Positions 1 through 64,000 of a stretch of DNA of 64,000 nucleotides are shown here, in pieces (within the stretch, counting starts at the first letter, position 1; every line of letters starts with the position of its first letter). This stretch comes from a virus, in IMG/VR virus record IMGVR_UViG_3300031823_000006, positions 1 through 64,000 of that record. One strand, given 5' to 3'. The notes beneath the pieces were generated by a model, which did no database searches, was not told where the DNA came from, and saw only the letters and a program-made list of their open reading frames with translations. The position numbers were made by a program, and so were the translations under genes.

Positions 1-342
1 GTCGGCCTGCCGGGTGATGACGAAGTGATCGCGCTGGCGCACCACATCGCCGTCGATGCGCAGGTGGTTCCGGTCAGCGATCTTGCGCAGCCCATCGCGG
101 CGCACCATCAGCGACACGCCGCCGTCGCCCTCCTCGCCATCCTTGCCGCGCCCGCGATTCTTCACCAGCGATACCTCGCCGGCGAGCGGGTCCAGGTCAT
201 AGCGCGTGGCGAGCTCCACCAGGCGGATCACGTCGGCGTCGCTAGCGCCCTTCGCCACGGTGCCCTGCAACAGCTTGATCCGATCGGGGTGGACAGTCAC
301 GGGCGCATCTGTGCTCAAGGGTCCTGCATCCTTATCCGACAT
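1..342 (-). CDS. recT: RecT-family single-strand annealing protein, N-terminal part
   Basis: Open frame of 114 codons that starts at ATG 342 and runs off the left edge. The start is preceded by GGAGG and the start-associated box ACCCGAGC. The visible part reads like the RecT core: a segment LATRYDLDPLAGEVSLVKNR, then SLMVRRDGLRKIADR, matching the family pattern of a helix, the DPL(A/T)GE strand turn and the DGxRKIA(D/E)R helix. RecT proteins anneal complementary single strands during phage recombination and genome circularisation. It lies just after the late operon terminator, so it belongs to a new transcription unit. The C-terminal half is not in the window. Confidence 0.82.
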   Translation of the reverse strand, partial: MSDKDAGPLSTDAPVTVHPDRIKLLQGTVAKGASDADVIRLVELATRYDLDPLAGEVSLVKNRGRGKDGEEGDGGVSLMVRRDGLRKIADRNHLRIDGDVVRQRDHFVITRQAD

Positions 343-347
343 TGCGA

Positions 348-364
348 CCTCCAAAGGCTCGGGT
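348..364 (-). promoter_or_regulatory. start-associated element before recT (box only)
   Basis: Minus strand reads ACCCGAGC (357-364), then TTTGGAGG, then the recT ATG at 342. This is the same box and Shine-Dalgarno order as in the right half of the window, but without the upstream inverted repeat. Confidence 0.55.
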
Positions 365-416
365 AGATCGCGCGAGGCTACGCCCGCCATCGGACGCCAC
401 AGTCCTCTACGCAAAA

Positions 417-446
417 GAACGGCGCCGTCCCTGGAGACGACGCCGT
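417..446 (-). terminator. hairpin terminator ending the late operon
   Basis: An inverted repeat of AACGGCG and CGCCGTT arms is extended by an inner GACG/CGTC pairing with one mismatch, around a 6-nt loop. On the minus strand it is followed by a T-rich stretch (TTCTTTT). It separates the holin-like gene from recT, so it fits a factor-independent end of the long structural transcript. Confidence 0.7.
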
Positions 447-524
447 TCCCGGCCCAACACAACGCCCCGCTTACCCGAGCAAAGGCAATGTCGGCAAACT
501 TAAGCCTACCGTGCGGTCCCGCTA

Positions 525-929
525 CTACCCGCGCGTATGACCGCCGATGCGAGCTCCAAGCGCCTGCGGCGAGCCCGGCTCAGTAGGCGTGAAGATCGAA
601 CCTGGCGCATCGGGATAGCCGCTGGCGATCAGATCGAGCTTCGCCTGCACCACGCCGTTGACCGTCTTGTGCGCGCTGTACTGATGGACCGCGTGAACGA
701 CCAGCACGACGGCGCCGATCCCGGCGTTGATGATCGCCATAGCTTCGGCGGCCTGCCCGGCGTTCAGGATGCCGTAGAAGACGATGAAGCCGGCGACCTG
801 CTGAACGACCACGAGAATCGACGCGATGCTTGGCGCCTTCGCCGCGGCCAGCACATCGGCCACCAGCCCGTCGATCTCTTCAATGAGGGTCGTGGACCCC
901 TCCGTCTGACTGCCTGCGGGTGCGGACAT
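525..929 (-). CDS. holin-like membrane protein
   Basis: 134 residues from ATG 929, preceded by AGGAGGAAGAAG. Two hydrophobic segments lie about residues 37-58 (IASILVVVQQVAGFIVFYGI) and 68-85 (AIINAGIGAVVLVVHAVHQ), followed by a short polar tail. Length, two-helix layout and position as the last gene of the tail operon fit a phage holin, which would open the membrane for lysins. No sequence family was recognised with certainty, so it could also be another small membrane protein. Confidence 0.55.
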   Translation of the reverse strand: MSAPAGSQTEGSTTLIEEIDGLVADVLAAAKAPSIASILVVVQQVAGFIVFYGILNAGQAAEAMAIINAGIGAVVLVVHAVHQYSAHKTVNGVVQAKLDLIASGYPDAPGSIFTPTEPGSPQALGARIGGHTRG

Positions 930-942
930 TGACTTCTTCCTC

Positions 943-1287
943 CTATGACGATGGTTTAGCGCCATCGCGTTCCGACCGCCACTTCGCGGCCAGCGCCACG
1001 ATCGCGTCATGCAGGTCGGAATTGTCCTCCATCAGCAGGCGGAGCCCCCTTCTGATCTGCGCGCGGCGCTCATCGTAGGTGGGCGGAGCTCCACCCTCCT
1101 CGCGCGGCTTCGCGTCAGGGATGGCCGTGTCGCCCTCGTCACCGTTGAGCCGCTGCTGCACGTCAAGCTGGACGATCTGCTGCTGCCCGAGCATCAACGC
1201 GGCGGCGACGGCCTCCGCACGCTGATCCGCACCGAACACATCGGGGATCGCTGGCTCGTTCTGCCGTGGCTTCGCTGGCGTCGTCAT
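943..1287 (-). CDS. hypothetical protein between tail fibre and holin
   Basis: 114 residues. The ATG at 1287 overlaps the stop of the tail fibre gene (TGATG), so translation is probably coupled. The protein is polar and mostly helical, with a Q/L-rich segment (MLGQQQIVQLDVQQRL) in the middle and a helical C-terminus. Its place directly after the fibre would suit a fibre chaperone or a small virion protein, but no domain is recognisable. Confidence 0.6.
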   Translation of the reverse strand: MTTPAKPRQNEPAIPDVFGADQRAEAVAAALMLGQQQIVQLDVQQRLNGDEGDTAIPDAKPREEGGAPPTYDERRAQIRRGLRLLMEDNSDLHDAIVALAAKWRSERDGAKPSS

Positions 1288-2912
1288 CAGAGAACAAGAT
1301 AGCTTACTTCGACGGGCACCAAAGCAGCATAGTTCGGTGATTCTAGGACCCACGACTCGTTAGCGGGAAGAATGAAATACATCGACGCCTTCCCGGTCTG
1401 TGCGCCTGCCGACTGTTCCCATTCACCGACCTTGACGCCTTCTACCTTGATGACGCACAGAGCGCCGGCACCCGCATTGCCGTGGATCATTACGCTCACA
1501 AAGGTGGGTCGTGTGGTGCTGTACTTAGTCGGCCCAAAGCCGGGTTCATTGGCAGTTTTGTAAGCGCCGTGGAAGATTTCCGTGCCCGCCAGCTTGGAGC
1601 CCGGAATGGTTTCGTTGGCGATCTTGCCGCCCGTGATCGTTTCGTTGGCGATCTTGCCGCCCGTGATCGTTTCGTTGGCGATCTTGCCGCCCGTGATCGT
1701 GAGATTGGCGATCTTCGCGGCCGTGACCGCTTCGTTGCCGAGCTTGCCTTCCGTGACCGCGAGGTTCGCAATCTTGGCGGCCGTGACGGCGAGGTTGCCG
1801 AGCTTACCTTCCGTGACCGCTTCGTTCTTGATCTTCCCGGTTTCAACTGCTTCCGCAGCGAGCTTCGCTGCGGTGACGCCCAGGTTGGCGATATTCGCCG
1901 TGCTTACAGCTTCAGCGCCGATGAACGCCGTAGTGATCGGCGTGGCCTGCCACGTCCCGGCCGTGACCACACCGACCGTCGTGATCGCGCCCGAGCCCGC
2001 CGCCGGCGCGCGGCTCGTGTCCACAGGATGAACATGGTCCTGCCGAGCCCACAGATTCGAGACGCCCGCCGTCGCAACGCCGTCGATGATCGGCGCGGCC
2101 GTAGCGCCCTGGCCAATGACGTAGGCCGTTGTGGCGATCTTCGTGGTGTTGTCGTTCGTGGCCGGCGTCGTACTCGTGCCACCACCGGCGAGCGTCGCTG
2201 TTTCAGTGACGTTCAGCTTGCCGGCCACGATCAATTCGGAGCCCGAGCGTTCGAGCGTCGGGCCGCCAACCCACTCGATCGAGCCGTTAGCGAGGAAACG
2301 CACCTTCGCCGTCGAGCCCTGGATCAGTTCGAGCAGGACGTTCCCGCCTTCCGGCGAGGCGAGCTTCGCCACCGCAGCGGTCGCTCCGGCGATCCCCACA
2401 CCCGACAAGGCGGACACCGAGACGAGCGGCTGCGTCGGTGTCAGCGGATCGGTGGAGCGGATCGTGCCTACCGACTGGCGAATCCCGATGATCTTCGCGC
2501 CATCCCAATCGACTTCGCCCACCTTCTGCGCCGCAGCGATGCCGCCACCGCTCGGGAGCGTGCCGTGCGTGACGACGCGCAGCGCGAAGGCATAGTTCGT
2601 TTCGTCGTTCTCGCCTTCGCCTTCGTGCGTCGGCGCGTGGAAGACATTGGCGGTCGTCGTCGCCACTATGTCGTAGGTCTGCGCGGCGCCGGACGGGACC
2701 GCTGCATCGACCTCCGCTTCGACGTAGCGCCACAGCCCATCGACGCCGAGCGATAGCTGCTCCTGCGCATCGACTGGCGCCATCACCACACCCGCGCTCT
2801 TGGCTGCGATGTTCAGGTTCGAGAGCGGCGAGAGGAACGCCGCCACAGCGTTCGGCCAGTCCGCCGGGAGCTTTTCCAACGGCGCAAAATCCCTATAGCG
2901 GCCCTCAGCCAT
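1287..2912 (-). CDS. tail fibre protein with decapeptide repeats
   Basis: 541 residues from ATG 2912, chosen because it lies 6 nt after the -10 of a leaderless late promoter; a GTG six bases upstream (2918) is the alternative. The N-terminal half (DFAPLEKLPADWPNAVAAFL) should attach to the baseplate. Residues about 325-445 are tandem ten-residue units of the type AVTxAKIANL or TITGGKIANE, a pattern common in trimeric fibre shafts. The last 100 residues form a compact beta-rich end, the likely receptor-binding tip. The gene follows the gpI-like baseplate gene, the normal place of a fibre. The repeats resemble those of the gene at 19611-20741. Confidence 0.8.
   Translation of the reverse strand: MAEGRYRDFAPLEKLPADWPNAVAAFLSPLSNLNIAAKSAGVVMAPVDAQEQLSLGVDGLWRYVEAEVDAAVPSGAAQTYDIVATTTANVFHAPTHEGEGENDETNYAFALRVVTHGTLPSGGGIAAAQKVGEVDWDGAKIIGIRQSVGTIRSTDPLTPTQPLVSVSALSGVGIAGATAAVAKLASPEGGNVLLELIQGSTAKVRFLANGSIEWVGGPTLERSGSELIVAGKLNVTETATLAGGGTSTTPATNDNTTKIATTAYVIGQGATAAPIIDGVATAGVSNLWARQDHVHPVDTSRAPAAGSGAITTVGVVTAGTWQATPITTAFIGAEAVSTANIANLGVTAAKLAAEAVETGKIKNEAVTEGKLGNLAVTAAKIANLAVTEGKLGNEAVTAAKIANLTITGGKIANETITGGKIANETITGGKIANETIPGSKLAGTEIFHGAYKTANEPGFGPTKYSTTRPTFVSVMIHGNAGAGALCVIKVEGVKVGEWEQSAGAQTGKASMYFILPANESWVLESPNYAALVPVEVSYLVL
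1590..1930. repeat. 30-bp tandem repeats in the tail fibre gene
   Basis: The unit (plus strand) contains tcgttggcgatcttgccg and is repeated perfectly three times between about 1609 and 1700. Imperfect copies continue to about 1930. Each 30-bp unit encodes one ten-residue shaft repeat. Perfect copies suggest recent slippage, so copy number may vary between isolates. Confidence 0.85.
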
Positions 2913-2918
2913 CGGCAC

Positions 2919-2947
2919 AGGGTAAGCGCGCGCAGACGCTCTAACCC
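2919..2947 (-). promoter_or_regulatory. late-type leaderless promoter before the tail fibre gene
   Basis: Minus strand GGGTTA at 2942-2947, a spacer of exactly 17 bp, then TACCCT at 2919-2924. The ATG at 2912 begins after 6 more bases, where transcription would be expected to start. It shares sequence and spacing with six other sites in the window. Confidence 0.6.
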
Positions 2948-2951
2948 CGCG

Positions 2952-3503
2952 CTACAGCGGGTCGTGATCCAGTTTGGACTCGTCCAGGAGGAAGCCTTCA
3001 GTGGCCGTGATGTTCAGCTTGATATGCGCCGGCGTCAGGCGTTCGATCAGCCGCTTGAGCGTCCCGAACCAAAACGACGCCGTGGCGAACGGCAGGATCA
3101 CATGCACTTCGTTCGGTTCCGGTGTGCCGGAGTCGCCTTTGATGTGGTCGATGTAGAGCCACCCCGAGCCCGCGAGGAAGCGGATCACGACCTCCCAATG
3201 GATGCCAGTCGGGTTGGCCGCGAGCGCGCGCAGGAACGCCGTCACGATCTTCTGCCTGTCTTCGGTGCTGATGCCTGCCGGTTCGACCTCGGCGCCGACC
3301 GTGATCTCCCACAGCTTGAGCAGGATCGTCGCTTCGCTCGGGACCGACTGCATCCGCATCGTGTTGATCGCTTCTTCGGCGCGTTCGATCTCCTTCGCGT
3401 AGGCGTGAGCGACCGCCATATGGTCGGGGTCCTGGCGCACGAACGGCGGGAGCTCCCCGAGAATCTGCCGGCCGAGCGGCGTCAGCAGCGATTCGAGCGG
3501 CAC
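2952..3503 (-). CDS. baseplate wedge protein, P2 gpI/YmfQ-like
   Basis: 183 residues, starting right after the baseplate J gene. It begins MPLESLLTPLGRQILGELP and ends in a C-terminal domain that closes with KLNITATEG. Size, position between J and the fibre, and a helical N-terminus are typical of the gpI/YmfQ group, which joins the outer baseplate ring to the fibre. Assignment rests mainly on gene order; similarity visible by eye is moderate. Confidence 0.7.
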   Translation of the reverse strand: MPLESLLTPLGRQILGELPPFVRQDPDHMAVAHAYAKEIERAEEAINTMRMQSVPSEATILLKLWEITVGAEVEPAGISTEDRQKIVTAFLRALAANPTGIHWEVVIRFLAGSGWLYIDHIKGDSGTPEPNEVHVILPFATASFWFGTLKRLIERLTPAHIKLNITATEGFLLDESKLDHDPL

Positions 3504-3504
3504 G

Positions 3505-4725
3505 CTACTCCTTCCCCGGTTCGGCGTCGGTGAAGGCGACGGCGTGCAGGCGCGCGACCTGCGGCGGCGTTTCCGTGGGATGCAAGGATTCTTCGTGGCC
3601 GTTGAGCTTGACTTCTGACACGTCCTTCACACCGACGACTTCCACAATCGCCGCGATCACCTTCGTCCAGACGACCTCTTCACCGGAGCCCAGCCCGTCG
3701 ATGTAGTTGCGCACGGCGTCTTCGATCACTTCGGAGAGCCCGATCAGCGAGTGCGCGCCGTCGAGGTTGTACGCGGCCTCGAACGTGATCTTCGCGCCGA
3801 CCGTCACTTCGAGGTTCGTGGCTGTCTTGACCGTGATTTCAGCGCCCACCGAGCCGACGCCGTGATTCTGGCCCGTGCCGGGGTCCAGGTATTCCTCCAG
3901 GTGTTCAACCACTTCGGGTTCGAGCTCGTTCCCCGCGTCGTCGGTAGCAACGATCAGGATGGTGCCTGCGCCTTCCCACAGCGGGATCACCGTCACTCGA
4001 CCGCCGAGCGGGCAGCGCAGCCCGTCGTTGGCCTGGAGCCATTCACGCACGACCTTCAGATACCAGTAGACGTTCGCTGTCGGGTTGCCGGCGAATACCT
4101 CCAACAGCCGTTCCTTCAGGCTTTCGTCGCCCTCTTCGTCGGAGCCGCCGAACGTCGCATCGGTGTTCGAGATGGCCGTCACGCCGGGGACCTGCGAGTC
4201 GAGATTGGTGATCGCGCCTGCGGCGACGTTGCCCGAGCTCCCCGAGTTCGTCGCCTGCACCGCGAGCGACACCGTGCCAGCGCCGCCAACGGTGCCCGTC
4301 TCGACCACGATGAAGTCCACGGGTTCGATGCCCGACCCTTCGACCGGCACCGTCGAGACTTCCGTGCCCGCCGGGATCACAGTGTCTTCCGGTGCGTGGA
4401 AGGTGACGGTGCCCACCGCCGACGTTGCCTTCGTCCGTTCGAGTTCGTACACCGCGGCGATCGAGTCGAGGTACGGTCCCCACGTCCACAGCGGCATAGA
4501 CGACGCCGGCGCCTCGCTCCCCGCAAGGTCGTACAGCCTGGCGATCTCCCGCGCGCCCGGCCTCGTGTTCATCCAGAAGAAGCTCCCCTCCCGCGTGTCC
4601 GTCCAGGTGGGATCGGTCGGCTCGACGCCTTCATTCGCCCATTCCGACATGCGCGTCCACACCGATTCCTCGCTCTCGTCAAAGAGCGGCAGGAAGTCAA
4701 GTCGATCGGGGATCAACACAGTCAT
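3505..4725 (-). CDS. baseplate J-like protein (gpJ/XkdT)
   Basis: 406 residues. The N-terminus is helical (WTRMSEWANEGVEPTDPTWT), followed by the characteristic central beta region with GTVTFHAPEDTVIPAGTEVS, which matches the G(x)4F...IPAGT pattern of baseplate J proteins, and DESLKERLLEVFAGNPTAN, which corresponds to the family E(S/T)(D/L)ExLRxR motif. These proteins form the wedge ring of contractile tails and trigger sheath contraction. It lies between the gp25-like and gpI-like genes, in the canonical P2/PBSX order. Confidence 0.9.
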   Translation of the reverse strand: MTVLIPDRLDFLPLFDESEESVWTRMSEWANEGVEPTDPTWTDTREGSFFWMNTRPGAREIARLYDLAGSEAPASSMPLWTWGPYLDSIAAVYELERTKATSAVGTVTFHAPEDTVIPAGTEVSTVPVEGSGIEPVDFIVVETGTVGGAGTVSLAVQATNSGSSGNVAAGAITNLDSQVPGVTAISNTDATFGGSDEEGDESLKERLLEVFAGNPTANVYWYLKVVREWLQANDGLRCPLGGRVTVIPLWEGAGTILIVATDDAGNELEPEVVEHLEEYLDPGTGQNHGVGSVGAEITVKTATNLEVTVGAKITFEAAYNLDGAHSLIGLSEVIEDAVRNYIDGLGSGEEVVWTKVIAAIVEVVGVKDVSEVKLNGHEESLHPTETPPQVARLHAVAFTDAEPGKE

Positions 4726-4727
4726 GG

Positions 4728-5354
4728 TTAGCGGCCTCCCGCAAGGTTGACGCGCGTGTCGGTCAGGGCGACGCGCTGCTGATTATCGAGAACGATGCGG
4801 AACATGGGCACGAGCACGCACCGGGTCAACGGTTCCCACACAGGATTGAATCCTTCGACGGCGCTGATCCGGTCATGCACGAGCAACGCTTCTTCAGCGC
4901 GCGCCGAGAAGTCCGCTAGGAGCTCCACGACGTTCAGCGCGCCGATCAACTCCTCCGGGTCTTCCATGCCGAACTGATCGCTGAAGACGGCGAAGGCATA
5001 GCGCGCTGTGCGCAACGCCATCTGCGCCCACATCTTCACGGCGTCCACACCGAACACCGGCGTCGGTGCCTGCCCGGCGCGCACCATGCGCCCCTGCGAG
5101 AAGTCGAACAACCACGACATTCCCAGCGGGATCGGTTCGACGCCCTGCACCGGTGCGATCGAGGGGATGGCCGCCGAGAGCGCGGTGGCGAGCGCTTCTT
5201 CGGGCGACGGCGCGGGTTCGGGCGGCACGAGTTCATAGCTCGCGTCCTCCGGCACGCTCAACGGATCGGTAGGCAGCCCCGCGCCACCCTCGATCCCCAG
5301 TTCCTCCGGGTTGATCGTCAGGTGAACGAAGATCGGTCCCTCGATGCGGCTCAT
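4728..5354 (-). CDS. baseplate wedge protein, gp25/DUF2634-like
   Basis: 208 residues. The start overlaps the end of the previous gene (ATGA). The centre has IPLGMSWLFDFSQGRMV and later MWAQMALRTARYAFAVFSDQ, the layout seen in XkdS/gp25-like wedge proteins where an aromatic motif precedes a helix and an RY(x)F(x)(I/V)(Y/F)(S/D) segment. It would contact the sheath initiator and the J protein. The acidic/proline-rich N-terminal region (about residues 25-55) is unusual. Confidence 0.7.
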   Translation of the reverse strand: MSRIEGPIFVHLTINPEELGIEGGAGLPTDPLSVPEDASYELVPPEPAPSPEEALATALSAAIPSIAPVQGVEPIPLGMSWLFDFSQGRMVRAGQAPTPVFGVDAVKMWAQMALRTARYAFAVFSDQFGMEDPEELIGALNVVELLADFSARAEEALLVHDRISAVEGFNPVWEPLTRCVLVPMFRIVLDNQQRVALTDTRVNLAGGR

Positions 5355-5662
5355 GGCGCGCTCCCGCTCACCACGTCATAGGCGCTGTACTCCTCGTCGG
5401 AGTAGTGGACGAGCACCACGTCACCGATCGAGAGCCCCGGCGTTTCCATGTACTTGCGGACCCATTGTGTGAGCTCCAGGTCGGGGTCGTCTTCTTCCAA
5501 CGTGAGCTCGCCCTGCAACTGGCCGATCATCAGCGGTTCGAGCCCGAGCACCTTCCACCGTTCGGTGCGGCTCGCGTTGGCGACGTGGCGCCCCATCATG
5601 CCGTCGAGCTCGTCCGCGAGCTCGTCCCACACAGCGATGCCGGACTTCAAGCCCGAGCTCAT
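5351..5662 (-). CDS. small baseplate protein, XkdR/DUF2577-like
   Basis: 103 residues from ATG 5662, overlapping the preceding stop. After a short helix it shows a PLMIGQLQGELTLEE strand pair and ends LSIGDVVLVHYSDEEY, the beta-barrel pattern of XkdR-like proteins (GDxVLxxR/H near the C-terminus). In PBSX-type tails this gene lies between the hub and gp25, as here. Function is inferred from order and pattern. Confidence 0.6.
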   Translation of the reverse strand: MSSGLKSGIAVWDELADELDGMMGRHVANASRTERWKVLGLEPLMIGQLQGELTLEEDDPDLELTQWVRKYMETPGLSIGDVVLVHYSDEEYSAYDVVSGSAP

Positions 5663-6018
5663 CCGACGAGCTCCACAACGGCCGGGATCGACGTGCTGCT
5701 CAGCAGCGCGAGCGAGAGGAACGCGCGGCGCTGGAGCGCGAGCGGTGTGTTGAGCGCACCGCTCGCTGCGAGCACGTACACGAAGCACGCGCGTTCGTTG
5801 GCCTCCACCCGGATCACACGGCCCACCAGCGACGCGAGCGCGCCCGTTGGGCTCACCAGCGCGAAGGACCCGACCTCCGGCGAGAGCGTGGTGTCATACC
5901 AGCCCGTTTCCCACGTGCCGGCGAGCACTTCCTGGAGCGGAGCGCCCTGAAAGAGCGACTGTGCATCAGCGAAGCAACGCCGCCCGATCAGCACCTTCGG
6001 GTCCACGGTCACGGTCAT
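5659..6018 (-). CDS. baseplate-associated protein of unknown fold
   Basis: 119 residues starting MTVTVDPKVLIGRRCFADA. The middle is beta-rich (LVGRVIRVEANERACFVYVL), and the tail contains a stretch of small residues and leucines. It lies between the hub protein and the XkdR-like gene with four-base overlaps on both sides, so it is almost surely a baseplate component. No precise homologue was recognised. Confidence 0.65.
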   Translation of the reverse strand: MTVTVDPKVLIGRRCFADAQSLFQGAPLQEVLAGTWETGWYDTTLSPEVGSFALVSPTGALASLVGRVIRVEANERACFVYVLAASGALNTPLALQRRAFLSLALLSSTSIPAVVELVG

Positions 6019-7175
6019 TCGCTCGTCACCACCACCGGCTGCTCGATCGAGCCGAGCACGGCCGTCTCTTCGTAGAGCTCCTGCTGCGCCTGCGGCGAGG
6101 CGAACGGGTCGAGTGTGGAGACGGTCATTTCAGTGTTGTATTCCCCGCCGGCGACGCTGTTGTTGACCGTGGCGCAGTAGACGAACGAGTCCTTGCCCGA
6201 GAAGCCCTGCGTGGGAAGATCAAGCTGGATACCTTCACCACGGCGAATGAAGGGGATGCCGGGATGCGTGACCGTCGCCGTCTTGTAGGCCAGCAGGTCG
6301 GCCGCGAGCGCGCGCTTCGTCCGCGCCTCCAGGTCGGCTTGTGACTGCACGCGGCCAAAGTGCTTCTGTGCAGGCACGTAGCCAAGCTGCTGCACCGTCG
6401 CCTTGTGCTGTGCGACGTAGTGAAGCTGCTTACGCGCGTGCCCGTCTCCCACATAGCCGTAGCCTCGAACCACCGTCACAGGGTAGGTCTGCCCGGTGTC
6501 GGACGTGAGCGCGTGCGTGATCTGATCCTTGAGCACATACAGGAGCGGGTTGCGCTGATATTCAACGACCTCGAAGTGCCCGTTCACCATCCGCATCACG
6601 TAGCGGACACCGTGCGCGTGGTTCTCGGCCTGCCACGCCTTCGTGATCGCTTCGATGCCCGAGCCCGTCAAGCTGAAGTGCTGGCGCAGCTTGCCCTTCA
6701 GTAGCTTGCCGACCTTCATCCCGAGCCGCTTGGCGACGGCGCGCGTGATTTCGTCAGCCGTCCAGCCGTTGCGCCGCTTGGACGTGCGGAGGAAGTGCCA
6801 CACCAGCTTGTCGCGGCGCAGCGCGTCCATTTCGTCCACGAGCGTCACCGAAGTCGAGAACGTCTCCGTGGTGTCCTGCGGCGCCTCGCACCGCATCGTC
6901 CACAGGTTGTAACGCTTGCCCTGCCAGTCGGTATCGCACCTGATCCGATGCCCGCGCGCCACCCAAATGTAGGCGCCGTCCGGGTGCTGAATCCCCACGT
7001 TGCCGCCCAGCGACGTGCCTTCGTCCTGCCATTCGAGCGTCGGCGCCATCCCCGTGATATCGAGTGGTGGTCGTCCACCCCGCAGCAGCGTGAGATAGAA
7101 CTGAAAGTCGCCCGGCGTGATCGGCGGCAGCTTGTGGCCGTAGTAGCGCGCGAGGTTCGGTGTCTTCGAGCTCAC
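6015..7175 (-). CDS. baseplate hub protein, XkdQ/gpD-like
   Basis: 386 residues from GTG 7175 (GTGA overlap with the LysM gene). It contains a beta-rich N-terminus, WTADEITRAVAKRLGMKVG at about 135-155 (the typical second hub domain with a helical T(A/D)xI motif) and further beta domains including VTHPGIPFIRRGEGIQLDL near the end, which matches the hub pattern of a preserved L(x)P(x)(I/F)xxGExVxL(x)L strand. It sits between the tail LysM protein and the small baseplate genes, as in PBSX and P2. The hub closes the tail tube. Confidence 0.75.
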   Translation of the reverse strand: MSSKTPNLARYYGHKLPPITPGDFQFYLTLLRGGRPPLDITGMAPTLEWQDEGTSLGGNVGIQHPDGAYIWVARGHRIRCDTDWQGKRYNLWTMRCEAPQDTTETFSTSVTLVDEMDALRRDKLVWHFLRTSKRRNGWTADEITRAVAKRLGMKVGKLLKGKLRQHFSLTGSGIEAITKAWQAENHAHGVRYVMRMVNGHFEVVEYQRNPLLYVLKDQITHALTSDTGQTYPVTVVRGYGYVGDGHARKQLHYVAQHKATVQQLGYVPAQKHFGRVQSQADLEARTKRALAADLLAYKTATVTHPGIPFIRRGEGIQLDLPTQGFSGKDSFVYCATVNNSVAGGEYNTEMTVSTLDPFASPQAQQELYEETAVLGSIEQPVVVTSE

Positions 7176-7426
7176 AGGATCGCCACGGTCCCTGCTGTCG
7201 TCGCCTGCAACTGCTTGGACGTGGCCGGCTGCCACGCGGGAATCTTCAGCGTGCCGCCCTTCGCGTAGCGCGTGCTCTGCATGATCGGCGTGGAGAAGCC
7301 CCACGAGCGGAAGCCGTTGGCTTCAGCGATGGCGAGCCACCCTTCATAGGCGCCGTAATACTCAAACGCCAGCGACTCCAGCGTGTCGGTGTCCACGAGT
7401 TCGTGTGTGGTCGGCAGCGCTTCCAT
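7172..7426 (-). CDS. LysM-domain tail protein (gpX/XkdP-like)
   Basis: 84 residues from ATG 7426. A LysM-like fold is visible: THELVDTDTLESLAFEYYG, then WLAIAEANGF, and a closing strand TLKIPAW. Small LysM proteins of this kind (P2 gpX, the end of XkdP) sit on the tail tube tip next to the hub. The overlap with both neighbours indicates coupled translation. Confidence 0.8.
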   Translation of the reverse strand: MEALPTTHELVDTDTLESLAFEYYGAYEGWLAIAEANGFRSWGFSTPIMQSTRYAKGGTLKIPAWQPATSKQLQATTAGTVAIL

Positions 7427-7977
7427 CACGCGCTCGTCTTCTGCGCGAACTGCCTGACCACGACCGGCAGCCTGCCGTTGCGCTTGCGGGAGCTCTTGCC
7501 CGTCGTCGCGCGCCCCGCTCGCGCGCTGCGCCACTGTGCCACCTGAATGATCCAGTACCACGAGTCGGCCTCTTTGCCCTTCATCGTCTGCTGCAAGCTG
7601 CGCATCGTGGCGTGCATGTGGTGGAACACGCTCTGCCGGCTCGGGATCGTCAGCAGCAGGTCGAACGGTGTCCGCGCGTTGTTGATCGCCTCCAGCGCCG
7701 CCTTCATCTCCTCATGCGTGAGCGCGACGCCCGGCTGCACATACCAGTCCGGTGTCGCGTCGAGCGTGACCGTGTTCAACGTCATCGTGGAGAGCTTCGG
7801 GCCGCTCCCCTTCTGCGAGAAGTCGCCGGCGCCGACCGACGTGTAATCAGTGTGCGAGCCTTCGGTGGTCAGGCCGGTGTCTTCGAGCAGCACCGGCAGG
7901 TAGAACTTCCCCTTCAGCGCGTGCGTGTCAGTGACACCACCGCCGAGAGCTTGGAAGCGCGCGAGCATCCCGGCCAT
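7426..7977 (-). CDS. tail tip protein following the tape measure
   Basis: 183 residues, ATG at the tape measure stop. It has a beta-rich first two thirds (DSWYWIIQVAQW, with an ALEAINNARTPFDLLLTIP helix-strand segment) and a basic C-terminus ending RLPVVVRQFAQKTSA. The position between tape measure and LysM gene corresponds to the main body of PBSX XkdP, so it may be the other half of a split XkdP. No catalytic motif is seen. Confidence 0.6.
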   Translation of the reverse strand: MAGMLARFQALGGGVTDTHALKGKFYLPVLLEDTGLTTEGSHTDYTSVGAGDFSQKGSGPKLSTMTLNTVTLDATPDWYVQPGVALTHEEMKAALEAINNARTPFDLLLTIPSRQSVFHHMHATMRSLQQTMKGKEADSWYWIIQVAQWRSARAGRATTGKSSRKRNGRLPVVVRQFAQKTSA

Positions 7978-10900
7978 CAGTCAGCCACCGTTCCCGCGAC
8001 CTTGCGGTCTGCGCGCCGGCGGAACGCGGCGAGCAGCTTGCGCGCGGCCTCGTCGCTCGCCTCGCTCAGCAGCCGCTTGAAGTCCGCCGCATCCGCACAC
8101 GTCACGTCTCCGATGTTGATTTCCACATGGATCGTAGGCGTGCCCCCACTCGTGTAGCTCGCGCTGTGCGAACGCGGTGTGATCTGCACGTCCTCGCGGT
8201 GCGCGCCCTCGCCGGCGATGAAGCTGACCGGCTTGCCCGGGCGCGTAGTGAACGAGCCGCCGTCCTTGAAGCCACCGATGTACGGCACACCACCGATACG
8301 GCCGCCCGTCGCCATGCGCTGCACGTCCACGACGCCGAGCCCCGCCGACTCCAGCCCGAGCGCGTCCGCCGCCTCGTACCATAGGTCGATCGCCCTCGGC
8401 ACACCGTCAACCGGGCCACCACCGGCGCCAATGTCGCGCTTCTTCAGGATGGCCGACTTGCCGCCGTAGGAGACACGCAGCGGTGTCAGGTACGGCAGGC
8501 CGCCGAGCGCGTGGCCCATGTTGAGCTCGGCATAGCTGTCGGGCATCTTCATCAGGTTGTCGCCGCGGTAGCCGATGACGCCCGAGCTCGGGTCGGTCGG
8601 CCCACCGTAGTAGCTCGCGCCGACGCGCTGCCCGCCCGTCGCCGGCAGCAGCGAATCAAGCAGCGGATCGCCGGTGCCAGCCGAACCGCCCGTCACACCA
8701 CCCTTCGCCGCGACACCCTGCGCGGCCATCGCTTCGTTGAGCTTCCCCGAGAGCCCCTGCGCGTAGCCTGCGACGCCGGCGTTGGCGAACGTGCCCGGCA
8801 GGCCGATCCCGCTGATACTCGGCGCCTTCAGGTTCATTTCGCCCAGCCCACCACCTTGCAGTAGGCCCATGCTGTCGGAGCCAAGATTGGGGAGATGCAC
8901 CTTGTTGAACATGCCGAGATACCCTGCGCCCGGCGTCTGATCGAACCATCCCGCGCCACCACCCGGACGCGCGAAGCCCGACGTGCCCCAGAACTTCCCG
9001 CCGATCTTCATAAACGTGTGCGCTTCCGGGCCGCCGCGGTAGTAGATCGTCGCCTGGCCCTCGCCGGCGGGCAGTCCCCACGACCCGATGTTCTGCGCCA
9101 CCGTCGTCGGCACGTTGTAGCCCGCGTGCTGCGTGGCATAGGACACCGCACCGGAGCAGTCGAAAGGTTCAAGGTGCGCTGGCTGCTCGTGGCCGCCGCC
9201 CCAGCGATAGGGGAAGTTGCGGGCGCTGACCATGTTCGCCGTGCTGACCAGCCGGTCGTAGTGGGACATTCCTTCGCCCATCCGGCCGCCCGTTGCCCTG
9301 AACATCGGCGTGCTGTGCGGGATCGTGTTGCGAGCGACCATCGACCCGAGCGACGGCATCCCAGCACGTGCGAGCCCCATGTTCGCGGCGCCCTCCACGT
9401 GCCACGGCACCACGAGCTCGCCGGGAGCTCCATATCCCCCGTCGCTCATCTTCACCGTGTCGTAGGAGCCCATCCCCGGCAGTCGGCCGCCGGTCGCTCG
9501 ACCTTCCTGCTTGGCGAGCGCCGCCGGCGTCAAGTCCTGCGGACCACCACCAGCACCGAAGCCTGCTGTCTTGTCGCCTGAGCTCCTGGCCTTCAGCACT
9601 TCCTCCTTTGCGCTCGTGGTGACGCCCTTCGGCACGTGCAGCCCGTACTCACCCAGCGCCTTGTCGAGCTCGCGGTTGACGATCTGCACGCCTTCGCGGG
9701 TGAACTGGCCCGTTTCCTGCATCCGCTGATCCACGATTTCAGCCGCCGCACCGAAGTTACGCGCCAGCATTTCGCGCGCCTTGGCAGAGCCTCCGCCGAG
9801 TTCCTGCTTGATCCCTTCGGCGGTCGTGTTCGCCACGTCCTGCACTTCCCCGAGCGAGCGGTGCGACGCCGACGCCATCGCGCTCACAGCACCGCCGTAT
9901 TCGTGGGACCACTTCGAGCTCGCCTGCGCGCTCTTGTTCGTCGCCTTGATGATTTCGTTGAGTTCGAGCGAGACGCCCTTCAGCGCAGGCGATCCCTGCT
10001 TTTGCAGCTTCGTCGCTTCGGTGTTCAGCTTTTCGAGTTGCTTCGGGTTGAGTTCGTTCAGCCGACCGCCGACCGCCTGAATCTGCTTGGCGAGCCCTTC
10101 ATACCCTTCGATCGCCTTTTCGCTGGAGCTCGCGCCGAAGATATCCCGGTGCAGCGCACCGGCGTTCGACGCGACGCCGGCGATCAGACCAGCACCACCA
10201 CCCACCGCGGCGCCCAACCCGGTCCCGAGCACCGGCACAACGGACCCGAGAGCAGCCCCCATCACCGCGCCCTGGCCGGCGCCACCGAGCACACCCGAGA
10301 GCGGAGAGCTCCCCTTGAAGGGATTACCGCCGCCGGCGATCGAGAGCACATCGTTCAGCGCCACGTAGGGAGCAGCGATCCGTGCGCCGCTCGTGGCGAC
10401 ACTGCCCAGCTTGCCGAGTCCCGCGCCGAGCATCCCCTTCACGCCGGCGAGCCCTGCGCCCTCGCGCTCAGCGATCGAGACGAACGGCGAGCCGACCGCC
10501 GCCGCCTCGCGCGCGTCGATCGCAGCAGCATCCGACGAGACGGCACGACCACCACTCGGGCCGACCATGAACATGCCGCCTGGACCCTGCACTATCTGAT
10601 TCGGGATCGTCCGCACGTTGCCGACCATCTCCCCTCCACCAAGCAGCCTTCCGACCTGCTGGCCCGCTGCACCCCCTGGCGAGAGGATCATCCGGCCAGC
10701 AGCACCGGCACCCGCGAGAGCGATCACGCCAGCACCACCGCCGATCGCGCTCCCAGCGCCGCCGCTCGTCAGACCGGATCGTGCGCCGCGGTAGAGCCCA
10801 TACAGACTCCCGATGCCACCCACGCTGCTCGTCAGGCCCGTCGAGCTCAACGCACCGAGCAGGCCGAGCCCACCTTTCAAGAGCGGCTGGAGCTCTGTCG

Positions 10901-12911
10901 CCACGCTCGTCAAGCTGTGCGCGATGTGCCCGATGGCCGACGCCAGTTGCTCGGCGCCTTCGACCGTCTGCTTGAAGAACGATTGAACCTTCTGCGGGTT
11001 GTCGCGCACCCATTCGTCCCAGCGATCCATCGTCTTCGTGAAGTCTTCGAGCATGTTGTTGCCCTGCTGCGACGCACCGCCCGTTTTCATAATGTCGTCC
11101 AGCAGCCGGAAGCCGGCCTCCCACATATGCGTCCACGCCCGCGCGTCATCGACCATGTGGCCGATCTCCGCCCGCGTCTTGGAGATGCTGCTTGTGCCCG
11201 CCGCCCACGAGCCCGTCCAGTGGTCGAAGTCGGTGGTCGCTTCGTGCAGGAACGGCCGCGCTGCCTCGGTGATGTTCTCCAGCGTCGTGAAGATGTGTGT
11301 GACGGCCTGCTCGCCGTTGCCAAGGTTTTCAGCGAACATCTTGGAGCCGGTCGTGATGAACGCCTCATTCGCCGGCGACTGAAGCCACGTCCCGAAGTCG
11401 GAGCCCGCAGAGCGCAGCGCGCCCATGCTCGTATTGCTCGCACCGGAGAGCGTCGGCAGCATCGCGCGTGCCGTGCCGACAGTGCCCGAGAGCAGCGATA
11501 CGAAGTCGTGCGTCGCGCCCGTCGTCGCTGATTTCCATTCCTTGATGAAGTCGCGGCCAGCGTCGATCAGTTCCTTCGTGCCCGCCGGCGCCTTGGAGAG
11601 CGCCTGCTGATAGGCGAGGCGTGCCTGTTCGACGGAGCTCCCACCACCGCTTGCGGCCTTGCGCGCTTCTTCCTCAGCCCACCGTGCATTGCGGATGGCG
11701 AGCGTGGACTGTTCGGCTGCGTTCTTCGCGCTCACCACCTGCGGGTTGTTGTTCACGCCCTGCGCGCGGCCGATCCTCAGCGCTTCGACGGCTTCCTTGT
11801 CCTGCTGCTTACTCGTCGTGATCCCGAGCCGCGCCTGCTGCACAGCGAGTTCGGCCTGCTGAATCTGGAGCGGCGTGCTCGTCGGGCTCGTCTGCGCTTC
11901 GTAGAGCGACCGCTGCGAGCTCGCCAGCGTGAGCGCGGCCTGCTTCTCTCCGAGCGCCGCCGACTGTGCCGCAGTGCCAAGATTTGCCAGTGAGTTGCGC
12001 GCCTGCCTGCGAGCTTCGGTGAGCGCGATCTGCGCCTGGCGGCTCTGCACCTGCGCCTGCTGAAGCTGATTTTCTGCCTGGATCACCTGACGAAGCTGCG
12101 TCGTCTGCGCCATGCCCGGCATCGCCGCCTGCTGTCGCGCGCTCAACAGCGACGTTTCTGCCTTGAAGACGTTCTCGATCGACGTGAGCGCAGGCTTCGC
12201 CACGGCCATGATCGAGCCCAGCCCGACCGCGAGCGCACCACCACCCGCCAAGCCGACCGCGCCGGCGCCCACCGCGGCGCCCGTCATGCTCGCCGCCAGC
12301 GCCGTCGTAGCGCCCACCAGCGACTCGATCACAGGCAGCGCAGCAGCCGCCTTGATCGCCAAGCCGGGGATCGCGCTACCCAACCCCTCAGCGTCGCTCG
12401 CTGCGCTGGAGATAGGCCCTACGAACGCGCTGGCGGACGCTGTGCTGCTCCCGCCACTGAATCCACCCAGCCCACCCCCGACGCTTATACGTGGCTGCGA
12501 GGACTGCCTGTTGACCTCCTTCAGCTTCGCCTCGATCAACTCCAGCTTTGCCAGCGTCTCGTCCATGCCGCGCAGGTCCACGGTCGGCGTCATGCGCGTA
12601 TCGCTGACCTCCTTCATCTTCACCTGCAAGTCGTCCATGCCGGCCTTCATCGCCTCGATCGACTTATCCGAGCTCGCCGCCGTGCGATCCCACGAGTCCG
12701 AGAGCTCCGAGAGCGAGCGCACGCCCGTGTCACCCATATCGCTCAACGACCGCTTGTAGCGGTCCAGGTTCGTCGTGTTCGAGCCGAGTTTGTCCATCTC
12801 GACCCCGAGATCACGGAACGCCTGCTTCGTGCTCTGAGCGTCCGTCCGCATATCGCGGAGCGGCCCGCTCGCGCGATTGTCTACCTCGAATGTGCCCTTG
12901 ACACCCGGCAT
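7977..12911 (-). CDS. tape measure protein with NlpC/P60-like and RlpA-like domains
   Basis: 1644 residues, the longest gene here. The N-terminal 500 residues are helical and rich in Q/A coiled coil (QLRQVIQAENQLQQAQVQ), followed by Gly/Ala-rich membrane-like stretches around 185-240 and 720-760. Near residue 1230 there is a cysteine peptidase pattern: FPYRWGGGHEQP, then FDCSGAVSYATQ and a later AHTFMKIGGKFW, fitting NlpC/P60. At about 1440-1560 a double-psi beta-barrel follows (VGASYYGGPTDPSSG ... KRDIGAGGG ... IDLWYEAADALG), as in RlpA. The protein sets tail length and probably digests peptidoglycan during entry. Start overlaps the frameshifted chaperone stop. Confidence 0.9.
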   Translation of the reverse strand: MPGVKGTFEVDNRASGPLRDMRTDAQSTKQAFRDLGVEMDKLGSNTTNLDRYKRSLSDMGDTGVRSLSELSDSWDRTAASSDKSIEAMKAGMDDLQVKMKEVSDTRMTPTVDLRGMDETLAKLELIEAKLKEVNRQSSQPRISVGGGLGGFSGGSSTASASAFVGPISSAASDAEGLGSAIPGLAIKAAAALPVIESLVGATTALAASMTGAAVGAGAVGLAGGGALAVGLGSIMAVAKPALTSIENVFKAETSLLSARQQAAMPGMAQTTQLRQVIQAENQLQQAQVQSRQAQIALTEARRQARNSLANLGTAAQSAALGEKQAALTLASSQRSLYEAQTSPTSTPLQIQQAELAVQQARLGITTSKQQDKEAVEALRIGRAQGVNNNPQVVSAKNAAEQSTLAIRNARWAEEEARKAASGGGSSVEQARLAYQQALSKAPAGTKELIDAGRDFIKEWKSATTGATHDFVSLLSGTVGTARAMLPTLSGASNTSMGALRSAGSDFGTWLQSPANEAFITTGSKMFAENLGNGEQAVTHIFTTLENITEAARPFLHEATTDFDHWTGSWAAGTSSISKTRAEIGHMVDDARAWTHMWEAGFRLLDDIMKTGGASQQGNNMLEDFTKTMDRWDEWVRDNPQKVQSFFKQTVEGAEQLASAIGHIAHSLTSVATELQPLLKGGLGLLGALSSTGLTSSVGGIGSLYGLYRGARSGLTSGGAGSAIGGGAGVIALAGAGAAGRMILSPGGAAGQQVGRLLGGGEMVGNVRTIPNQIVQGPGGMFMVGPSGGRAVSSDAAAIDAREAAAVGSPFVSIAEREGAGLAGVKGMLGAGLGKLGSVATSGARIAAPYVALNDVLSIAGGGNPFKGSSPLSGVLGGAGQGAVMGAALGSVVPVLGTGLGAAVGGGAGLIAGVASNAGALHRDIFGASSSEKAIEGYEGLAKQIQAVGGRLNELNPKQLEKLNTEATKLQKQGSPALKGVSLELNEIIKATNKSAQASSKWSHEYGGAVSAMASASHRSLGEVQDVANTTAEGIKQELGGGSAKAREMLARNFGAAAEIVDQRMQETGQFTREGVQIVNRELDKALGEYGLHVPKGVTTSAKEEVLKARSSGDKTAGFGAGGGPQDLTPAALAKQEGRATGGRLPGMGSYDTVKMSDGGYGAPGELVVPWHVEGAANMGLARAGMPSLGSMVARNTIPHSTPMFRATGGRMGEGMSHYDRLVSTANMVSARNFPYRWGGGHEQPAHLEPFDCSGAVSYATQHAGYNVPTTVAQNIGSWGLPAGEGQATIYYRGGPEAHTFMKIGGKFWGTSGFARPGGGAGWFDQTPGAGYLGMFNKVHLPNLGSDSMGLLQGGGLGEMNLKAPSISGIGLPGTFANAGVAGYAQGLSGKLNEAMAAQGVAAKGGVTGGSAGTGDPLLDSLLPATGGQRVGASYYGGPTDPSSGVIGYRGDNLMKMPDSYAELNMGHALGGLPYLTPLRVSYGGKSAILKKRDIGAGGGPVDGVPRAIDLWYEAADALGLESAGLGVVDVQRMATGGRIGGVPYIGGFKDGGSFTTRPGKPVSFIAGEGAHREDVQITPRSHSASYTSGGTPTIHVEINIGDVTCADAADFKRLLSEASDEAARKLLAAFRRRADRKVAGTVAD

Positions 12912-13127
12912 CAGAGGTTCCCGCTCATGTTGCCGAGCGTCAGGGCGAAGTCACCCACAAGGGACTCCTGGAGTGCGGCGTTCTCAGCGAACGCTTGCAC
13001 GATCGCCTCCTGTCGAGACGGGAACACCAAATCCTCGGCGCGGACGCCCCACGCCTCCGCCGGCGACTTCCCGGCGAACCTCCATGCGGCGTAGAGCGTC
13101 CACGTCAGTCCCTTGCGGGTTAGGAGC
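12911..13127 (-). CDS. frameshift extension of the tail assembly chaperone (GT-type)
   Basis: No good start codon opens this frame, yet it is open from the slippery site to TGA 12911-12913 and reads as protein: GLTWTLYAAWRFAGKSPAEA, then EDLVFPSRQEAIVQAFAENA. A -1 slip on GGGGGGC (13126-13132) just before the TAA of the upstream gene would fuse about 71 residues to its C-terminus. This is the classical organisation of lambda gpG/gpGT and most long-tailed phages. It ends exactly at the tape measure ATG. Confidence 0.8.
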
Positions 13128-13758
13128 CCCCCACCGCGCTCACGAGCTCAGCGCTCACGGCACGGTGACGAGCCTTCTCCACGTGGTCGGAGTTGTAGCC
13201 GCTGATCGAGCGCACCTGACCAGCGACACCCATCAGAAGCCCAGCCTGCCGGGCGAAGCGACGCTCCAGCGCCGTCGCCGGCGACGCGCCCGGCATATCG
13301 CCAAGAAACTCAGGCGAGTTCAGCTTGATCTTGCGACCCGTCGCCGGGTCTTCGATCCCTACCGTTGCCGCGGCCACGAGCTCCGCGTTGTTGGCGATTT
13401 CGTCCAGCTTGCGGAGCGGACCCTGACCGCTCGTGTTGCGGTCCTCGATCTCCACGATCTTGCGGCCGTCCTGCGGCTCGATCACGAAGACGAGCGGCTT
13501 GAAGCCCTCCGGCGTGAGCGACTGCACCTTGACCTCCCACGGCGGCGGCTTCTCCGCCGTCAGCAGCCAATCGAGCGCGCCCTTCTCCGCCTCGTCAAGC
13601 TCACCCTCCTCGGCGGACCCACGCTCGACCGTAGACGGGCGCACGCGCCCCGATGCCACATCACCCACGATCGCCGGCTTGTCGCCCGCGCGTGGCTCCT
13701 CCTGCTCGTCAGACCCCGACCGGCTCGCGCCGGTGGCTCCCGTTGCTTGATCCATCAT
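13120..13758 (-). CDS. tail assembly chaperone (G-type)
   Basis: 212 residues from ATG 13758, which has AAGGAGGGC directly upstream. Acidic, with ALDWLLTAEKPPPWEVKVQ and GFKPLVFVIEPQDGRKIVE in the middle and a helical end finishing SAELVSAVGGS before the TAA at 13120. Position between tail tube and tape measure, an acidic character and the slippery heptamer near its 3' end identify it as the chaperone that wraps the tape measure during tail assembly. It resembles XkdN-type proteins of contractile tails. Confidence 0.8.
   Translation of the reverse strand: MMDQATGATGASRSGSDEQEEPRAGDKPAIVGDVASGRVRPSTVERGSAEEGELDEAEKGALDWLLTAEKPPPWEVKVQSLTPEGFKPLVFVIEPQDGRKIVEIEDRNTSGQGPLRKLDEIANNAELVAAATVGIEDPATGRKIKLNSPEFLGDMPGASPATALERRFARQAGLLMGVAGQVRSISGYNSDHVEKARHRAVSAELVSAVGGS
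13126..13132 (-). other. programmed -1 frameshift site GGGGGGC
   Basis: In the zero frame the site reads G GGG GGC followed by TCC TAA; a -1 slip gives GGG GGG C and continues in the open extension frame. It fits X-XXY-YYZ and lies 4 codons or fewer before the stop, as in other tail chaperone genes. Confidence 0.78.
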
Positions 13759-14038
13759 GCCCTCCTTGTGGGCTAGGGTGGCCCGGTCCATCGCCAGTCC
13801 CGAGAGCAACAGCGTCGCTCGCGGAAGAAGGCCCGGTGTCCGGGGTTTGTGGTGGCCGCACAGTGCGACTCACATCGACGCCGAAGAGACGAAGCCAACG
13901 CTCGCGTTCGCCCTCGGGGACCTGACACTCCTCTGCGATCCTCGCCATATCGACCAGCAGCGGCTCGCGGCCGTGCTGCGTCTTGCCGGCGACGACGGCC
14001 TGGAGCCGGTGCCAAGCTCGCTCGTAGTCCACGACCAT
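13709..14038 (-). CDS. small protein between tail tube and chaperone
   Basis: 109 residues from ATG 14038 (MVVDYERAWHRLQAVVAGK). The first 70 residues are helical and well packed; the C-terminal 40 are low-complexity and overlap the chaperone start by 50 bases. In this position many contractile-tail phages have a first chaperone or a tube accessory protein, so it probably helps tail assembly. The alternative longer frame upstream lies inside the tail tube gene and is not used. Confidence 0.6.
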   Translation of the reverse strand: MVVDYERAWHRLQAVVAGKTQHGREPLLVDMARIAEECQVPEGERERWLRLFGVDVSRTVRPPQTPDTGPSSASDAVALGTGDGPGHPSPQGGHDGSSNGSHRREPVGV

Positions 14039-14054
14039 CGGCCGTGTCCTCGAC

Positions 14055-14603
14055 TCAGAAGTCTTCTTCGCCGGCGCCGAAGACGTGGGACTGCTGATTC
14101 CCGTGACCGTCCGACCCCGTGTACTCGAAGGAGTCGATCGGCGCCTCGTCGTCGTAGGTGCCCGCGATCTGACGCTGGAGCACACCATCGCTCTGCGCCG
14201 TCTCTTCACCGAAGCTGTAGACCTGGCAGCCCGAGAGCGCCCAGCGCGTTTCAGGAGCTCCCGGCGTGGCGAGCTTCGTCTGCACGTTGAACTTCGGGAA
14301 GGTCGCGGCTGCGCCCTGGCGACGCGCACGGACGAACGCCCACACGAGCCGGTTCCAGTAGTCATCGACGTTCTGCACCGTCAGCGTGAAGGTGCGCGTC
14401 TCCGAGCCGGGCTTGACCTCATCCTGGTAGCTCCCGGTGATCGTCACCGCGATCTGCTCGATGGTGGTCGTCCAGCCGATCCCCACGACCTCAGCCATGA
14501 GGTTGCCGTTGCCGTCGAGGACCGATCCCTCGCGGCCAATGCGGCGCAGAATCCCGGTGCCTACACCGAGCCCTGAAGTGTTGCGGCCAACGGTCGAGCT
14601 CAT
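14055..14603 (-). CDS. tail tube protein (XkdM-like)
   Basis: 182 residues from ATG 14603, overlapping the sheath stop. It begins with a glycine-rich strand and includes IEQIAVTITGSYQDEVKPGS and TFTLTVQNVDDYWNRLVWA, a beta-sandwich pattern expected for the inner tube of a contractile tail. Gene order sheath then tube is invariant in this phage type and is the main support. The tube is the channel for DNA ejection. Confidence 0.75.
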   Translation of the reverse strand: MSSTVGRNTSGLGVGTGILRRIGREGSVLDGNGNLMAEVVGIGWTTTIEQIAVTITGSYQDEVKPGSETRTFTLTVQNVDDYWNRLVWAFVRARRQGAAATFPKFNVQTKLATPGAPETRWALSGCQVYSFGEETAQSDGVLQRQIAGTYDDEAPIDSFEYTGSDGHGNQQSHVFGAGEEDF

Positions 14604-16057
14604 CCGACGCTCCCCTGGCCGATCAGGTGCAGGTTCGTCGGCAGGAAGTCCCACCCGAAGGAGTAGACGATCGCCTGGCGCAACCCGCCGGTCGGGATTT
14701 CTTCAGGCTTCGGGCTCACGATTTCGATGAACGCCGTGCCGGGAGCGATCAGTTCGAGCTTCTCCAGCGCGGTCGCTTCTTCGACGGCCTTCTGCTTGAC
14801 GGCCGCGATCGTGTCCAAGTTGATGACGCCGCCGATGCTGTTGGCGTCGCCCCACTTCTTCATGTTCCGAATGTAAGTGTCCATGATCGCCACGAGCCGC
14901 GGGTCCGAGAAGATGTCGAACGGCTTGAGCGGATTCGACTTCGTGGTGTAGGTCGTCTGACAGAGCTCGATCTTCGTCGTGGCGTCGTCGGCCACGGCCT
15001 CGCTGAAGACGGTGACGCCGTTCTCGATCGCCTCTTCGATTTCGTCGTCCTGCGGGCCGGTGACGATCGTGAGCGAGCCGAAGCGCGCGAAGGTGCCGGA
15101 GTGCGCCAGCCCGAGCCCGCAGAGCGCGCCGGCGACGCGCGGCGCAAGCTGCGCCGTGGAGAGCGTTTCGCCCACCAGCGCATCGGTGTAGGTGCCGACC
15201 CCCAGGTTGACGATGTGATCGGAAAGGTTCGCCGCCGAGCGCGAGATGGCTTCCGCCATCGTGTCCGCGCTGTCGCCGCCAATGACCAGCGTGACGGGGC
15301 GATCCTTTTCGATCATTTCGGTGAGCCACGAGAGCACGACCGCGATGATTTCTGCGGTCACAAGGTCTTGGAACGCCAGCTTCTCGAACTGCTCAAACTT
15401 CAGCGCTTCACACGCCTTCACGTAGTCTTCGGAGGCGAGCGTCGAGCCGTTGTTACCGCCCGAGAGCGGTTCGCCGGCAGTCGTCCCCAGCGCCACGCCG
15501 GTAACGAGCTCCGTGGCCTTGACGAGCGACGATTCATTCGCGTTGACCGCTTCGGCCGCCGCTGCGATGTTCGTCTTCGGGTACGTGTAGGACTCGACGG
15601 CGACACCATTGAAGAGGATGTTCAGGATGTGCTTCGTGGTGTCCGTCGAGGCGACAACGGACGCGCTGATCGAGTTGCCGCGCGTACCCTTCGACTTCGC
15701 TTCGAGCTTGAGCGCCGCTGCTGGCGTGGTGTTTTGCAGTTCGAGCTTCGCCACGGCACCTGCACTGGCGACCTGGCGGTACACGAGTACAGTGCCCGCG
15801 CCACCCGCACCGGGAAGGCCCTGGCCGTCGAACGCGCTGGCAACCGCCGTGCGGCCACCCGTCGCGCTGTTGCCGAAGATTTCAGTGAATCGTTCAAACG
15901 ACGGGCACTCCACGACCTCGTTTGCAGGTCCCGAGTCGTGCGTGATGACGACGGCGCACGTGTCGGCAGCGTTCGACGCCGGCTTGATTTCCGGCGCACC
16001 CTCGAAGTTGAAATCGGAGCCCGGACGAACGGGGATGACCACACCGCTAGGGCTCAT
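14600..16057 (-). CDS. contractile tail sheath protein
   Basis: 485 residues from ATG 16057. The N-terminus carries the sheath opening (GVVIPVRPGSDFNFEGAPEI with VVITHDSGPANEVVECPS), a central domain with GTRGNSISASVVASTDTTKH, and the conserved C-terminal half ending ETGLRQAIVYSFGWDFLP-like (exact: GGLRQAIVYSFGWDFLPTNL). PKPEEIPTGG before it is the usual handshake region. This defines the phage as having a contractile tail. Translation is coupled to the preceding gene by a four-base overlap. Confidence 0.85.
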   Translation of the reverse strand: MSPSGVVIPVRPGSDFNFEGAPEIKPASNAADTCAVVITHDSGPANEVVECPSFERFTEIFGNSATGGRTAVASAFDGQGLPGAGGAGTVLVYRQVASAGAVAKLELQNTTPAAALKLEAKSKGTRGNSISASVVASTDTTKHILNILFNGVAVESYTYPKTNIAAAAEAVNANESSLVKATELVTGVALGTTAGEPLSGGNNGSTLASEDYVKACEALKFEQFEKLAFQDLVTAEIIAVVLSWLTEMIEKDRPVTLVIGGDSADTMAEAISRSAANLSDHIVNLGVGTYTDALVGETLSTAQLAPRVAGALCGLGLAHSGTFARFGSLTIVTGPQDDEIEEAIENGVTVFSEAVADDATTKIELCQTTYTTKSNPLKPFDIFSDPRLVAIMDTYIRNMKKWGDANSIGGVINLDTIAAVKQKAVEEATALEKLELIAPGTAFIEIVSPKPEEIPTGGLRQAIVYSFGWDFLPTNLHLIGQGSVG

Positions 16058-16368
16058 ACCGTCCGCCCCTGCGCCTGCGCGTGCTCGGACTGCGGAACCT
16101 CTCGGCTCAGGAAGTCCTTGACCTTGCGCTCGGCTTCCTCGATCGACCACTCCGCCTGCTTCTCCAGCGAGAGCGCACCCGCGACGACGTGCTTACTCAC
16201 GCCGAACAACCTGCGCGCACCGGCTCGGAGCTCGTCCACCGTGAACTTCTCAACGGCCTCAGCCTCCTGCTCAATATCAGCAGACGCGCTCGAAGATGTG
16301 GCGTTCGTCGCCTTCGGCTCGGCGGCGTCGCCGGCCTTCGGCTTTACTGTCTGCGTGGCATCGGGCAC
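16054..16368 (-). CDS. small protein opening the tail transcript
   Basis: 104 residues if started at GTG 16368, which lies 6 nt after the -10 of a late promoter; an ATG at 16374 touches the -10 and is less likely. It has an Ala/Thr-rich disordered start, then a helical domain (EKFTVDELRAGARRLFGVSK and EWSIEEAERKVKDFLSREV). Proteins of this shape occur just before the sheath gene in Mu- and PBSX-like phages. Role unknown. Confidence 0.65.
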   Translation of the reverse strand: MPDATQTVKPKAGDAAEPKATNATSSSASADIEQEAEAVEKFTVDELRAGARRLFGVSKHVVAGALSLEKQAEWSIEEAERKVKDFLSREVPQSEHAQAQGRTV

Positions 16369-16374
16369 GCGCAT

Positions 16375-16403
16375 AGGGTAAGGCCGCGCCGAGAACGTAA
16401 CCC
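16375..16403 (-). promoter_or_regulatory. late-type leaderless promoter before the sheath/tail genes
   Basis: Minus strand GGGTTA at 16398-16403, 17-bp spacer, TACCCT at 16375-16380, then 6 nt and GTG 16368. It would start a separate tail transcript within the late operon. Confidence 0.6.
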
Positions 16404-16407
16404 CTCG

Positions 16408-17022
16408 CTACGGCGTGGGGACTTCATAGGCGCCGGCGACGCCAAGCGATTCCCCACCGATCGCGCCTTCGGCGCCTGGCGCGCTCCAGCGCACCGTGAA
16501 GACGAGCCCCACCGTGTAGCGCTTCGGGTCCATCGGGTCCTTGATCGTCTGCACGGAGCTCCCGAGCGGGATGCGCGCCCACGTGTACGGCTCCGCTGTC
16601 GGTGGCAGCTTGCGTTCCGCGGCATCACCCACGAGCGGGATCGCCTGCCAGTCGAAGATCGGAATGTGCGCAGGCGACGCCGGCGCCTTCGCCACCGCGA
16701 CGCCCGAGTCCAGGAGCTTCCCGAGCACATCAGCGATCACGTCCGCTTCCATGCGCGATAGCCGCGGCTCAGCACCCATCACCGGGTACGCGCTGACCGT
16801 GAACGGCGCAAGGCGCTCGATCGCACCCTGCGGCGCCGTCGCCCGCGCGTCGAGCGTGCGCGCCGGTGCAGTCAGTTCGACATAGGCCACAGGACGCTCT
16901 TTGTCGCTCAGCGGTATCTCGTCCCCGAGCCGTACGCGCCAAGGTGGAGCTCCCAACCCCTGCGCGATCCACTCGCGCACAGAGCGATGAATGTCCTGGA
17001 TCGAGTTCGTTGGCAGCGTCAC
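16408..17022 (-). CDS. tail terminator/completion protein candidate
   Basis: 204 residues starting MTLPTNSIQDIHRSVREWI. An alpha/beta layout with WRVRLGDEIPLSDKERPVAY and a late RYTVGLVFTVRWSAPG strand fits the tail terminator group that caps the tube and sheath. It follows the HK97 gp10-like neck gene and ends just before the late promoter of the tail genes. Assignment by position. Confidence 0.55.
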   Translation of the reverse strand: MTLPTNSIQDIHRSVREWIAQGLGAPPWRVRLGDEIPLSDKERPVAYVELTAPARTLDARATAPQGAIERLAPFTVSAYPVMGAEPRLSRMEADVIADVLGKLLDSGVAVAKAPASPAHIPIFDWQAIPLVGDAAERKLPPTAEPYTWARIPLGSSVQTIKDPMDPKRYTVGLVFTVRWSAPGAEGAIGGESLGVAGAYEVPTP

Positions 17023-17618
17023 CGGCTGTTCTCCTCGTCGGCCCAGCGCTGCATCTCTTCGTCAGCGATCTTCGGAAACTCAGCTTCGAGATCGGCCACG
17101 GCCTTCGCCATCATGTGCGCCCCTCTCGTGCCGGGATGGTGGACGACCCGAGCGTAAACCACGTGGCCGTCCTCCACGAAACGCAGCGCAGCCTTCCCCA
17201 CAACATCGTGCGCGAGCTCCGCCTGCGACGGTGGGCGCGTGCTGTCAGCGCGGATCGCCCGCGGCTTGCCGCTGGCGACAATGCTGGCCTCGCCACGGTC
17301 AGCCTTCGGCCTGATCTCGTGTGGGCGCGTGTCCCACTCGACATATTCCGCGATCGGATCGTCCGTCCACACTTCGAGCGTGAGCACGTCCGTCGAGTCG
17401 TCTGAGAACCTGATCTTCCACGAGCGTTGCAGCGTGCCCGGCGCGCGAGTCGAGCCGCCCAACCCCTCCACAGCATCATCGACGTGCTGGACCGGCGTGT
17501 AGTAGCGCACCCGTTCGAGTAGGAAGTCACCGCCGCGGCGCAGCAGCCGGTCACACAGTTCGTCCACCGGCTCCTCGCGGAACATCTCCGCAATGTCGCC
17601 CTCTTCGACGTAGCCCAT
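17019..17618 (-). CDS. neck protein, HK97 gp10-like
   Basis: 199 residues. The middle holds LQRSWKIRFSDDSTDVLTLE and AEYVEWDTRPHEIRPKA, and the C-terminal half VYARVVHHPGTRGAHMMAKA. The HHPGT(R/K)G motif next to a final helix is the hallmark of HK97 gp10-type neck/tail completion proteins. It overlaps its downstream neighbour and follows the head-tail stopper candidate. Confidence 0.75.
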   Translation of the reverse strand: MGYVEEGDIAEMFREEPVDELCDRLLRRGGDFLLERVRYYTPVQHVDDAVEGLGGSTRAPGTLQRSWKIRFSDDSTDVLTLEVWTDDPIAEYVEWDTRPHEIRPKADRGEASIVASGKPRAIRADSTRPPSQAELAHDVVGKAALRFVEDGHVVYARVVHHPGTRGAHMMAKAVADLEAEFPKIADEEMQRWADEENSR

Positions 17619-17619
17619 C

Positions 17620-18057
17620 TCATTCGCCCATGCCTTCTTCGTTTTCGACGGGTTCAGCGGGACCTTCGGCGCCGTCGCTGACGCGGGCGAGCGTCGCCTG
17701 GTAGCCCTTGACCCATCCTGGCGGCCCGAGCGGTTGCGGTTCCCCGAGCACCTGCCAGCGCACAGCTTCGGCGCCGGTGAGCTCGGGCGCCAAGATCAAG
17801 AGCTCGTCGTTGATCCGCACCTGCGGGATCGGTTCGCCTTCTTCGTCTAGGGCATCCCACAGCAGCGTCGGCTCGCGCACCTGGCGCCCCTTCGTGTCCT
17901 GGCGCGCTGGCCCGAGAGGCAGGAACAAGCAGCACGGGAAAGGAGCTCCCGTCTCAGTCGTCTCGTCCGGCTCGCCGGCGGCCCACGTCGCCGTGTCGTC
18001 GCTCTCCGCCTGCGTTACCGGCGTGGCGGTGTGAACGCATACATAGCTGATCGGCAT
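17620..18057 (-). CDS. head-tail connector (stopper) candidate
   Basis: 145 residues from ATG 18057. Beta-rich: FPCCLFLPLGPARQDTKGRQ, then INDELLILAPELTGAEAVRW and GWVKGYQATLARV, which looks like the small beta-barrel of stopper proteins (an inner strand, a loop and a closing GYxxxLxR strand). The Ala/Glu-rich tail is disordered. It lies between the adaptor candidate and the gp10-like protein. Confidence 0.55.
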   Translation of the reverse strand: MPISYVCVHTATPVTQAESDDTATWAAGEPDETTETGAPFPCCLFLPLGPARQDTKGRQVREPTLLWDALDEEGEPIPQVRINDELLILAPELTGAEAVRWQVLGEPQPLGPPGWVKGYQATLARVSDGAEGPAEPVENEEGMGE

Positions 18058-18060
18058 GGC

Positions 18061-19002
18061 CTAGTAGAGACTGAACCAGTGATCGGCCATCTGCGTCTCG
18101 TAGCCGCCGGGCACCTTCATACCGTCGATCGGCGTCAGCGCGGCGCCCGGCAACTGCTGGCCCGTCGTCTGATAGAGGAAGACGCCCCAAGCATCCTCAG
18201 TGAGCAGCAGCCGCAAGCACTCGTCCAGTTGCGGATCGGGGTCGAGCATCATCTTCTGGCGCACTTCCCCGACCGTCATGCGCGACTCGCTGTACGGGCC
18301 GGCGCTCATCGACTTCAGCAGGCCCGTGTTGTGCGCCTCGATCCGAGCTCGCACGTGGCCGCCGATCGCCAAGCGCTCGCACTTCAGCGTGACCGCACGC
18401 TTCGCCACGGTGATAAGCCGGCCTGGCACAGCCACGAGCCGGTTCAGAAACTCCTCGCCACCGCCAGCAGCGAGACTCCACGGTTCCCACGACCACCCTT
18501 CGGTGAGCGGTTCGTTCAGCAGTTCCTCCAGCAGTTCGCGTTCTGAGCCTTCGCCGGTGATCCCGATGTTGCGGCCAGTCAGGTTCGAGAGCAGCGGCAG
18601 CGCGTCGAAGAGGAGCGCCTGGAGCGCCGCGTCCCCCGCCGGCGACGGGTAGCGCGCAGTCAGCAGCTTCGAGCGCGCACGCATTTCGTCCAGCGTCGGG
18701 ACCGGGTTCGAGCTCAGCGACGGTGGCGGCCACTGGACGAACTGCGCCACGTCTTCCGCGCCGGCGGCGTCGATGAAGATAAGCCTGAACCATCCCGCTT
18801 CGAGCGGTGCCGCGGCGGTCGTCAGGTTGCGCGCTTCGGGTTCTTCAGGCGTGCCCGTCGTTTCAGCGGGGAGCGCCTGCGTTTCCACCGGCTCGAAGGG
18901 CGGCTCGGCGGTCAGGCCCTCTTCGATCCGCACGTGCGTCCAGGGATGCCCGTCGAAGCGTGAGCTCGGCTTTGTGTTGGGGAAGCTGGCAACGAAGGGC
19001 AT
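18061..19002 (-). CDS. head-tail adaptor candidate with N-terminal extension
   Basis: 313 residues. About 80 residues of Pro/Glu-rich sequence are followed by a helical domain (TLDEMRARSKLLTARYPSPA with LQALLFDALPLLSNLTGRNI) that resembles the helical bundle of gp6/gp15-type adaptors. The C-terminal part is unusual: SESRMTVGEVRQKMMLDPDP and further helices. It is the first gene of the connector set after the fibre-like pair, so an adaptor role is the best guess. Confidence 0.5.
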   Translation of the reverse strand: MPFVASFPNTKPSSRFDGHPWTHVRIEEGLTAEPPFEPVETQALPAETTGTPEEPEARNLTTAAAPLEAGWFRLIFIDAAGAEDVAQFVQWPPPSLSSNPVPTLDEMRARSKLLTARYPSPAGDAALQALLFDALPLLSNLTGRNIGITGEGSERELLEELLNEPLTEGWSWEPWSLAAGGGEEFLNRLVAVPGRLITVAKRAVTLKCERLAIGGHVRARIEAHNTGLLKSMSAGPYSESRMTVGEVRQKMMLDPDPQLDECLRLLLTEDAWGVFLYQTTGQQLPGAALTPIDGMKVPGGYETQMADHWFSLY

Positions 19003-19005
19003 CGG

Positions 19006-19611
19006 TCACACCACCATGTTCAGCACTTTGCCAGTCGTGGAGGACGCGCCGTGAAAGCCCGTCAGGGACGGGTTCGAGCCTGAGCCGTCAATCCCGAGAT
19101 CGCCCGTCGTGTACGTCGAGTCAGCGTGCGACGTAAGCAGCGTCCACGCTCCCGCTTCGGGTTGATACCACGCTTCGAGCGTGCCGTTGTTATTCCAGAA
19201 GCCAAGATGCTTGCCGAAGAGCCCGGTCACAGCAGCCGATTCGGCCAGCAGCGATTCGACGCCGCCCGTCACCTTGAATATCTTCGCCACCCACTGTTCG
19301 CTCGTCGCCGTGTCGAAGAATTGGCAGCGATAGCCGTTGTGACTCGCTGCTTCCAAGCACACCCACAACGCCAGATAGCGTTCGCTCACGAGCCCCCCCG
19401 AGACGTACTTCATCGTGCAGGCGCCACGAGTGAAGCTGCTCGCGCTCCAATAGGAGCCCGTGGCCGTGCTGAACGATTCCGGGTGAGCGCCCGTACCTGC
19501 CGCGCGCAGCGACAACGTACACCACGGCATCTTCGTCCAGTTGCCTGTTTCGTAGTGCGTCGTTTCCGCGCTCGTGAGTTCGTCCAGCAGCGGCAATTCT
19601 TCGAGCAGCAT
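19006..19611 (-). CDS. lectin-like (LamG/concanavalin-type) virion protein
   Basis: 201 residues. After a short start the whole protein is beta-rich with repeated aromatic strands: RYLALWVCLEAASHNGYRCQ, WVAKIFKVTGGVESLLAES, and KHLGFWNNNGTLEAWYQPE. The G(x)W(x)(N/D)...L(x)(A/V)W(Y/F) pattern is typical of concanavalin-like jelly rolls. It is encoded directly after the repeat fibre, so the two could form a head-borne fibre and its sugar-binding tip. Catalytic residues were not identified. Confidence 0.6.
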   Translation of the reverse strand: MLLEELPLLDELTSAETTHYETGNWTKMPWCTLSLRAAGTGAHPESFSTATGSYWSASSFTRGACTMKYVSGGLVSERYLALWVCLEAASHNGYRCQFFDTATSEQWVAKIFKVTGGVESLLAESAAVTGLFGKHLGFWNNNGTLEAWYQPEAGAWTLLTSHADSTYTTGDLGIDGSGSNPSLTGFHGASSTTGKVLNMVV

Positions 19612-20741
19612 CAGCAGATCGTTTCCACATAGAGAGTGACGGCGAGCCCGACCGGCGTGCCTTCCACCGCAGAGATGACGATGGTGAGCAAGTCGTTGTT
19701 AGCGAGCGCCACGGCGGCCGGTTCGGTCGTGGCCGCCACAGTCGTCGCTTTGAGTGGTTCGCCTTCTGTCCCGAAGCCGGTGATGTTGGCCGCGTTCTTC
19801 TGGAGCCTGAACTTGACCTGCGTGCCAGATTCGATCTTGTACCTGACGCCCACGAGCTTCGCTTCCTGCCCAGCCACCACCGGCACGAACATGCCGGGGA
19901 TCGTGATGACCGTGACCGACCCCTGCACGACGAACGTGTGGCCTTCGCGGAACTTCTTCTTGCGGATGCCCAACGCGAGCTTTGCTTCAGTGACGGCTTC
20001 GTTGGCGATCTTCGCGGTGCTCACCGCTTCAGCGCCGAGCTTTGCTTCGGTCACAGCCGCAGCCTTGATCGCCGCCGTTTCGACCGCTTCGGCCCCTAGC
20101 TTGGCGGCGGTAACTGAGCCTTCCCCGAGCTTCGCCGTGGTGACTGCGAGATTGACAAGTGCGCCCGTCGCAACGGATTCGGCGCCCATCTGCGTGCCCG
20201 TGATCGCACCGGCGGCGATCTTCGCCGTGGTGACGGCCGCCGCCTTGATAGCGCCCGTTTCGACCGCTTCAGCACCGAGCTTCGCCGCGGTGACTGCACC
20301 GTTGGCGATCTTCGACGTGCCGACCGCTTCTTCGGCCAGCTTCGGTTCGGTGACGGCGCCGTTCTTCAGCTTGCCCGTTTCGACGGCTTCCGCGCCCAGC
20401 TTGGCGGCCGTGACCGCGAGGTTGGCGATCTTCGCCGTGGTGACGGCTTCAGCGTGCAGATCGGCAGTCGTAACCGATTCGGCGGTGATTTCCCCTGGCG
20501 GCCCTATCAGCGAGATCGGAGAGCCCGGCCACGTCGTCGCGCCCTTCGGCCCGTACAGCGCCGCCGTCACCGTGTCGAGGTAAAAGTCACCTTCCTGGCC
20601 TTCGGCACTGACCGGCGGGATGGTGCCGTGCAGGATCGTGTTCCCGCGCAGCATTTCCACTGTGACGGGAACGAGATCGCCGTGTTCGTCCTCTACCTCA
20701 AGAGGAACGTCGAGGACGATGAATGGCGGTGTGGGCGGCAC
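19611..20741 (-). CDS. fibre-like protein with decapeptide repeats, head region
   Basis: 376 residues from GTG 20741. After a beta N-terminus comes a short GPPGEI collagen-like turn, then about 17 ten-residue units (AVTTAKIANL, AVTAAKLGAE, AVETGAIKAA) between residues 85 and 260. The C-terminal 110 residues form a beta domain (TFVVQGSVTVITIPGMFVP). The same unit type occurs in the tail fibre at 1287-2912. Its place between the capsid and neck genes is unusual for a tail fibre and suggests a head fibre. Confidence 0.7.
   Translation of the reverse strand: MPPTPPFIVLDVPLEVEDEHGDLVPVTVEMLRGNTILHGTIPPVSAEGQEGDFYLDTVTAALYGPKGATTWPGSPISLIGPPGEITAESVTTADLHAEAVTTAKIANLAVTAAKLGAEAVETGKLKNGAVTEPKLAEEAVGTSKIANGAVTAAKLGAEAVETGAIKAAAVTTAKIAAGAITGTQMGAESVATGALVNLAVTTAKLGEGSVTAAKLGAEAVETAAIKAAAVTEAKLGAEAVSTAKIANEAVTEAKLALGIRKKKFREGHTFVVQGSVTVITIPGMFVPVVAGQEAKLVGVRYKIESGTQVKFRLQKNAANITGFGTEGEPLKATTVAATTEPAAVALANNDLLTIVISAVEGTPVGLAVTLYVETIC
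19975..20480. repeat. imperfect 30-bp repeats coding decapeptide units
   Basis: About 17 divergent copies of a 30-bp unit with the plus-strand core gcttcagcgccgagcttcgc or related words. Copies differ more than those at 1590-1930, so the array is older. Confidence 0.75.
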
Positions 20742-20762
20742 GGGCTCCCGGCCCTCCGCCTG

Positions 20763-21536
20763 CTAGTCGCCGGCTGGCTCGGTGGCGTCGAGGACGCCCT
20801 TGCGCGGCTTCTCGCGCGTTTCCTCGGCGTCGCGGTAATCGGCCTTCAGCTTCTCGCGCTCGTCGCCTTCAGGCGCGGCTTCGATCGCTTCTTCGATCTG
20901 CTTGACCGTTTCTTCCCCGGCGTCGCCTTCAGCACCGTCACCTTCACCGTCGCTGCCGTTGCCGGACTCCAGCGCATCAAGGCGGCGGCGCAGGTCTGCG
21001 TTCTGCTTGTGGAGCTCCGCAACGTCGCCGGACTGCTCGGTCGGCGTGATCCCGACGACCATTCCCTTGCGACGAGCTTCAGCGACACTCGCGGCTCGCT
21101 CGCACGAGCTCAGCGCGGCCTCTAGGCCGGGACCGCTCAGGATCGAGTAGGGCAGCCACGACTTATGCACGCGGCCCTTCTCCCCACGAGTGACGAGCGT
21201 GATGATTCGAGTGCGATCGGTCGTGCCGCGCACGCCGACGCCCTCCAAGTTGTCGATCTTCAGCGTCTCCGCTAGCGCGTCCATGTGGTCGAGCAGCGCT
21301 TCGGAGCGCGCATCGTCCCACTTGCGGCGCAGCATCGCGCGATCGGCCGCAGGAAAGAGCCGGCGGTGATGGTCGATCATCCGGCGCATCTTGCGGCCGG
21401 CGCCGACTGCACCGAACGCCGCAGCCTCGTCCTGCGTTGCGTCTTCAGGACCGAAGCGCTTCACACCGGGAAGGGGAACACGGGGGCGCTGTCCCTCGTC
21501 CTCGTCCTCGAAGCCTGTCTCGCGCTCGCGCGCCAT
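20763..21536 (-). CDS. head-region protein of unknown function
   Basis: 257 residues that directly follow the capsid gene. The first half is basic and folded (AGRKMRRMIDHHRRLFPAAD, then DHMDALAETLKIDNLEGVGV); the second half is a coiled coil (AELHKQNADLRRRLDALESG) followed by a very acidic Gly/Asp stretch. It could be a head completion or internal head protein. No family recognised. Confidence 0.6.
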   Translation of the reverse strand: MARERETGFEDEDEGQRPRVPLPGVKRFGPEDATQDEAAAFGAVGAGRKMRRMIDHHRRLFPAADRAMLRRKWDDARSEALLDHMDALAETLKIDNLEGVGVRGTTDRTRIITLVTRGEKGRVHKSWLPYSILSGPGLEAALSSCERAASVAEARRKGMVVGITPTEQSGDVAELHKQNADLRRRLDALESGNGSDGEGDGAEGDAGEETVKQIEEAIEAAPEGDEREKLKADYRDAEETREKPRKGVLDATEPAGD

Positions 21537-22693
21537 CAGTTGTTGACCGCCTGGTGAGCGGACCTCGGATCACCGAGCGCCACGCCGAACAACTGCCTGA
21601 TCTTGAACTTGATCTCGTCCCAATCCAGCGTGTAGGGATCGGAGTTGCCGCCGCCGTTGGCGTTGCGCATCCCGTTGTCCTCGATCCCGATGTATGGCTG
21701 CTGCTGATTGAGATAGAAGGCGATGATCCACGCGGGCCGCGACGTGTCGGCCGTGACGATCCAGTTCGTCGCGTCCTTCAGGTACTTCTCCACGATCACC
21801 GCATCCGCCGGCATCAGCGAGTCGCCGTTGAGCGGGTTCAACGTGCCGCGGGGGAAGTGGTCCGGGCTCATGTTCGTGTCCTGCGAGCTCGTCTCCTGCG
21901 AGCGCAGCACACGCTTGAAGATCAGACGGTTCGCCTCCGACCGGGTGAGGATCGACTGCGGCTGTATGTCGATCGGGAAGCCCTCCGGGTCCACCGTGTC
22001 GGTCATCCGCTCCAGGATGGCGACAAGGTTGTCCTCGGTCGGCGTCGCTTCCGAGCCCGTGACCTGATTGCCGTCCGGCAACCCCTCGCGGGCTTCGGTG
22101 GTGAAAAAGGGCTTTTCGTCAATCCAGTCGGGGTTCGACTCGATCAACGCCGTGCAAGCCTCCGCGATGTACGCCGCGCTCATGCGCCCGAGCTCGGAAG
22201 GCGTGCGGTTCAGGATGATGTTGGCCTGATCGTTGACCACCATCTCGAAGGTCACACCGTAGATCGCACCGTGCTTGCCGATGCTGTACGGCATCCCGGC
22301 TTCCTCACTGGAGCGGGCACGCGGGTACTCGCCATACTCGTCCACCGGACCCATCCCCGTCAAGCCGTTCAGCGCGGAGACGGTGTGCAGCCGGAAGTCC
22401 ATCGCCTGCTCGACGCCCATGTAGCTCTGCCACTGAGCGGCGCGGCGATTGAAGCCCTGTCGAAGTGTGTAGCGAATCTGCGAGAGCAGGAACATCGGGA
22501 AGTCGGCGCGGCCCTCGGGAGCTCCCGAGCCGCGAGCGATCGGGTTCACGTCCGCCTCGCTGATCGGCGCGTCCTCCCAACCCTCGGCCTCCGCGAGCGC
22601 CTTCATGGCCTCGTCGTCCTCGCGCCATGATTCGTAGCGCTCGTACAGGTCCAGGTGCTTTCCGACGCGACCCCAATTCCCGCGACCCCGCAT
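21536..22693 (-). CDS. major capsid protein, Mu gpT-like
   Basis: 385 residues from ATG 22693 (TGATG overlap with the decoration gene). The middle shows YPRARSSEEAGMPYSIGKHG followed by YGVTFEMVVNDQANIILNRT, the signature order of Mu gpT-like major head proteins. The C-terminal part includes KDATNWIVTADTSRPAWIIA and ends SDPYTLDWDEIKFKIRQLFG. It would form the icosahedral shell through the HK97 fold. A short separate gene at 52160-52390 repeats this last motif. Confidence 0.78.
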   Translation of the reverse strand: MRGRGNWGRVGKHLDLYERYESWREDDEAMKALAEAEGWEDAPISEADVNPIARGSGAPEGRADFPMFLLSQIRYTLRQGFNRRAAQWQSYMGVEQAMDFRLHTVSALNGLTGMGPVDEYGEYPRARSSEEAGMPYSIGKHGAIYGVTFEMVVNDQANIILNRTPSELGRMSAAYIAEACTALIESNPDWIDEKPFFTTEAREGLPDGNQVTGSEATPTEDNLVAILERMTDTVDPEGFPIDIQPQSILTRSEANRLIFKRVLRSQETSSQDTNMSPDHFPRGTLNPLNGDSLMPADAVIVEKYLKDATNWIVTADTSRPAWIIAFYLNQQQPYIGIEDNGMRNANGGGNSDPYTLDWDEIKFKIRQLFGVALGDPRSAHQAVNN

Positions 22694-23085
22694 CAGAACG
22701 TATCCCTCAGATCGAAGTTGACCCAAACCCAACCCTCAACCGTGTCCACTTCCTCCTCCTGCACACCGAACTTGACGATCCCGCCGCCGGGTGCAGCCAC
22801 GAGCGCGTTGCTCGCAACGGTGATGTAGAGCGGCGAGCCCTCTTCGGTGCCGCCGGGCAGAAGTTCGGAGCGGACGGCGTGGCGACCGGCGATGCCGATG
22901 ACCATTTCCTCGCCCACCTTGATCTCCTTCGCGGCGACTGCCGCGGCGAAGCTCGGCAGCACGGGGATACCCTCCTGCGACTTGAAGGCGATGCCGGGAG
23001 CGCCCTTCTCAACCGTAGGATCGCCGTGACGGACTTCCTTCGTGGCGATTCGGGTTACGCGGCGTCCTGGAGCCTCAGCAGGCAT
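22693..23085 (-). CDS. capsid decoration protein candidate
   Basis: 130 residues with an all-beta character (KEIKVGEEMVIGIAGRHAVR, then GSPLYITVASNALVAAPGGG) and a closing segment EGWVWVNFDLRDTF. Size, fold and position between scaffold and capsid fit DUF2190/gpD-like decoration proteins that cement the shell. The order scaffold, decoration, capsid is common in Mu- and lambda-like phages. Confidence 0.65.
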   Translation of the reverse strand: MPAEAPGRRVTRIATKEVRHGDPTVEKGAPGIAFKSQEGIPVLPSFAAAVAAKEIKVGEEMVIGIAGRHAVRSELLPGGTEEGSPLYITVASNALVAAPGGGIVKFGVQEEEVDTVEGWVWVNFDLRDTF

Positions 23086-23780
23086 CAGTCATCGCTCCCC
23101 TCGCCGAACATCTTGACGGCATCCTCTGGCTTCTCCAAGACACCCTCGGCCACACCCATGCGGCGCCAGTAGGGAACCTCGGCGCGAGCCGTGGTGCCCG
23201 AGCGATCATCGCCGGAGCCGCCGCCCTGGTTACGCACGGGCGGCTTGCCCTGCGCTTCACGGACGATCTCCTGCATGTGCTCGATATCGGCCTCCAACAT
23301 CTCCTCCAGCACCTTGTCGGCTGGCTTCTCGTCGTCGGCCTCGGCCTCGCAAAGTTGAATGGCCTGCGTCGCGCCGCTCGGCAGCATCGCATAACGCGAC
23401 TTGAGATCGGCGCGCATCCTCGGCGTGATCCCCACGGCCGCCTCAATGATCTTGCCGGCACGGTCGGAAAGCTGACGCTGCCCTTCGCGCTCGGTGACGA
23501 TCTCCTGTGCGCGCTCCTCCAGGCGGTCGGACTGTGACTCCAACCCCTCCTGAATCTTCGCGGTCGCAGCGTCCAAGCGCTCCTCGATCATCTGCTCGAA
23601 GCGCTCCTCGGAAATGCCCGAGAGCGAAGCAGTTGACGATCCCGCCGCCGTCGTCTCCTCGGTCGTCTCCTCCTGGAGCGCGCCCTTCAGGTGCGGCGCG
23701 TTCTCCTGGACCCACTCGCGCAACGCGCCGGCGTCCATCTTGGAGAAGTCGGGAGTCGTCTGTGTCTTCGAGGCGGGCAT
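23085..23780 (-). CDS. scaffold protein from an internal start
   Basis: 231 residues (MPASKTQTTPDFSKMDAGAL at its start) in the same frame as the fusion. ATG 23780 lies 12 nt after a late-type -10 (TATTCT), so the scaffold probably has its own transcript. The nested arrangement mirrors lambda C/Nu3. The protein is highly charged and helical, with a disordered Thr/Glu-rich linker, and should fill the procapsid interior. Confidence 0.65.
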   Translation of the reverse strand: MPASKTQTTPDFSKMDAGALREWVQENAPHLKGALQEETTEETTAAGSSTASLSGISEERFEQMIEERLDAATAKIQEGLESQSDRLEERAQEIVTEREGQRQLSDRAGKIIEAAVGITPRMRADLKSRYAMLPSGATQAIQLCEAEADDEKPADKVLEEMLEADIEHMQEIVREAQGKPPVRNQGGGSGDDRSGTTARAEVPYWRRMGVAEGVLEKPEDAVKMFGEGSDD

Positions 23781-24563
23781 GGCGTGGGCAGAAGAATAGT
23801 GCTCCCCCAAAAACGTAACCACTCGCGCCACAGCCTCCGCACGCTCGTCCTCGTTCAGCACCCGTCCGCCGGCGCCTCCACGGATCACCCAATCGACGCT
23901 TCCAATGGGCCGCGGCCGGATACCCTCGACGGCCATCGCCTTCGTGCCCTCCACCGTCTTCGGCTTCGCGCTCGTCGGCCATGCGTTGATCGAGCAATGC
24001 AGCACGTCGGGGTCACGCTCGATCATGGCGGCGATCGGTTCCTGCGGGATCGCCTTGCCACGCACAGCGCCCTTCCAGTAGCCCATATCGCTGTCGTACT
24101 CGGCAACGAAGTCCGGGTCGTACCACGACTCAACGATGCGGCCACCGAGTTCAGAGACGGAGCGCCCACGCTTCTGCATGGCCTCCGCGACCTCTGGAGG
24201 CATGTGATCCTGAAACATCGGCCAGTTGCGAAACACGCCGGCGTTGCGCGCGAGCATGGTGGACTCGTACACAGGCGGAAGCCCTCGCAACCTGCGGCCA
24301 CGACTGATGCACGGCCGCATGATCGCAAGCTGCACGGTGCCGTCCTCCTGGATCACCTTGCCCTTCTTCGGGACGATGATGCGCGGCGCGGCAGCCTCCA
24401 GCAGCGGAGCAGTCCGCACGTTGTCGTTGGGCGCCTCGTTCAGCGCGAGATCGCCCATCGTGACCTCGATCAGCGTGTCGAAGTCAGCCTCCGTGATCGG
24501 CGCACAGCCAAACTCCTCCAGGAGCTCGTCTAGTTCGCGCTGCGCGTCCTTGGCCTTACCCAC
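23085..24563 (-). CDS. capsid maturation protease fused to scaffold
   Basis: 492 residues from GTG 24563, 7 nt after a late -10 element. Residues 1-260 look like a prohead protease: IVPKKGKVIQEDGTVQLAIM, a catalytic-type region with DVLHCSINAWPTSAKP, and SVDWVIRGGAGGRVLNEDE, which corresponds to the SVD(W/F)V(x)(R/N)(x)(A/G)AGG segment that closes such domains. Residues 262-492 are a helical scaffold with EERFEQMIEERLDAATAKIQ. The protease would cleave the scaffold in procapsids. Catalytic residues cannot be fixed by eye. Confidence 0.7.
   Translation of the reverse strand: MGKAKDAQRELDELLEEFGCAPITEADFDTLIEVTMGDLALNEAPNDNVRTAPLLEAAAPRIIVPKKGKVIQEDGTVQLAIMRPCISRGRRLRGLPPVYESTMLARNAGVFRNWPMFQDHMPPEVAEAMQKRGRSVSELGGRIVESWYDPDFVAEYDSDMGYWKGAVRGKAIPQEPIAAMIERDPDVLHCSINAWPTSAKPKTVEGTKAMAVEGIRPRPIGSVDWVIRGGAGGRVLNEDERAEAVARVVTFLGEHYSSAHAMPASKTQTTPDFSKMDAGALREWVQENAPHLKGALQEETTEETTAAGSSTASLSGISEERFEQMIEERLDAATAKIQEGLESQSDRLEERAQEIVTEREGQRQLSDRAGKIIEAAVGITPRMRADLKSRYAMLPSGATQAIQLCEAEADDEKPADKVLEEMLEADIEHMQEIVREAQGKPPVRNQGGGSGDDRSGTTARAEVPYWRRMGVAEGVLEKPEDAVKMFGEGSDD
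23793..23821 (-). promoter_or_regulatory. late-type promoter inside the protease-scaffold gene
   Basis: Minus strand TGGTTA at 23816-23821, 17-bp spacer, TATTCT at 23793-23798. The internal scaffold ATG follows after 12 nt, giving an mRNA leader of only a few bases. Confidence 0.55.
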
Positions 24564-24570
24564 GCACGGA

Positions 24571-24599
24571 AGGGTAAGCGCGCGCCGCTCTGCAAACCC
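24571..24599 (-). promoter_or_regulatory. late-type leaderless promoter before the protease gene
   Basis: Minus strand GGGTTT at 24594-24599, 17-bp spacer, TACCCT at 24571-24576, then 7 nt and the GTG start at 24563. Confidence 0.6.
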
Positions 24600-24607
24600 C
24601 GCAGCGG

Positions 24608-24856
24608 CTAGATGCCGTCGCCGGTCACAGCAGCCGGATCGAACAAGTCAGGGATGCCGCCCATATCAATCGGCGCCGTTTCCCCGAAATTGATCTCGGT
24701 CCCACTCGGGTAGCTGTCGGCCGGGTCCTTGTCATCGAACACCGTACTCGTGTGAACGCTCGCGGGCTTCTTCGATTCGGATTCGTTCGCAGCCTCGCGC
24801 AACCGTCGCTGGCGAGCGCGGGATGCCTCGATCGTCGGGTTGAGCGGTGCGCTCAC
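24608..24856 (-). CDS. small hypothetical head-region protein
   Basis: 82 residues, overlapping the previous gene by four bases. A basic helix (SRARQRRLREAANESES) is followed by an acidic, Gly/Pro-rich, probably unstructured half. It ends just upstream of the protease promoter. Function unknown; it may be a small head component. Confidence 0.55.
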   Translation of the reverse strand: MSAPLNPTIEASRARQRRLREAANESESKKPASVHTSTVFDDKDPADSYPSGTEINFGETAPIDMGGIPDLFDPAAVTGDGI

Positions 24857-25236
24857 GGCAGCGCGACCAACTCTCCCGGCGTGCCGGCGACTTCACGCCA
24901 GCCGTGTTCCGGTTCGGGCTCCGTGCTCAACTCCTGCGCACACTTCTGCGCTTCACCTTCGGTCAGCGGCCCGTAGTAGGTCTGCACTTCCGGCTCACCC
25001 TCCGAGCCGGTCTGTTCCCACGCGATGAAACTCGCCGTAGGGTCAACCGCGATTCCCTCTGGCGGCGTCTGAAGTTCCGCGATCCCCCATTCGTAATCGA
25101 CGCCCTCCGGCGCGGGTTCGCTGACGCCGAGCACACCGAGCGCGGCCTTGGCTTCGTCTTCGGTGCCTGGTCCCCAATACTTCGGAGCTCCACCCTCGAA
25201 GCGACGCACCACAATGAACTGTCCCGATCCGGTCAT
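24853..25236 (-). CDS. hypothetical protein with an internal duplication
   Basis: 127 residues built of two similar halves: APKYWGPGTEDEAKAALGVL and VQTYYGPLTEGEAQKCAQEL share the Y(W/Y)GP(x)TE(x)EA(K/Q) core, each preceded by a strand with F(I) and R/W. It therefore arose by tandem duplication of about 60 residues. The motif resembles short SPOR-like or KOW-like repeats but no family can be named. Confidence 0.6.
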   Translation of the reverse strand: MTGSGQFIVVRRFEGGAPKYWGPGTEDEAKAALGVLGVSEPAPEGVDYEWGIAELQTPPEGIAVDPTASFIAWEQTGSEGEPEVQTYYGPLTEGEAQKCAQELSTEPEPEHGWREVAGTPGELVALP

Positions 25237-28037
25237 CCGCCGCTCGCCGCCTTTCGCATCGCTTGAGCATGGCTCGCACCGAGCGAGCGCAGCCTGTCAT
25301 TTCGCGCGTCTGATCCGTCGCCCTCTTGGATCGGATCGTCGTGTACGACCACGCTCTTGCCGCGCATCATCGCCATCGTGGCCGCGAGCTTACCGACGTG
25401 CCGCGCCTCGCGGTCAGTCGTCGCCGTCTCGTCCGCCGTGGAGTGAGCCTTCAGCGCGGCGTGCTCGGGGATGCGTTCACGCATCGCAGGGATCGAGACG
25501 TGGACCGCATCGTGCGGGATCGCCGTGCCTGCGCCCTTGACAGTGTGGACCGCCCCCCCACCGGGCGAGCGCGTGGCAACCATCGCCACCGGCCCACTGT
25601 CCTGCGCCTTCGGGTTGTCGAGCACGTGCTTGATGATCTGGCCGTGAACCATCGCACGACCCTTCGAGAACTTGCCTCCCTTGGCGTGGAAGTCGAACGT
25701 GTCCTTCGGGCCGCTCTTGCCGGCGATGGCGCCGATGGTGTCCTTGCGCGCACGATCGCGCTCCTGTAGGCGCGAGTCCAGGATGGCGCCCATGACGCCG
25801 CCACCGTCGCCCTGCTGCATGATGTCATCGACGGGGTGCAGTTCGTCCCACGCCACCGTCTTGATCGAGCCCGGCTGGCCGACGCCGGTGATATCGCGCA
25901 CTTCGGGCTTCGCGCTGTTCGGATCGACGCCCACAAAGCGGTGCTCCTTACCGCCGACCTTCACGCGGCTGTAGCTGTGATACCGCGTCGATCCGCCGAG
26001 ACTCGCAGGATCGTTCGACGCCGCGCTCAGCTTGAACGCATCCTTCACCGCATCCTCCGGTGTGCGCTTCTCGTCTCCGAGCGACCAGCCCGACGAGCTC
26101 CACCGGCTCGGCGTGTCAGCACGCCACACCTTGCGGCCGTCAGGCGTAGCGACGTGCGTGATCGCGTGGCCGCTCGGCAAGCGCACGGAGTCGCCAAGGT
26201 TCATCGACTTCACCCGAGCGAGAGTGTCCGCGTGGCCCAGCGGCTTCGCGCCGTCGATCTCGGCCTCCATCAGCCGACGTTCCGCCTCGGTGATCTTGCC
26301 GTGGCGTGCCTTGCGCAGCGCCTCAACCTGATTCGTGCGGATAGCGTGAGCGCGTGCCGCGGCGTGCTCGTCGCTTGTGAGCTTCACGCCCGTCAGCGCC
26401 TTACCAAACGCCGCCCGATCCTTCTTCACCATATCCGCACTACCTTTGTGCGGCGAGATGCGCCGCGCAGCCTCCAGCGCCGCCGGCTTCGGCCGCTTAT
26501 GCGCTGGCAGGTGCGACCACTCATCGGCCTCGCGGAGTTGCAGCGGCCCGTGCCCCTTGTCGGTGTCGTGCAGCGCCTTGATCGCATCGCTGTGGCGGGC
26601 GAACGTCATCATCTTGCCCTTCGGGGTGCTCGCCTTCCACAAGCCGCTGTTATGGAGAGCACCCATGCCGGTCACGTGCGTCGTCATGCCGATCACATGC
26701 TCGTGACCGCTGCCGTTGGAGCCCTTGCGCACCGAATGAACAAAGCCCTCGAAGCCCGCAAGTCCCTTCCCGTGCCCCGAGCCCAGCTTGCCGCGCCGGC
26801 TCGTGACGCCCGAGACGATCTGCTCACCCTTCCCGACGTGATCCGCCTCGCTCAGCTTGCCGGCCTTGGCGTGGCGCAATAGCACCGTCGCAGCCGACGA
26901 CGGCGACTTGACCATATCCCCGACCTGCTTGCCTTTGTCGTCGTGGATGCTGTGCATGTGGTCGGCCAGCGTCCCGTGCTTGACGATGTGGAAGCTCCCG
27001 ACGTGAATCAGATCGCTTGTCTTCATCCCTCGGATGCGCTTCGTCAGATCGCCATGCGTCGTCTTCGCGGGGTCCAACGCCTCCGCAAGCTGCTCCTGCA
27101 TCGGGTCCTTGATGCCCCACTTCTTCGCCATCTTCGAGACGAGCGCCGCGCCTTTCTTGTAGTCGCCGTGCTTCGACTTGGCGAGGATCGCGGCCGATTT
27201 CAAGTCCTCCGGCTTGCCGATCGGATAGGCGATCGAGCCGTCCGCGTTCTTGATGGCCTGCCCCTTCGCCAGAAGCGACCTGCGCTCGGCCTGATTGATC
27301 GTGCGCTCCTGCACCACGAGCACTGCGGCCTCGGCCAGCGATCCGGCCTTGTGACCCGCTAGCGGTGCCTCGCACGCCGGGCACATCTTGTCCGGCAGCT
27401 TGAGCGAGCCGCACTTCGGGCACGGACCCGCGCCCGGTGCGCTGCTGATCTTCTTCAGGTAGTTCGTGAACTTGCCGGAGCCGAGCTCGCGTGTGCGTGT
27501 CGCCTCCACAAGCGTCAGCGCTTCCGCTGCCCGCTCGGCCAGTTCGTCCAGCACGTGCTCGCGCGGTGAGAGCGGGCGCCAGTCAGCCCATTCGACACGG
27601 CCAAGCGCGGCCTCCAGCACGTCGGCGCCGAGCGTCATCTCGATCGCCTCCAGCACTTCGAGCTCGTGATCGCAGATCGCGCCGGTGTCCGTCACAGTGA
27701 CCGTCACGTCGCTGGCCTGCGTCGCCACGGCCTTCCCGGCACGATGCAAACGCGAGAGCGCACGGTCCTTCTCCCACTGGCCCACGGCGAGCGCCGACGC
27801 GGCCTTCGTGCCCTTGTCGGCATGGCGAGATTTGAGCCACCGCTTCGGCGCCGACACCGCAATAGCCTCGGCCTGAGACTGCGGCATCCCGCGCTTCGTC
27901 ATCAGCGCGTGGACGATGTGCTGAATGTAGGCCGGCTGTTCGCCGCGGTTGCCCGGCTTCAGTTTCGTCAGCCAATTGCGACCACCGTGTCCGGTGGGCT
28001 CCGGGGTCCTGGCCTTCAGAAGCGAGTCGGCGGGCAT
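25233..28037 (-). CDS. large virion-type protein of unknown function (934 residues)
   Basis: Starts at ATG 28037, 8 nt after a late -10. Residues 20-70 carry WLTKLKPGNRGEQPAYIQHI and AEAIAVSAPKRWLKS, a module frequent in actinobacterial phage head proteins. Near 205 two CxxC pairs (PCPKCGSLKL and CPACEAPL) form a zinc ribbon. Residues 265-315 read IAYPIGKPEDLKSAAILAKS with a following helix, a DUF6582-like segment. The rest is Gly/His/Lys-rich, and near residue 700 there is a basic beta region. Position after MuF and before the protease suggests an internal or injected head protein. Confidence 0.65.
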   Translation of the reverse strand: MPADSLLKARTPEPTGHGGRNWLTKLKPGNRGEQPAYIQHIVHALMTKRGMPQSQAEAIAVSAPKRWLKSRHADKGTKAASALAVGQWEKDRALSRLHRAGKAVATQASDVTVTVTDTGAICDHELEVLEAIEMTLGADVLEAALGRVEWADWRPLSPREHVLDELAERAAEALTLVEATRTRELGSGKFTNYLKKISSAPGAGPCPKCGSLKLPDKMCPACEAPLAGHKAGSLAEAAVLVVQERTINQAERRSLLAKGQAIKNADGSIAYPIGKPEDLKSAAILAKSKHGDYKKGAALVSKMAKKWGIKDPMQEQLAEALDPAKTTHGDLTKRIRGMKTSDLIHVGSFHIVKHGTLADHMHSIHDDKGKQVGDMVKSPSSAATVLLRHAKAGKLSEADHVGKGEQIVSGVTSRRGKLGSGHGKGLAGFEGFVHSVRKGSNGSGHEHVIGMTTHVTGMGALHNSGLWKASTPKGKMMTFARHSDAIKALHDTDKGHGPLQLREADEWSHLPAHKRPKPAALEAARRISPHKGSADMVKKDRAAFGKALTGVKLTSDEHAAARAHAIRTNQVEALRKARHGKITEAERRLMEAEIDGAKPLGHADTLARVKSMNLGDSVRLPSGHAITHVATPDGRKVWRADTPSRWSSSGWSLGDEKRTPEDAVKDAFKLSAASNDPASLGGSTRYHSYSRVKVGGKEHRFVGVDPNSAKPEVRDITGVGQPGSIKTVAWDELHPVDDIMQQGDGGGVMGAILDSRLQERDRARKDTIGAIAGKSGPKDTFDFHAKGGKFSKGRAMVHGQIIKHVLDNPKAQDSGPVAMVATRSPGGGAVHTVKGAGTAIPHDAVHVSIPAMRERIPEHAALKAHSTADETATTDREARHVGKLAATMAMMRGKSVVVHDDPIQEGDGSDARNDRLRSLGASHAQAMRKAASGG

Positions 28038-28045
28038 CGCAGGGA

Positions 28046-28074
28046 AGGGTACTCGCGCGCAGCACGCGAAACCG
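28046..28074 (-). promoter_or_regulatory. late-type leaderless promoter before the 934-residue protein
   Basis: Minus strand CGGTTT at 28069-28074, 17-bp spacer, TACCCT at 28046-28051, then 8 nt and the ATG at 28037. Confidence 0.55.
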
Positions 28075-28085
28075 CGCCGACCCCC

Positions 28086-28664
28086 TCAGCAGTTGGCGTG
28101 TGCCCACTTCCGCGGGCGCACCTGCACGATTTCTTCCCCGACCTCGATCGGCTCGTGACATTCCACGCAGCGGCCACGCAGCACCGAGCGTTGATGCGCC
28201 TGCGCTGGCGCCTCCAGCACAGCGACACCCGATGAACCTGCGGGTAGCGCAGCAGGTGACGGGCGGTGTGTCAGGTTCGCCGGCGATGGCCCACGACGCC
28301 CATTGCTCCCCGAGTCGATCGCACTCCTGTCGTGCTCGCCATCGGACTCCAGGCGAAGTTCGCTGAACAACCGCATCAGCGCGCGCTCCGCCGGCGTCTC
28401 CGGCTCGCGGTCATAGCCGCGGCGCCATGCGTCCTTGCCCTCCAACACAGCGACGCGGATCAACTGGCGATCCCGCGTGTCCGCCGGCCACACCACACAC
28501 CCATCCGGTCGGTCCTCGTGCGCGGTGCTCGTCGTCGTCAGCTTGCAGCCGGGACGCACCGCTCGATCCCACGCCGCATCGAAGTCCAATCCCTCCTCGC
28601 GGGACTCCGCGAGCAACATGCGAAGCTGGCGATGCGCCGGCTCGTACTTCTCTGGCCTACCCAT
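28086..28664 (-). CDS. hypothetical protein with C-terminal zinc-binding motif
   Basis: 192 residues from ATG 28664 (TGATG overlap). The N-terminal half is helical (MGRPEKYEPAHRQLRMLLAE, then DAAWDRAVRPGC), followed by a disordered linker rich in Pro, Ser and Ala. The end GRCVECHEPIEVGEEIVQVR with WAHANC at the extreme C-terminus forms a C..C..H..C zinc knuckle. It lies between the MuF-like and 934-residue proteins. Confidence 0.6.
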   Translation of the reverse strand: MGRPEKYEPAHRQLRMLLAESREEGLDFDAAWDRAVRPGCKLTTTSTAHEDRPDGCVVWPADTRDRQLIRVAVLEGKDAWRRGYDREPETPAERALMRLFSELRLESDGEHDRSAIDSGSNGRRGPSPANLTHRPSPAALPAGSSGVAVLEAPAQAHQRSVLRGRCVECHEPIEVGEEIVQVRPRKWAHANC

Positions 28665-29542
28665 CAGCACACCCCCGCTAGTCGATCGAACGTCAGCACG
28701 TCCACCATTCCGTGAGCGGCCAACGCCTCACGAAGCGGCCCGACCTGCTGCTCAAGTGCGAACTGCTCACCCTCCAACGCCTCCATCACGATCCCGCGAC
28801 TGAGCGATTCCGCCTCCGGCAGCGTCGGCACATCACCCGGCTTCATCCACCCCGACTTGATCGCCGCCATGTAGCCCTCCAGGTGACACGGGCAGCCGGG
28901 ATGGCGTGGCGGATGCAGCTTGTCGAGGATCGCCCACGGCCAGAAGCGTTCACCCATCACGAGACACCCCGGCGTGTGCTCCTTCACGAACGGGCTCAGC
29001 TTCCAATAGGCGCCCTGCGGTGACTGCGAGCGCAGCACGAGCGCGTTCAGCCCACCGACCGCACGCCCGAACATCGCCGCCGAGCGCTGTTCCTCATAGC
29101 GCTGCTCGCGTTCCATCAGCGCGCGCATCGCATCCGATCGCGCCTGACCTTCTGGCATGGCGAGAATCTGCGGGAGCGCCGCCTTCACACGGAGCTCCTG
29201 CGCCTTGGCGAACTGCGCCGCGCGTTCGGCCTCCAGCGCGAGCAGTCCCTTCAGGTCGGTGCCCGACTCGCCGCTGGCCTTCGCCTGCGCGAGCAGCACG
29301 GCCGTCAACTGTTCCTCGTCCAGCGCACGCTTCTTCGCCATGAACGCGATCAGCGCGCCAAGGATCGCCGCTGTGGCGGCAGCCCTGGCGCTCGCTGCTG
29401 GCACTTCGCCAGCCGCAGCCGCCGGCGAGATAGCGGCGCCCGCGCCGGCGCTGCGCACGAGTGCTCGAAGCTGTTCCGGGTTCTGCTGTGCAAGCGGCTT
29501 CGCCTGGTAGGCCGCGACCTCCAGAAGCGCCGACGACTCCAC
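28664..29542 (-). CDS. head morphogenesis protein, MuF/SPP1 gp7-like
   Basis: 292 residues from GTG 29542, a few bases after the portal stop. The N-terminal part is Ala-rich helix with a hydrophobic AAATAAILGALIAFMA segment; the C-terminal third holds the MuF signature: TPGCLVMGERFWPWAILDKL and HPPRHPGCPCHLEGYM, that is the HP(x)HPxCxC motif. These proteins act in head assembly next to the portal and can be ejected. Portal followed by MuF is the standard order. Confidence 0.8.
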   Translation of the reverse strand: MESSALLEVAAYQAKPLAQQNPEQLRALVRSAGAGAAISPAAAAGEVPAASARAAATAAILGALIAFMAKKRALDEEQLTAVLLAQAKASGESGTDLKGLLALEAERAAQFAKAQELRVKAALPQILAMPEGQARSDAMRALMEREQRYEEQRSAAMFGRAVGGLNALVLRSQSPQGAYWKLSPFVKEHTPGCLVMGERFWPWAILDKLHPPRHPGCPCHLEGYMAAIKSGWMKPGDVPTLPEAESLSRGIVMEALEGEQFALEQQVGPLREALAAHGMVDVLTFDRLAGVC

Positions 29543-29549
29543 CAGTCGC

Positions 29550-31625
29550 CTACCGCGTGACGAGCTCGCGGGTTGTCGGCTCCGCGGGCTTCTCGATATG
29601 GATAGCTGCTGCGACCGCCGGCGTCGAGACGATCGCCGTGAACAAGTCGCCTGACGCCTGCACATAGCGCTCGACGGGATCACGCAAGTCATCGGGCAGC
29701 CATTCGGCCTGCTGCATCGCGCCGGAGCCTTTCACCTTGTCCGGTGCGGTACTCGACTGCTTGGCGCCGGTGCCGGTGCTCGCGGGCTTGCCATCCGTGC
29801 CCGTCTTCGCGCCACCGCTCGCGCCCTGTGTCTGACCTGGCGCTCCCTTCTGCGGCATCGGTGGCTGCGTCAAGTCCTTGCGGATGCGGCCAGCACCCGG
29901 CAACAGCAGCGTGTCGAGCGGCGACGTGGTGCCGGCGTCGGGCAATGGCAGCAGCGCCTTGTCGGGCGGGAATACCTCGTCCACGAGTCCCTGTACGTCA
30001 TCCACCTGGAGCCCTTCGCTCACCGCGAACGCCAGCAGCGCACGACGCAGAGCGAGGTTCGTTCCCATCGGATCGAACGCCACGAGCGTCTGCACCACGA
30101 ACGTCGTCACGTCCGGCAGCGCACGGCGCCCCGGCTTCGGCATCTCGAAGGTGAAGCGGAAGTCCTTGCCGGTGAGCTTTTCTGCCTGACGCTTCTCCAT
30201 CGCCTCGGACAGACGCAGTTCGCCAAGGCCCTTCTCGCCCTCCGCCAGCGCGTCAGCGGATGCGATGTTGCCGCCGAACTTGCCCGCGTTCACCGCAGCT
30301 TCGATCACACGGTCAACGAACCACGTGTATAGCTCCTCGAAATACTGCTGCCACGTCTGCACGAGCATCAGCACAGGGAGCTCCAGCGTCGTCGCCGTGG
30401 CGAGGTTCGCGTTCGAGGCGTCGCCAAGGTAGTGCTGCCCGAAGCCCGAGCTCGCCGCGATCGGCGCACGGATGATCGTGGCGTCCTGCGCCGCTGCGCT
30501 CGCACCGCTGTTCAGCGAGAGAGACTGGAGCGTGTCCGACTCGTTCTCGTTCCAAATCGAGCCCGGTGGCACCGGCGCCTGGCGAGCTCCCCACATTCGG
30601 CGCTCCTCGACCATCCGCGGGAAGTCGCCGGAGCCCGAGAGCACATCGCGCGAGGAGAGCTCCCCGGCCTGATTCAGCAGACCCTCCGCCTGGCGCCTCA
30701 CCATGTTCGGTGTGCCGCGGATCACGCGCTTGGCGACGAACGCCGTGGCCGCCTGCGCCATCGTCACCCGCGCCTCGGTGAACTGATTCATGGCGCTGTA
30801 GAAACGGAGTGAACGCGCGAATGGTGGAATACCGAAGTGCTGCTCGCCCAATCTGTTAATCGAGACGGGGTACACCTTGCCGGCGCCCAACTGATCGGGC
30901 TTGATATCCGGCAACGGCTCCAGCGTCGAGTCGGCTTCTCTCTCCTTTTCAGCCAATTCGAGGTTCTGCCAATGCGGGTAATACTTCAGCACCGGCAAGC
31001 CGAGCGCGCCCATCGTGGACTCGTCAAACGCCGGCGTGTGTGTCTTTGTGTTCCACTTGTACTTGCGCTCACGAGCGAGGTAATAGAGAGCGCGCCGGCG
31101 ATTCTCCGGGTCGGGCACCACGTCGATCACGTCGTCAAAGTTCATCCAACCCACCTTCACCGTGCCGCCGCCCTCGAACAACAGCGCGAGAAGGTTGGCC
31201 TGCGTCTTCAGATCGTTCGACGCCGCGCGCTGCGCACCGAAGCCCGTCAGTTCCGCAAGGTTGCCGGGGTCAGTCCACGCCGCATCGACCTCATCCTGCA
31301 CGTCCGAGTCCACACACCGCGGCCGACCGATGCCACGACCGAAGGCGAAGTCGGCCAGCATCTCGACCTCGCGCCCCGCCAGCGGGTCCGAGATGAACGC
31401 CACGCGCGAGCGCTGCGCGAGCTTCTGGCGACGATCCGGCCTGATCTCCTGCGGCCGAGAATTGAAGTAGTCGAGCGTGCCGTAAGCGAGCTCCTGTGCC
31501 TGCGCCGTGAACTGCTGAAACTCGCCGGCGGCCTCCTCTAGAGCTCGCACACGTTGGGTTGGCTGGACCGTGACCCCTAGAAGATCACTGGCTGCGTCAG
31601 CGATGCGATTGCGCCATCCCGCCAT
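29550..31625 (-). CDS. portal protein
   Basis: 691 residues. The stem region RVAFISDPLAGREVEMLADF and GFGAQRAASNDLKTQANLLA are typical of SPP1/Mu-type portals (a (I/V)xxxP(x)(x)(x)(x)(x)(x)(x)(x)xxF start and a later wing). Residues about 230-420 contain AMNQFTEARVTMAQAATAFV and LEREVARIAPI-like helices replaced here by a long insertion. The last 80 residues are disordered and Gly/Thr/Lys-rich. It follows the terminase block and precedes MuF, so identity is well supported by order. It is the dodecameric DNA channel of the head. Confidence 0.78.
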   Translation of the reverse strand: MAGWRNRIADAASDLLGVTVQPTQRVRALEEAAGEFQQFTAQAQELAYGTLDYFNSRPQEIRPDRRQKLAQRSRVAFISDPLAGREVEMLADFAFGRGIGRPRCVDSDVQDEVDAAWTDPGNLAELTGFGAQRAASNDLKTQANLLALLFEGGGTVKVGWMNFDDVIDVVPDPENRRRALYYLARERKYKWNTKTHTPAFDESTMGALGLPVLKYYPHWQNLELAEKEREADSTLEPLPDIKPDQLGAGKVYPVSINRLGEQHFGIPPFARSLRFYSAMNQFTEARVTMAQAATAFVAKRVIRGTPNMVRRQAEGLLNQAGELSSRDVLSGSGDFPRMVEERRMWGARQAPVPPGSIWNENESDTLQSLSLNSGASAAAQDATIIRAPIAASSGFGQHYLGDASNANLATATTLELPVLMLVQTWQQYFEELYTWFVDRVIEAAVNAGKFGGNIASADALAEGEKGLGELRLSEAMEKRQAEKLTGKDFRFTFEMPKPGRRALPDVTTFVVQTLVAFDPMGTNLALRRALLAFAVSEGLQVDDVQGLVDEVFPPDKALLPLPDAGTTSPLDTLLLPGAGRIRKDLTQPPMPQKGAPGQTQGASGGAKTGTDGKPASTGTGAKQSSTAPDKVKGSGAMQQAEWLPDDLRDPVERYVQASGDLFTAIVSTPAVAAAIHIEKPAEPTTRELVTR

Positions 31626-32012
31626 CTAAGCCGTCTCCTCGACAAAATAGCCGGTATCGGGCAGCGCCCAATCCCCGCCTCCGAAGTCGCCCTCCGCAAA
31701 CATGCCCTCGGTCCCGTCATCTTGCGGCGCCAACGTGCGTTCGTGCTCGTCTCGACGTTCACGCTCACGCTCGTACACCGGACACTGGACATAGCTGTTG
31801 CGGGCACCTGGCGGACCCTCACCGCAGCAGTAGACGTGCAAGCTCGTCGGGTCGTTGTAGAGCGTCAGCAGCACGCCGGCCTCGGCGTCCTCGATCTTGC
31901 CGTCCCGCATCTCGCGGAACCACACACCGCAGAGCACGCCGGGACCTCGATCGGGTGGCCCAGCGATCGGTGTCGCCGCCGGGCACGTCGGACGTTTCAG
32001 TCGCTCCTCCAC
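31626..32012 (-). CDS. small zinc-type hypothetical protein before the portal
   Basis: 128 residues ending exactly where the portal begins. It has VLCGVWFREMRDGKIEDAEA, then LHVYCCGEGPPGARNSYVQC, so four cysteines spread over 60 residues that could bind zinc. The C-terminal third is acidic and Gly-rich. No family recognised. Confidence 0.55.
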   Translation of the reverse strand: MEERLKRPTCPAATPIAGPPDRGPGVLCGVWFREMRDGKIEDAEAGVLLTLYNDPTSLHVYCCGEGPPGARNSYVQCPVYERERERRDEHERTLAPQDDGTEGMFAEGDFGGGDWALPDTGYFVEETA

Positions 32013-32043
32013 GCGCAGGACGGTACGCGCGAGAGCGGACGGT

Positions 32044-32229
32044 TCAGCGCTGGCGGAGCTCGTCCCTCACGGCGTCGATCTCCCTGCGCAGCGCCGGGAG
32101 CTTCGCTTCCAAGTCCGCGAGCCAATTGCTCATGGTGTCCAAGCGCTTGACGATCGCAGCGTTGCGACGCAGCTTCGCGTCATCCTCGATCGACACCTGC
32201 TCAGCGCCACCGGCGGCAGCCTTCGCCAT
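32044..32229 (-). CDS. short coiled-coil protein
   Basis: 61 residues almost entirely helical (LRRNAAIVKRLDTMSNWLAD, then LEAKLPALRREIDAVRDELR). Heptads of Leu/Ile suggest a coiled-coil dimer or trimer. Its start overlaps the upstream stop. Such mini coiled coils are frequent next to portals and terminases but have no assigned role. Confidence 0.6.
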   Translation of the reverse strand: MAKAAAGGAEQVSIEDDAKLRRNAAIVKRLDTMSNWLADLEAKLPALRREIDAVRDELRQR

Positions 32230-32531
32230 TAAACGAACTTCTCCGGTGGCGCGATCTCGACCGTGAACGCCGTGAGCGGACGGTTCGCCTTCCCGTCAGG
32301 GCGCCTCGGCCAGCGGGTGCTCTGACGCCTCCACTCCTCCAGCGCGTCACGGTGAGACGGCCAGCGCTTCGCCGCGCCGAGCGCCGGCGTCGTGAGAATG
32401 TGCGCGAGCATCACCGTCCCATCCGGTGCGCGGCCCTCGCGGTCGGCGTCGTACTCGACAAGGAACTGCCCATCGAACGGCGTGGCGCCTCCGTTAACGA
32501 GTCCGACGACCTGCATGACGACCTCGCTCAT
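32229..32531 (-). CDS. hypothetical protein
   Basis: 100 residues from ATG 32531. Compact alpha/beta: VMQVVGLVNGGATPFDGQFL, a middle helix DALEEWRRQSTRWPR and a closing strand TAFTVEIAPPEKF. The fold is not recognisable, but the pattern of hydrophobic strands shows it is a real folded protein. Overlaps its downstream neighbour. Confidence 0.6.
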   Translation of the reverse strand: MSEVVMQVVGLVNGGATPFDGQFLVEYDADREGRAPDGTVMLAHILTTPALGAAKRWPSHRDALEEWRRQSTRWPRRPDGKANRPLTAFTVEIAPPEKFV

Positions 32532-32532
32532 C

Positions 32533-32604
32533 TCAGCGCCACAGCCCGAGACAAAGCGCGAACGCGCACAACGGGCCACCCACGAACACCACGAGCCAAA
32601 TCAT
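32533..32604 (-). CDS. possible 23-residue membrane peptide
   Basis: ATG 32604 begins MIWLVVFVGGPLCAFALCLG and stops two bases before the next gene. Nearly the whole peptide is one transmembrane helix. A G-tract lies just upstream in place of a normal ribosome site. It fills an otherwise empty gap exactly; its reality is uncertain because of its size. Confidence 0.35.
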   Translation of the reverse strand: MIWLVVFVGGPLCAFALCLGLWR

Positions 32605-32607
32605 CGC

Positions 32608-32883
32608 TCAAGCCCCCCCCCCCGACAGTCCAGCGTCGAGGACTTCCCTGGCAGCCGCGGCGGCCTCCGCGTCATCCCACCGATCGACCTCAGCACGCAG
32701 GATGCCCACCGCGGCGCCGTCGAGCGCGGGCAGCAGGATCGCCAGCAGCTTGCGGCGCGCGCAGTCCCGCGCGAGCAGGATCGCCACACGCCGGCGCAAG
32801 ATCGGATCGCCGCGCATCTCCTCGACGTCGCCGGCGAGCACGTCACGGATCGAGTCCTCGGTGATCCTCAGCACACGCTCCAT
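32608..32883 (-). CDS. small helical protein ending in a poly-glycine tail
   Basis: 91 residues from ATG 32883 (TGATG overlap). Helical: MERVLRITEDSIRDVLAGDV, RRRVAILLARDCARRKLLAI, then a last helix EAAAAAREVLDA. The final GGGA comes from an 11-base G run (plus-strand C at 32613-32623), so any length change would alter only the last residues. Function unknown. Confidence 0.55.
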   Translation of the reverse strand: MERVLRITEDSIRDVLAGDVEEMRGDPILRRRVAILLARDCARRKLLAILLPALDGAAVGILRAEVDRWDDAEAAAAAREVLDAGLSGGGA

Positions 32884-33176
32884 CAGACACCCATCCGCCG
32901 GCGCACAGCGTCCAGGCGCGGACACACAAACGTCGGCATCGTGCAGCCACCGCCGAGCGCATGGAGCTCCGCGCGAGTCATCCCCGCGCGGAGCCCACAC
33001 TTGCACGTACCCCGTGCGTGCGCTTTCAGCGCCTCGCGCAGACGGCGTTGCCAGTCCCGTGACCTGGCCCTCGCTGCTGCACGATGCGCCTTCTGCAATG
33101 AGCGATGGCGACGCCGAGCCTCCCGCTCCTCGGCGCGCACATCGCTCCCCGCGGGGAAGGCGGCCATGACGCTCAT
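32883..33176 (-). CDS. basic cysteine-containing protein
   Basis: 97 residues; the first 60 form a very basic helix (ARRRHRSLQKAHRAAARARS) and the rest has TCKCGLRAGMTRAELHALGG with further cysteine in FVCPRLD, possibly one zinc site. The basic helix suggests nucleic acid contact. Start overlaps the gene before it by four bases. Confidence 0.55.
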   Translation of the reverse strand: MSVMAAFPAGSDVRAEEREARRRHRSLQKAHRAAARARSRDWQRRLREALKAHARGTCKCGLRAGMTRAELHALGGGCTMPTFVCPRLDAVRRRMGV

Positions 33177-33562
33177 TCCTTCCCCACAAGCTGATCGGCC
33201 TTCGCCAAGAACGCGGCGGCCTCCTCCGGCGTGCGCCCCTCGACCATGCGCAGCGCCTTGACGCGCTCCGCCTTGCGATCGACACCTTCAAGTCGATCGA
33301 GCTCACGCTGCACGATGGCGGCATACTCCGCGAGCTCGTCCGCCGCGCTCCGCAACCGTTCGAGCTCGTAGCGATCCTGCTCGGCGTCTCCCTGCGTCGT
33401 GCGCGTCCTGATCGCCCGCGAGAACCACCGCTGCATCGCGTTCGTGGCAGCCTCCAGCCGACGCTCACAATCGAAATGCGAGTATCGCTTGCCGCCCTTC
33501 GACTCGTAGTAGCGGAAGGTGTAACCGTCGCCCGTGCGCTCGATGATGTGGCCCTCGCTCAT
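33173..33562 (-). CDS. hypothetical helical protein
   Basis: 129 residues. A beta hairpin (HIIERTGDGYTFRYYESKGG) precedes a long helical region (LEAATNAMQRWFSRAIRTRT and ELAEYAAIVQRELDRLEGVD), ending in a short helix-turn segment VEGRTPEEAAAFLAKADQLV. No family is evident. Coupled to both neighbours by four-base overlaps. Confidence 0.55.
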   Translation of the reverse strand: MSEGHIIERTGDGYTFRYYESKGGKRYSHFDCERRLEAATNAMQRWFSRAIRTRTTQGDAEQDRYELERLRSAADELAEYAAIVQRELDRLEGVDRKAERVKALRMVEGRTPEEAAAFLAKADQLVGKE

Positions 33563-33750
33563 TGCTTACCACCGGGCCACACGTGCAACTCCGTCTCGAC
33601 GTTGTAGACGCTAAAGCGACCATCCGCATAGGCCAATTCGATCCTCTTCTCGCTTTGGAAAGCGATGCCCGTCACCTTCTCCTGCCCTCGCGCTCGCAGC
33701 ACAACGTCGCCCACGCGCACATCGCCGGCAGGTATCAGTTTCGCGCGCAT
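33559..33750 (-). CDS. small beta-barrel protein
   Basis: 63 residues from ATG 33750. Strand pattern LIPAGDVRVGDVVLRARGQE, then KRIELAYADGRFSVYNVETE resembles hint-like or SH3-like small barrels with a V(x)(V)GD(V)V motif. It is encoded right after the topoisomerase-like enzyme, perhaps as an accessory. Function unknown. Confidence 0.55.
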   Translation of the reverse strand: MRAKLIPAGDVRVGDVVLRARGQEKVTGIAFQSEKRIELAYADGRFSVYNVETELHVWPGGKQ

Positions 33751-34733
33751 CAGGCGTCCCTCGCCAGTTCGATCCCGCGAGCGATCGAATCTTCGTCGGC
33801 TGCCTCCAGATCGCACTCCTCCTCGTAGCGCTCCAGGTCCAGGTGCGCCTCGATCGCCGCCTGCACGGTCGAGGCGAGCACGTCCGGCGGCATCGCCTCA
33901 AGCTGGCATGTGTCGCCAACCCAATTCACCGAACGCGAGTCGCTGCGCTTGGGGGGAGCGGTCGGAAGATCGTGCTCGATCACCTGACCCTCGGTGAGCG
34001 CGATGCGTTCCGGGCGCAGGTCGATCGAGCGGCCCTCCGCCACGTGCTCCTTCAGCCGTCCGATGCCCTTCGCCTTCAGTCCCATCAGCCGGGCAATGTT
34101 GTCGTCCTGGCGCTGCTCCAGCGCGTGCATCGTCATCAGCACGAAGCGCCGTGCGTCTTCGCTCATGGCGTCGAAGATGGACTCGCCGCTCGGGTCGTAA
34201 TCGCCCACGTGCAGGAACACGGTCGGCACATCGCGCCGAAGCGCGCGCTGCGCGATCTCGTGCGTGACCGTGACCGACGAGAATCCCCCCGTCGAGAACA
34301 CGGGCACGCTGAACTGGTAGGCGACGCGCTGCAACTGCGGCACCATGCCTGCGGCCTCGCACCACAACTCGATCGCCACGTCCTGACCAGCGAGCCGGTT
34401 GCGCGAATAGTGCTCGCCCATTTTCTCGATTTCGTCCCAGAAGCCGCTCACGTCATCGTGGACGCGGGGAGCTCCGCCGCTCGTGCCGTCGTCCCTGATC
34501 GCGCTGAATGGGATCATCCCTGCGCGGCGCGCACGGACAAGGTGCTCACACAGCCGCGCGTAAGCCTGCTCCGTCTTGTCGTAGCCGAACTGCCCGACGA
34601 GCCGATAGAACACCTGCCGCGCCGTCACGGGCAGGAAATCCTTGTATTCGGTCAACACCGTCTGCACCTGCTGGAGCAGTTCGACCGTCTCTGCCTTCGG
34701 GCTCCAGGTGGCAAATCCACGGGGTCGTGCCAT
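33750..34733 (-). CDS. topoisomerase VI subunit A / Toprim-like protein
   Basis: 327 residues. It starts with a winged-helix type region (LPVTARQVFYRLVGQFGYDK, AYARLCEHLVRARRAGMIPF), then VAIELWCEAAGMVPQLQRVA and FSTGGFSSVTVTHEIAQRAL, and a Toprim motif TVFLHVGDYDPSGESIFDAM with the DxD acidic pair. This arrangement is seen in Spo11/TopoVIA-related proteins of actinobacterial phages. It may cleave or relax DNA, but a catalytic tyrosine and a partner B subunit were not identified, so it may act as a nuclease. Confidence 0.7.
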   Translation of the reverse strand: MARPRGFATWSPKAETVELLQQVQTVLTEYKDFLPVTARQVFYRLVGQFGYDKTEQAYARLCEHLVRARRAGMIPFSAIRDDGTSGGAPRVHDDVSGFWDEIEKMGEHYSRNRLAGQDVAIELWCEAAGMVPQLQRVAYQFSVPVFSTGGFSSVTVTHEIAQRALRRDVPTVFLHVGDYDPSGESIFDAMSEDARRFVLMTMHALEQRQDDNIARLMGLKAKGIGRLKEHVAEGRSIDLRPERIALTEGQVIEHDLPTAPPKRSDSRSVNWVGDTCQLEAMPPDVLASTVQAAIEAHLDLERYEEECDLEAADEDSIARGIELARDA

Positions 34734-35185
34734 CAGTTGTCCCCCTCAGCGCACCACGACTCGATCTCGCGCGCCGTCGCCTCTTCCTGCGCGGCAATGC
34801 CGAGCGCGGCGCGATCCTCCTCCGGCTCATCGCGTCCGATCTCCCAGCATGGCTCGCACAGATCGCCGTGTTCGCGCGGGAGACGCTGGCAGCGCACGCA
34901 CCGCTCGCGCGCCGGCGACAACCCCGCGCGCAGGACACCGATGGCGTCCAAGTCACGGCCTGCCTGCTCGCTCACGAGCCTGCGGAGCTCGTCGCTTACC
35001 TGGCCGCGGCTGTGCTCGCGCAGGTACGTGATCCGTGCATCCAAGTCGCCGCGGTCCATCAGTACCTCGACGCCCTCCGGTACTTCTACCGACGCGATGC
35101 CCTCACGGGCGATCTTGTCCTCGCGCTGCTGCTGCTCAATCTCGGCGTCGAGCGCGGCGACGCCTGCAACGGGGTCCTTCGTCAT
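34733..35185 (-). CDS. zinc-ribbon protein with coiled coil
   Basis: 150 residues whose stop overlaps the Toprim gene start. Helical first half (GDLDARITYLREHSRGQVSD) and a zinc knuckle RERCVRCQRLPREHGDLCEP followed by CWEIGRDEP, that is CxxC-x(9-10)-CxxC. Headed by a start-associated element. Possibly a small regulator or nuclease accessory. Confidence 0.6.
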   Translation of the reverse strand: MTKDPVAGVAALDAEIEQQQREDKIAREGIASVEVPEGVEVLMDRGDLDARITYLREHSRGQVSDELRRLVSEQAGRDLDAIGVLRAGLSPARERCVRCQRLPREHGDLCEPCWEIGRDEPEEDRAALGIAAQEEATAREIESWCAEGDN

Positions 35186-35192
35186 GGCCTAC

Positions 35193-35244
35193 CTTCCTTC
35201 ACTCGGGTCGGCAAAGCCTATCACACGAAAGGTAACGCTGTTAC
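35193..35244 (-). promoter_or_regulatory. start-associated element, copy with long spacer
   Basis: Inverted repeat at 35232-35244 (plus strand gtaacgctgttac, the loop in the opposite sense to other copies), box ACCCGAGT at 35201-35208, AAGGAAGG before the ATG at 35185. The repeat-to-box distance (about 23 bp) is the longest found. Confidence 0.6.
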
Positions 35245-35261
35245 CCCGCTGGACGAATGAT

Positions 35262-35678
35262 CTACTCGCCGGCTGCCTGTCTCCGTGCCAACTCGGCCTC
35301 GACTTCCGGCTTCCGTGCCAGCGCGAGCTCGCGCAACCGTTCGGCGTGCGCGCGCTGCGCCTTGTGCGCCTCGAAGTGCTCCACGTCGAACTCGTAAGCC
35401 ATCATCGTGAAGCCGTCGATCAGGTAGCCCACGATCTCCAGCGCCGTCTCCTCCGTCAGCGGCAGACCGGCCTTCGTAGCTACCGATCGCCACGCCATTT
35501 CCGCGGCCACGGCCACCGGCCCGTAGAGCTCGGGCACGAGCAGCGCAGCCTCCGGCGTGTCCCTGATCGCCACGTAGACCGCGTGCGCGATCCGCTGACG
35601 CACCTCGTGGCCGGGGTCCTTCTTCGCCTGGATCGACGCAGCAGCGTCCAGCAGCCGACGAGAGCGCGGCCGGCTCAC
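35262..35678 (-). CDS. hypothetical helical protein
   Basis: 138 residues: helix bundle with HEVRQRIAHAVYVAIRDTPE and ETALEIVGYLIDGFTMMAYE, then a charged helix rich in Ala, Arg and Glu (HAERLRELALARKPEVEAEL). Starts within the end of the gene before it. No domain recognised. Confidence 0.55.
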   Translation of the reverse strand: MSRPRSRRLLDAAASIQAKKDPGHEVRQRIAHAVYVAIRDTPEAALLVPELYGPVAVAAEMAWRSVATKAGLPLTEETALEIVGYLIDGFTMMAYEFDVEHFEAHKAQRAHAERLRELALARKPEVEAELARRQAAGE

Positions 35679-36247
35679 TCCGCCTTCACCACGAACTCGA
35701 AGCCGACACCCGCCTCCTTCGCGGCGGTGATCCCCGCCTGGACGATCTCTCCTACCGCTTCCGGTGAGAGCGAGCCCGCGACGCTCATGGGGAGCTCCAC
35801 AGTCTGCGTGCTCGCCGCCGGCGCGCGGCGCGTGATGACACGCCCCTCGGTGGCGAGCTCGGCCGGATCGTCGCCGGCGCCCTCAGCTTCCAAGCGCTCG
35901 CGCTCGATCTCGGCCGCTCGCTCCTGCGCTGCAAGCTCCGCCTGCTCCTCCTCGCGCTCAGCCTCGCGCCGCGCCGTCTCCCGCTCAGCGTCGAGCGCGG
36001 CCTGCGCATCCTCGGCGGTCATGCCGGTGTGCCGCCACATGCGGCCCGACTCCGCGCTGATGCCTACCTGCACGGCGACACTCGCGCTTGCGAGCTCGTT
36101 CAGCGCCTCCATCAGCGCATCGGCGCTCGCCTCGTCCTTCAACTCCAGCGCTTCGGCCATCTCCTGCTCGCTGACGGTCGGCTTCTCGCCGCTCAGTTCG
36201 CCCAGCGTCTCCGCGACCTGCGCAGTGAACTTCTCATCGACCGCCAT
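35675..36247 (-). CDS. charged coiled-coil protein
   Basis: 190 residues led by a start-associated element. Residues 95-135 form an E/R/A-rich single helix (AERETARREAEREEEQAELA). The N-terminal part has a helical MAEALELKDEASADALMEAL unit and the C-terminal part a small beta-helical end with VGEIVQAGITAAKEAGVGF. Not assignable to a family. Confidence 0.55.
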   Translation of the reverse strand: MAVDEKFTAQVAETLGELSGEKPTVSEQEMAEALELKDEASADALMEALNELASASVAVQVGISAESGRMWRHTGMTAEDAQAALDAERETARREAEREEEQAELAAQERAAEIERERLEAEGAGDDPAELATEGRVITRRAPAASTQTVELPMSVAGSLSPEAVGEIVQAGITAAKEAGVGFEFVVKAE

Positions 36248-36253
36248 CGTCTA

Positions 36254-36292
36254 CTCCTCCGCTCGGGTACAGCGCGGAGATTACAGCGTTAC
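36254..36292 (-). promoter_or_regulatory. start-associated element
   Basis: Inverted repeat GTAACGCTGTAAT (36280-36292) with one mismatch, box ACCCGAGC (36261-36268), GGAGGAG, ATG at 36247. Confidence 0.65.
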
Positions 36293-36684
36293 CCGGTGGC
36301 GATCTTCTTCGCCAGCGTGCCGTCAGGGTCGGGATCGTCCACGAGCCACCGATATTCGAGCAGCGACACAGCGACGGCGCCCGTCTGCATCTTCGGTGCG
36401 TAGTCGCAGTCATCGCGCAGGCACGCCGCGCGCTTCTCTTCTCGCATCGTCGGCTTGCCGTTCTTCGGGTCGCGCGTCGGCACGAAGCGGATCAGCGAGA
36501 CGCCATCCTCGATCCGGCGAAAGCAGCCACCGCAGCGCATCCCGCGCAGCAGTTCCATACCGATGTGCGCCTCGATCAACCCCTGCTCGGGTGGCTTGCG
36601 CAGCGCGCCAAGGTCCGGCACGTTGCGAGGCATCGCACCGGGCAGACCGGGAAGCGCCTCAGTGGGAGCAACAGGACGAGCCAC
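36289..36684 (-). CDS. zinc-binding hypothetical protein
   Basis: 131 residues. A disordered Pro-rich start leads to LLRGMRCGGCFRRIEDGVSL and later REEKRAACLRDDCDYAPKMQ, giving two cysteine pairs for one zinc. The C-terminal end SLLEYRWLVDDPDPDG is beta-like. It sits in the terminase-proximal cluster. Confidence 0.55.
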   Translation of the reverse strand: MARPVAPTEALPGLPGAMPRNVPDLGALRKPPEQGLIEAHIGMELLRGMRCGGCFRRIEDGVSLIRFVPTRDPKNGKPTMREEKRAACLRDDCDYAPKMQTGAVAVSLLEYRWLVDDPDPDGTLAKKIATG

Positions 36685-36696
36685 GCCGGCAACCTA

Positions 36697-36984
36697 TCAA
36701 TCGGTGTGGTCAAGGTCGATCCCGGCGGCATACACACCGGCGGCCACCGCGAGCTCCATCGCCGCGGCGCGCATCAGCATCAGATCGCCCGAGCCCTCAG
36801 CCTCCACGAGCCCACGCACACGTCGCCCGATCAACGCCGGCGAGCCGGTGATATCGGCCTCGACCAGCAGGTCCGTGAACTGCTGGCCGACGTTCAGCCT
36901 GGCCTCGCGCGCTTCCTCCGAGCGCTCCTTCCACTCCTGCGGCTCGTCACGCGGGACGCGGTGCGACTTCGTGCGTGCGCTCAT
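36697..36984 (-). CDS. small hypothetical protein downstream of the terminase
   Basis: 95 residues, overlapping the terminase end by four bases. Mostly helical with EREARLNVGQQFTDLL-like packing (exact: EARLNVGQQFTDLLVEADIT) and MLMRAAAMELAVAAGVYAAG. In some phages such genes between terminase and portal are head-tail or packaging accessories. No motif seen. Confidence 0.55.
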   Translation of the reverse strand: MSARTKSHRVPRDEPQEWKERSEEAREARLNVGQQFTDLLVEADITGSPALIGRRVRGLVEAEGSGDLMLMRAAAMELAVAAGVYAAGIDLDHTD

Positions 36985-38765
36985 ATCAGCGGTTCCTCAC
37001 CGAAGCCACCGTCGTAACCGCCGGTGCCCTGGCCGAACGCTCGATCCAGGTCCGTGCGCGTGAAGCCGATCTCCGCATCCGACACGGGGCGATCTTCGAG
37101 CAGTTCCCCGGCCTGCTGGCGCATCCGCAGCATCTCGACGGCCACAAGATCGTAGACCTCGGCGTGCGCATAGTCGTCCGGTCCCTGCGACACGTAGGTG
37201 CGGATCACCTTCTCGCGCTTGTTCAGTTGCGAGCGCCGGCGCGGCGCCATCAACTGCTCGACGTAGCCCGGTGGTGGCTGTCGCAGCGGGATATTGCGCA
37301 GCAGCCGAATCCCGTCCATCATCGCGTCGATCGCCTCCGTCCGATTGACGCGCACGATGTTCTCCTGATCCTTGTACCTGAAAGCTGCCTCCTCCGGTCC
37401 TCCGTACTCCACGAGCGCGCCACGGCCGGGTAGTTGCGCACACAACCCGCGCGCCAGCCGCCGCTCCGGGTTGGCGTCAATGCAGAAGAACGTGACGCGC
37501 ATCCTCACCAGCAGATCGAGCGCTTCACGGAAGCTGCCCACCGTGCCGATCCACAGCGCATAGCGGCCATCCTCGCGGAGCTCCGACACGCGCACGTTCA
37601 GATCGCGCTCGCTCGCCACATCAATCCCGGCAGTCCTGAAGATGCCCGGCCCGTACTTGACCGTCTGCGTCGCTTCACCGCCGTGCGAGCACGCCGCCAG
37701 AATCGCCTCTTCATCCAAGCTCGTCTCCGTCGGCGCATAGGCCAGCCCCAAATCGTTGTTGTAGAACGCGATCACCTGCGCCGGGCTTGTCTGCCTCGAC
37801 GCCTTCACCATCTGGATCAAGTCGCAGCGCGGCACGATCAGACGAGCCACGTGGTAGCCGCGCAGCGTCGAGTCGGGATTGGTAGCAATCCACCTGCCGC
37901 CACGGATCACGGGCTCCAGTGACGCCTCGCACGATCGGCAACAGCGCCACGCCTCTTCCACGTCGAGCGCCGTCTTGTACTCGTCGCGCCCCGGCTGCTG
38001 CACGCCCTCGACGCCGGGGTTGCGCCAGCGCACGTTCTTCCACCAGTCAAGCGGCTGCTCGTCGCCGCACTCCGCGCAGGTCACGTGCCACTTGCGCTGA
38101 TCGCTCGCGCTGAAGTATTGGTCGATCCCCTCACCTGGCCCGGTGGGAATCCCCATCCGGCGCACGCGCGGGATGCGCCCAGCCTGCCGGGCACCCGTCA
38201 AGCGCCGCTCGATCTGCGGCACGTTCGCGGGGTCGAGCTCGTTGTACTCATCGAACGTCACGCTGTCGGCGTCCACCGACTGCGCGCCGGCGCGGCTGTT
38301 GCTCCCGCGCAGGTACAGCCACCCGTTGCCGATGCGCTTGAGCTCCTTCTTCCGCACGAAGCCCGCGGGTATCTGCGCCTGTAGGAAGTCGCTCGCTTCG
38401 ATCGACGGCTCGATCCGCGAGTCCCCGAAGTCGGTCACGTGGTCGGCTGTCGGGAAGATGTAGAGGCTCGTGTCACCGAACTGCTGTGAGCGCCGCATCG
38501 CCCACCGCCACGCCTGCGTGCTCATCCCGACCTGCGTGGACTTGATGAAGATGCACTCCTCAAGTTCGGCCACGTCGTCGCTGTAGAGCTCCGTCAGATA
38601 GGGGAAGTCCTCGAAGTTGAGCACCCCAACCTTCGGCTCTGGCGCGAGCAGCGACCAGTCCATCATCGACCGGCCCTCCGTCGCTCCCGCCTGCGCTGCT
38701 CGCTGCTGCTGACGCTGCGCGACCGCGCCTCTGAAGCCTGTCTCGATCACCGCCGCGGGAGCCAT
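36981..38765 (-). CDS. terL: terminase large subunit, GpA-type
   Basis: 594 residues from ATG 38765. The ATPase half has LEECIFIKSTQVGMSTQAWR (Walker A-like KSTQVGMST) and VDADSVTFDEYNELDPANVP (Walker B region). Between ATPase and nuclease a zinc finger is formed by WHVTCAECGDEQPLDWW and WRCCRSCEASLEP. The nuclease half contains TAGIDVASERDLNVRVSEL and VTFFCIDANPERRLARGL, with acidic metal-binding positions. GpA-like terminases cut the concatemer and pump DNA into the head. No clear small subunit lies next to it. Confidence 0.88.
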   Translation of the reverse strand: MAPAAVIETGFRGAVAQRQQQRAAQAGATEGRSMMDWSLLAPEPKVGVLNFEDFPYLTELYSDDVAELEECIFIKSTQVGMSTQAWRWAMRRSQQFGDTSLYIFPTADHVTDFGDSRIEPSIEASDFLQAQIPAGFVRKKELKRIGNGWLYLRGSNSRAGAQSVDADSVTFDEYNELDPANVPQIERRLTGARQAGRIPRVRRMGIPTGPGEGIDQYFSASDQRKWHVTCAECGDEQPLDWWKNVRWRNPGVEGVQQPGRDEYKTALDVEEAWRCCRSCEASLEPVIRGGRWIATNPDSTLRGYHVARLIVPRCDLIQMVKASRQTSPAQVIAFYNNDLGLAYAPTETSLDEEAILAACSHGGEATQTVKYGPGIFRTAGIDVASERDLNVRVSELREDGRYALWIGTVGSFREALDLLVRMRVTFFCIDANPERRLARGLCAQLPGRGALVEYGGPEEAAFRYKDQENIVRVNRTEAIDAMMDGIRLLRNIPLRQPPPGYVEQLMAPRRRSQLNKREKVIRTYVSQGPDDYAHAEVYDLVAVEMLRMRQQAGELLEDRPVSDAEIGFTRTDLDRAFGQGTGGYDGGFGEEPLI

Positions 38766-38794
38766 CACCGCAGTCTATGGACGGCCTCGGAGCG

Positions 38795-39184
38795 CTAGTG
38801 CTTCGTGAACCTGATGACGCGCGCGTTGCAGTTTTCGACGGGTGCCAGCGCGTCGATCAGCAGCAGCGTGGACGCCCGCGACGCTGCTACCTGCTGCGCG
38901 CTCGCCGGGTGTTCCCTCACAGCCACCGCAAGCAGATGGTCGAGCGCCGCGACCGTGTGTGCGTTGCGCGTGTTCTGTTCTTCACAGGAGAGCAGGATGC
39001 TCGCCTTGCGCGACGATTCGATTTCGTGGATATCCGTCAACGCTTGGCTGTACGCGAGGATCGAGAGCACCACAGCACCCACAGTCAAGACGCCGACAAT
39101 GAGGCTCAGCGAGCCCACCAGGATCGAGAGCCACGGCGGCCTGCCCGCCTGCTCCTCGTCCCTCTCTCCAAACGCATCGGTCAC
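38795..39184 (-). CDS. membrane-anchored protein, lysis candidate
   Basis: 129 residues with one transmembrane helix near the start (LSILVGSLSLIVGVLTVGAV extended by VLSILAYSQ). The outer part is helical and contains one cysteine pair (SCEEQNTR, VENCNARV). It is the second gene of the late transcript and overlaps the previous gene. A spanin- or antiholin-type role is possible but unproven. Confidence 0.55.
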   Translation of the reverse strand: MTDAFGERDEEQAGRPPWLSILVGSLSLIVGVLTVGAVVLSILAYSQALTDIHEIESSRKASILLSCEEQNTRNAHTVAALDHLLAVAVREHPASAQQVAASRASTLLLIDALAPVENCNARVIRFTKH

Positions 39185-39519
39185 GGGTGAGCTCCTGACG
39201 CGAGAATGGTCACGAGCGCCGCGACCAGGGACGCGAGGATCGTCCCAGCCAAGCCAAGCAGTGCGAGCCGAAGCGACCGGCGTTCTTCGGACTGGCGCCG
39301 CGTGTCGTCGCTGATCCCCGCCTTGATTTCCTTCACGGCCTCGCCAACGTCGCTCACGTCCTGCTTGACGCCGTTAACGACGCCCTCCAGCCGCACGATG
39401 CTCGTCGCCAACGGCAGAAGGTCTTGCACCTGACGCCCGAGCGAACGCAACCGCTCATCCATCGAAGCGTTGTCGCGTTCGAGGCGAATCAGGCGCGTCT
39501 CCGTGGTGTCCGGTGCCAT
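39181..39519 (-). CDS. coiled-coil membrane protein opening the late operon
   Basis: 112 residues from ATG 39519, 8 nt after the -10 of a late promoter. A long coiled coil (ETRLIRLERDNASMDERLRS to SDVGEAVKEIKAGISDDTRR) is followed by a C-terminal transmembrane segment (LALLGLAGTILASLVAALVT). This layout is found in phage holins of the coiled-coil type and in membrane-bound tail-associated proteins. Being first in the late operon supports a lysis function. Confidence 0.6.
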   Translation of the reverse strand: MAPDTTETRLIRLERDNASMDERLRSLGRQVQDLLPLATSIVRLEGVVNGVKQDVSDVGEAVKEIKAGISDDTRRQSEERRSLRLALLGLAGTILASLVAALVTILASGAHP

Positions 39520-39527
39520 TGGGAGGC

Positions 39528-39556
39528 AGGTTAGCCCAGCGCAGAGAAGCCAACCC
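39528..39556 (-). promoter_or_regulatory. late-type leaderless promoter, head of the main late operon
   Basis: Minus strand GGGTTG at 39551-39556, spacer 17 bp, TAACCT at 39528-39533, then 8 nt and ATG 39519. A hairpin directly upstream (39568-39591) separates it from the early transcript. Confidence 0.58.
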
Positions 39557-39567
39557 CGGAACGACGA

Positions 39568-39591
39568 GAGCCCGCCACACTGGACGGGCTC
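39568..39591 (-). terminator. hairpin between early genes and the late promoter
   Basis: Arms GAGCCCG and CGGGCTC with a 10-nt loop, no strong T run behind. It lies between the stop of the gene at 39650 and the late promoter, so it is probably a transcription end or a boundary. Confidence 0.5.
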
Positions 39592-39649
39592 CCATCGGGA
39601 CGGACAAGCGGAGAACGACCCCCGCGCGTCAGCCTACACCTTCACGCTG

Positions 39650-40438
39650 CTACTGACCAGCGGAGCCGAACTCCTGCTGCCAGTTTTCAGGTTCCTCTTC
39701 GGTCGCGTAGCTCATGTATCCGCCCGGCGTCATCGCCGGCACCGGCGCCGTGAGCACCTTCCCGTAGTCGTACTGACTCGGGTTGCTCGTCTGTTCGTAA
39801 CCGAAGTAAGCCGGCAGCGCGAAGTTCGCCACTTCGACTTCCCCGATCTTGTAGCCCGAGCTCTGCACCGGATCGCCAACCTCCACGATGTAGATGCGGC
39901 CTTCGGACGGCTTCTTCACCGTCCGCACTTCCTTGACGACCTGCGGGTCCACCAGCGCCTCCAGCATCTCGTGAGACGCCACTTCGCTGCCCTGCACGCC
40001 GTCTTCCTGGCTCGTCTTGACGAATATCTTCATCAGCGGGATTTCCGGCGCGTCCGCCCGCAACCCGCGACTCGTGCGGTTGCTCGACTTCTTCGGGCCG
40101 GTCGGCGCACCCGTCTTGTCGAACGCCTCGTCTTCGTGGTAGCCGAGCGCGCCTTCCTGATCGCTCGTGTCGAGCAATTCCATGTGCCACGTGTCCGCAG
40201 GGATCGCCTCGTCTTTGGCGACGAACACCACCGCCGCCGCCGGCGCGGAGAGCCCCTGCGTCACCCAACACGACGAGTTGTAGTCCCTCGTCGCCTGCGT
40301 GTTCAGCGCCTCCACGATCGCCTCGGCCTCGGTGTCCGTCAATACCGTGGAGAGGTTCTGCACGCTGATCGTCACCGGGTCCAAAGCCTCACCCGATGCC
40401 CTGCTGTCGTTGCCCGTCTCCGTCGCCGTCTCAGTCAT
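39650..40438 (-). CDS. HExxE metalloprotease-like protein
   Basis: 262 residues from ATG 40438. The centre has EVASHEMLEALVDPQVVKE. The HE(M/L)LE(x)LVDP pattern recurs in an uncharacterised bacterial and phage protein group that may be metal-dependent peptidases with a HExxE rather than HExxH site. Upstream it reads LMKIFVKTSQEDGVQG and downstream VEVGDPVQSSGYKIGEVEVA, where Cys, Tyr and Gly segments give a compact fold. It is the last gene before the late operon. Activity is unproven. Confidence 0.5.
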   Translation of the reverse strand: MTETATETGNDSRASGEALDPVTISVQNLSTVLTDTEAEAIVEALNTQATRDYNSSCWVTQGLSAPAAAVVFVAKDEAIPADTWHMELLDTSDQEGALGYHEDEAFDKTGAPTGPKKSSNRTSRGLRADAPEIPLMKIFVKTSQEDGVQGSEVASHEMLEALVDPQVVKEVRTVKKPSEGRIYIVEVGDPVQSSGYKIGEVEVANFALPAYFGYEQTSNPSQYDYGKVLTAPVPAMTPGGYMSYATEEEPENWQQEFGSAGQ

Positions 40439-40562
40439 CGCCATCGTCTCCGTCCTGCGCCTGATCGCCAAGCGCGTCGCTTTCGTCTATTTCGCCGTCC
40501 GCCAGTGAGTCGCCAGCCTGCACGTCTCCCTCGGTCAAACGGTCGTCCTCGTCTCCGTCCAT
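40431..40562 (-). CDS. 43-residue acidic peptide
   Basis: ATG 40562 to TGA 40431; extremely acidic with Asp and Glu at over a third of positions (QAGDSLADGEIDESDALGDQ) and no hydrophobic core. Its stop overlaps the start of the following gene. Such peptides can act as DNA mimics or regulators, but nothing here proves it. Confidence 0.5.
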   Translation of the reverse strand: MDGDEDDRLTEGDVQAGDSLADGEIDESDALGDQAQDGDDGDD

Positions 40563-40564
40563 CG

Positions 40565-41146
40565 TCAATCCTCCATACCGTATTCGTGCGACCCCTCGCG
40601 CTCGGCCGCCTCGACCAGCACCATCTCCAACTGCGCGAAGAAGCCTTTGACCGTGAAACGCGACGCCTCTGCGGCGTCGCCGTCGTCCACGGTGCTCATG
40701 TTGCCGTTCTCAGCGAAGATTGCGAGCGCACCGTCCACCAGTTGCTCCACGGTGTTGAGGCGCGTCTGCATCTCCTCTGCGGTGGCGTTGCCCTTGCGTG
40801 GTGGCGCGAGGCGCGCACGAATCAACCGCAGCATCGCCTCGACGTGATCGCCGGCGCGTTCGTCGGCGTGCCGCTCGCCGGCGGAGCTCCCCTCGTCCCA
40901 CGCCCGCGCAAGCGCGCTCGCGTGCTCGCGCTCAGCCACAAGCGCCTCGCTCTCGCGCGCACGGTAGCCCGCACGCCAGTTGCGCTCCGCGATGTGCTGC
41001 AAGTCGAGCGCGTGCAGTCCTGACGGCTCGGGCATCGGCATCCGTCCGCTGTTCGACGCTGCAAGCGCGTCCATGCCGATGCGCTCGTAAGGGCTTATAT
41101 CCGCCGGCGGGACGCGCTCAGCGTAAGGATTCCTCGGTGCGTTCAC
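40565..41146 (-). CDS. hypothetical helical protein
   Basis: 193 residues from GTG 41146 behind GGAGGTT. The first 40 residues are loose and Pro-rich, then come helices (LHALDLQHIAERNWRAGYRA, HASALARAWDEGSSAGERHA) and MQTRLNTVEQLVDGALAIFA. A start-associated box precedes it. No domain recognised. Confidence 0.6.
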   Translation of the reverse strand: MNAPRNPYAERVPPADISPYERIGMDALAASNSGRMPMPEPSGLHALDLQHIAERNWRAGYRARESEALVAEREHASALARAWDEGSSAGERHADERAGDHVEAMLRLIRARLAPPRKGNATAEEMQTRLNTVEQLVDGALAIFAENGNMSTVDDGDAAEASRFTVKGFFAQLEMVLVEAAEREGSHEYGMED

Positions 41147-41150
41147 ATCA

Positions 41151-41167
41151 ACCTCCAGTGCTCGGGT
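41151..41167 (-). promoter_or_regulatory. start-associated element, inverted repeat degenerate
   Basis: Box ACCCGAGC at 41160-41167 followed by ACTGGAGG. Upstream only a weak GGTGTAGTCTCC remains of the inverted repeat. Confidence 0.5.
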
Positions 41168-41195
41168 ATGGGCGGGAGACTACACCGCGAAGCGA

Positions 41196-41239
41196 GTGTC
41201 GGCTGCTACCCACCGACACCCAACTCCGCAGCTTGGGTG
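41196..41239 (-). terminator. two adjacent overlapping hairpins
   Basis: First pair CACCCAA/TTGGGTG (41217-41239, loop 9) and second GTGTCGG/CCGACAC (41196-41219, loop 10) share three bases, so only one can form fully at a time. They lie directly after the phosphoesterase stop. Likely a terminator or an attenuator. Confidence 0.5.
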
Positions 41240-41243
41240 AAGC

Positions 41244-42323
41244 CTACGCCGCCGCCGCGAACGGGTAGCTGAAGGTGTCGATCGCCGGCGTCACCTGGCC
41301 GTCTTCATCGACCCCGATGTACTCGCCGCTGACACCCGACTTGCCGACCACCAGCCGCAGGAAGCCCCACCCCTGATCCTCACCGAACTCGAAGGTCGTG
41401 TCGCTCGTGACGGCCATCCCGTCGTGCGCTTCCTTCGCCAGCTTGTGCAGGTTGTGGTAGCCGCTCGCGCCGATCACGAGATACGGGATCGTGACGCCCC
41501 ACGCCTTGCGCTCAAAGCGCTGATAGTCGTGGACGTGGCCGCTCACGATCAACTGCGGGCACCGCTTCGCGCTGTCGAACGCCTTATCCAGCAGTTCGCC
41601 CATGTGGATCGAGCCGCCGTGCATCGCGTCGCACGAGTAGGGCGGATGGTGGAGCGCCACGATCAGCGGCCGGTCAGTCGGCGCCGCGGCGAGCTCCGCC
41701 TCGAACCACGCCTGCTGATCGGCTTCGACCTGGCCGCCGCTCGGGACGTTCGTGTAGAGCCCGATGATCGTGAAGGCGTCGTCCTCCAGCGTCCAGTAGA
41801 CGTTCGGCTGCTGCACCGTGTCCCGGTTGAACTCCGCCATCTCCGGCAACAGCCGCGGCGCCTGCTGATCGCACAGGTACTTCACGAACGCCTGCAAGCT
41901 CGCTTCGCCGTCTTCTTCGGGATCGCCGTCGTGGTTGCCGGGAATCCCCACGATCGTGCGCAGGTAGTGGGCATACGCCTCGAAGAACTGCGGCGGGTAT
42001 TCGCCGCCTGCACCATTGAAGTAGACGAGATCGCCCACCGAGTAGCACAGCGCGACCTCCGGGTGGTCAGTCAGATCGGCCACCATCGCGGCGGCCACCG
42101 CTGCCTGCGGCTTCGGGTTGGCGATGCCGCCGTGATCGCCTATCAGGTGCAGCGTGCGCGTCCCGCTCGACGGCGCAATGTCCAGCGCGGTCGTGCTTAG
42201 CCTGTACGGCGCTGCTCCTGGCGGCGTCGGCAACGGTTGGAAGGTGTAGACCTCGCGCGCGTCGGCGGTGCGCTGCGCCTGCTCGCTCGCGGTCCTCGGC
42301 TCAATGCCGTCCCTGCGGGTCAT
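41244..42323 (-). CDS. calcineurin-like metallophosphoesterase
   Basis: 359 residues, headed by a start-associated box. All metal-binding motifs can be read in order: TLHLIGDHGGIAN, CYSVGDLVYFNG, RTIVGIPGNHDGDPEED, RPLIVALHHPPYSCDAMHGG and QLIVSGHVHDYQRFERKAWG (that is GDxG, GDxx, GNHD, H, GHxH). The closest known layout is purple acid phosphatase-like enzymes. The two histidines after the last motif and the C-terminal beta domain complete the fold. Substrate unknown; phages use such enzymes on nucleotides or nucleic acid ends. Confidence 0.85.
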   Translation of the reverse strand: MTRRDGIEPRTASEQAQRTADAREVYTFQPLPTPPGAAPYRLSTTALDIAPSSGTRTLHLIGDHGGIANPKPQAAVAAAMVADLTDHPEVALCYSVGDLVYFNGAGGEYPPQFFEAYAHYLRTIVGIPGNHDGDPEEDGEASLQAFVKYLCDQQAPRLLPEMAEFNRDTVQQPNVYWTLEDDAFTIIGLYTNVPSGGQVEADQQAWFEAELAAAPTDRPLIVALHHPPYSCDAMHGGSIHMGELLDKAFDSAKRCPQLIVSGHVHDYQRFERKAWGVTIPYLVIGASGYHNLHKLAKEAHDGMAVTSDTTFEFGEDQGWGFLRLVVGKSGVSGEYIGVDEDGQVTPAIDTFSYPFAAAA

Positions 42324-42329
42324 AGCGTT

Positions 42330-42345
42330 CTCCTCATGCTCGGGT
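42330..42345 (-). promoter_or_regulatory. start-associated box before the phosphoesterase
   Basis: Box ACCCGAGC at 42338-42345, then ATGAGGAGA and ATG 42323. Upstream only GGTTGAATC recalls the inverted repeat. Confidence 0.5.
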
Positions 42346-42359
42346 ATGGACGAGCAGAT

Positions 42360-42650
42360 TCAACCGCTGGCGTCGGACGTTCCGCCTCCGAACGCAGGGT
42401 GCGGATGCTGCTTGTGGACACGGCAGATCGGATGGCCGTGCTCAGGGTCAGGATGCCCCTTGCGCCAGCAGCCCTTTTCGATGCAGTTGTGATGATGCCA
42501 CCACGTCCCCAACGCAAGCGCGAGCGCCGTCAGCCGAGAGAGCCATTCGTTGATGATCCCCGCGATGCCGCTCCAGAACTGATAGCCGAGATTCTTCAGC
42601 GGGTGCCACAGTTCACCGAGCCAGAAGTGCGTCCAGCTTGCCCCGTTCAT
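42360..42650 (-). CDS. histidine/cysteine-rich small protein
   Basis: 96 residues; an aromatic, amphipathic first half (WLGELWHPLKNLGYQFWSGI) and a metal-binding looking second half (HHHNCIEKGCWRKGHPDPEH with HPICRVHKQHPHP). The many His and Cys residues suggest zinc binding; the first half could touch a membrane. It overlaps its upstream gene by 38 bases. Confidence 0.55.
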   Translation of the reverse strand: MNGASWTHFWLGELWHPLKNLGYQFWSGIAGIINEWLSRLTALALALGTWWHHHNCIEKGCWRKGHPDPEHGHPICRVHKQHPHPAFGGGTSDASG

Positions 42651-42831
42651 GCGTAGAGGATTCCGCCTCGATCAGACGGCACGCCTCACACACCCGGCCT
42701 GTCGGCGTCGTGGAGCTCCGTGCGCGCACACGCCCCTGCTGACGCCGGTTGCACGCCAATACGAGCACGCCAGCCTCGACGCTCTCCAGGACGTGCCAGC
42801 ACCGGCCGCCCTTCCACCGGACCCACTTCAT
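42613..42831 (-). CDS. small cysteine-containing protein
   Basis: 72 residues. Starts WVRWKGGRCWHVLESVEAGV, a tryptophan-rich beta segment, and includes GRVCEACRLIEAESS with one CxxC. Possibly a half zinc ribbon. Coupled to the upstream gene by ATGA. Confidence 0.5.
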   Translation of the reverse strand: MKWVRWKGGRCWHVLESVEAGVLVLACNRRQQGRVRARSSTTPTGRVCEACRLIEAESSTHERGKLDALLAR

Positions 42832-43154
42832 GCGCCGATCGTGACCGTCCCGAGCTCGCGCAGCACCGCCAACAGATCACCACACGGGTTGAATCCCCAG
42901 CCGAGCGTCAGCCGCTTGCCCTCCGTGTCCCTGCAACCCTCCGGGTACACCACGAGCTCAGCGCCCCCCTCATAGCGTTTCGCCAGCCGCACGAGCGTCG
43001 GCATCACCGCCTGCACCGGCGCGTCCTTCGGAACCTCCAGCCAAATCTTCACCACACGACGGTAACGCCAGTTAGCGATCTCTCGTGCGACCGCGACCGC
43101 ACCCATCAGTACGAAGTCGAACGCGACCACACAGCCAAACACCAGCAGCGCCAT
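42828..43154 (-). CDS. membrane-anchored hypothetical protein
   Basis: 108 residues with one N-terminal transmembrane helix (LLVFGCVVAFDFVLMGAVAV). The cytoplasmic or outer part begins with YRRVVKIWLEVPKDAPVQAV and continues with an alpha/beta layout. No family recognised. Confidence 0.6.
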   Translation of the reverse strand: MALLVFGCVVAFDFVLMGAVAVAREIANWRYRRVVKIWLEVPKDAPVQAVMPTLVRLAKRYEGGAELVVYPEGCRDTEGKRLTLGWGFNPCGDLLAVLRELGTVTIGA

Positions 43155-43216
43155 CGCTGCACGATATCCCAGCCGCCCGTCGTCAGGAGTGCAGAAACTC
43201 CCGCAAGATGCGGGCG

Positions 43217-43555
43217 CTACTCAGTCGCCGGCGCCAGCGCGATCCGGGCAAGCACATCGTTCACGCGCAGCACCATGTACTCCACCGCCTCGACAGTGAT
43301 TTCAGCCCCGCCGTACTTCGAGAAGACGATGGTGTCGCCCACCGTCAGCGGTGGCGGGTCCTCCTCGGTTTGATAGCCAGAGCCACGCCCGGAAAGGGGC
43401 GCCCCAACCTGCACGGCCGCCTCGGGACCGAGCGCGACCACCGTGCCGCGTTGCGGCTTTTCCTTCGCCTGCTCGGGCAACACCACGCCGCCGTCCGTGA
43501 CCTCCGGGTCCTCGATCACGGTCACAATGAGCCGGTCGTTCAGCGGTTCGAGCAT
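43217..43555 (-). CDS. GroES-like co-chaperonin
   Basis: 112 residues. It begins MLEPLNDRLIVTVIEDPEVT, then GGVVLPEQAKEKPQRGTVVA (the mobile-loop and GxV strand), a small Gly/Pro-rich insertion, and LTVGDTIVFSKYGGAEITVE with a final VNDVLARI that matches GroES D(I/V)LA(I/V). Cpn10 heptamers cap the host GroEL cavity, and phage versions such as T4 gp31 let the host chaperonin fold a large capsid protein. The roof-loop insertion GRGSGYQTEEDPPP is longer than in bacterial GroES. Confidence 0.9.
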   Translation of the reverse strand: MLEPLNDRLIVTVIEDPEVTDGGVVLPEQAKEKPQRGTVVALGPEAAVQVGAPLSGRGSGYQTEEDPPPLTVGDTIVFSKYGGAEITVEAVEYMVLRVNDVLARIALAPATE

Positions 43556-43878
43556 TACACAGCCTCCCTCACGATTTGTTCGTCAGCCGCGACGATCGCC
43601 GCGAGCTCCTTCTCCACGTCGATCGAGCGACCTTCCACGACGCCGATCCGCACGCGCGTCAGGCTACCGATCACGGCGTCTATATGCGCGACGAGCGTGA
43701 GCGCGTGGAGCTCCACGGCCTTCGCGCGCTCCGCCTGAAAGAGCATCAGCAGCAGGTCCAGGTCTGCGGCGCCTCTTTGCGGCGCACGCGGGCGCCTGGC
43801 GTCCATCCACAGCATCGCACGGTGAAACCCGAGCCCGAAGCCCGCAATGACCGCGAGAACGATCCACAGGACTGTCAC
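43555..43878 (-). CDS. membrane-anchored helical protein
   Basis: 107 residues. N-terminal transmembrane helix VLWIVLAVIAGFGLGFHRAM, then a helical domain with ADLDLLLMLFQAERAKAVEL and SIDVEKELAAIVAADEQIV. It directly precedes the GroES gene (TAATG overlap) and follows another membrane protein. Confidence 0.55.
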   Translation of the reverse strand: MTVLWIVLAVIAGFGLGFHRAMLWMDARRPRAPQRGAADLDLLLMLFQAERAKAVELHALTLVAHIDAVIGSLTRVRIGVVEGRSIDVEKELAAIVAADEQIVREAV

Positions 43879-44159
43879 AGGCGAGCGTGACGCAACTGCG
43901 CCTGCGCAATGAGCTCCTGCTTGCGCTCCTTACCGTTCGCGTGTCGTTCAGCCGCCGTTTCGAGGCGATCAACACCGCAGGCATCCGCACGACCGAGCAA
44001 CGCCATCAGCGACGCGCCGAGCACCGGCGCGATCAACTGCACGAGCAGCACCACCAGGACGGCGGCGAGCTTGAACACCTGCACGAGCACCCACACCACC
44101 GCCAGCACAGCCAACAGCGGGAGTGCCCACCATCCACGAACTGCAACGCCAAAGAACAT
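43875..44159 (-). CDS. two-helix membrane protein
   Basis: 94 residues from ATG 44159. Two close hydrophobic segments (WWALPLLAVLAVVWVLVQVF and AAVLVVLLVQLIAPVLGASL) are followed by a charged 40-residue tail. First gene after a start-associated element. A holin-like topology is possible. Confidence 0.6.
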   Translation of the reverse strand: MFFGVAVRGWWALPLLAVLAVVWVLVQVFKLAAVLVVLLVQLIAPVLGASLMALLGRADACGVDRLETAAERHANGKERKQELIAQAQLRHARL

Positions 44160-44165
44160 CACGAT

Positions 44166-44206
44166 CTCCTTCGCTCGGGGTACACCACAAACGATAACAG
44201 CGTTAC
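44166..44206 (-). promoter_or_regulatory. start-associated element
   Basis: Inverted repeat GTAACGCTGTTAT (44194-44206), box CCCCGAGC (44173-44180, one change), GAAGGAGA before ATG 44159. Confidence 0.65.
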
Positions 44207-44219
44207 CCGTCGCGTGGGC

Positions 44220-44642
44220 TCAACTGGACGGATGACGTAGACGCTTAGCGATGCACTCGAAGCACACGTGATCCAGTCGAGTGGGGACAGTGTTGCCCGG
44301 CTGCATCAGCCGCATCACGACGCCTTGCCGTGGCACCCCGCAGTTATCGCACCGCGCGATCCTGCCCAGCCCGCAGTCGATATACGCCTGCATCAGCACG
44401 TCGCGCTCCACACGCTCGCACAGCGGGACTCGATCAAGCGCGTCGTTCAGCCAGCCCTCCGTCTGCTCGGCCTCGTCCGCCAGCGTCTCCGACGCGAGCG
44501 CGGCCTGCAACAGCGTCAGCGAGAACGGCATCCACGCCTTCGGCCATTCCTCGCGGAACGGCTCGCTATGCAGCGGGCAGCACACGCGCCCGATCGTGAG
44601 CTCGATCTTCGGGCGCGGATCGTCCAGTTCGTCCTCGGCCAT
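44220..44642 (-). CDS. zinc-ribbon hypothetical protein
   Basis: 140 residues. A cysteine pair in GRVCCPLHSEPFREEWPKAW, a long helix, and ARCDNCGVPRQGVVMRLMQP with later DHVCFECIAKRLRH form a CxxC..CxxC zinc site near the end. Looks like a small nucleic acid binding protein. Confidence 0.6.
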   Translation of the reverse strand: MAEDELDDPRPKIELTIGRVCCPLHSEPFREEWPKAWMPFSLTLLQAALASETLADEAEQTEGWLNDALDRVPLCERVERDVLMQAYIDCGLGRIARCDNCGVPRQGVVMRLMQPGNTVPTRLDHVCFECIAKRLRHPSS

Positions 44643-44646
44643 ACGC

Positions 44647-44949
44647 TCAGTCTCCCATACCGGGCGGGAGCTCTCCCCCCGCGATCCAGGCGCGTGCTTC
44701 CTGCAAATCCTTCAGCAGCGCGTCGAGATCGGGCACCGACGCCTCGACGTGGATCGCCTCGTCATCCGATGCCACGATCAGCCCGACCGACCGCACTTCC
44801 GGCTTGTCGTTGTCGTGTTGCGACTTGAGCAAGACGACTATCGCCTTCGGTTCGAGCTTCACCAGGACGCCCTCTTCGGCGCCACGCAGACGATCATGCG
44901 AGCGCGGCCAAGGACGTTTGCCGCGAAGCGGCCTGCTCCACGCGCGCAT
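44647..44949 (-). CDS. hypothetical protein
   Basis: 100 residues with a very basic first quarter, after which LVKLEPKAIVVLLKSQHDND and VGLIVASDDEAIHVEASVPD give an alternating-strand fold; an internal GTG at the start of that fold is a possible alternative start. Coupled to the upstream gene (TGATG). Confidence 0.5.
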   Translation of the reverse strand: MRAWSRPLRGKRPWPRSHDRLRGAEEGVLVKLEPKAIVVLLKSQHDNDKPEVRSVGLIVASDDEAIHVEASVPDLDALLKDLQEARAWIAGGELPPGMGD

Positions 44950-45335
44950 CAGTCACCCACCACGAACGGCGCCGGCTGCTCGTGCTTCGGCGCGAGCTCG
45001 TCAGCCTCACGCCGGCGCTCGATCGCACGCACACGCGCACCGTGCGCGCTCGCTGCCCGCGACTCGACCTCGCGCATCGCGTATTCCTGCTCCTTCTCCG
45101 CTTGCGCCTCGGCCTCGTCAGCATCGGCACGGATACGCTCGCGCACAGCGCCCACGTGGTCGATCACGCGCGAGTGCGTGCCCGGGCGGTGAACCTTGGC
45201 GACGGTGCGCGCGAGCTTCAGCGCCTCCTTCGCGCTCACGTCCTGCTGCGAGCCATCCACGTACAGCCGCCAACGCCCGAACTCGTGGCGCAGCTTGACC
45301 TCCATGCCGGGGAAGTCTCCGGCGTCAGCGCTCAT
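44949..45335 (-). CDS. hypothetical protein with long charged helix
   Basis: 128 residues. The start is beta-like (MEVKLRHEFGRWRLYVDGSQ), then a helix ALKLARTVAKVHRPG and a long charged helix AEAQAEKEQEYAMREVESRA. Ends with a short Pro-rich tail. Overlaps both neighbours. Confidence 0.55.
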   Translation of the reverse strand: MSADAGDFPGMEVKLRHEFGRWRLYVDGSQQDVSAKEALKLARTVAKVHRPGTHSRVIDHVGAVRERIRADADEAEAQAEKEQEYAMREVESRAASAHGARVRAIERRREADELAPKHEQPAPFVVGD

Positions 45336-45697
45336 CCTCGTGCGCGGATCGCGGTGTCCAGCGAGTCAACAGCACCACCGGCGTGCCCGACTTCGCCGGC
45401 GAGCATCAACGTCGCCGCCAGCCTGCCGAGCTCCGCGTGACGCACCGACTCCGCACCGCTCGTCATCAGCCCAGCAGCCATGTGAGCCTCAGCGAGAGCT
45501 CCCCATTCACGGCGCTCCGCGAGATTGCGGAACGTCTCGTAATTGGGGATCGCGTGACCGTGACCGCCACGGAATACCTCCATCGCTGCGTCGATCCGCT
45601 GATTCGTGCCCGCCGGGACGGCACCTTCGCCGCCGAGTCCGACGCCGACGATCATCGCCTGCTTGATCTCGTCGTCCGTGTAGAGCTTTGTGCTCAT
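45332..45697 (-). CDS. hypothetical protein
   Basis: 121 residues from ATG 45697. It begins MSTKLYTDDEIKQAMIVGVG and continues with GHAIPNYETFRNLAERREWG and helices rich in Ala and Gly. Four-base overlap with its neighbours. No family recognised. Confidence 0.55.
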   Translation of the reverse strand: MSTKLYTDDEIKQAMIVGVGLGGEGAVPAGTNQRIDAAMEVFRGGHGHAIPNYETFRNLAERREWGALAEAHMAAGLMTSGAESVRHAELGRLAATLMLAGEVGHAGGAVDSLDTAIRARG

Positions 45698-45870
45698 CGC
45701 TTCGTCTCCCTTCTTTCCCACCACAGTCGGATCACGAGCAGCACGAGCAACGGCACCACCACGAACGCCGGGAAGGCGTAAGCGCTGCGATGCGCCGACG
45801 CCCACGCCAGCCCGAGCATGAACACCGCGCACATCAGCGCGAACCACGGCCACGACCATCGCCCCGTCAT
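45694..45870 (-). CDS. small two-helix membrane protein
   Basis: 58 residues (MTGRWSWPWFALMCAVFMLG, then YAFPAFVVVPLLVLLVIRLW) with a basic end. ATG 45870 overlaps the stop of the regulator-like gene, and its own stop overlaps the following start, so the reading frame is well supported by packing alone. Confidence 0.6.
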   Translation of the reverse strand: MTGRWSWPWFALMCAVFMLGLAWASAHRSAYAFPAFVVVPLLVLLVIRLWWERRETKR

Positions 45871-46733
45871 CAGTGGCCGTCCTTTCCCGGTCCCGGCCCG
45901 AGCGGATCGTCCACGATCCCACCCGACGCCGGCTCGGCCAACTGCTCCACCAGCGAAGCACCGACGCTCTGCGACAACGACAAGCCCTCGGCCATCGTCA
46001 GCATCGGCGGGTCCTCGTCACTCTGCACCACCAGCTTCGCGTTCAGCAGGTGACGCACACTCTCGCGCGCTCGATCGACATTGCACATCGCCACCGACGC
46101 CAACTCCTCGACCGTCACCGGCCTGTCGAGCTCACGCAGCCGCTTATACAGCCTCCCTGGCAGTGTCCGTTCCTCGATCAAGTCAGCCGTGATCCTCCTG
46201 GCCGCCTCCTGCTCGTCGGTTATCTGCGCCGACTGTTCGCGGTGCTGATCGCGGAGCTTCGCCATCGCCGCGATCTCGGGCTTCGGCAGACGCCCCACCA
46301 TCACCTGCGGCAAGTGCAACCACAGCAGCATCGAATCACCCACGCCTCCGAGCGAACTGATCTGCGAGCGAAGCTGCTCCTGCTGGCCGTCCGGCTCATG
46401 GAACGCGGTCACACCACCGACTGCGGCCAGTATGCGCTCGAACGACTCCTGCGACCTCGGCTTCAGAAACAACGACGGGTCCAGCACGTCCTCGCAACCC
46501 TGCGGCGCTTCGATCGTCACGCGCACCGCTCCAGCGAGCCACGTCTCCACGATCTCGTCGGTGTTCGGTCCTGCCGCCGTGAGCAGTTGCAGCGCCCACG
46601 CGCGTGCCGCGTCGGCGTCCACATCCACATCGGTCACGACGCCGATGCCGTCCTTCTCAGTCCTGATCGACCACTCCACACGGCCGTCCTCGGCACGCAC
46701 GGGATCGGTCATCTCCAGCTTGTCCGCATCCAT
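45870..46733 (-). CDS. hypothetical protein with winged-helix-like end
   Basis: 287 residues headed by a start-associated element. The first 100 residues are beta-rich (VEWSIRTEKDGIGVVTDVDV); the middle is a coiled coil (AAMAKLRDQHREQSAQITDE); residues about 195-240 read GRLYKRLRELDRPVTVEELA and VDRARESVRHLLNAKLVVQS, the pattern of a winged helix. It may be a DNA-binding regulator, which would suit the chromosome-like gene control here. The tail is Gly/Pro-rich. Confidence 0.6.
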   Translation of the reverse strand: MDADKLEMTDPVRAEDGRVEWSIRTEKDGIGVVTDVDVDADAARAWALQLLTAAGPNTDEIVETWLAGAVRVTIEAPQGCEDVLDPSLFLKPRSQESFERILAAVGGVTAFHEPDGQQEQLRSQISSLGGVGDSMLLWLHLPQVMVGRLPKPEIAAMAKLRDQHREQSAQITDEQEAARRITADLIEERTLPGRLYKRLRELDRPVTVEELASVAMCNVDRARESVRHLLNAKLVVQSDEDPPMLTMAEGLSLSQSVGASLVEQLAEPASGGIVDDPLGPGPGKDGH

Positions 46734-46740
46734 CGCCTAC

Positions 46741-46780
46741 TCCTTCGCGCTCGGGTTACACGAGAGAGTAACAGCGTTAC
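46741..46780 (-). promoter_or_regulatory. start-associated element
   Basis: Inverted repeat GTAACGCTGTTAC (46768-46780), box ACCCGAGC (46749-46756), GAAGGAGT, ATG at 46733. Confidence 0.7.
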
Positions 46781-46783
46781 CCG

Positions 46784-47065
46784 TCAAAAGTCAGGCCCGT
46801 CGAGCCCACCACCACCGAAGCGTCCGTTCATCCCCTGCGACAGTTCGCGGCCCATCCGTGACAACAGCCCACCGAGCAGCGGCGATGCCGACGCACCATC
46901 CACCGGACTGCGGCCTTCCTGCTCCCAAATCTCGCGCACGCCGGCTTCCTCAGCAGCGCTCAGCTTGCGGACATTGTGGCCCGTGCTCGCCTCGTGACCG
47001 TTCGCCTGCTCAGCCGACCCGATCAACTCGCAAGCCGGACAACACCACAGTTCGACGGCCTCCAT
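46784..47065 (-). CDS. C2H2-like zinc-finger protein
   Basis: 93 residues from ATG 47065. Opens MEAVELWCCPACELIGSAEQ and continues ANGHEASTGHNVRKLS, giving C-x2-C and H-x5-H spacing of a small finger. The rest is Gly-rich and ends GGGGLDGPDF. Possibly a minor regulator. Confidence 0.55.
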   Translation of the reverse strand: MEAVELWCCPACELIGSAEQANGHEASTGHNVRKLSAAEEAGVREIWEQEGRSPVDGASASPLLGGLLSRMGRELSQGMNGRFGGGGLDGPDF

Positions 47066-47301
47066 CAGCGACCCCGCGCGAGCGCCTTCTGCTGCGAGAT
47101 CACGTTGTCCATGACCATCTTCGTCTGCCGCAACGCCTCCTCCCGACATTCGACGCACAGCGCGTCCACCAGGCGCAGCGCCTCGATCGCCACACCCTCG
47201 ATATCGCCGCTCACAGTCACGACCGTCTGCGAGCGCATCACCGTCACCGCCGGGGAATCCGGCTCACCCACGCTCACGGTCACAGTCACGGTGTCAGGCA
47301 T
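47065..47301 (-). CDS. hypothetical protein
   Basis: 78 residues (MPDTVTVTVSVGEPDSPAVT then DIEGVAIEALRLVDALCVEC). Beta hairpin followed by a helix with CxxC. ATG overlaps the stop of its upstream gene. Confidence 0.55.
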   Translation of the reverse strand: MPDTVTVTVSVGEPDSPAVTVMRSQTVVTVSGDIEGVAIEALRLVDALCVECREEALRQTKMVMDNVISQQKALARGR

Positions 47302-47446
47302 CCGGCTCATCCTCCTCGCTCGCACGGACGATGCGCTCAGCGACCGCCAGCATCTTCTCCCGCTCCCACGTCCTGACGGTCGTGATCTCCTGGAGCTCCC
47401 TTTCGAGCGCGTCCGCCGCTCGCTCAAGCCTGCTCTGATCCACCAT
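47294..47446 (-). CDS. small helical protein
   Basis: 50 residues from ATG 47446 (MVDQSRLERAADALERELQE) behind GGAGGACAGGGA. One continuous charged helix. No function recognised. Confidence 0.5.
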   Translation of the reverse strand: MVDQSRLERAADALERELQEITTVRTWEREKMLAVAERIVRASEEDEPDA

Positions 47447-47459
47447 TCCCTGTCCTCCC

Positions 47460-47669
47460 TCAGTCGAAGCCCGCGGCCAGCAGCGTAGCGACCGCATCAT
47501 CACGCAGAAGCCGCCGCTGCTCCGGGCGCGCGTCGTCCAGCGTCTCGTCATCTTCGATGCTCTGCAAGCGCCTACCGAGCGTCACCGCCCCAGCGTTTAC
47601 ACGAGCATCAGCCTCCGCGATCACCCGCGCAGCGAGCACGAGCCGCAAGATCAACGCCAGCCGCTCCAC
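47460..47669 (-). CDS. small helical protein
   Basis: 69 residues from GTG 47669, overlapping the upstream TAG. Helical, hydrophobic start (VERLALILRLVLAARVIAEA) then a charged second helix (RPEQRRLLRDDAVATLLAAG). Possibly a small membrane-associated or dimeric protein. Confidence 0.5.
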   Translation of the reverse strand: MERLALILRLVLAARVIAEADARVNAGAVTLGRRLQSIEDDETLDDARPEQRRLLRDDAVATLLAAGFD

Positions 47670-47932
47670 TAGACGACCTGCTCCATGTAGCGCGTGACCC
47701 GCGCGTGCTCCATCGACTCCCGAATGTACGGCCGCCACGGCGGCACGCTCGCGCGCCGGTGTGTCTCCTGCACAGCCCACTTGCGCGCCTGATCGGCCGA
47801 CTTCGTGCCACCAGTGCGGTACTCCAACCGCGCGATCTCATACCGGATGCCCGTCTTCGAGACGATCGTGTGCGCCTCCACCACCACGTCCCACATCGGC
47901 ACGTCGCGTGTGAGCAGCGGGTTGTTGCTCAC
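47669..47932 (-). CDS. hypothetical protein
   Basis: 87 residues from GTG 47932 (GTGA overlap). VPMWDVVVEAHTIVSKTGIR and YEIARLEYRTGGTKSADQAR form strands, then a helix WAVQETHRRASVPPWRPYI. No family recognised. Confidence 0.5.
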   Translation of the reverse strand: MSNNPLLTRDVPMWDVVVEAHTIVSKTGIRYEIARLEYRTGGTKSADQARKWAVQETHRRASVPPWRPYIRESMEHARVTRYMEQVV

Positions 47933-48063
47933 CGCAGCGTCCGCTCCGCGAGCTCCGTCCCGCCGGCGCACAGCAGCACGCCAGCGATGATCGCCCACCA
48001 CGGCGCACTCACCCACACGCCGATCACGAGCATGGTCACGGCTGCACCCACGATGTTCTTCAC
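47929..48063 (-). CDS. 44-residue membrane protein
   Basis: GTG 48063 overlaps the KTSC gene stop. Two hydrophobic segments (VGAAVTMLVIGVWVSAPWWA and IIAGVLLCAGGTELAERTL). Function unknown. Confidence 0.55.
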   Translation of the reverse strand: MKNIVGAAVTMLVIGVWVSAPWWAIIAGVLLCAGGTELAERTLR

Positions 48064-48365
48064 GCTGCCACGACCTCGATCCGGTCGCAGTCGTGCGACG
48101 GCTTGATTTCCGCGTTCAGGTAGCCACCCACGCTGTCGGCCTCCACGAGCTCGGCGTGCTGCTCTTTGCGGACGGCGGTGTAGCGGTAAATGCGTCCCAC
48201 GCTGCCATGAAACTCGACATAGAGATGACCCAAGTGAGGCGGTTTGCCTTTCACGAACGGCCCGACTTCGCCGCTCTGCACCCACGCCACGCGCGCCACG
48301 TTGCTCGACTCGACCTCCTGCCACGGCAACGCCTCAACGTCGCTCGCGTTCATTCGCTCCGCCAT
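48060..48365 (-). CDS. KTSC-domain protein
   Basis: 101 residues from ATG 48365, which follows GGAGGTTGGC. SSNVARVAWVQSGEVGPFVK starts the domain; it continues LGHLYVEFHGSVGRIYRYTA and ELVEADSVGGYLNAEIKPSH, the L(x)V(x)F(x)(x)G(x)(x)Y(x)Y(x)xV and A(x)S(x)Gx(Y/F)(x)N pattern of KTSC domains. These small domains occur alone in phages and may bind RNA or protein; function is not established. Confidence 0.7.
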   Translation of the reverse strand: MAERMNASDVEALPWQEVESSNVARVAWVQSGEVGPFVKGKPPHLGHLYVEFHGSVGRIYRYTAVRKEQHAELVEADSVGGYLNAEIKPSHDCDRIEVVAA

Positions 48366-48399
48366 GCCAACCTCCTCGCCATCACCATTGCCCGGGCAA

Positions 48400-48585
48400 C
48401 TACTCTCGGCCTCGCTCGCGCAGCCAATCCGAGAGCTCGTCGCGGAGCTCTCGGACCTCGCGCGCATCCAGCACGCGCTTCCCATCGTCAGCCACGCCAA
48501 CGCTCAACTCCAACGCCGGCGAGCCGATGCCCGTCGTCGTCTCCGCCACCCTCAGATCACCGATCATCAGTCGATCAATGCTCAT
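48400..48585 (-). CDS. hypothetical protein
   Basis: 61 residues from ATG 48585 (MSIDRLMIGDLRVAETTTGI). A two-strand start and a final helix VLDAREVRELRDELSDWLRE. Coupled to its upstream gene by ATGA. Confidence 0.5.
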   Translation of the reverse strand: MSIDRLMIGDLRVAETTTGIGSPALELSVGVADDGKRVLDAREVRELRDELSDWLRERGRE

Positions 48586-48887
48586 CGCGTCGCCTCGGCC
48601 GCGAACTCGCTGCGCGCCTGCTCCAATATCTCGGCCACCACGTCGATCAGTGGGCGCGGCGTCGGCGTGTGCAAGCTCGCCGTCATCAGCGTGTTGTAGC
48701 GAGCGATCAGCGGCGAGTGCATCCCTCGGCACGGCACGGCGCCCGTCGCCGCCTCCTGATTGTCAGCGCGGATACCTACCCACACAGCGCAGCCGCACTC
48801 GATTGACGCGCGCCACCGGCAAAGCAACGTCGGCATCCCCGCCTGCGACAACACCTTCGTCTCCGGTGTGAAGTCCTCGACCTTCAT
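48582..48887 (-). CDS. hypothetical cysteine-containing protein
   Basis: 101 residues. MPTLLCRWRASIECGCAVWV and ATGAVPCRGMHSPLIARYNT supply four cysteines for a possible zinc site, followed by a helix VVAEILEQARSEFAAEA. No family assigned. Confidence 0.5.
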   Translation of the reverse strand: MKVEDFTPETKVLSQAGMPTLLCRWRASIECGCAVWVGIRADNQEAATGAVPCRGMHSPLIARYNTLMTASLHTPTPRPLIDVVAEILEQARSEFAAEATR

Positions 48888-48890
48888 CGC

Positions 48891-49175
48891 TCACTCCCAC
48901 GCGATGACGTTCGCGGCCAGCATGAAGCGCACGTCCCCGATGTTGATGCCGCGCCCGTCCGTGTAGAACACCGTCGCGCCAGCCTCGAACGGCACGAGAT
49001 GTTCCGGTGCCTCGCCAACCTCGACCACGACCGCGCTGACGACCTGCACCGGCGGACCTCCGCCAAGCATCTCCACGAGCGGATGCTGGCCTGCTGCGTG
49101 GACCTCACCACACACCGAGCAGGGCTTCTCCTCCTTCGGTTCAGGGATCGGGACGACCGCGATCCAGCCGGGCAT
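48891..49175 (-). CDS. hypothetical zinc-type protein near a 12-base homopolymer
   Basis: 94 residues from ATG 49175 (MPGWIAVVPIPEPKEEKPCS). SVCGEVHAAGQHPL makes a C..C..H..H pattern, then a beta-rich domain ending ANVIAWE. Upstream, a frame that starts MPRSSGGGG at about 49218 would join this gene in phase if the G run were 10 or 13 instead of 12 bases, adding up to about 20 residues. Confidence 0.55.
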   Translation of the reverse strand: MPGWIAVVPIPEPKEEKPCSVCGEVHAAGQHPLVEMLGGGPPVQVVSAVVVEVGEAPEHLVPFEAGATVFYTDGRGINIGDVRFMLAANVIAWE

Positions 49176-49204
49176 CGGGTGAGCGTGCGCAATGCCATCA
49201 GACG

Positions 49205-49216
49205 CCCCCCCCCCCC
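49205..49216. repeat. 12-base G/C homopolymer
   Basis: Plus strand has 12 C residues in the gap between two genes. Together with runs at 32613 and 59522 it is exceptional in this genome and could be a slippage site or a sequencing artefact. Confidence 0.7.
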
Positions 49217-49229
49217 GACGATCTAGGCA

Positions 49230-49559
49230 TCACAGTCGCACCGCGCGAGCTTCGAGCAGCGGCATCTGCATCCCCACAAGGTTCTCCGCGATCAACCGCG
49301 CAATCGACGCTGCCCGCGTCAACGGCCCGAGCGGATCATCACCACTCGACGGCGAGCCCTGTCCGAGCTCGAAGTTGACCAGCACGGTCCCGTCGTCAGC
49401 CGACACGATCGGGTGATCTCCAACGTCAGCGAAGCGCCTTGTCGGACGCCCGTGGAGCTCCATCGTGCCGAGCAGCGCATCCATGACCGAGCTCGCCGTC
49501 AGCCCGTCCACCGCAACCATCTTCACCGTGCAGTCCCACCGCACAACCTCGTCCATCAT
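49230..49559 (-). CDS. hypothetical protein
   Basis: 109 residues headed by a start-associated element. WDCTVKMVAVDGLTASSVMD and SADDGTVLVNFELGQGSPSS are strands of an alpha/beta fold, followed by LTRAASIARLIAENLVGMQM helix. No family recognised. Confidence 0.55.
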   Translation of the reverse strand: MMDEVVRWDCTVKMVAVDGLTASSVMDALLGTMELHGRPTRRFADVGDHPIVSADDGTVLVNFELGQGSPSSGDDPLGPLTRAASIARLIAENLVGMQMPLLEARAVRL

Positions 49560-49561
49560 GG

Positions 49562-49600
49562 CCTCCTATCGCTCGGGTCAGCGTAGGGTAACAGCATTAC
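49562..49600 (-). promoter_or_regulatory. start-associated element
   Basis: Inverted repeat GTAATGCTGTTAC (49588-49600, one change), box ACCCGAGC (49571-49578), AGGAGG, ATG at 49559. Confidence 0.68.
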
Positions 49601-50061
49601 CCGGCGGAAGGACGGCGCGGCTCGATCAGCACGCGATCCGCGAGCCCCAGCCGCTTCACAGCCCACGAGTGTTCATACTCAGCGCCGGCGCCGGACTGCT
49701 CCTCGAACCTGAACGTCGAGAAGCGCACGACCATCGGACAGTGCCCGCGCTCCCACGTGCAGGGCTCACCCTTCGGTCCTCGCACCGTGCAGTAGCGCGC
49801 GCTGTGCGTCGCTCCACCGATGCCTGCCTTCCATCCCAACCTGACGAACGCCTTGTGTCGCAGGTTGCCGCGCATCGACCTGTCCGTCAGCCACGACTTC
49901 GCTTCGAGCGTCACCGACTGCACACGCCCTTCCTTACTCATCGTGTCCCGCGGCCACTGGAGCAGCACACACCACCACCGCCAGCGCCCACGTGCCTGCA
50001 CGCGCACGCGCACCATGAGCTCGCGGTGCTTACGCCGGCGTGTGCTCCACGGCCCACGCAT
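49597..50061 (-). CDS. hypothetical basic protein
   Basis: 154 residues from ATG 50061, with GAAGGTCGAG before it; longer upstream starts lie in the SEC-C gene. Tryptophan- and arginine-rich (HRELMVRVRVQARGRWRWWC), then ARYCTVRGPKGEPCTWERGH with several Cys/His. May bind nucleic acids. Confidence 0.5.
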   Translation of the reverse strand: MRGPWSTRRRKHRELMVRVRVQARGRWRWWCVLLQWPRDTMSKEGRVQSVTLEAKSWLTDRSMRGNLRHKAFVRLGWKAGIGGATHSARYCTVRGPKGEPCTWERGHCPMVVRFSTFRFEEQSGAGAEYEHSWAVKRLGLADRVLIEPRRPSAG

Positions 50062-50069
50062 CTCGACCT

Positions 50070-50537
50070 TCAGGCGCCGTGACAGTGCTTCCACTTCTTC
50101 CCCGACCCGCACGGACACCGATCGTTCCTGCTGACCGTCTTGCCGGTGCGCGGATCACGCCCAAACGCGCGGCCCTGCGTCTCGCCCTCACACGAGCGTC
50201 GGAACGTCGTCGTCTCGGGATCGTAGACGTACCAGCACACCACGGCGTCGAACGGTGGCCGCTGCTCCCACGCATCCCACACACCGCTCGGCTTCTCGCA
50301 ATGCGCGCACGTGCCGCCACCGTCGAGCACCGTCTCCAACAGCCGCAACGCCGCGCGCAACGGGTTGAGCGCGCCTGCTGCCTCGAACTGCCAGCCGTCG
50401 ATCGTTGGGAACTCAGCAGCCACGAGCCACAGCGTCGGCTCGTCGTCATCGTGATAGCGGACCTGCACCTGCTTGGCGCCAGTGCGGCCGATCAAGTCGA
50501 TGCAGGCAAGGAAGCGAGGATCGCCGGCGTCGGTCAT
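50070..50537 (-). CDS. SEC-C motif protein
   Basis: 155 residues from ATG 50537. An alpha/beta first part ([20 protein letters not shown]), then [20 protein letters not shown], and at the extreme end [20 protein letters not shown], the CPCGSGKK(x)K(x)CH zinc motif of SecA tails and SEC-C proteins. Such motifs mediate binding to SecB, ribosomes or other partners. Role in the phage unknown. Confidence 0.75.
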
Positions 50538-50752
50538 CCGTGGCCCTTCGGCGTTGCGAGCTCCAACACGACGACGCCAGCGTGCATGTGCCCACGCACC
50601 ACCGGCACGCCTCGCCGGCGTTCGTGCTCTACCTGCGCCGCCACGATCGCGTCGCCCTGTCCGTTCTGCTCGACCTCGCGCAGATACCGTTGCCATTGCT
50701 CCAGGCCAGCACGACACCGCTCCATCACTTCGCGCACGTAGTCGTCGGTCAT
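50534..50752 (-). CDS. small hypothetical protein
   Basis: 72 residues, helix at the start ([20 protein letters not shown]) and strand-rich end ([20 protein letters not shown]). Coupled to both neighbours by ATGA. Confidence 0.5.
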
Positions 50753-51063
50753 CCGCCGAGCTCCATGCGCAGCCCGTCGATCCCGTCACCGATCATGCGC
50801 TCCCAGCGCGGCTCGCCTGCGCTGTGAATGAACTCAGCGGACCAGTTGACCAGCGCTATACGCTCACCCGTGACGCTGCTCTGATGCCCCATCACGTTCC
50901 GCACGCGCAGTTCGACCATCAGTTTGTCCGGCAAGTCGGGTGCTTGGCGCTCGACGCGCATCAGCACTTGCCACTCGTACAGCGGCGGGATCACGTCCAG
51001 CGCACGCTCGAACACCGCCGCGGCGAACGCGCCCATCCGCTCCAGCTTCAACCACTCCTGCAC
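50749..51063 (-). CDS. hypothetical protein
   Basis: 104 residues from GTG 51063, two bases after the preceding stop. [20 protein letters not shown] helix then strands [20 protein letters not shown] and [17 protein letters not shown]. No family recognised. Confidence 0.5.
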
Positions 51064-51065
51064 GA

Positions 51066-51488
51066 CTACTCGCCGGCGTTCGCTGCGATCTGCCTGCGCA
51101 CAGCATCGCCGGCGCACTCCAGCATCCCGACCATCTCCCACAGCGTCACGTCGCCGCCCTGACGCCAGAAGATCGAACGGTTGCCGTCCGGGTCCTCGCC
51201 ACGCACGAGCACCAGGATTCCCTCCGGCGCCCACCCGTCCGGTACTTCGGGATCGTCCAGCGGGACGCCCATCGCGCCCGTCTCCGCGACGTTGATCTTC
51301 ACGCCACCACCCACGAGCGTCGCCAACGGCACCTTCCCGATCGCCGCGGCCAACGCCGCGCGCAACTGCTTCTCGTCCTTCACCCGCAACTGCGTGACTG
51401 GCTTCTCCTGCGCCTGCTGCGTCTTCGTCAGCAGCGTGCGCTTGAACGCCTCCACAGCCTCGTCGGGTAGGTCATCAGCCAACGCCAT
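51066..51488 (-). CDS. hypothetical protein
   Basis: 140 residues from ATG 51488, since GGAGGTT lies just upstream (an ATG at 51500 overlaps that site). Helical part (LPDEAVEAFKRTLLTKTQQA), then GIGKVPLATLVGGG-like segment (exact: IGKVPLATLVGGGVKINVAE) and a beta region PEGILVLVRGEDPDGNRSIF. No family recognised. Confidence 0.55.
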   Translation of the reverse strand: MALADDLPDEAVEAFKRTLLTKTQQAQEKPVTQLRVKDEKQLRAALAAAIGKVPLATLVGGGVKINVAETGAMGVPLDDPEVPDGWAPEGILVLVRGEDPDGNRSIFWRQGGDVTLWEMVGMLECAGDAVRRQIAANAGE

Positions 51489-51493
51489 CTCAA

Positions 51494-51533
51494 CCTCCAT
51501 CGCTCGGGTATCGCGGGATCGTAACAGCGTTAC
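51494..51533 (-). promoter_or_regulatory. start-associated element
   Basis: Inverted repeat GTAACGCTGTTAC (51521-51533), box ACCCGAGC (51502-51509), GGAGG, ATG 51488. It lies immediately downstream of the tRNA gene. Confidence 0.7.
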
Positions 51534-51540
51534 CCGTCAA

Positions 51541-51627
51541 GTGCTCGGGGCGGGACTCGAACCCGCACGCCACGAAGGGCAGCCGATTTTAAGTCGGCCG
51601 CGTCTGACCAATTTCGCCACCCGAGCA
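51541..51627 (-). tRNA. tRNA-Leu, anticodon TAA (reads UUA)
   Basis: Minus strand folds as a type II tRNA: acceptor TGCTCGG with CCGAGCA, D arm with GGTCAGA, anticodon stem GCCGA/TCGGC around the loop CTTAAAA (anticodon TAA), a long variable arm TGCCCTTCGTGGCG and a T arm GCGGGTTCGAGTCCCGC. The CCA end is not encoded. The UUA codon is rare in high-GC genomes, so this tRNA resembles the regulatory bldA tRNA of streptomycetes in specificity. Confidence 0.92.
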
Positions 51628-51633
51628 AACGAC

Positions 51634-51663
51634 GACGGGCGCCCCCACTAGAGAGCGCCCGTC
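51634..51663 (-). terminator. hairpin between coiled-coil gene and tRNA
   Basis: Perfect nine-base arms GACGGGCGC and GCGCCCGTC, loop 12 nt, GC-rich, followed by GTCGTTTGC on the minus strand. It lies upstream of the tRNA; it may end the previous transcript or define the tRNA 5' end. Confidence 0.6.
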
Positions 51664-51759
51664 GCGTACTGCATCCTCGGAGTGCCGGCCCTTACCAGCG
51701 CCGAAGCGCTACTCCAGACCACGAGCTCGGAACCCGTGGCGTCCGGCGATGGAAGATGG

Positions 51760-52125
51760 TCAGGCCGCCGCGGTGTCTTCACCCAGCGTCTTGACGTGAG
51801 CGGCCAGTTCGGTGTCGGCCGTCTTCAAGGACGTGTCCACTTCGCCGGCGAGAGTCGAAAGCTGCGTCGCCTCTTCGTCGGTGAGCGCGCCCTGCGCCTG
51901 CTTTTCGAGCAGTCCCTTCAGTTCGGTGAACTTTTCACCGGACTCCTGCACAGCTTCGGCCGCCTGCACGACAATCGCGTTGTCGTCCTTCACGTCCGCG
52001 TCCAGCCCTTCGAGCTCCTGCTTGACCGCTTCGCCTGCTGCGTCCATCTTGCGTATCTCCCTTGTCAGAGCGTCGAGCTTCCGAAGGATCGCTCGCTCGC
52101 CCGGTGAATAACAGTGGTCGTTCAT
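51760..52125 (-). CDS. coiled-coil protein
   Basis: 121 residues from ATG 52125 (MNDHCYSPGERAILRKLDAL). Heptads run through REIRKMDAAGEAVKQELEGL, DNAIVVQAAEAVQESGEKFT and on to the end. The acidic, alanine-rich coiled coil is followed by the hairpin. No role recognised; it could be a structural spacer or a packaging accessory. Confidence 0.55.
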   Translation of the reverse strand: MNDHCYSPGERAILRKLDALTREIRKMDAAGEAVKQELEGLDADVKDDNAIVVQAAEAVQESGEKFTELKGLLEKQAQGALTDEEATQLSTLAGEVDTSLKTADTELAAHVKTLGEDTAAA

Positions 52126-52159
52126 CTGCGCGAGCCTACACCTTCGAGCGGCATCGTGC

Positions 52160-52390
52160 TCACAGGTACTCGCCGCTCAAGATCAGGAACTCGCCGGCCG
52201 CTGCGCGCCGCTCATCGCGGGTAGAGCTCCGGTCCACCATCGCCCGCGAAGAAGCCTGCAACGGCTCGGGCAAACGCTCGTGTTCGGGCTCGATCACGGG
52301 CAGCGGCTCGAACGACTGCATGGCGAAGTCCATCCGCAGCTTGAAGCGCAACTCGTCGTAGTCGAGCGAATACGGATCATCGCTCCTCAC
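52160..52390 (-). CDS. short protein copying the capsid C-terminal motif
   Basis: 76 residues from GTG 52390 (GTGA overlap). Its first 21 residues after the start, DDPYSLDYDELRFKLRMDF and two more, align with the end of the major capsid protein, SDPYTLDWDEIKFKIRQLF: about 11 of 21 identical and most others conservative. The remaining part (PLPVIEPEHERLPEPLQASS) is unrelated. It might compete with or assist capsid assembly. Confidence 0.6.
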   Translation of the reverse strand: MRSDDPYSLDYDELRFKLRMDFAMQSFEPLPVIEPEHERLPEPLQASSRAMVDRSSTRDERRAAAGEFLILSGEYL

Positions 52391-53088
52391 GACTGCACGA
52401 CCTCGGCGTCCGTGACCGGCTCCGTCGCCGGCGGTAGCTGCTGAACGCCCGACCACTCCGCCACCTGCGCACGGAGCTCCTGCGGTGTGATCGTCCCAGC
52501 TTCGAGGCGATCGAGCAGCCGATCGAGCACGTCCGCGAGCTCGCGCACTTCGATCAGGTGGCGCATCGTCCCGAGCTCGTGCGGCAGCTTCCCGACGCCC
52601 TGCAAGAGCTCGCGTACCTCCTTCACGAGCCGACGCCACTCCCGGCCTGCCGCGACCACCACCGCCTCGTGCTCGCTCGTCTGCACGAGCCCGGCCATCG
52701 TGTCGCGCATCACCGTGAGCTCGTTCAGCATCGACTCGATCAACTCCACCGGGTCGCGGTCCAACGGACGCACCGCGTCGCCCTCCTCGACGTGCTTCAG
52801 GTAGTCATCGACCACCCGTTCGAGCGTGCGGCGCTGACGACCATCGCGCTTGACGATCTCAGCCCACGGTTGCTTCTCGAACACGCGCCAGTGGATCACC
52901 CACCGATCCATCACATTGCGGCGCCACCCGCTCGTGATCTTGCCCTTCACCGGCGAGCGTTTTGCGCGCTTCGAGCTCGCCTTCTTCGCCGGCGGTCGGG
53001 GGGATCGCTTCGCTGCCGCGGGCTTTCGTGTCGTCTTTGTGTTGCGAGCCTTCGGTTTCTGCGACGTTGATTCTCGCTTTGCCGCCAT
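52387..53088 (-). CDS. basic protein with H1-like tail, possible small terminase
   Basis: 233 residues from ATG 53088. The first 55 are Lys/Ala/Pro-rich (KPAAAKRSPRPPAKKASSKR), like histone H1 or AlgP tails. Then DRWVIHWRVFEKQPWAEIVK and RRTLERVVDDYLKHVEEGDA suggest a helix-turn-helix, followed by long helices up to RQLIEVREL-type segment (exact: MRHLIEVRELADVLDRLLDR). DNA-binding start plus oligomer-forming helices fit a small terminase, but it lies 14 kb from the large subunit. Confidence 0.5.
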   Translation of the reverse strand: MAAKRESTSQKPKARNTKTTRKPAAAKRSPRPPAKKASSKRAKRSPVKGKITSGWRRNVMDRWVIHWRVFEKQPWAEIVKRDGRQRRTLERVVDDYLKHVEEGDAVRPLDRDPVELIESMLNELTVMRDTMAGLVQTSEHEAVVVAAGREWRRLVKEVRELLQGVGKLPHELGTMRHLIEVRELADVLDRLLDRLEAGTITPQELRAQVAEWSGVQQLPPATEPVTDAEVVQS

Positions 53089-53110
53089 GTGTGCAGCGTA
53101 CACCCGGCGT

Positions 53111-53374
53111 CTACTGGTATGTGATGCGGTCCAGGCGCTCCGCGATCTGGAGCGGTGCTGTGGGATGCACGTCGAAGAAGCCCCTGCACACCGCCTGCTC
53201 GCCGTCCAGCGTGTCGTGACAGATGATCGCGGACTCGTGCGCCTTCGCGCTGTCCACCATTTCGCGCACACGGCCACGGTGTAGGCGCATCAGGTTCCCC
53301 GGTCTGAAGATGCACGTCGAGCACATCTCCGCGCACACGTGGACACGACCATCACGGTACGGCGGCGAGCTCAC
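53111..53374 (-). CDS. four-cysteine protein (CSTCIFRPGNLM type)
   Basis: 87 residues from GTG 53374 (GTGA overlap). HVCAEMCSTCIFRPGNLMRL, later SAIICHDTLDGEQAVCRGFF give four cysteines with C-x2-C...C...C spacing. Proteins with the CxTCIFRPGN motif are common in actinobacteria and their phages and have no known function; an Fe-S or zinc site is likely. Confidence 0.65.
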   Translation of the reverse strand: MSSPPYRDGRVHVCAEMCSTCIFRPGNLMRLHRGRVREMVDSAKAHESAIICHDTLDGEQAVCRGFFDVHPTAPLQIAERLDRITYQ

Positions 53375-53535
53375 GCCGGCCACGTCACCCACGTCAGGCA
53401 GCCCGGCCCGTACATCTCCAGGTAGAACCACATCAGCCACTCCGCGCGCCGCCACTCGAACGTCGAGCCGAACTGGCGCACTATCATCGTGACCTCGATC
53501 GGTGTCGCCTCGATCTCGATTCCCTCAGCGTGCAT
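53371..53535 (-). CDS. 54-residue aromatic protein
   Basis: ATG 53535 to TGA 53371 (MHAEGIEIEATPIEVTMIVR then FEWRRAEWLMWFYLEMYGPG). Two strands followed by a tryptophan-rich helix. Overlaps both neighbours, so the frame is well supported by packing. Confidence 0.55.
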   Translation of the reverse strand: MHAEGIEIEATPIEVTMIVRQFGSTFEWRRAEWLMWFYLEMYGPGCLTWVTWPA

Positions 53536-53917
53536 CGCACGTCCCTCCCGCCGGCGGCAACATCAACCGCGGCGCAGGGAGCTCCAACGGCTCCTCGATC
53601 GCATCTACGTCCACAATCCCAGCCGCGCGCCGCGCTTGCGCGCTCATCCGTTCGAGGAAGGCGTCCAGCGCGTCCTCAAAGCGCGCCTCCCACTCCACGG
53701 GATCGGCGCCCAGCGTGGGCACCACATACCATTCACGGCCGCGCTTACGCGCCAGCACACGCTCACGGTGGCGCCTCGCCGCTGGCCCCCTATAGCTCGT
53801 GATCGGCTCCGTCAAGAGCAGCGGGTCCTCCAGCGTGTCCTCGTCCTCGTCGTAGCCGTAGACCTCCGGGTTGCCCGTCATGTAGTCGCGCTGCACGTAG
53901 ATGATGACGATGCTCAA
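53525..53917 (-). CDS. hypothetical protein
   Basis: 130 residues starting with a strand (MSIVIIYVQRDYMTGNPEVY), a basic loop RRHRERVLARKRGREWYVVP and a helix WEARFEDALDAFLERMSAQA, ending in a Pro-rich tail. No family recognised. Confidence 0.5.
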   Translation of the reverse strand: MSIVIIYVQRDYMTGNPEVYGYDEDEDTLEDPLLLTEPITSYRGPAARRHRERVLARKRGREWYVVPTLGADPVEWEARFEDALDAFLERMSAQARRAAGIVDVDAIEEPLELPAPRLMLPPAGGTCDAR

Positions 53918-54162
53918 CGGATCGCCGCCGCCTTCTCCGTCAGCCTGAACGTGTGGCCGATCGAGTGCGAGCGCCGGCGTTCGACGTAGCCCTCAGCGAG
54001 CGCTTCACGCAGCACCTTCCGCACACGCGGCTCGCCCATCTCCCGACCGTTCAACGTCGTGTGTCGAGCGATCCTGAACGGCTCCGTCCAGCGATCGAGC
54101 ATCGGCGTCTGCCGTTCCGCTTCGCGCAGCCCGACGATCACCACGCGCATGACGACGTTCAT
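53914..54162 (-). CDS. winged-helix-like small protein
   Basis: 82 residues from ATG 54162 (MNVVMRVVIVGLREAERQTP). RVRKVLREALAEGYVERRRS is a recognition-helix-like segment followed by a strand GHTFRLTEKAAAI, a typical winged-helix end. Coupled to the TGT-like gene. May regulate transcription. Confidence 0.5.
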   Translation of the reverse strand: MNVVMRVVIVGLREAERQTPMLDRWTEPFRIARHTTLNGREMGEPRVRKVLREALAEGYVERRRSHSIGHTFRLTEKAAAIR

Positions 54163-54815
54163 GCCGCGAGCTCCAGCGCACCTTGACCTGGCGCTGGCCG
54201 TGGAGCTCCGCTCACGAACCGCAGCCCGTTCTCCAGGTGCGTCTTGCGCCACTTCACCCACTTCGTCCCGTCCACGCTGTCGCAGCCGATCGAGCGCGCA
54301 TAGTCGATCCGCTTCTTCGAGTTGACGCGGCCCATGTGGACCCACTTGCCGCGCCGCTTCGCCTCGGCCACGATCTCACGGATGCGCGGTCCCAGCTTCT
54401 CCTCATCGGTCGCGCAGCCGATGAACAACGCCGCGATCGACCCCCACGGCACACCACGCGGATCGTACTCGCAGCCGTCCTCCTGGATCACGTAGGCGAC
54501 GGGCAAGCCACGCATCAGGATCGCCGGCGCGTACTCCTCAAACAGCAGGTCCGTCAGCCCAGCGTCACCCACCACGTCGGGCGACGTGACGAACCTGCAC
54601 CCCGGCACGCCGGCGATCGAGTCCAGCATCTCCTCGAACGCCGCGGCGGCCTCAGCAGTCCAGCCTTGGAAAGCGTCGTTATCCGCAGCCCACGGGATGC
54701 CGCGCGCCGCCGTCAAGCGGATGCCGCGATGCTGGCGCGGCTGCACGAGCCGTCCAAGGCACGGGTGCTCGTGTTCGATCATCTGCGCCTCGGCCTGCGT
54801 CGCCAATAGCAGCAT
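54159..54815 (-). CDS. TGT/DpdA-like protein
   Basis: 218 residues. RGIPWAADNDAFQGWTAEAA, then CRFVTSPDVVGDAGLTDLLF, VPWGSIAALFIGCATDEEKL, and the clear ending RGKWVHMGRVNSKKRIDYAR with IGCDSVDGT. This pattern belongs to a phage and actinobacterial group related to tRNA-guanine transglycosylases. TGT-like DpdA enzymes insert 7-deazaguanine bases into DNA, protecting phages from restriction. No preQ0 synthesis genes are seen in the window, so the substrate would come from the host or from genes outside. The family link is by memory of the motif, not by search. Confidence 0.55.
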   Translation of the reverse strand: MLLLATQAEAQMIEHEHPCLGRLVQPRQHRGIRLTAARGIPWAADNDAFQGWTAEAAAAFEEMLDSIAGVPGCRFVTSPDVVGDAGLTDLLFEEYAPAILMRGLPVAYVIQEDGCEYDPRGVPWGSIAALFIGCATDEEKLGPRIREIVAEAKRRGKWVHMGRVNSKKRIDYARSIGCDSVDGTKWVKWRKTHLENGLRFVSGAPRPAPGQGALELAA

Positions 54816-54997
54816 CAGCGCACCCCCGCCGCGATCTGCTCATCTTCCCAGCGCCAGCCCCGCTCCCAATCCTTGCGCTGCCACAGCAGCGTGTACGGAT
54901 TCGCGCTCAGCGGCACCTTCCCGCTGACCTCGTGAGCAGCACGAGCGATGGCGCCCACTTCCCACGCTTTCGACGGGTGCGACGGACGCACGCTCAT
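54815..54997 (-). CDS. small hypothetical protein
   Basis: 60 residues. HPSKAWEVGAIARAAHEVSG, then WQRKDWERGWRWEDEQIAAG; aromatic and charged, with a W-rich helix at the end. Similar short proteins occur beside zinc-ribbon genes in many actinophages. Unknown role. Confidence 0.5.
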   Translation of the reverse strand: MSVRPSHPSKAWEVGAIARAAHEVSGKVPLSANPYTLLWQRKDWERGWRWEDEQIAAGVR

Positions 54998-55170
54998 TCC
55001 GTCACGTCCTCGCTGAAGCGGGAGCTCGCGTCGAGGATGCCAGCCTCGCGCAGCCGCCGGTCGATCTCCTCCGGGTGTTTGTCCTGCATGTGCGCGATCT
55101 CAGCCCACGGGTTGCCCTCCTCGACCTCGAAGCCACACACCGGACACGCGACCTTCGCCGGCGAGCTCAT
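54994..55170 (-). CDS. C2H2 zinc-finger protein
   Basis: 58 residues from ATG 55170. VACPVCGFEVEEGNPWAEIA then HMQDKHPEEIDRRLREA: C-x2-C with H-x4-H in the classical finger arrangement. Overlaps both neighbours by four bases. Likely binds nucleic acid. Confidence 0.65.
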   Translation of the reverse strand: MSSPAKVACPVCGFEVEEGNPWAEIAHMQDKHPEEIDRRLREAGILDASSRFSEDVTE

Positions 55171-55517
55171 TTCACCCTCGCTGCCAGCCACGCCAGCGCG
55201 AGCTCGTGGTCCGCGACCTCTTGATCCGTCGCGTGCGCAGCGTGCGGGTTGGCTCGATCATGCGCGGCGCATTGCTCACAGTCGCGGTGCCAGCCGCCAT
55301 CACTCAGCAGCTTGCCGCCCACGTGCTCGTCCCATTCTGCGCGGAGCTCCGTGTGACGCGCTTCGAGCTCGTCCGTTGCCTTGGCGGCCTTCGGCTCGAT
55401 GAACCCGAACTTCGACCCGCACTCCAAGCAGTAGAACTCGAAGCGACGGAACGCCATCGTGGAAATCAGCGGCACGTCGCAGCACGGACACATCGCCATC
55501 ATCTGCGTGTGGGTCAT
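55167..55517 (-). CDS. zinc-ribbon protein
   Basis: 116 residues from ATG 55517. MMAMCPCCDVPLISTMAFRR and FEFYCLECGSKFGFIEPKAA make a CxxC..CxxC ribbon; a second set WHRDCEQCAAHDRANPHAAH follows in the helix. Probably nucleic acid binding. Confidence 0.65.
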   Translation of the reverse strand: MTHTQMMAMCPCCDVPLISTMAFRRFEFYCLECGSKFGFIEPKAAKATDELEARHTELRAEWDEHVGGKLLSDGGWHRDCEQCAAHDRANPHAAHATDQEVADHELALAWLAARVK

Positions 55518-55762
55518 CGCTCGGGGACCTCCTGTGTCCAACGCTCCTTATGCGCGTGCAGGAGCGCCCGCCCGCGCAGCCCGAACTTCTTCCACCCCTT
55601 CGGCATCTCACAGCAGCGTTCGCCCACCGGCGCCGTGCAGCGCGGGCACGCCACGCGCTCGTGACACGTCCGCACCTTATCCACGTTTTCAGCGGCGACG
55701 CGCATCAGGCGTTCCTCGGTCGTCTCGGTCATGCCAAGTTGCTCGTGCTCGAAGCTCGTCAT
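55514..55762 (-). CDS. zinc-binding protein of phage type
   Basis: 82 residues from ATG 55762 (MTSFEHEQLGMTETTEERLM). VACPRCTAPVGERCCEMPKG, GLRGRALLHAHKERW form the CPxC..(x)C...H..H pattern common to small actinobacterial proteins that occur with restriction or transcription genes. Coupled in a run of ATGA overlaps. Confidence 0.6.
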   Translation of the reverse strand: MTSFEHEQLGMTETTEERLMRVAAENVDKVRTCHERVACPRCTAPVGERCCEMPKGWKKFGLRGRALLHAHKERWTQEVPER

Positions 55763-56076
55763 TGTGGCTCCAGGGAGAGCTCCATCAGTCTCTCCTCGCT
55801 CCACCTGCACGGCTCGACCTTGAACACCACACCGTTGTCGAGCGTTAGCGCGAGCTCCGTCCAGTCGCAGTCAACGGCGCGACCACCACCAGGCGCATCC
55901 GGCTCGCCGGCGGCAGCGACGATCGTGCGCCCCACCAGCGACTCAGCGAGCGCGACCAGCGTCGCCTCGCGCTTCTGCTTGACAGTCTCCCGCGCCTTCG
56001 CGCTCGCCTGCTCCTGGCGCTCGCGCTCCCACCGGCGCACCTTGTCGATCTCGGCCTGCGTCGGCTTGGCGGTCAC
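55759..56076 (-). CDS. hypothetical protein
   Basis: 105 residues from GTG 56076 (GTGA overlap). A charged helix (IDKVRRWERERQEQASAKAR) is followed by beta strands LTLDNGVVFKVEPCRWSEER. No family recognised. Confidence 0.5.
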   Translation of the reverse strand: MTAKPTQAEIDKVRRWERERQEQASAKARETVKQKREATLVALAESLVGRTIVAAAGEPDAPGGGRAVDCDWTELALTLDNGVVFKVEPCRWSEERLMELSLEPQ

Positions 56077-56642
56077 AGGCCCTCCCGAATCGTAATGTCC
56101 TCGGGCAGCGGTCCCGTCTCCTGCTCGCCGTCGTGGTAGTGGCCGTTTTCGCACTTGTAGGCGATCTGTCCCGGCTCGACGGTCACGCGCTCCATCCCCT
56201 CCCGCTCGCGCGTGATCTGCTGCGCTTTGCCTTCGATCGACGGGGCACCGCATATAGGGCACCGCGGCATCGACGGCGCTGCCGCCGCGCGCAAACCCGC
56301 GGCCACTTCACCGATCGACTTCCCCTCGCGGTTCGCTATCTCCTGGATCAGCGCGTTCGTGGAGACGAAGAACGGCCCTCCCTCCTCTCCCTGCTCGCGC
56401 AGATAGCCGTGATAGGTGTTCAGCAGCGCGAGCGCTTCTCGCAGGCCGGCCGTAGGCTTCTGCTCGTGCCCGTACATCGCGTGCATCGCCGCGCTGTATG
56501 CCTGCGGCGCCGGGTGGTTCTCCTCCAGCCATCCCTCCGCTGTCTGCTGGAGCTCCAGCGGCAACGCACGGAACGCTGGCTGCTCGCTAATCGTCCGCAG
56601 GATCGCCACGATCTCCACATGCTTCACATCATCCAACGCCAT
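56073..56642 (-). CDS. zinc-ribbon hypothetical protein
   Basis: 189 residues headed by a start-associated element. Helical N-terminus (HVEIVAILRTISEQPAFRAL), an all-helical middle and SMPRCPICGAPSIEGKAQQI with a later KCENGHYHDGEQETG zinc ribbon. The pattern is of a regulatory or nucleic acid-binding protein. Confidence 0.6.
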   Translation of the reverse strand: MALDDVKHVEIVAILRTISEQPAFRALPLELQQTAEGWLEENHPAPQAYSAAMHAMYGHEQKPTAGLREALALLNTYHGYLREQGEEGGPFFVSTNALIQEIANREGKSIGEVAAGLRAAAAPSMPRCPICGAPSIEGKAQQITREREGMERVTVEPGQIAYKCENGHYHDGEQETGPLPEDITIREGL

Positions 56643-56647
56643 CGGAC

Positions 56648-56685
56648 ACTCCTCGCTCGGGTGCGAAGGAGGATAACAGCGTTAC
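56648..56685 (-). promoter_or_regulatory. start-associated element
   Basis: Inverted repeat GTAACGCTGTTAT (56673-56685), box ACCCGAGC (56655-56662), GAGGAGT, ATG at 56642. Confidence 0.68.
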
Positions 56686-56728
56686 CCCTCGGCGTGCAAG
56701 CCGACCCGTCTACGCCGCTGCGCGCAGG

Positions 56729-57109
56729 TCACGCCTGAAGGTCATAGTGACATTCGTAGAAGCTCGGCGTAAACTCGCCGTCGCTGGCGATGCTCAACAG
56801 CACGATTTCCCCGTTCGTCTCGACGCTGGCGAGCGCCGACACCGACACCGTATTGCCGTCCCGAACCGTTATGAGCTTGCGCTTCTTCGGCCACACCGCT
56901 TCGGGCAGCGTCCCGAGCACCATGTTTTCGCCGGCGTTGGCAAGGTTGATGACGCCACGCAAGTAGACCATGCCGAAGCCGTCCTCGGCGTACTCAGCAG
57001 GGTCATAGGGATCACCGAAGTTGGAGCTATTCGTCCCGAGCGGCAGCGCGTTCCACACGAGCGCCGATACTCCGGCTCCCCCTGCGCCCGATCCCGGCGT
57101 GTAGCCCAC
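56729..57109 (-). CDS. fibre-head-like virion surface protein
   Basis: 126 residues, last gene of the late cassette. Gly-rich start, then MVYLRGVINLANAGENMVLG and LPEAVWPKKRKLITVRDGN. The xLRGx(I/V)(x)...G..(I/L)(G/A)TLP(x)(x)xxP pattern and the final TPSFYECHYDLQA strand are typical of C-terminal beta heads of tail fibres. It probably sits on the virion surface and touches the host. Confidence 0.6.
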   Translation of the reverse strand: MGYTPGSGAGGAGVSALVWNALPLGTNSSNFGDPYDPAEYAEDGFGMVYLRGVINLANAGENMVLGTLPEAVWPKKRKLITVRDGNTVSVSALASVETNGEIVLLSIASDGEFTPSFYECHYDLQA

Positions 57110-57112
57110 TGC

Positions 57113-57391
57113 TCAACCCACGTAGGTCGCGCTCACCGCGAGCTCTACTTCGCCACTCGCGCACACCACCCACACCTCTTCAGCCGCGATCGTCGTGCTG
57201 TCCCACGAAGCGCCGTGCGCCAACGGGAAGCCTTCGCCCACCACCTTGTCTTCGGCGTCCACGAGCTCAACGCCGAGCGCTGCGTCCAGGTTCAGGACCG
57301 TCACGTCGTAGGTGCCCGAGCGAGCCTGACTACCTTCCGGCGGGAATATCTTCACCGCTTCGGTGTGCTTCGCCTTCAGCCGGCGAATCAT
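57113..57391 (-). CDS. small beta-rich virion candidate
   Basis: 92 residues. TYDVTVLNLDAALGVELVDA and EEVWVVCASGEVELAVSATY form a beta sandwich with few helices. Located between two likely surface proteins in the late cassette. Confidence 0.5.
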   Translation of the reverse strand: MIRRLKAKHTEAVKIFPPEGSQARSGTYDVTVLNLDAALGVELVDAEDKVVGEGFPLAHGASWDSTTIAAEEVWVVCASGEVELAVSATYVG

Positions 57392-57398
57392 GGAGCGC

Positions 57399-57728
57399 CT
57401 ACGCCGTGCCGGTGGCGATGCCGACGTTGCCCGCAGGCACCACGCCGATGATGCGGAAATTGACCGTGGCGCCGACGCCAGCCCCGAAGATCGTGCCGCC
57501 CTGATAGGGCACCGTCAGGAACGATGGCGTCTTTTCGGACACCTTCGCGGGGATGATGTAGGAGTCCACCGTTGTCGCGGCCTCTTCTTCGGTGAAAATC
57601 TCCAGGCCGTGCCCTTCACTCAGATTTTCGATCCGTACCAGCGTGACCTCCGGGTTGCCCTGAAAGTCCGCCAGCTTGTGAGCTTTGCCGCTGGCGATGA
57701 CCGCTGCTGTGCCGGTGACGATCTCCAT
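57399..57728 (-). CDS. beta-rich virion candidate under a late promoter
   Basis: 109 residues from ATG 57728 (MEIVTGTAAVIASGKAHKLA). The start is fixed by the late promoter 7 nt upstream. Strands continue VTLVRIENLSEGHGLEIFTE and TIFGAGVGATVNFRIIGVVP. It starts a three-gene set with virion character in the middle of the early region. Confidence 0.55.
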   Translation of the reverse strand: MEIVTGTAAVIASGKAHKLADFQGNPEVTLVRIENLSEGHGLEIFTEEEAATTVDSYIIPAKVSEKTPSFLTVPYQGGTIFGAGVGATVNFRIIGVVPAGNVGIATGTA

Positions 57729-57735
57729 GAACGGC

Positions 57736-57764
57736 AGGATATCGCCGCCCCAGGAACGTAACCC
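57736..57764 (-). promoter_or_regulatory. late-type leaderless promoter in the early region
   Basis: Minus strand GGGTTA at 57759-57764, 17-bp spacer, TATCCT at 57736-57741, then 7 nt and ATG 57728. Identical layout to the structural-gene promoters. Confidence 0.6.
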
Positions 57765-57765
57765 C

Positions 57766-58047
57766 TCAGAACGGGAGCGCGTCCTGCTCCGGCACGGCGG
57801 CCAACCGCGCCTCACCCGAGCGCACAGCCTCCAGTCGTGGTGCGAGCTCACGCGCCTTCTCGCGCACGAACACCGCGTCGATCGGGCTCAGCTTGTACTC
57901 GGTCAGTGGGCCGCGCATCGCCTCATCCCTCATCACGTGCAGCAGACAGTCCCGCATGTAGCGCTTCGCGCCAGCCTTCAAGCCGTCCTCCAGGTCAGCG
58001 AACGCGCGGGCAATATGCCCATCCGGCGGGATGCGGAGCTCCGTCAC
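57766..58047 (-). CDS. hypothetical protein
   Basis: 93 residues from GTG 58047 (GTGA overlap with the ASCH gene). Helical: GHIARAFADLEDGLKAGAKR and KLSPIDAVFVREKARELAPR. No family recognised. Confidence 0.5.
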   Translation of the reverse strand: MTELRIPPDGHIARAFADLEDGLKAGAKRYMRDCLLHVMRDEAMRGPLTEYKLSPIDAVFVREKARELAPRLEAVRSGEARLAAVPEQDALPF

Positions 58048-58385
58048 AGCGCTTCGATCTCCAGGCGCCACACGCTCGCGCCGAGCGGATATGCGCCGTT
58101 GATGCCACGGAAGCCATCCTCGAAGGCGCGCTCGTCCTCGAAGCCCTCCCTGCGTGCCTCCTCGTCGCCCACGTGCTCCAGCGGTATCCGCTCGACCTTC
58201 AGCACGCGAGCATCCCCCACGCGAGCGATCCCACGGCCGGGGTTGACCGCGAATACCTGGCCGACCTTATACCCGCATTTACCCACCCACCACGGCGATC
58301 GGTCGTTCACGTGGTTGCACAATCGCCGCGTGACCGTCTTGCGGCCTTCCATCACCTTGATCGCCAAGTCCTCGCGGAAGATCAT
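58044..58385 (-). CDS. ASCH-domain-like protein
   Basis: 113 residues. Opens MIFREDLAIKVMEGRKTVTR followed by RL, the FRxxxxxxI(x)(x)GxKTxTxR start of ASCH domains, then YKVGQVFAVNPGRGIARVGD and ARVLKVERIPLEHVGDEEAR with a final RREGFEDERAFED helix. ASCH domains resemble PUA domains and bind RNA or nucleosides. Role in this phage is unknown. Confidence 0.75.
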   Translation of the reverse strand: MIFREDLAIKVMEGRKTVTRRLCNHVNDRSPWWVGKCGYKVGQVFAVNPGRGIARVGDARVLKVERIPLEHVGDEEARREGFEDERAFEDGFRGINGAYPLGASVWRLEIEAL

Positions 58386-58654
58386 GCAGCAAGCACCGTC
58401 TCGGCAAACTCGGCTTCAGAGAGACGCCCACCCTCGACAGTGGCGATCCGCGGACCACCACCACCACGGCCGCCAGCCTCGACGTATCTGCTCATCTGCG
58501 GCGCGCACCCGGCGCAGAGCAGCACCCACGCCTTCCACTCGCGGCCCTCGTACACGCTGTCGATCTCGAAGCCGCGCCAGCCTTCGCAGCCCAACAGAAT
58601 CGGTCCCACCACGTCGGGCGCTATCGCACCGCAGGAGTCACACCGCCATCTCAT
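58382..58654 (-). CDS. zinc-ribbon small protein
   Basis: 90 residues. MRWRCDSCGAIAPDVVGPIL and WVLLCAGCAPQMSRYVEAGG supply CxxC...CxxC. A tryptophan-rich middle (WRGFEIDSVYEGREWKAWV) makes the beta sheet. Overlaps both neighbours by four bases. Confidence 0.6.
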   Translation of the reverse strand: MRWRCDSCGAIAPDVVGPILLGCEGWRGFEIDSVYEGREWKAWVLLCAGCAPQMSRYVEAGGRGGGGPRIATVEGGRLSEAEFAETVLAA

Positions 58655-58929
58655 CGTTTGCGGTGTTTAGAGGCGTTCGGGCAGGTGGCGAAGTGCGAGA
58701 CGAACAAGCCCACCCACGGCTCGCCGCGGCTCGCGGCTTGCCGCTTCAGCGTCTCGATCTCCTGCGCCGACTGGTAGACCGCCACGCCGGGCTTGCCCTG
58801 CTGGCGCATCGAAAGCACGATGTTCCCGGTCGGCACGCGCTGATAGTCCACCGGCATCGGCTTCCCCTTCTCGGTGACGGCCCACTCGATCGGAGCTCCA
58901 CACGATTTGCAATGCGACAAGACGCCCAC
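58651..58929 (-). CDS. zinc-ribbon small protein
   Basis: 92 residues. LSHCKSCGAPIEWAVTEKGK then PMPVDYQRVPTGNIVLSMRQ and LFVSHFATCPNASKHRKR. The CxxCGAPI(x)W(x)xTxxGKxMP(V/I)D pattern is widespread in actinobacteria and their phages. Confidence 0.65.
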   Translation of the reverse strand: MGVLSHCKSCGAPIEWAVTEKGKPMPVDYQRVPTGNIVLSMRQQGKPGVAVYQSAQEIETLKRQAASRGEPWVGLFVSHFATCPNASKHRKR

Positions 58930-58935
58930 GCTACT

Positions 58936-59211
58936 TCACCCCGCCAACTCGCGCACGGCCGCAGCGTCGCTCGCGTGATCGCCGGTCGGTTCGAGGAGTG
59001 CCGGGTCAATGCCCTGCATCGCCAGCGACGTGAGCGCATGGTCACGCGCAAGCGTCAAGCTCGTCTCGATTTCGCTGTTGTGCTGCTTGAAGCCGCCGCT
59101 GGCGACCATCTGCAAGTGCTGATCCGGCGTCAAGTCCTCCATCAGCTTCAGCCGCCGTTCGACTCTCTCCAGGAGCTCGCCCGCTCGCCGCGCGTGGCCT
59201 GCTGCATCCAT
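58936..59211 (-). CDS. small helical protein
   Basis: 91 residues led by a start-associated element. HARRAGELLERVERRLKLME and ETSLTLARDHALTSLAMQGI make a helical protein. No family recognised. Confidence 0.55.
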   Translation of the reverse strand: MDAAGHARRAGELLERVERRLKLMEDLTPDQHLQMVASGGFKQHNSEIETSLTLARDHALTSLAMQGIDPALLEPTGDHASDAAAVRELAG

Positions 59212-59218
59212 CGTTCTG

Positions 59219-59257
59219 CCTCCTAATGCTCGGGTCTGCGGATGGTAACAGCGTTAC
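59219..59257 (-). promoter_or_regulatory. start-associated element
   Basis: Inverted repeat GTAACGCTGTTAC (59245-59257), box ACCCGAGC (59228-59235), AGGAGG (59219-59224), ATG at 59211. A near-consensus copy. Confidence 0.72.
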
Positions 59258-59732
59258 CCGTCGCCTGCGTCCTTGCGCTTGCCGACGCGCCACTTGTCCG
59301 CATGGCCGCGACCCTCCACACCACGACCCTGCGCCTTCGCCTGACGCGCGAACGCCGCACGCTGGCGACGCCCACGCCTGAAGTCCCGCGCCTCCGGTGC
59401 AAGTGACCCTCGATCGAGCGTCGTCACCGCCATGCACTCCTTCACGGGCATGGCGATATCGGGACCGAACCACAACCACCCTTCCGGCTCGTGAACCTCC
59501 TCCAAGGCCCGATTCCACCAAGGGGGGGGGCAATCTTAAACTCTGCGCACGCCGCCGCGATGCGCTCGATATCGGGTCGGAGCTCCTTCAGCGGACGCCG
59601 CGCGTCGCAACGGACACGCTGCGCCCACCTGCGGGCAGCATGTACCGAGACGAAGATCGCTCGACCATCAACGTGCAGTAGACACACCGCGTTCACAGGC
59701 CAACCCTCCGGCCGCTTCCAACGGCCGCTCAC
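59254..59732 (-). CDS. small protein interrupted at a 9-base homopolymer
   Basis: GTG 59732 opens a frame ending shortly after IAAACAEFKIAPP. Reading through the run of 9 (minus-strand C) bases with one extra base would give the natural continuation PWWNRALEEVHEPEGWLWFG and end at 59254; the combined length is 479 nt, one short of whole codons. As sequenced, the first frame makes 96 residues and the second has no good start. A sequencing indel, slippage or a real frameshift are all possible. Confidence 0.5.
59522..59530. repeat. 9-base G/C homopolymer within a gene
   Basis: The minus strand carries nine C residues at the point where the two parts of the gene switch frames. Confidence 0.7.
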
Positions 59733-59734
59733 GG

Positions 59735-60118
59735 TCAGTCTTCGAGCGTTTCCCGCTCGACCTTCGGCTTCTCCGGGCGCACATACCGCTCGCCCCCACT
59801 GAAGCCGTTTGTAGGAGGCGCCTTGTAGTCGCCGGGCTTCGCGTCCGGCGTGCCGGCCTTCCCGGCGTGTGCTTCGATCGCGGCGCGCTTACTGTCGCCG
59901 GTGTACTCCCCGACGACCACCCACGCCTCAGTCTCGGTGATCGTGCCCTTCGATCCCAATGCCTCGCGCACGGCCTTCACGTCCACGCTCGTCACGTCGT
60001 CCGGCAGCACAATCACGCGCTCGCGCTTCAGGATCGTGCGCCGCGTCGGCGCGCGCTCATCCTCTGGCGCCGGCGGCTGCTTGCCCTTCCCCTTGCCTGC
60101 TGTCGTCGTCTCGGCCAT
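59735..60118 (-). CDS. hypothetical protein
   Basis: 127 residues from ATG 60118 (ACGAGGAGAAGACG upstream). A Lys/Pro-rich start, then RVIVLPDDVTSVDVKAVREA and TETEAWVVVGEYTGDSKRAA suggest a strand-helix-strand fold, and a Pro/Gly tail follows. No family recognised. Confidence 0.5.
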   Translation of the reverse strand: MAETTTAGKGKGKQPPAPEDERAPTRRTILKRERVIVLPDDVTSVDVKAVREALGSKGTITETEAWVVVGEYTGDSKRAAIEAHAGKAGTPDAKPGDYKAPPTNGFSGGERYVRPEKPKVERETLED

Positions 60119-60416
60119 CGTCTTCTCCTCGTGTCGTTTTCACCGGCTCCTCACGCCCGCACAGTTCACACCGCTCGACGTGGAAGCCCTTCTCCCGCGG
60201 CGCGATCCGCACGCCGCAGCCTGCACAATGCCCGGCCGTGTGGCCGGCAAATATCCACCGCATCCTCGACCCGCGACCGCGGCGAAGATACAGCGCCCTA
60301 CCCGGTGCCCGCTTGCGATAGCCGCGGCCAGTGAGCGGGTCGATCCACCGCTCATCAGCCGACGCCACCGCCACGAGCGCGCCGTCCGCAGGACCATCCA
60401 CGCACGGCGCGCGCAC
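60057..60416 (-). CDS. zinc-ribbon protein next to Ku
   Basis: 119 residues from GTG 60416, two bases after the Ku stop, overlapping the next gene by 62 bases. HCAGCGVRIAPREKGFHVER and CELCGREEPVK form CxxC..CxxC. The end is Asp/Arg/Gly-rich. It may bind DNA ends or RNA alongside Ku. Confidence 0.5.
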   Translation of the reverse strand: MRAPCVDGPADGALVAVASADERWIDPLTGRGYRKRAPGRALYLRRGRGSRMRWIFAGHTAGHCAGCGVRIAPREKGFHVERCELCGREEPVKTTRGEDDGRDDDSRQGEGQAAAGARG

Positions 60417-60418
60417 CG

Positions 60419-61396
60419 CTACGCCTGCGCCAACTCCAGCGACTCCTTCAAGCTGTCGAGCAGCGGCGTCTCCACCGGCTGCTCGGGCACCTTGAAGCGC
60501 TCGATCCTATCCTCCAGTGCCAGCGCCATCACCTGCTCGCGGAGCTCCAGCGCATCGTCGCGCTGCTCAGCCAGCAGCTTCGAGGAGTCAGCCATCGCGC
60601 GCACGAGCTCGGATGCGTGCTCGTACTCCGCCGGCGTCGGCGCGTCCTCGGGCTCCATGACGATCTTCGCGCGCAGCGGGAGCTCGCGCCAATCCTCGGC
60701 CCATGCCAGTTGCAGCAGCAGCAGCGAGTAGGAGTCGCCGCGCGTGAAGGGCACGAGCACGCCCGTCGCCTGGCGCTTCGTCTTCGTCCACTTCACCACC
60801 AGCGCGCGCCGGTTGTCTTTCATCGCCTGGTAAAGCAGCGCGAGCACCTTCATGGTGTCGGCGCCGTCCACGCCCACGTAGTAGGACCCGATGACGCGCT
60901 CGCGCGGTACGCGGCCAATGTCGATCGCGCCCTGAATCTCCATGACCTCCAACTCCGTGATCTTGTCGATGTGCTCCAGCGCATCGGTGCAGTCCACGAA
61001 CTTCGCGCCGCCGGCGTCCTCCTCGTAGCCCGCGGCAACCCACACACCACGGCGCACTTCGTTCGGCTTCACGACCTGGCCCGAGCCCTCCTCGACCACC
61101 ACCATCTCGACGGCCACCGAGCCCCTGACGGGCTCCCTCGCGGCCTGCGGCTCAGCGACGCCGGGATCATCGTGGTCAGGACCGGGATCGAGCGCCAGCG
61201 GGTCGGGCTTCGCCGGCGCCCCCTTCTCGGGCTCGATCGCAGCGCGCATTTTCAACTCGCCACCATGCGGTCCAGCGCTCCCAAACTTGAGCTCCTTCGC
61301 CGGGTCGGCTGTCGTCTTGAGCAACCCGACCGGCACTTCGATCGTGCCCCACTTCAGCGTCGTCTTCGCGCTGATCTTCTTCGGTGCCTCAGCCAT
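60419..61396 (-). CDS. ku: Ku-family DNA end-binding protein
   Basis: 325 residues from ATG 61396, behind a start-associated element. The Ku core can be followed: TLKWGTIEVPVGLLKTT at the N-terminus, then an unusual Pro/Asp-rich insert (about 45-85), SGQVVKPNEVRRGVWVAAGY, KITELEVMEIQGAIDIGRVP, ERVIGSYYVGVDGADTMKVL, LLYQAMKDNRRALVVKWTKT and GVLVPFTRGDSYSLLLLQLA. The helical end closes the ring. Ku encircles DNA ends for non-homologous joining. Mycobacteriophages Omega and Corndog also carry Ku, thought to help circularise genomes with short ends. No ligase LigD is seen here. Confidence 0.85.
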   Translation of the reverse strand: MAEAPKKISAKTTLKWGTIEVPVGLLKTTADPAKELKFGSAGPHGGELKMRAAIEPEKGAPAKPDPLALDPGPDHDDPGVAEPQAAREPVRGSVAVEMVVVEEGSGQVVKPNEVRRGVWVAAGYEEDAGGAKFVDCTDALEHIDKITELEVMEIQGAIDIGRVPRERVIGSYYVGVDGADTMKVLALLYQAMKDNRRALVVKWTKTKRQATGVLVPFTRGDSYSLLLLQLAWAEDWRELPLRAKIVMEPEDAPTPAEYEHASELVRAMADSSKLLAEQRDDALELREQVMALALEDRIERFKVPEQPVETPLLDSLKESLELAQA

Positions 61397-61405
61397 CGTG
61401 ATCGT

Positions 61406-61430
61406 CCTCCTGCTCGGGTAATAGCGTTAC
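61406..61430 (-). promoter_or_regulatory. start-associated element before ku, compact copy
   Basis: Minus strand GTAACGCTATTACCCGAGC: the inverted repeat and the box are fused with no spacer, so box and repeat together form a nearly perfect 7-bp-arm palindrome. AGGAGG follows. Confidence 0.65.
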
Positions 61431-61468
61431 CCACAGGCTAGACGATCCCACGGCGGAACGCTCGTCGG

Positions 61469-62491
61469 CTACCGCAACCGCTTGGCTGCCACGCGCGCCT
61501 CGCCAGCCCACACCGCACAGGCGTGATTGAACGCCGCTGACGGGTACGCATGACGGTAGGGCGGATGCTGACAGTTGTGCCCGTGCGGGTTGGCCTTCGT
61601 ATGTGCGCCCAGCAGCCGGTCGAGCTCCGCCAAGTAAGCGCGCTCCTGCGCGTGCGTACGTGGCTTCGGCTTCGGCTTCGGCCTGACGTGGGAGAGCGCA
61701 AGCGCGCCAAGGTCTTCATCTCGATCGACTTCACCGACACCCGACACGACGCACGTGCCGCACCACTGGCGCAGCTTCATCGACGCGAAACTGAAGCCCG
61801 GCAGCGGAGACGCGAGACTGAAGCTCCACTCCGCCGGCCACGACACACCGCACGCGCCGCCGCGATAGGTCCCCGGCGAGCCGTACACGCCGACGATCCA
61901 GAAGTGATGCACGAGCACCGAGACGATCCCGCACGCTCGCGGGTACGCACTTGCGACCTCAGCATCCACGTAGGCGCCGAGCGTGATGCGCCGGCGCTCG
62001 CTCGCGGCCACGGCGATCAGCGTGTCCGCCTGCGCGGTGCTGCTGTCGCCTTCAGCGAAGATGTAAACCCCGACCTGCATCCCGGCTTCGTGAGCTCCCT
62101 GGACCTGCGAGGCGAAGAACGGATTCGAGGCGTGCGCGTTATCTGCGGCCTGCACGATGACGAAGCGGATGCCCTCGCGGTAGAGCTCGCGGAACGCCGG
62201 GTGCGGTTGATAGCGCGATATGTCAATGCCCTGCGTGTGTCCGCGCAGCGCCGGCGCGAGCTCCCCGAACTTCGGATGCTCGGGTTTGACGCCGTGGGCT
62301 TCAATTTCCTGGCGGATACATTCGCCCATCTCCGGCGGCTGCTTTGGATGACAGACGAACGGCGAGCTCGCCGGCGTCGTCACAGGCGGATGCGCCGCTG
62401 GCGCCGAGTGCGTGGTGCTCTTGCCGCACGCGCCGAGCGTAGCCGCGAGCAGGATCAGCAGAAGGGTGGGAAGTCGAAAGCGCTTTGTCAT
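61469..62491 (-). CDS. GH25 muramidase with lipoprotein signal
   Basis: 340 residues from ATG 62491 (MTKRFRLPTLLLILLAATLG, with AC and GKS directly after: a lipobox LGAC). A Pro/Ser/Thr linker leads to the catalytic domain: GHTQGIDISRYQPHPAFREL, FVIVQAADNAHASNPFFASQ, GMQVGVYIFAEGD and YVDAEVASAYPRACGIVSVL, which provides the D-x-E pair of GH25 lysozymes. A C-terminal extension has several Lys/Pro repeats and His. It cuts peptidoglycan; as a lipoprotein it would be membrane-held, which is unusual for an endolysin. Confidence 0.82.
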   Translation of the reverse strand: MTKRFRLPTLLLILLAATLGACGKSTTHSAPAAHPPVTTPASSPFVCHPKQPPEMGECIRQEIEAHGVKPEHPKFGELAPALRGHTQGIDISRYQPHPAFRELYREGIRFVIVQAADNAHASNPFFASQVQGAHEAGMQVGVYIFAEGDSSTAQADTLIAVAASERRRITLGAYVDAEVASAYPRACGIVSVLVHHFWIVGVYGSPGTYRGGACGVSWPAEWSFSLASPLPGFSFASMKLRQWCGTCVVSGVGEVDRDEDLGALALSHVRPKPKPKPRTHAQERAYLAELDRLLGAHTKANPHGHNCQHPPYRHAYPSAAFNHACAVWAGEARVAAKRLR

Positions 62492-62522
62492 GCAGGGGAA
62501 GCTACCCCCGCGTCCAGACAGG

Positions 62523-62630
62523 TCAGTCAAGTTCGCCAAGGTAGCGAGCGAAGTGCAACCACTCCACCAGCCCGAAGATCGCCGCACCCACGACGATCAC
62601 CAGTCCTGCCAGCCACAACCACTTACCCAT
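62523..62630 (-). CDS. 35-residue membrane protein beside the lysin
   Basis: ATG 62630 to TGA 62523 (MGKWLWLAGLVIVVGAAIFG, then LVEWLHFARYLGEL). One transmembrane helix fills most of the peptide. It sits just upstream of the GH25 gene in transcription order, so it is a candidate holin or lysis regulator. Confidence 0.55.
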   Translation of the reverse strand: MGKWLWLAGLVIVVGAAIFGLVEWLHFARYLGELD

Positions 62631-62640
62631 GCGTCAGAGC

Positions 62641-62823
62641 CTAGTAGCTCGACCAGCGGCCATCCTCAAGCGCCGGCAACTCGTCCAGCGCTTCGCGCAA
62701 CGCGAGCTCGATCGACTCCGCAGGATCACTCAGCCTGAAGCGGATCGAGCGCTGCGCCACTGTCTTCTCCTCGTCCATATCGTCCAGCCGGAGCACCACC
62801 GCAGCTTCGACGTTGCGCGCCAT
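62641..62823 (-). CDS. small hypothetical protein
   Basis: 60 residues. VEAAVVLRLDDMDEEKTVAQ then SIRFRLSDPAESIELALREA, alternating strands and a final helix. Start overlaps the stop of the J-domain gene. Confidence 0.5.
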   Translation of the reverse strand: MARNVEAAVVLRLDDMDEEKTVAQRSIRFRLSDPAESIELALREALDELPALEDGRWSSY

Positions 62824-63410
62824 CAGGACTTGCCAGCTTCCCGCGCTGCGATCACGTCACGGAAGTCGTCGGGGTTGCCACCGTGATCCGGGTGAGCATC
62901 ATGGAGCGCCTGCTTTATGTCGCCGCCGGCGCGCTCGATCAGCACCTTCCCGCGTGCGACATTGCCGCCCGAGCCGATCGTGCCAGCGGGCAGCATCTTC
63001 CAACCCGCATACTGCTCGCCGCGGCGCGTCACGCCGTAGCGATCGACCGCACGCAGAGCCTCCAGTCCGAGCGCGATGGCGCGCACGTTGTCCTTCCAAT
63101 CGGTGAAGGTGGCGATCTCATAGCGGAGCTCCGGCTGGCCTGCCACAGCCATCGCCGTGAAGCTCAGCACGATCCCCGGTGTCCGAGCGCTGCGATCAGC
63201 ACGCGGGAGCCCGTCCTGGCGAATGTCCTGCTCGCGCAGATCGACCTCCAGCACCACGCGCCGCGCATCGTGCGCCGCAAGCTCCTTTGCCAGCAGCGCC
63301 ACCGTGCGCGGCCACGGCGCCTTGAAAGGTGAGTAGCGAGTCGGCCCGTTCGTCACTGGCCGTTCAAGCGGCCGGAACGTCACGAGCCGCGCAAGGTCGG
63401 CGTAGGACAC
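62823..63410 (-). CDS. J-domain (DnaJ-like) protein
   Basis: 195 residues. The first 120 form an alpha/beta domain with VVLEVDLREQDIRQDG and YEIATFTDWKDNVRAIALGL. The end GDIKQALHDAHPDHGGNPDD has the HPD motif of J domains followed by FRDVIAAREAGK. The DnaJ HPD motif recruits Hsp70/DnaK. Many actinobacterial phages have a similar fusion with a terminal J domain. It may couple host DnaK to replication or assembly. Confidence 0.72.
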   Translation of the reverse strand: MSYADLARLVTFRPLERPVTNGPTRYSPFKAPWPRTVALLAKELAAHDARRVVLEVDLREQDIRQDGLPRADRSARTPGIVLSFTAMAVAGQPELRYEIATFTDWKDNVRAIALGLEALRAVDRYGVTRRGEQYAGWKMLPAGTIGSGGNVARGKVLIERAGGDIKQALHDAHPDHGGNPDDFRDVIAAREAGKS

Positions 63411-63413
63411 CGA

Positions 63414-63704
63414 TCAGCCCTGCCCGTTGCGTCGAGCCCTACCGGCCTCTAGCTCATCCTTAAGCGGCCGAAGCTCCTCCCGCACCCACACCTTCCCGCA
63501 GTTCAATTCGCCTACCGGCGCCGGCATCCGACCGGCAGCGAGGAGAGCCCATATCTTCGACTTGGCGACGCCTAGAAACTCGGCGGCCTCAGCGACGCCG
63601 ACCAGCCCCGTCTCGCCCGTGGACTCCTCCAGGTTCTCCAGTGTGCGGCGCACTCGACGCGCAGCCGACACACGCTCCTTCTCGCTGCTCAGCGTTGCGG
63701 ACAA
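63414..63704 (-). CDS. excisionase/MerR-like helix-turn-helix protein
   Basis: 96 residues from TTG 63704, chosen because AGGAGG lies 10 nt upstream; longer frames enter the rusA gene. GLVGVAEAAEFLGVAKSKIW and ALLAAGRMPAPVGELNCGKV match the AlpA/excisionase-type helix-turn-helix (L(x)xxEAAxxLG(x)(S/A)xxxxxLxxxG(x)(L/M)P). It binds DNA and may act as a regulator or recombination directionality factor. Confidence 0.65.
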   Translation of the reverse strand: MSATLSSEKERVSAARRVRRTLENLEESTGETGLVGVAEAAEFLGVAKSKIWALLAAGRMPAPVGELNCGKVWVREELRPLKDELEAGRARRNGQG

Positions 63705-63714
63705 GGCCGCGAAT

Positions 63715-63754
63715 CCTCCTGCTCGGGTACGCCGCGGATGATAACAGCGTTCAC
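63715..63754 (-). promoter_or_regulatory. start-associated element
   Basis: Inverted repeat GTGAACGCTGTTAT (63741-63754) with a changed left arm, overlapping the rusA stop; box ACCCGAGC (63721-63728), AGGAGG, TTG at 63704. Confidence 0.6.
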
Positions 63755-64000
63755 GGTTGGAGGACCAGTTGCGACGGGTCCTCCACGCGCTCCGGCACCC
63801 ACCGCACACGCTCACTCTCGGGCAGATCGAGCGCCGTCTGAACGGCCCTGCGAGACACCACGATCGTCACGCCCTGGCCTTCGTGCTCGGTGCCGTTCGG
63901 CACGGCGTAGTGCTTCTCAGGTGGGCCGCACGTGACAAGCGAGTCGTCCTTGTAGACGATGCCGGTCATGCCGTCAAGCACAGCGCGCAGCAGCTTGTCG
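63751..64000 (-). CDS. rusA: RusA-type Holliday junction resolvase, C-terminal part
   Basis: The frame enters from beyond the right edge; the visible 82 residues start DKLLRAVLDGMTGIVYKDDS. This is the RusA signature in which the first Asp (of KPD(x)DN/K) and the YKDD pair bind catalytic metal. It then has VTIVVSRRAVQTALDLPESE and the final VPERVEDPSQLVLQP. RusA cuts four-way junctions during phage recombination and packaging. The N-terminal half lies outside the window. Confidence 0.82.
   Translation of the reverse strand, partial: DKLLRAVLDGMTGIVYKDDSLVTCGPPEKHYAVPNGTEHEGQGVTIVVSRRAVQTALDLPESERVRWVPERVEDPSQLVLQP

What the first reader, a model, noticed from the sequence alone, without database searches (positions are those of the whole stretch)
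60419..61396. Phage-encoded Ku protein with an acidic/proline insert
A clear Ku core, known only in a few phages (for example Omega and Corndog of mycobacteria, where Ku is thought to help circularise ends). Here it is in a contractile-tailed phage, directly beside a zinc-ribbon protein and under the most compact start-associated element. The insert after residue 45 is not typical of bacterial Ku.
Basis: partly seen in the sequence, partly recalled or inferred. Interest (0 to 1): 0.8.

Follow-up and report, generated by a model that had tools for sequence, protein, structure and literature searches.

The report
Unusual Ku protein in an environmental phage
A virus of (probably actinobacterial) bacteria carries a divergent version of Ku, the protein that clamps onto broken DNA ends, with a conserved extra loop and with the contact that normally lets bacterial Ku pull two ends together naturally replaced, which makes it a new and testable variant of a known kind of protein.

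Summary
The ORF at 60419-61396 (minus strand, 325 aa) is a real, divergent Ku: Pfam Ku at 42.9 bits against a cut-off of 25, and Foldseek matches led by solved Ku structures. The phage has a contractile tail and Ku is followed by a zinc-ribbon gene, as claimed. A related phage (IMGVR_UViG_3300036803_000040, TerL 51% identical) has an orthologous Ku with the same insert and the same two downstream genes. The insert starts after about residue 53, not 45; none of 53 other viral and two bacterial Ku has an internal insert of 10 aa or more. Ku is not confined to a few phages: 82 phage records and 54 IMG/VR contigs matched. New point: the GLVN loop that joins bacterial Ku dimers across a break is GTIE here and GAVE in the relative; in B. 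subtilis Ku the mutations L30G or N32E at these positions abolish oligomers but not DNA binding (PMC12784961). No ligase gene was found. I read it as an end-binding Ku specialised away from filament synapsis, protecting ends or passing them to the phage RecT/nuclease set or a host ligase. Circularisation as proposed for Corndog is possible but untested; virion ends are unknown.

The parts
60419..61396 (-). Ku-family protein gene, 325 aa
   Evidence: PF02735 above cut-off; fold search top hits all Ku; ortholog in relative phage
60665..61108 (-). Ku beta-barrel domain match, residues 97-244
   Evidence: Pfam PF02735 positions 36-176
61337..61348 (-). hairpin-1 loop G17-T18-I19-E20, where bacterial Ku has GLV[NST]
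   Evidence: gap-free alignment; Leu in 40 of 43 other Ku, Glu in none at the fourth position; mutants in PMC12784961 and PMC12658125
61112..61237 (-). acidic/proline insert, about residues 54-95, conserved core DPLAxDPGP..DPG
60425..60463 (-). minimal C-terminal helix, residues 312-324; no basic extension follows
   Evidence: model secondary structure; column comparison
61406..61433 (-). start-associated element GGGTAACGCTATTACCCGAGC plus ribosome-binding AGGAGG
60057..60416 (-). zinc-ribbon protein (GTG start), directly downstream of Ku, conserved in the relative
59735..60118 (-). conserved third gene of the Ku locus, 127 aa, unknown function
   Evidence: 43% identical ortholog at the same place in the relative
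61469..62491 (-). GH25 lysozyme gene upstream of Ku (ORF runs to 62587; ATG at 62491 precedes a lipoprotein-like signal, start inferred)
   Evidence: PF01183 E 1.3e-13
36981..38768 (-). large terminase subunit, gpA family
   Evidence: PF05876 E 9.7e-22

Best explanation
The gene encodes a true Ku-family protein of a contractile-tailed phage whose host is probably an actinobacterium. By homology it should form a dimeric ring that threads onto double-stranded DNA ends (inferred). In this phage lineage the ring appears specialised: the loop by which bacterial Ku dimers stack end to end and bridge a break is replaced (shown in sequence), the basic C-terminal tail is missing (shown), and the bridge region carries a conserved acidic/proline insert (shown). 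The most likely action is capping of phage DNA ends during early infection and replication: protecting them from host nucleases and passing them either to the phage's own RecT / PD-(D/E)XK / RusA recombination set or to a host ligase, with bridging, if any, done by another surface or by a partner such as the zinc-ribbon protein (inferred).
For: Ku identity; the two-row phage profile alone finds M. tuberculosis Ku at E 1.9e-5 and human Ku80 at 5e-5, and a profile of 55 other Ku scores the two proteins 69.7 and 110.6 bits. Kept: ortholog at 39-46% identity in a phage whose terminase is 51% identical, with the insert and two downstream genes. Loss of synapsis loop: GLVN becomes GTIE and GAVE; B. 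subtilis N32E and L30G, and M. tuberculosis L13A/V14A, bind DNA but do not form oligomers (PMC12784961; PMC12658125). Some DNA-contact positions kept: K7, R116, Y172, R237, and probably K49/R51 by the fragment alignment. Recombination genes on the same strand: RecT, PD-(D/E)XK nuclease, RusA; in the relative, Ku and RecT start under the same element. No ATP-dependent ligase domain in either phage.
Against: Several DNA-contact positions are also changed (K36 to G, K106 to E, R126 to G), so DNA binding itself is not certain. The minimal C-terminal helix, which stimulates LigD ligation in M. tuberculosis Ku (PMC9638933), is kept in outline, which favours a ligation role. The fourth loop position varies (S, T or N) among other Ku, and the published mutants were made in other proteins. 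Only two members of this lineage are known.
Confidence: 0.45

Rival explanations
1. Corndog/Omega model: Ku binds the ends of the injected linear genome, which carry short overhangs, and with host LigD joins them into a circle.
For: No ligase domain found in the phage, as in the two mycobacteriophage records tested; minimal C-terminal helix kept; terminase of the gpA family, which includes the cos phage lambda (family knowledge); proposed for Corndog and Omega in PMC4351075 and PMC3706429, which cite Pitcher 2006; M. tuberculosis Ku can circularise DNA in vitro (PMC12658125).
Against: The loop needed for that kind of bridging is replaced here but kept in Corndog and Omega relatives. Virion ends unknown; no terminal repeat; full-length terminase relatives include Bacillus phage Troll, of a group known for long terminal repeats (group knowledge). 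Host and host LigD unknown.
Confidence: 0.3
2. Counter-defence repair: Ku with a host ligase rejoins phage DNA cut by restriction enzymes or CRISPR nucleases.
For: Predicted end binding plus early-type gene neighbourhood; does not require fixed virion ends.
Against: No direct evidence; needs synapsis, whose loop is lost; the phage already encodes a recombination set that could do this.
Confidence: 0.1
3. Interference with host end joining: the phage Ku occupies ends, or pairs with host Ku, as a non-filament form and blocks host NHEJ, leaving ends for phage recombination.
For: Carries natural equivalents of oligomerisation-defective mutations (PMC12784961); shares a start element with RecT in the relative.
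Against: No evidence of contact with host Ku; dimer interface not tested; host Ku unknown.
Confidence: 0.1
4. Neutral passenger gene without present function.
For: Mosaic phage genomes carry many such genes; long branch.
Against: Kept with insert, start element and neighbours in two phages whose terminases are about 50% identical.
Confidence: 0.05

Closest known systems
Mycobacteriophage Ku, clusters O (Corndog, Catdawg, Dylan) and J (Omega)
   Same: Phage-encoded Ku; same predicted fold (Foldseek 1.2e-13 to the Dylan Ku); no ATP-ligase domain in the two mycobacteriophage records tested
   Different: No tblastn match; separate 100/100 clade on a branch of 2.18; insert; GLV[NT] loop lost; no Lsr2-like or basic tail; contractile tail instead of a siphovirus tail
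Bacterial Ku (M. tuberculosis, B. subtilis)
   Same: Core barrel and helices, minimal C-terminal helix, top solved-structure matches
   Different: About 17-18% identity in the structural alignments; hairpin-1 GLVN replaced; CxxC knuckle absent; extended basic C-terminus absent; insert of about 42 aa
Mu Gam
   Same: Proposed activity: phage protein that binds and protects DNA ends (PMC1378119)
   Different: Only Ku families matched in Pfam and PHROGs; the sequence belongs to bacterial-type Ku

Membership tests
Ku family (PF02735) | Sequence match to the Ku beta-barrel above the curated cut-off | tested here: met
   42.9 bits against 25; relative 57.1 bits
Ku family (PF02735) | Ku fold | tested here: met
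   44-row AlphaFold2 model pLDDT 73.5, barrel about 85-93; Foldseek top 5.1e-13 Mtb Ku. The rows include other Ku; the two-row model without them has low confidence (pLDDT 38) but also ranks Ku first
Ku family (PF02735) | Dimeric ring that binds DNA ends | not testable with these tools
   Only monomers can be modelled; contact positions partly kept
Filament-forming bacterial Ku | Hairpin-1 GLVN-type loop that joins dimers across a break | tested here: not met
   GTIE and GAVE; Leu 40/43 and S/T/N 40/43 in other Ku
Bacterial two-component NHEJ (Ku plus LigD) | Minimal C-terminal region of Ku | tested here: inconclusive
   L251, L255 and S258 columns kept, D247 and D250 not
Bacterial two-component NHEJ (Ku plus LigD) | Ligase partner encoded by the same genome | tested here: not met
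   No PF01068 match in the virus record or its relative; none among the genes scanned with Pfam. Host unknown; a short stretch is missing from the record
Corndog/Omega circularisation Ku | Virion genome with short cohesive ends | not testable with these tools
   No reads or virion DNA; contig ends uninformative
Corndog/Omega circularisation Ku | Falls with those proteins in a tree | tested here: not met
   Separate clade, 100/100
Mu Gam | Gam-family sequence match | tested here: not met
   Only Ku families matched

The most novel reading that the evidence does not exclude
A lineage of phage Ku that has evolved naturally into an end-capping, filament-deficient form, its bridging replaced by the acidic/proline loop and the adjacent zinc-ribbon protein, and expressed with RecT so that it steers phage DNA ends between recombination and host-ligase joining.
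Probability: 0.2. Interest if true: 0.75.

Novelty: new variant of a known kind. Interest (0 to 1): 0.55.

Why it matters
Recent structural studies (2025-2026) argue that the hairpin-1 loop makes Ku oligomerisation a general property of bacterial Ku. This phage pair carries, in nature, the kind of substitution that those studies made to destroy oligomerisation, while keeping the gene, its insert and its neighbours. That makes a direct test possible: can a Ku do useful work in a cell without that interface, and what replaces it? The survey also shows that phage Ku is spread well beyond mycobacteriophages and sometimes lies in a record with an ATP-dependent ligase domain, so phages are a broad reservoir for studying minimal end joining.

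Tried and rejected
Searches with the Ku protein alone found nothing in phage records or IMG/VR, and pair alignments of Ku or terminase found nothing in the genome collection, so relatives came through the terminase in IMG/VR. Scans with the Ku pair, terminase pair and capsid pair gave one near-complete relative and two fragments without a Ku match. Terminal repeats were sought and not found. The two-row structure prediction was too poor to stand alone. The MAFFT placement of the insert after residue 45 was rejected in favour of the profile alignment of the N-terminal part, which runs on to residue 50; a few residues either way remain uncertain. A host could not be identified; only the DnaJ-like neighbour, whose relatives are actinophages in 81 of 82 records, points to Actinomycetota. 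Reading the gpA-type terminase as proof of cohesive ends was rejected because its relatives include phages of groups with long terminal repeats. A claim that contractile tail plus Ku is unique was rejected.

Full report
What is there. The open frame at 60419-61396 on the minus strand is 325 codons long with an ATG start and a third-position GC of 0.89. It matches Pfam Ku at 42.9 bits against a cut-off of 25 and PHROG 4873, 'Ku-like DNA end binding'. The window is part of a 70,150-base virus record. Tail sheath, baseplate wedge, tape measure, head maturation protease, portal and a gpA-type terminase are present, so this is a contractile-tailed phage.

Is it Ku? A structure predicted with 44 rows has mean pLDDT 73.5, with the barrel at about 85-93. 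Foldseek puts solved bacterial Ku first (M. tuberculosis, 5.1e-13), then human Ku, and the Ku of mycobacteriophage Dylan first among viral models (1.2e-13). TM-scores are modest (0.40-0.59), as expected with a flexible bridge and an insert. Because the 44 rows include other Ku, I checked independently: a profile of only this protein and its ortholog finds M. tuberculosis Ku at E 1.9e-5 and human Ku80 at 5e-5 in the PDB sequences, and a profile of 55 other Ku that leaves both out scores them at 69.7 and 110.6 bits. A two-row model is too poor to rely on (pLDDT 38) but also ranks Ku first.

Is it kept? Through the terminase I found one near-complete relative, IMGVR_UViG_3300036803_000040 (75,614 bases; terminase 51%, capsid protease 58% identical). 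It encodes a 340-aa Ku, 39-46% identical, with the insert, followed in the same order by orthologs of the zinc-ribbon gene (60057-60416) and the next gene (59735-60118). The two contigs are the same gene circle opened at different points, and ours lacks about 2-3 kb between RecT and the tail fibre by comparison.

How common is phage Ku? With a Streptomyces plasmid Ku as query, 82 phage records match, 81 of them mycobacteriophages; an alignment of plasmid and phage Ku found 54 IMG/VR contigs. Among 46 records tested, 11 also have an ATP-dependent ligase domain; ours and the relative have none. Three other records have sheath-like matches. In a tree of 48 Ku our pair is a 100/100 clade on a branch of 2.18 changes per column. 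It has no tblastn match in the phage collection.

The insert. The N-terminal part aligns with other Ku without large gaps up to about residue 50 (GGELKM against the strand that reads GRIRYK in M. tuberculosis Ku), and the rest resumes at about 96. So the insert is about residues 54-95, at the place of the CxxC knuckle of many bacterial Ku, within the bridge that crosses the DNA (bridge as defined in PMC12784962). The core DPLAxDPGP..DPG is shared by both phages. No other Ku in the set of 53 viral and two bacterial sequences has an internal insert of 10 or more residues.

The loop. Cryo-EM studies show that bacterial Ku dimers stack across a break through the hairpin-1 loop, GLVN. In B. subtilis Ku, L30G and N32E stop oligomers without significant loss of DNA binding (PMC12784961). 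In M. tuberculosis Ku, L13A/V14A binds DNA but forms no filaments, and the equivalent change fails to complement in M. smegmatis (PMC12658125). The alignment here has no gap: GTIE in this phage and GAVE in the relative. Among 43 other non-redundant Ku the second position is Leu in 40, and the fourth is Ser, Thr or Asn in 40 and never Glu; the Corndog and Omega types keep the loop. The Lys that follows (VPVK) is Gly in both. DNA-contact positions are mixed: K7, R116, Y172 and R237 remain, others are lost. The basic C-terminal extension is absent; the minimal C-terminal helix is kept in outline. In M. tuberculosis Ku the minimal region is enough to stimulate ligation (PMC9638933).

Setting. Upstream on the same strand lie RecT, a PD-(D/E)XK nuclease, an HTH protein of the kind that starts replication, a DnaC/IstB-like ATPase and a RusA-type resolvase. 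The palindromic element GTAACNNNRTTAC is over-represented (16 strand matches, 0.6 expected) and precedes gene starts. A related element occurs three times in the relative, among them at Ku and at RecT. It resembles the extended start-associated sequences of cluster K mycobacteriophages in layout, not in letters (PMC3203893). A nearby DnaJ-like gene (62823-63410) has relatives in actinophages in 81 of 82 records, which suggests an actinobacterial host.

Mechanism. Shown: Ku homology, conservation, insert, replaced loop, lost tail, no ligase found, shared element. Inferred: dimeric ring, end binding, loss of filament synapsis, role in protecting or passing on ends. I favour end capping in the recombination and replication stage (0.45) over Corndog-type circularisation with host LigD (0.3). 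Virion ends cannot be read from these data.

Verdict. A genuine member of the Ku family and a new variant of phage Ku. The most interesting feature is not the one flagged but the natural replacement of the synapsis loop.

Noticed in passing
window, 8 sites: 35232, 44194, 46768, 49588, 51521, 56673, 59245, 61418 (13 bp each): Palindromic element GTAACGCTGTTAC followed by ACCCGAG and AGGAG upstream of gene starts; far above chance. Regulator unknown.
   Followed up: partly
relative phage G001: 6305, 22886 (Ku) and 31917 (RecT), minus strand: A related element, GTTATC-N9-(A/T)ACCCCGAG-AGGAG, precedes Ku, RecT and one other gene.
   Followed up: partly
window 51541-51626 and L013 3922-3993: tRNA-Leu lies directly upstream of one copy of the element; in the relative a tRNA-Pro lies directly upstream of the Ku start element.
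   Followed up: no
window 33750-34733: PHROG 'DNA topoisomerase', 67% identical to the relative, the most conserved gene seen; no Pfam match; motif GDYDPSGESIF suggests a Toprim-type fold.
   Followed up: partly
window 61469-62587: GH25 lysozyme with a lipoprotein-like signal (LLLILLAATLGAC) if translation starts at the ATG at 62491, next to Ku.
   Followed up: no
window 25233-28037: 934-aa protein between portal and capsid genes with a weak Zeta toxin-like match at its C-terminus (E 1.8e-4, just below cut-off).
   Followed up: no
G010, G016, G046 and other IMG/VR records: Viral contigs with Ku and an ATP-dependent ligase domain close by, possible phage-borne two-part end joining; viral nature of each not checked.
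   Followed up: partly
window or L002, one of 58 small genes scanned: A GroES-type co-chaperonin (Cpn10, E 1.8e-23); the member was not identified.
   Followed up: no
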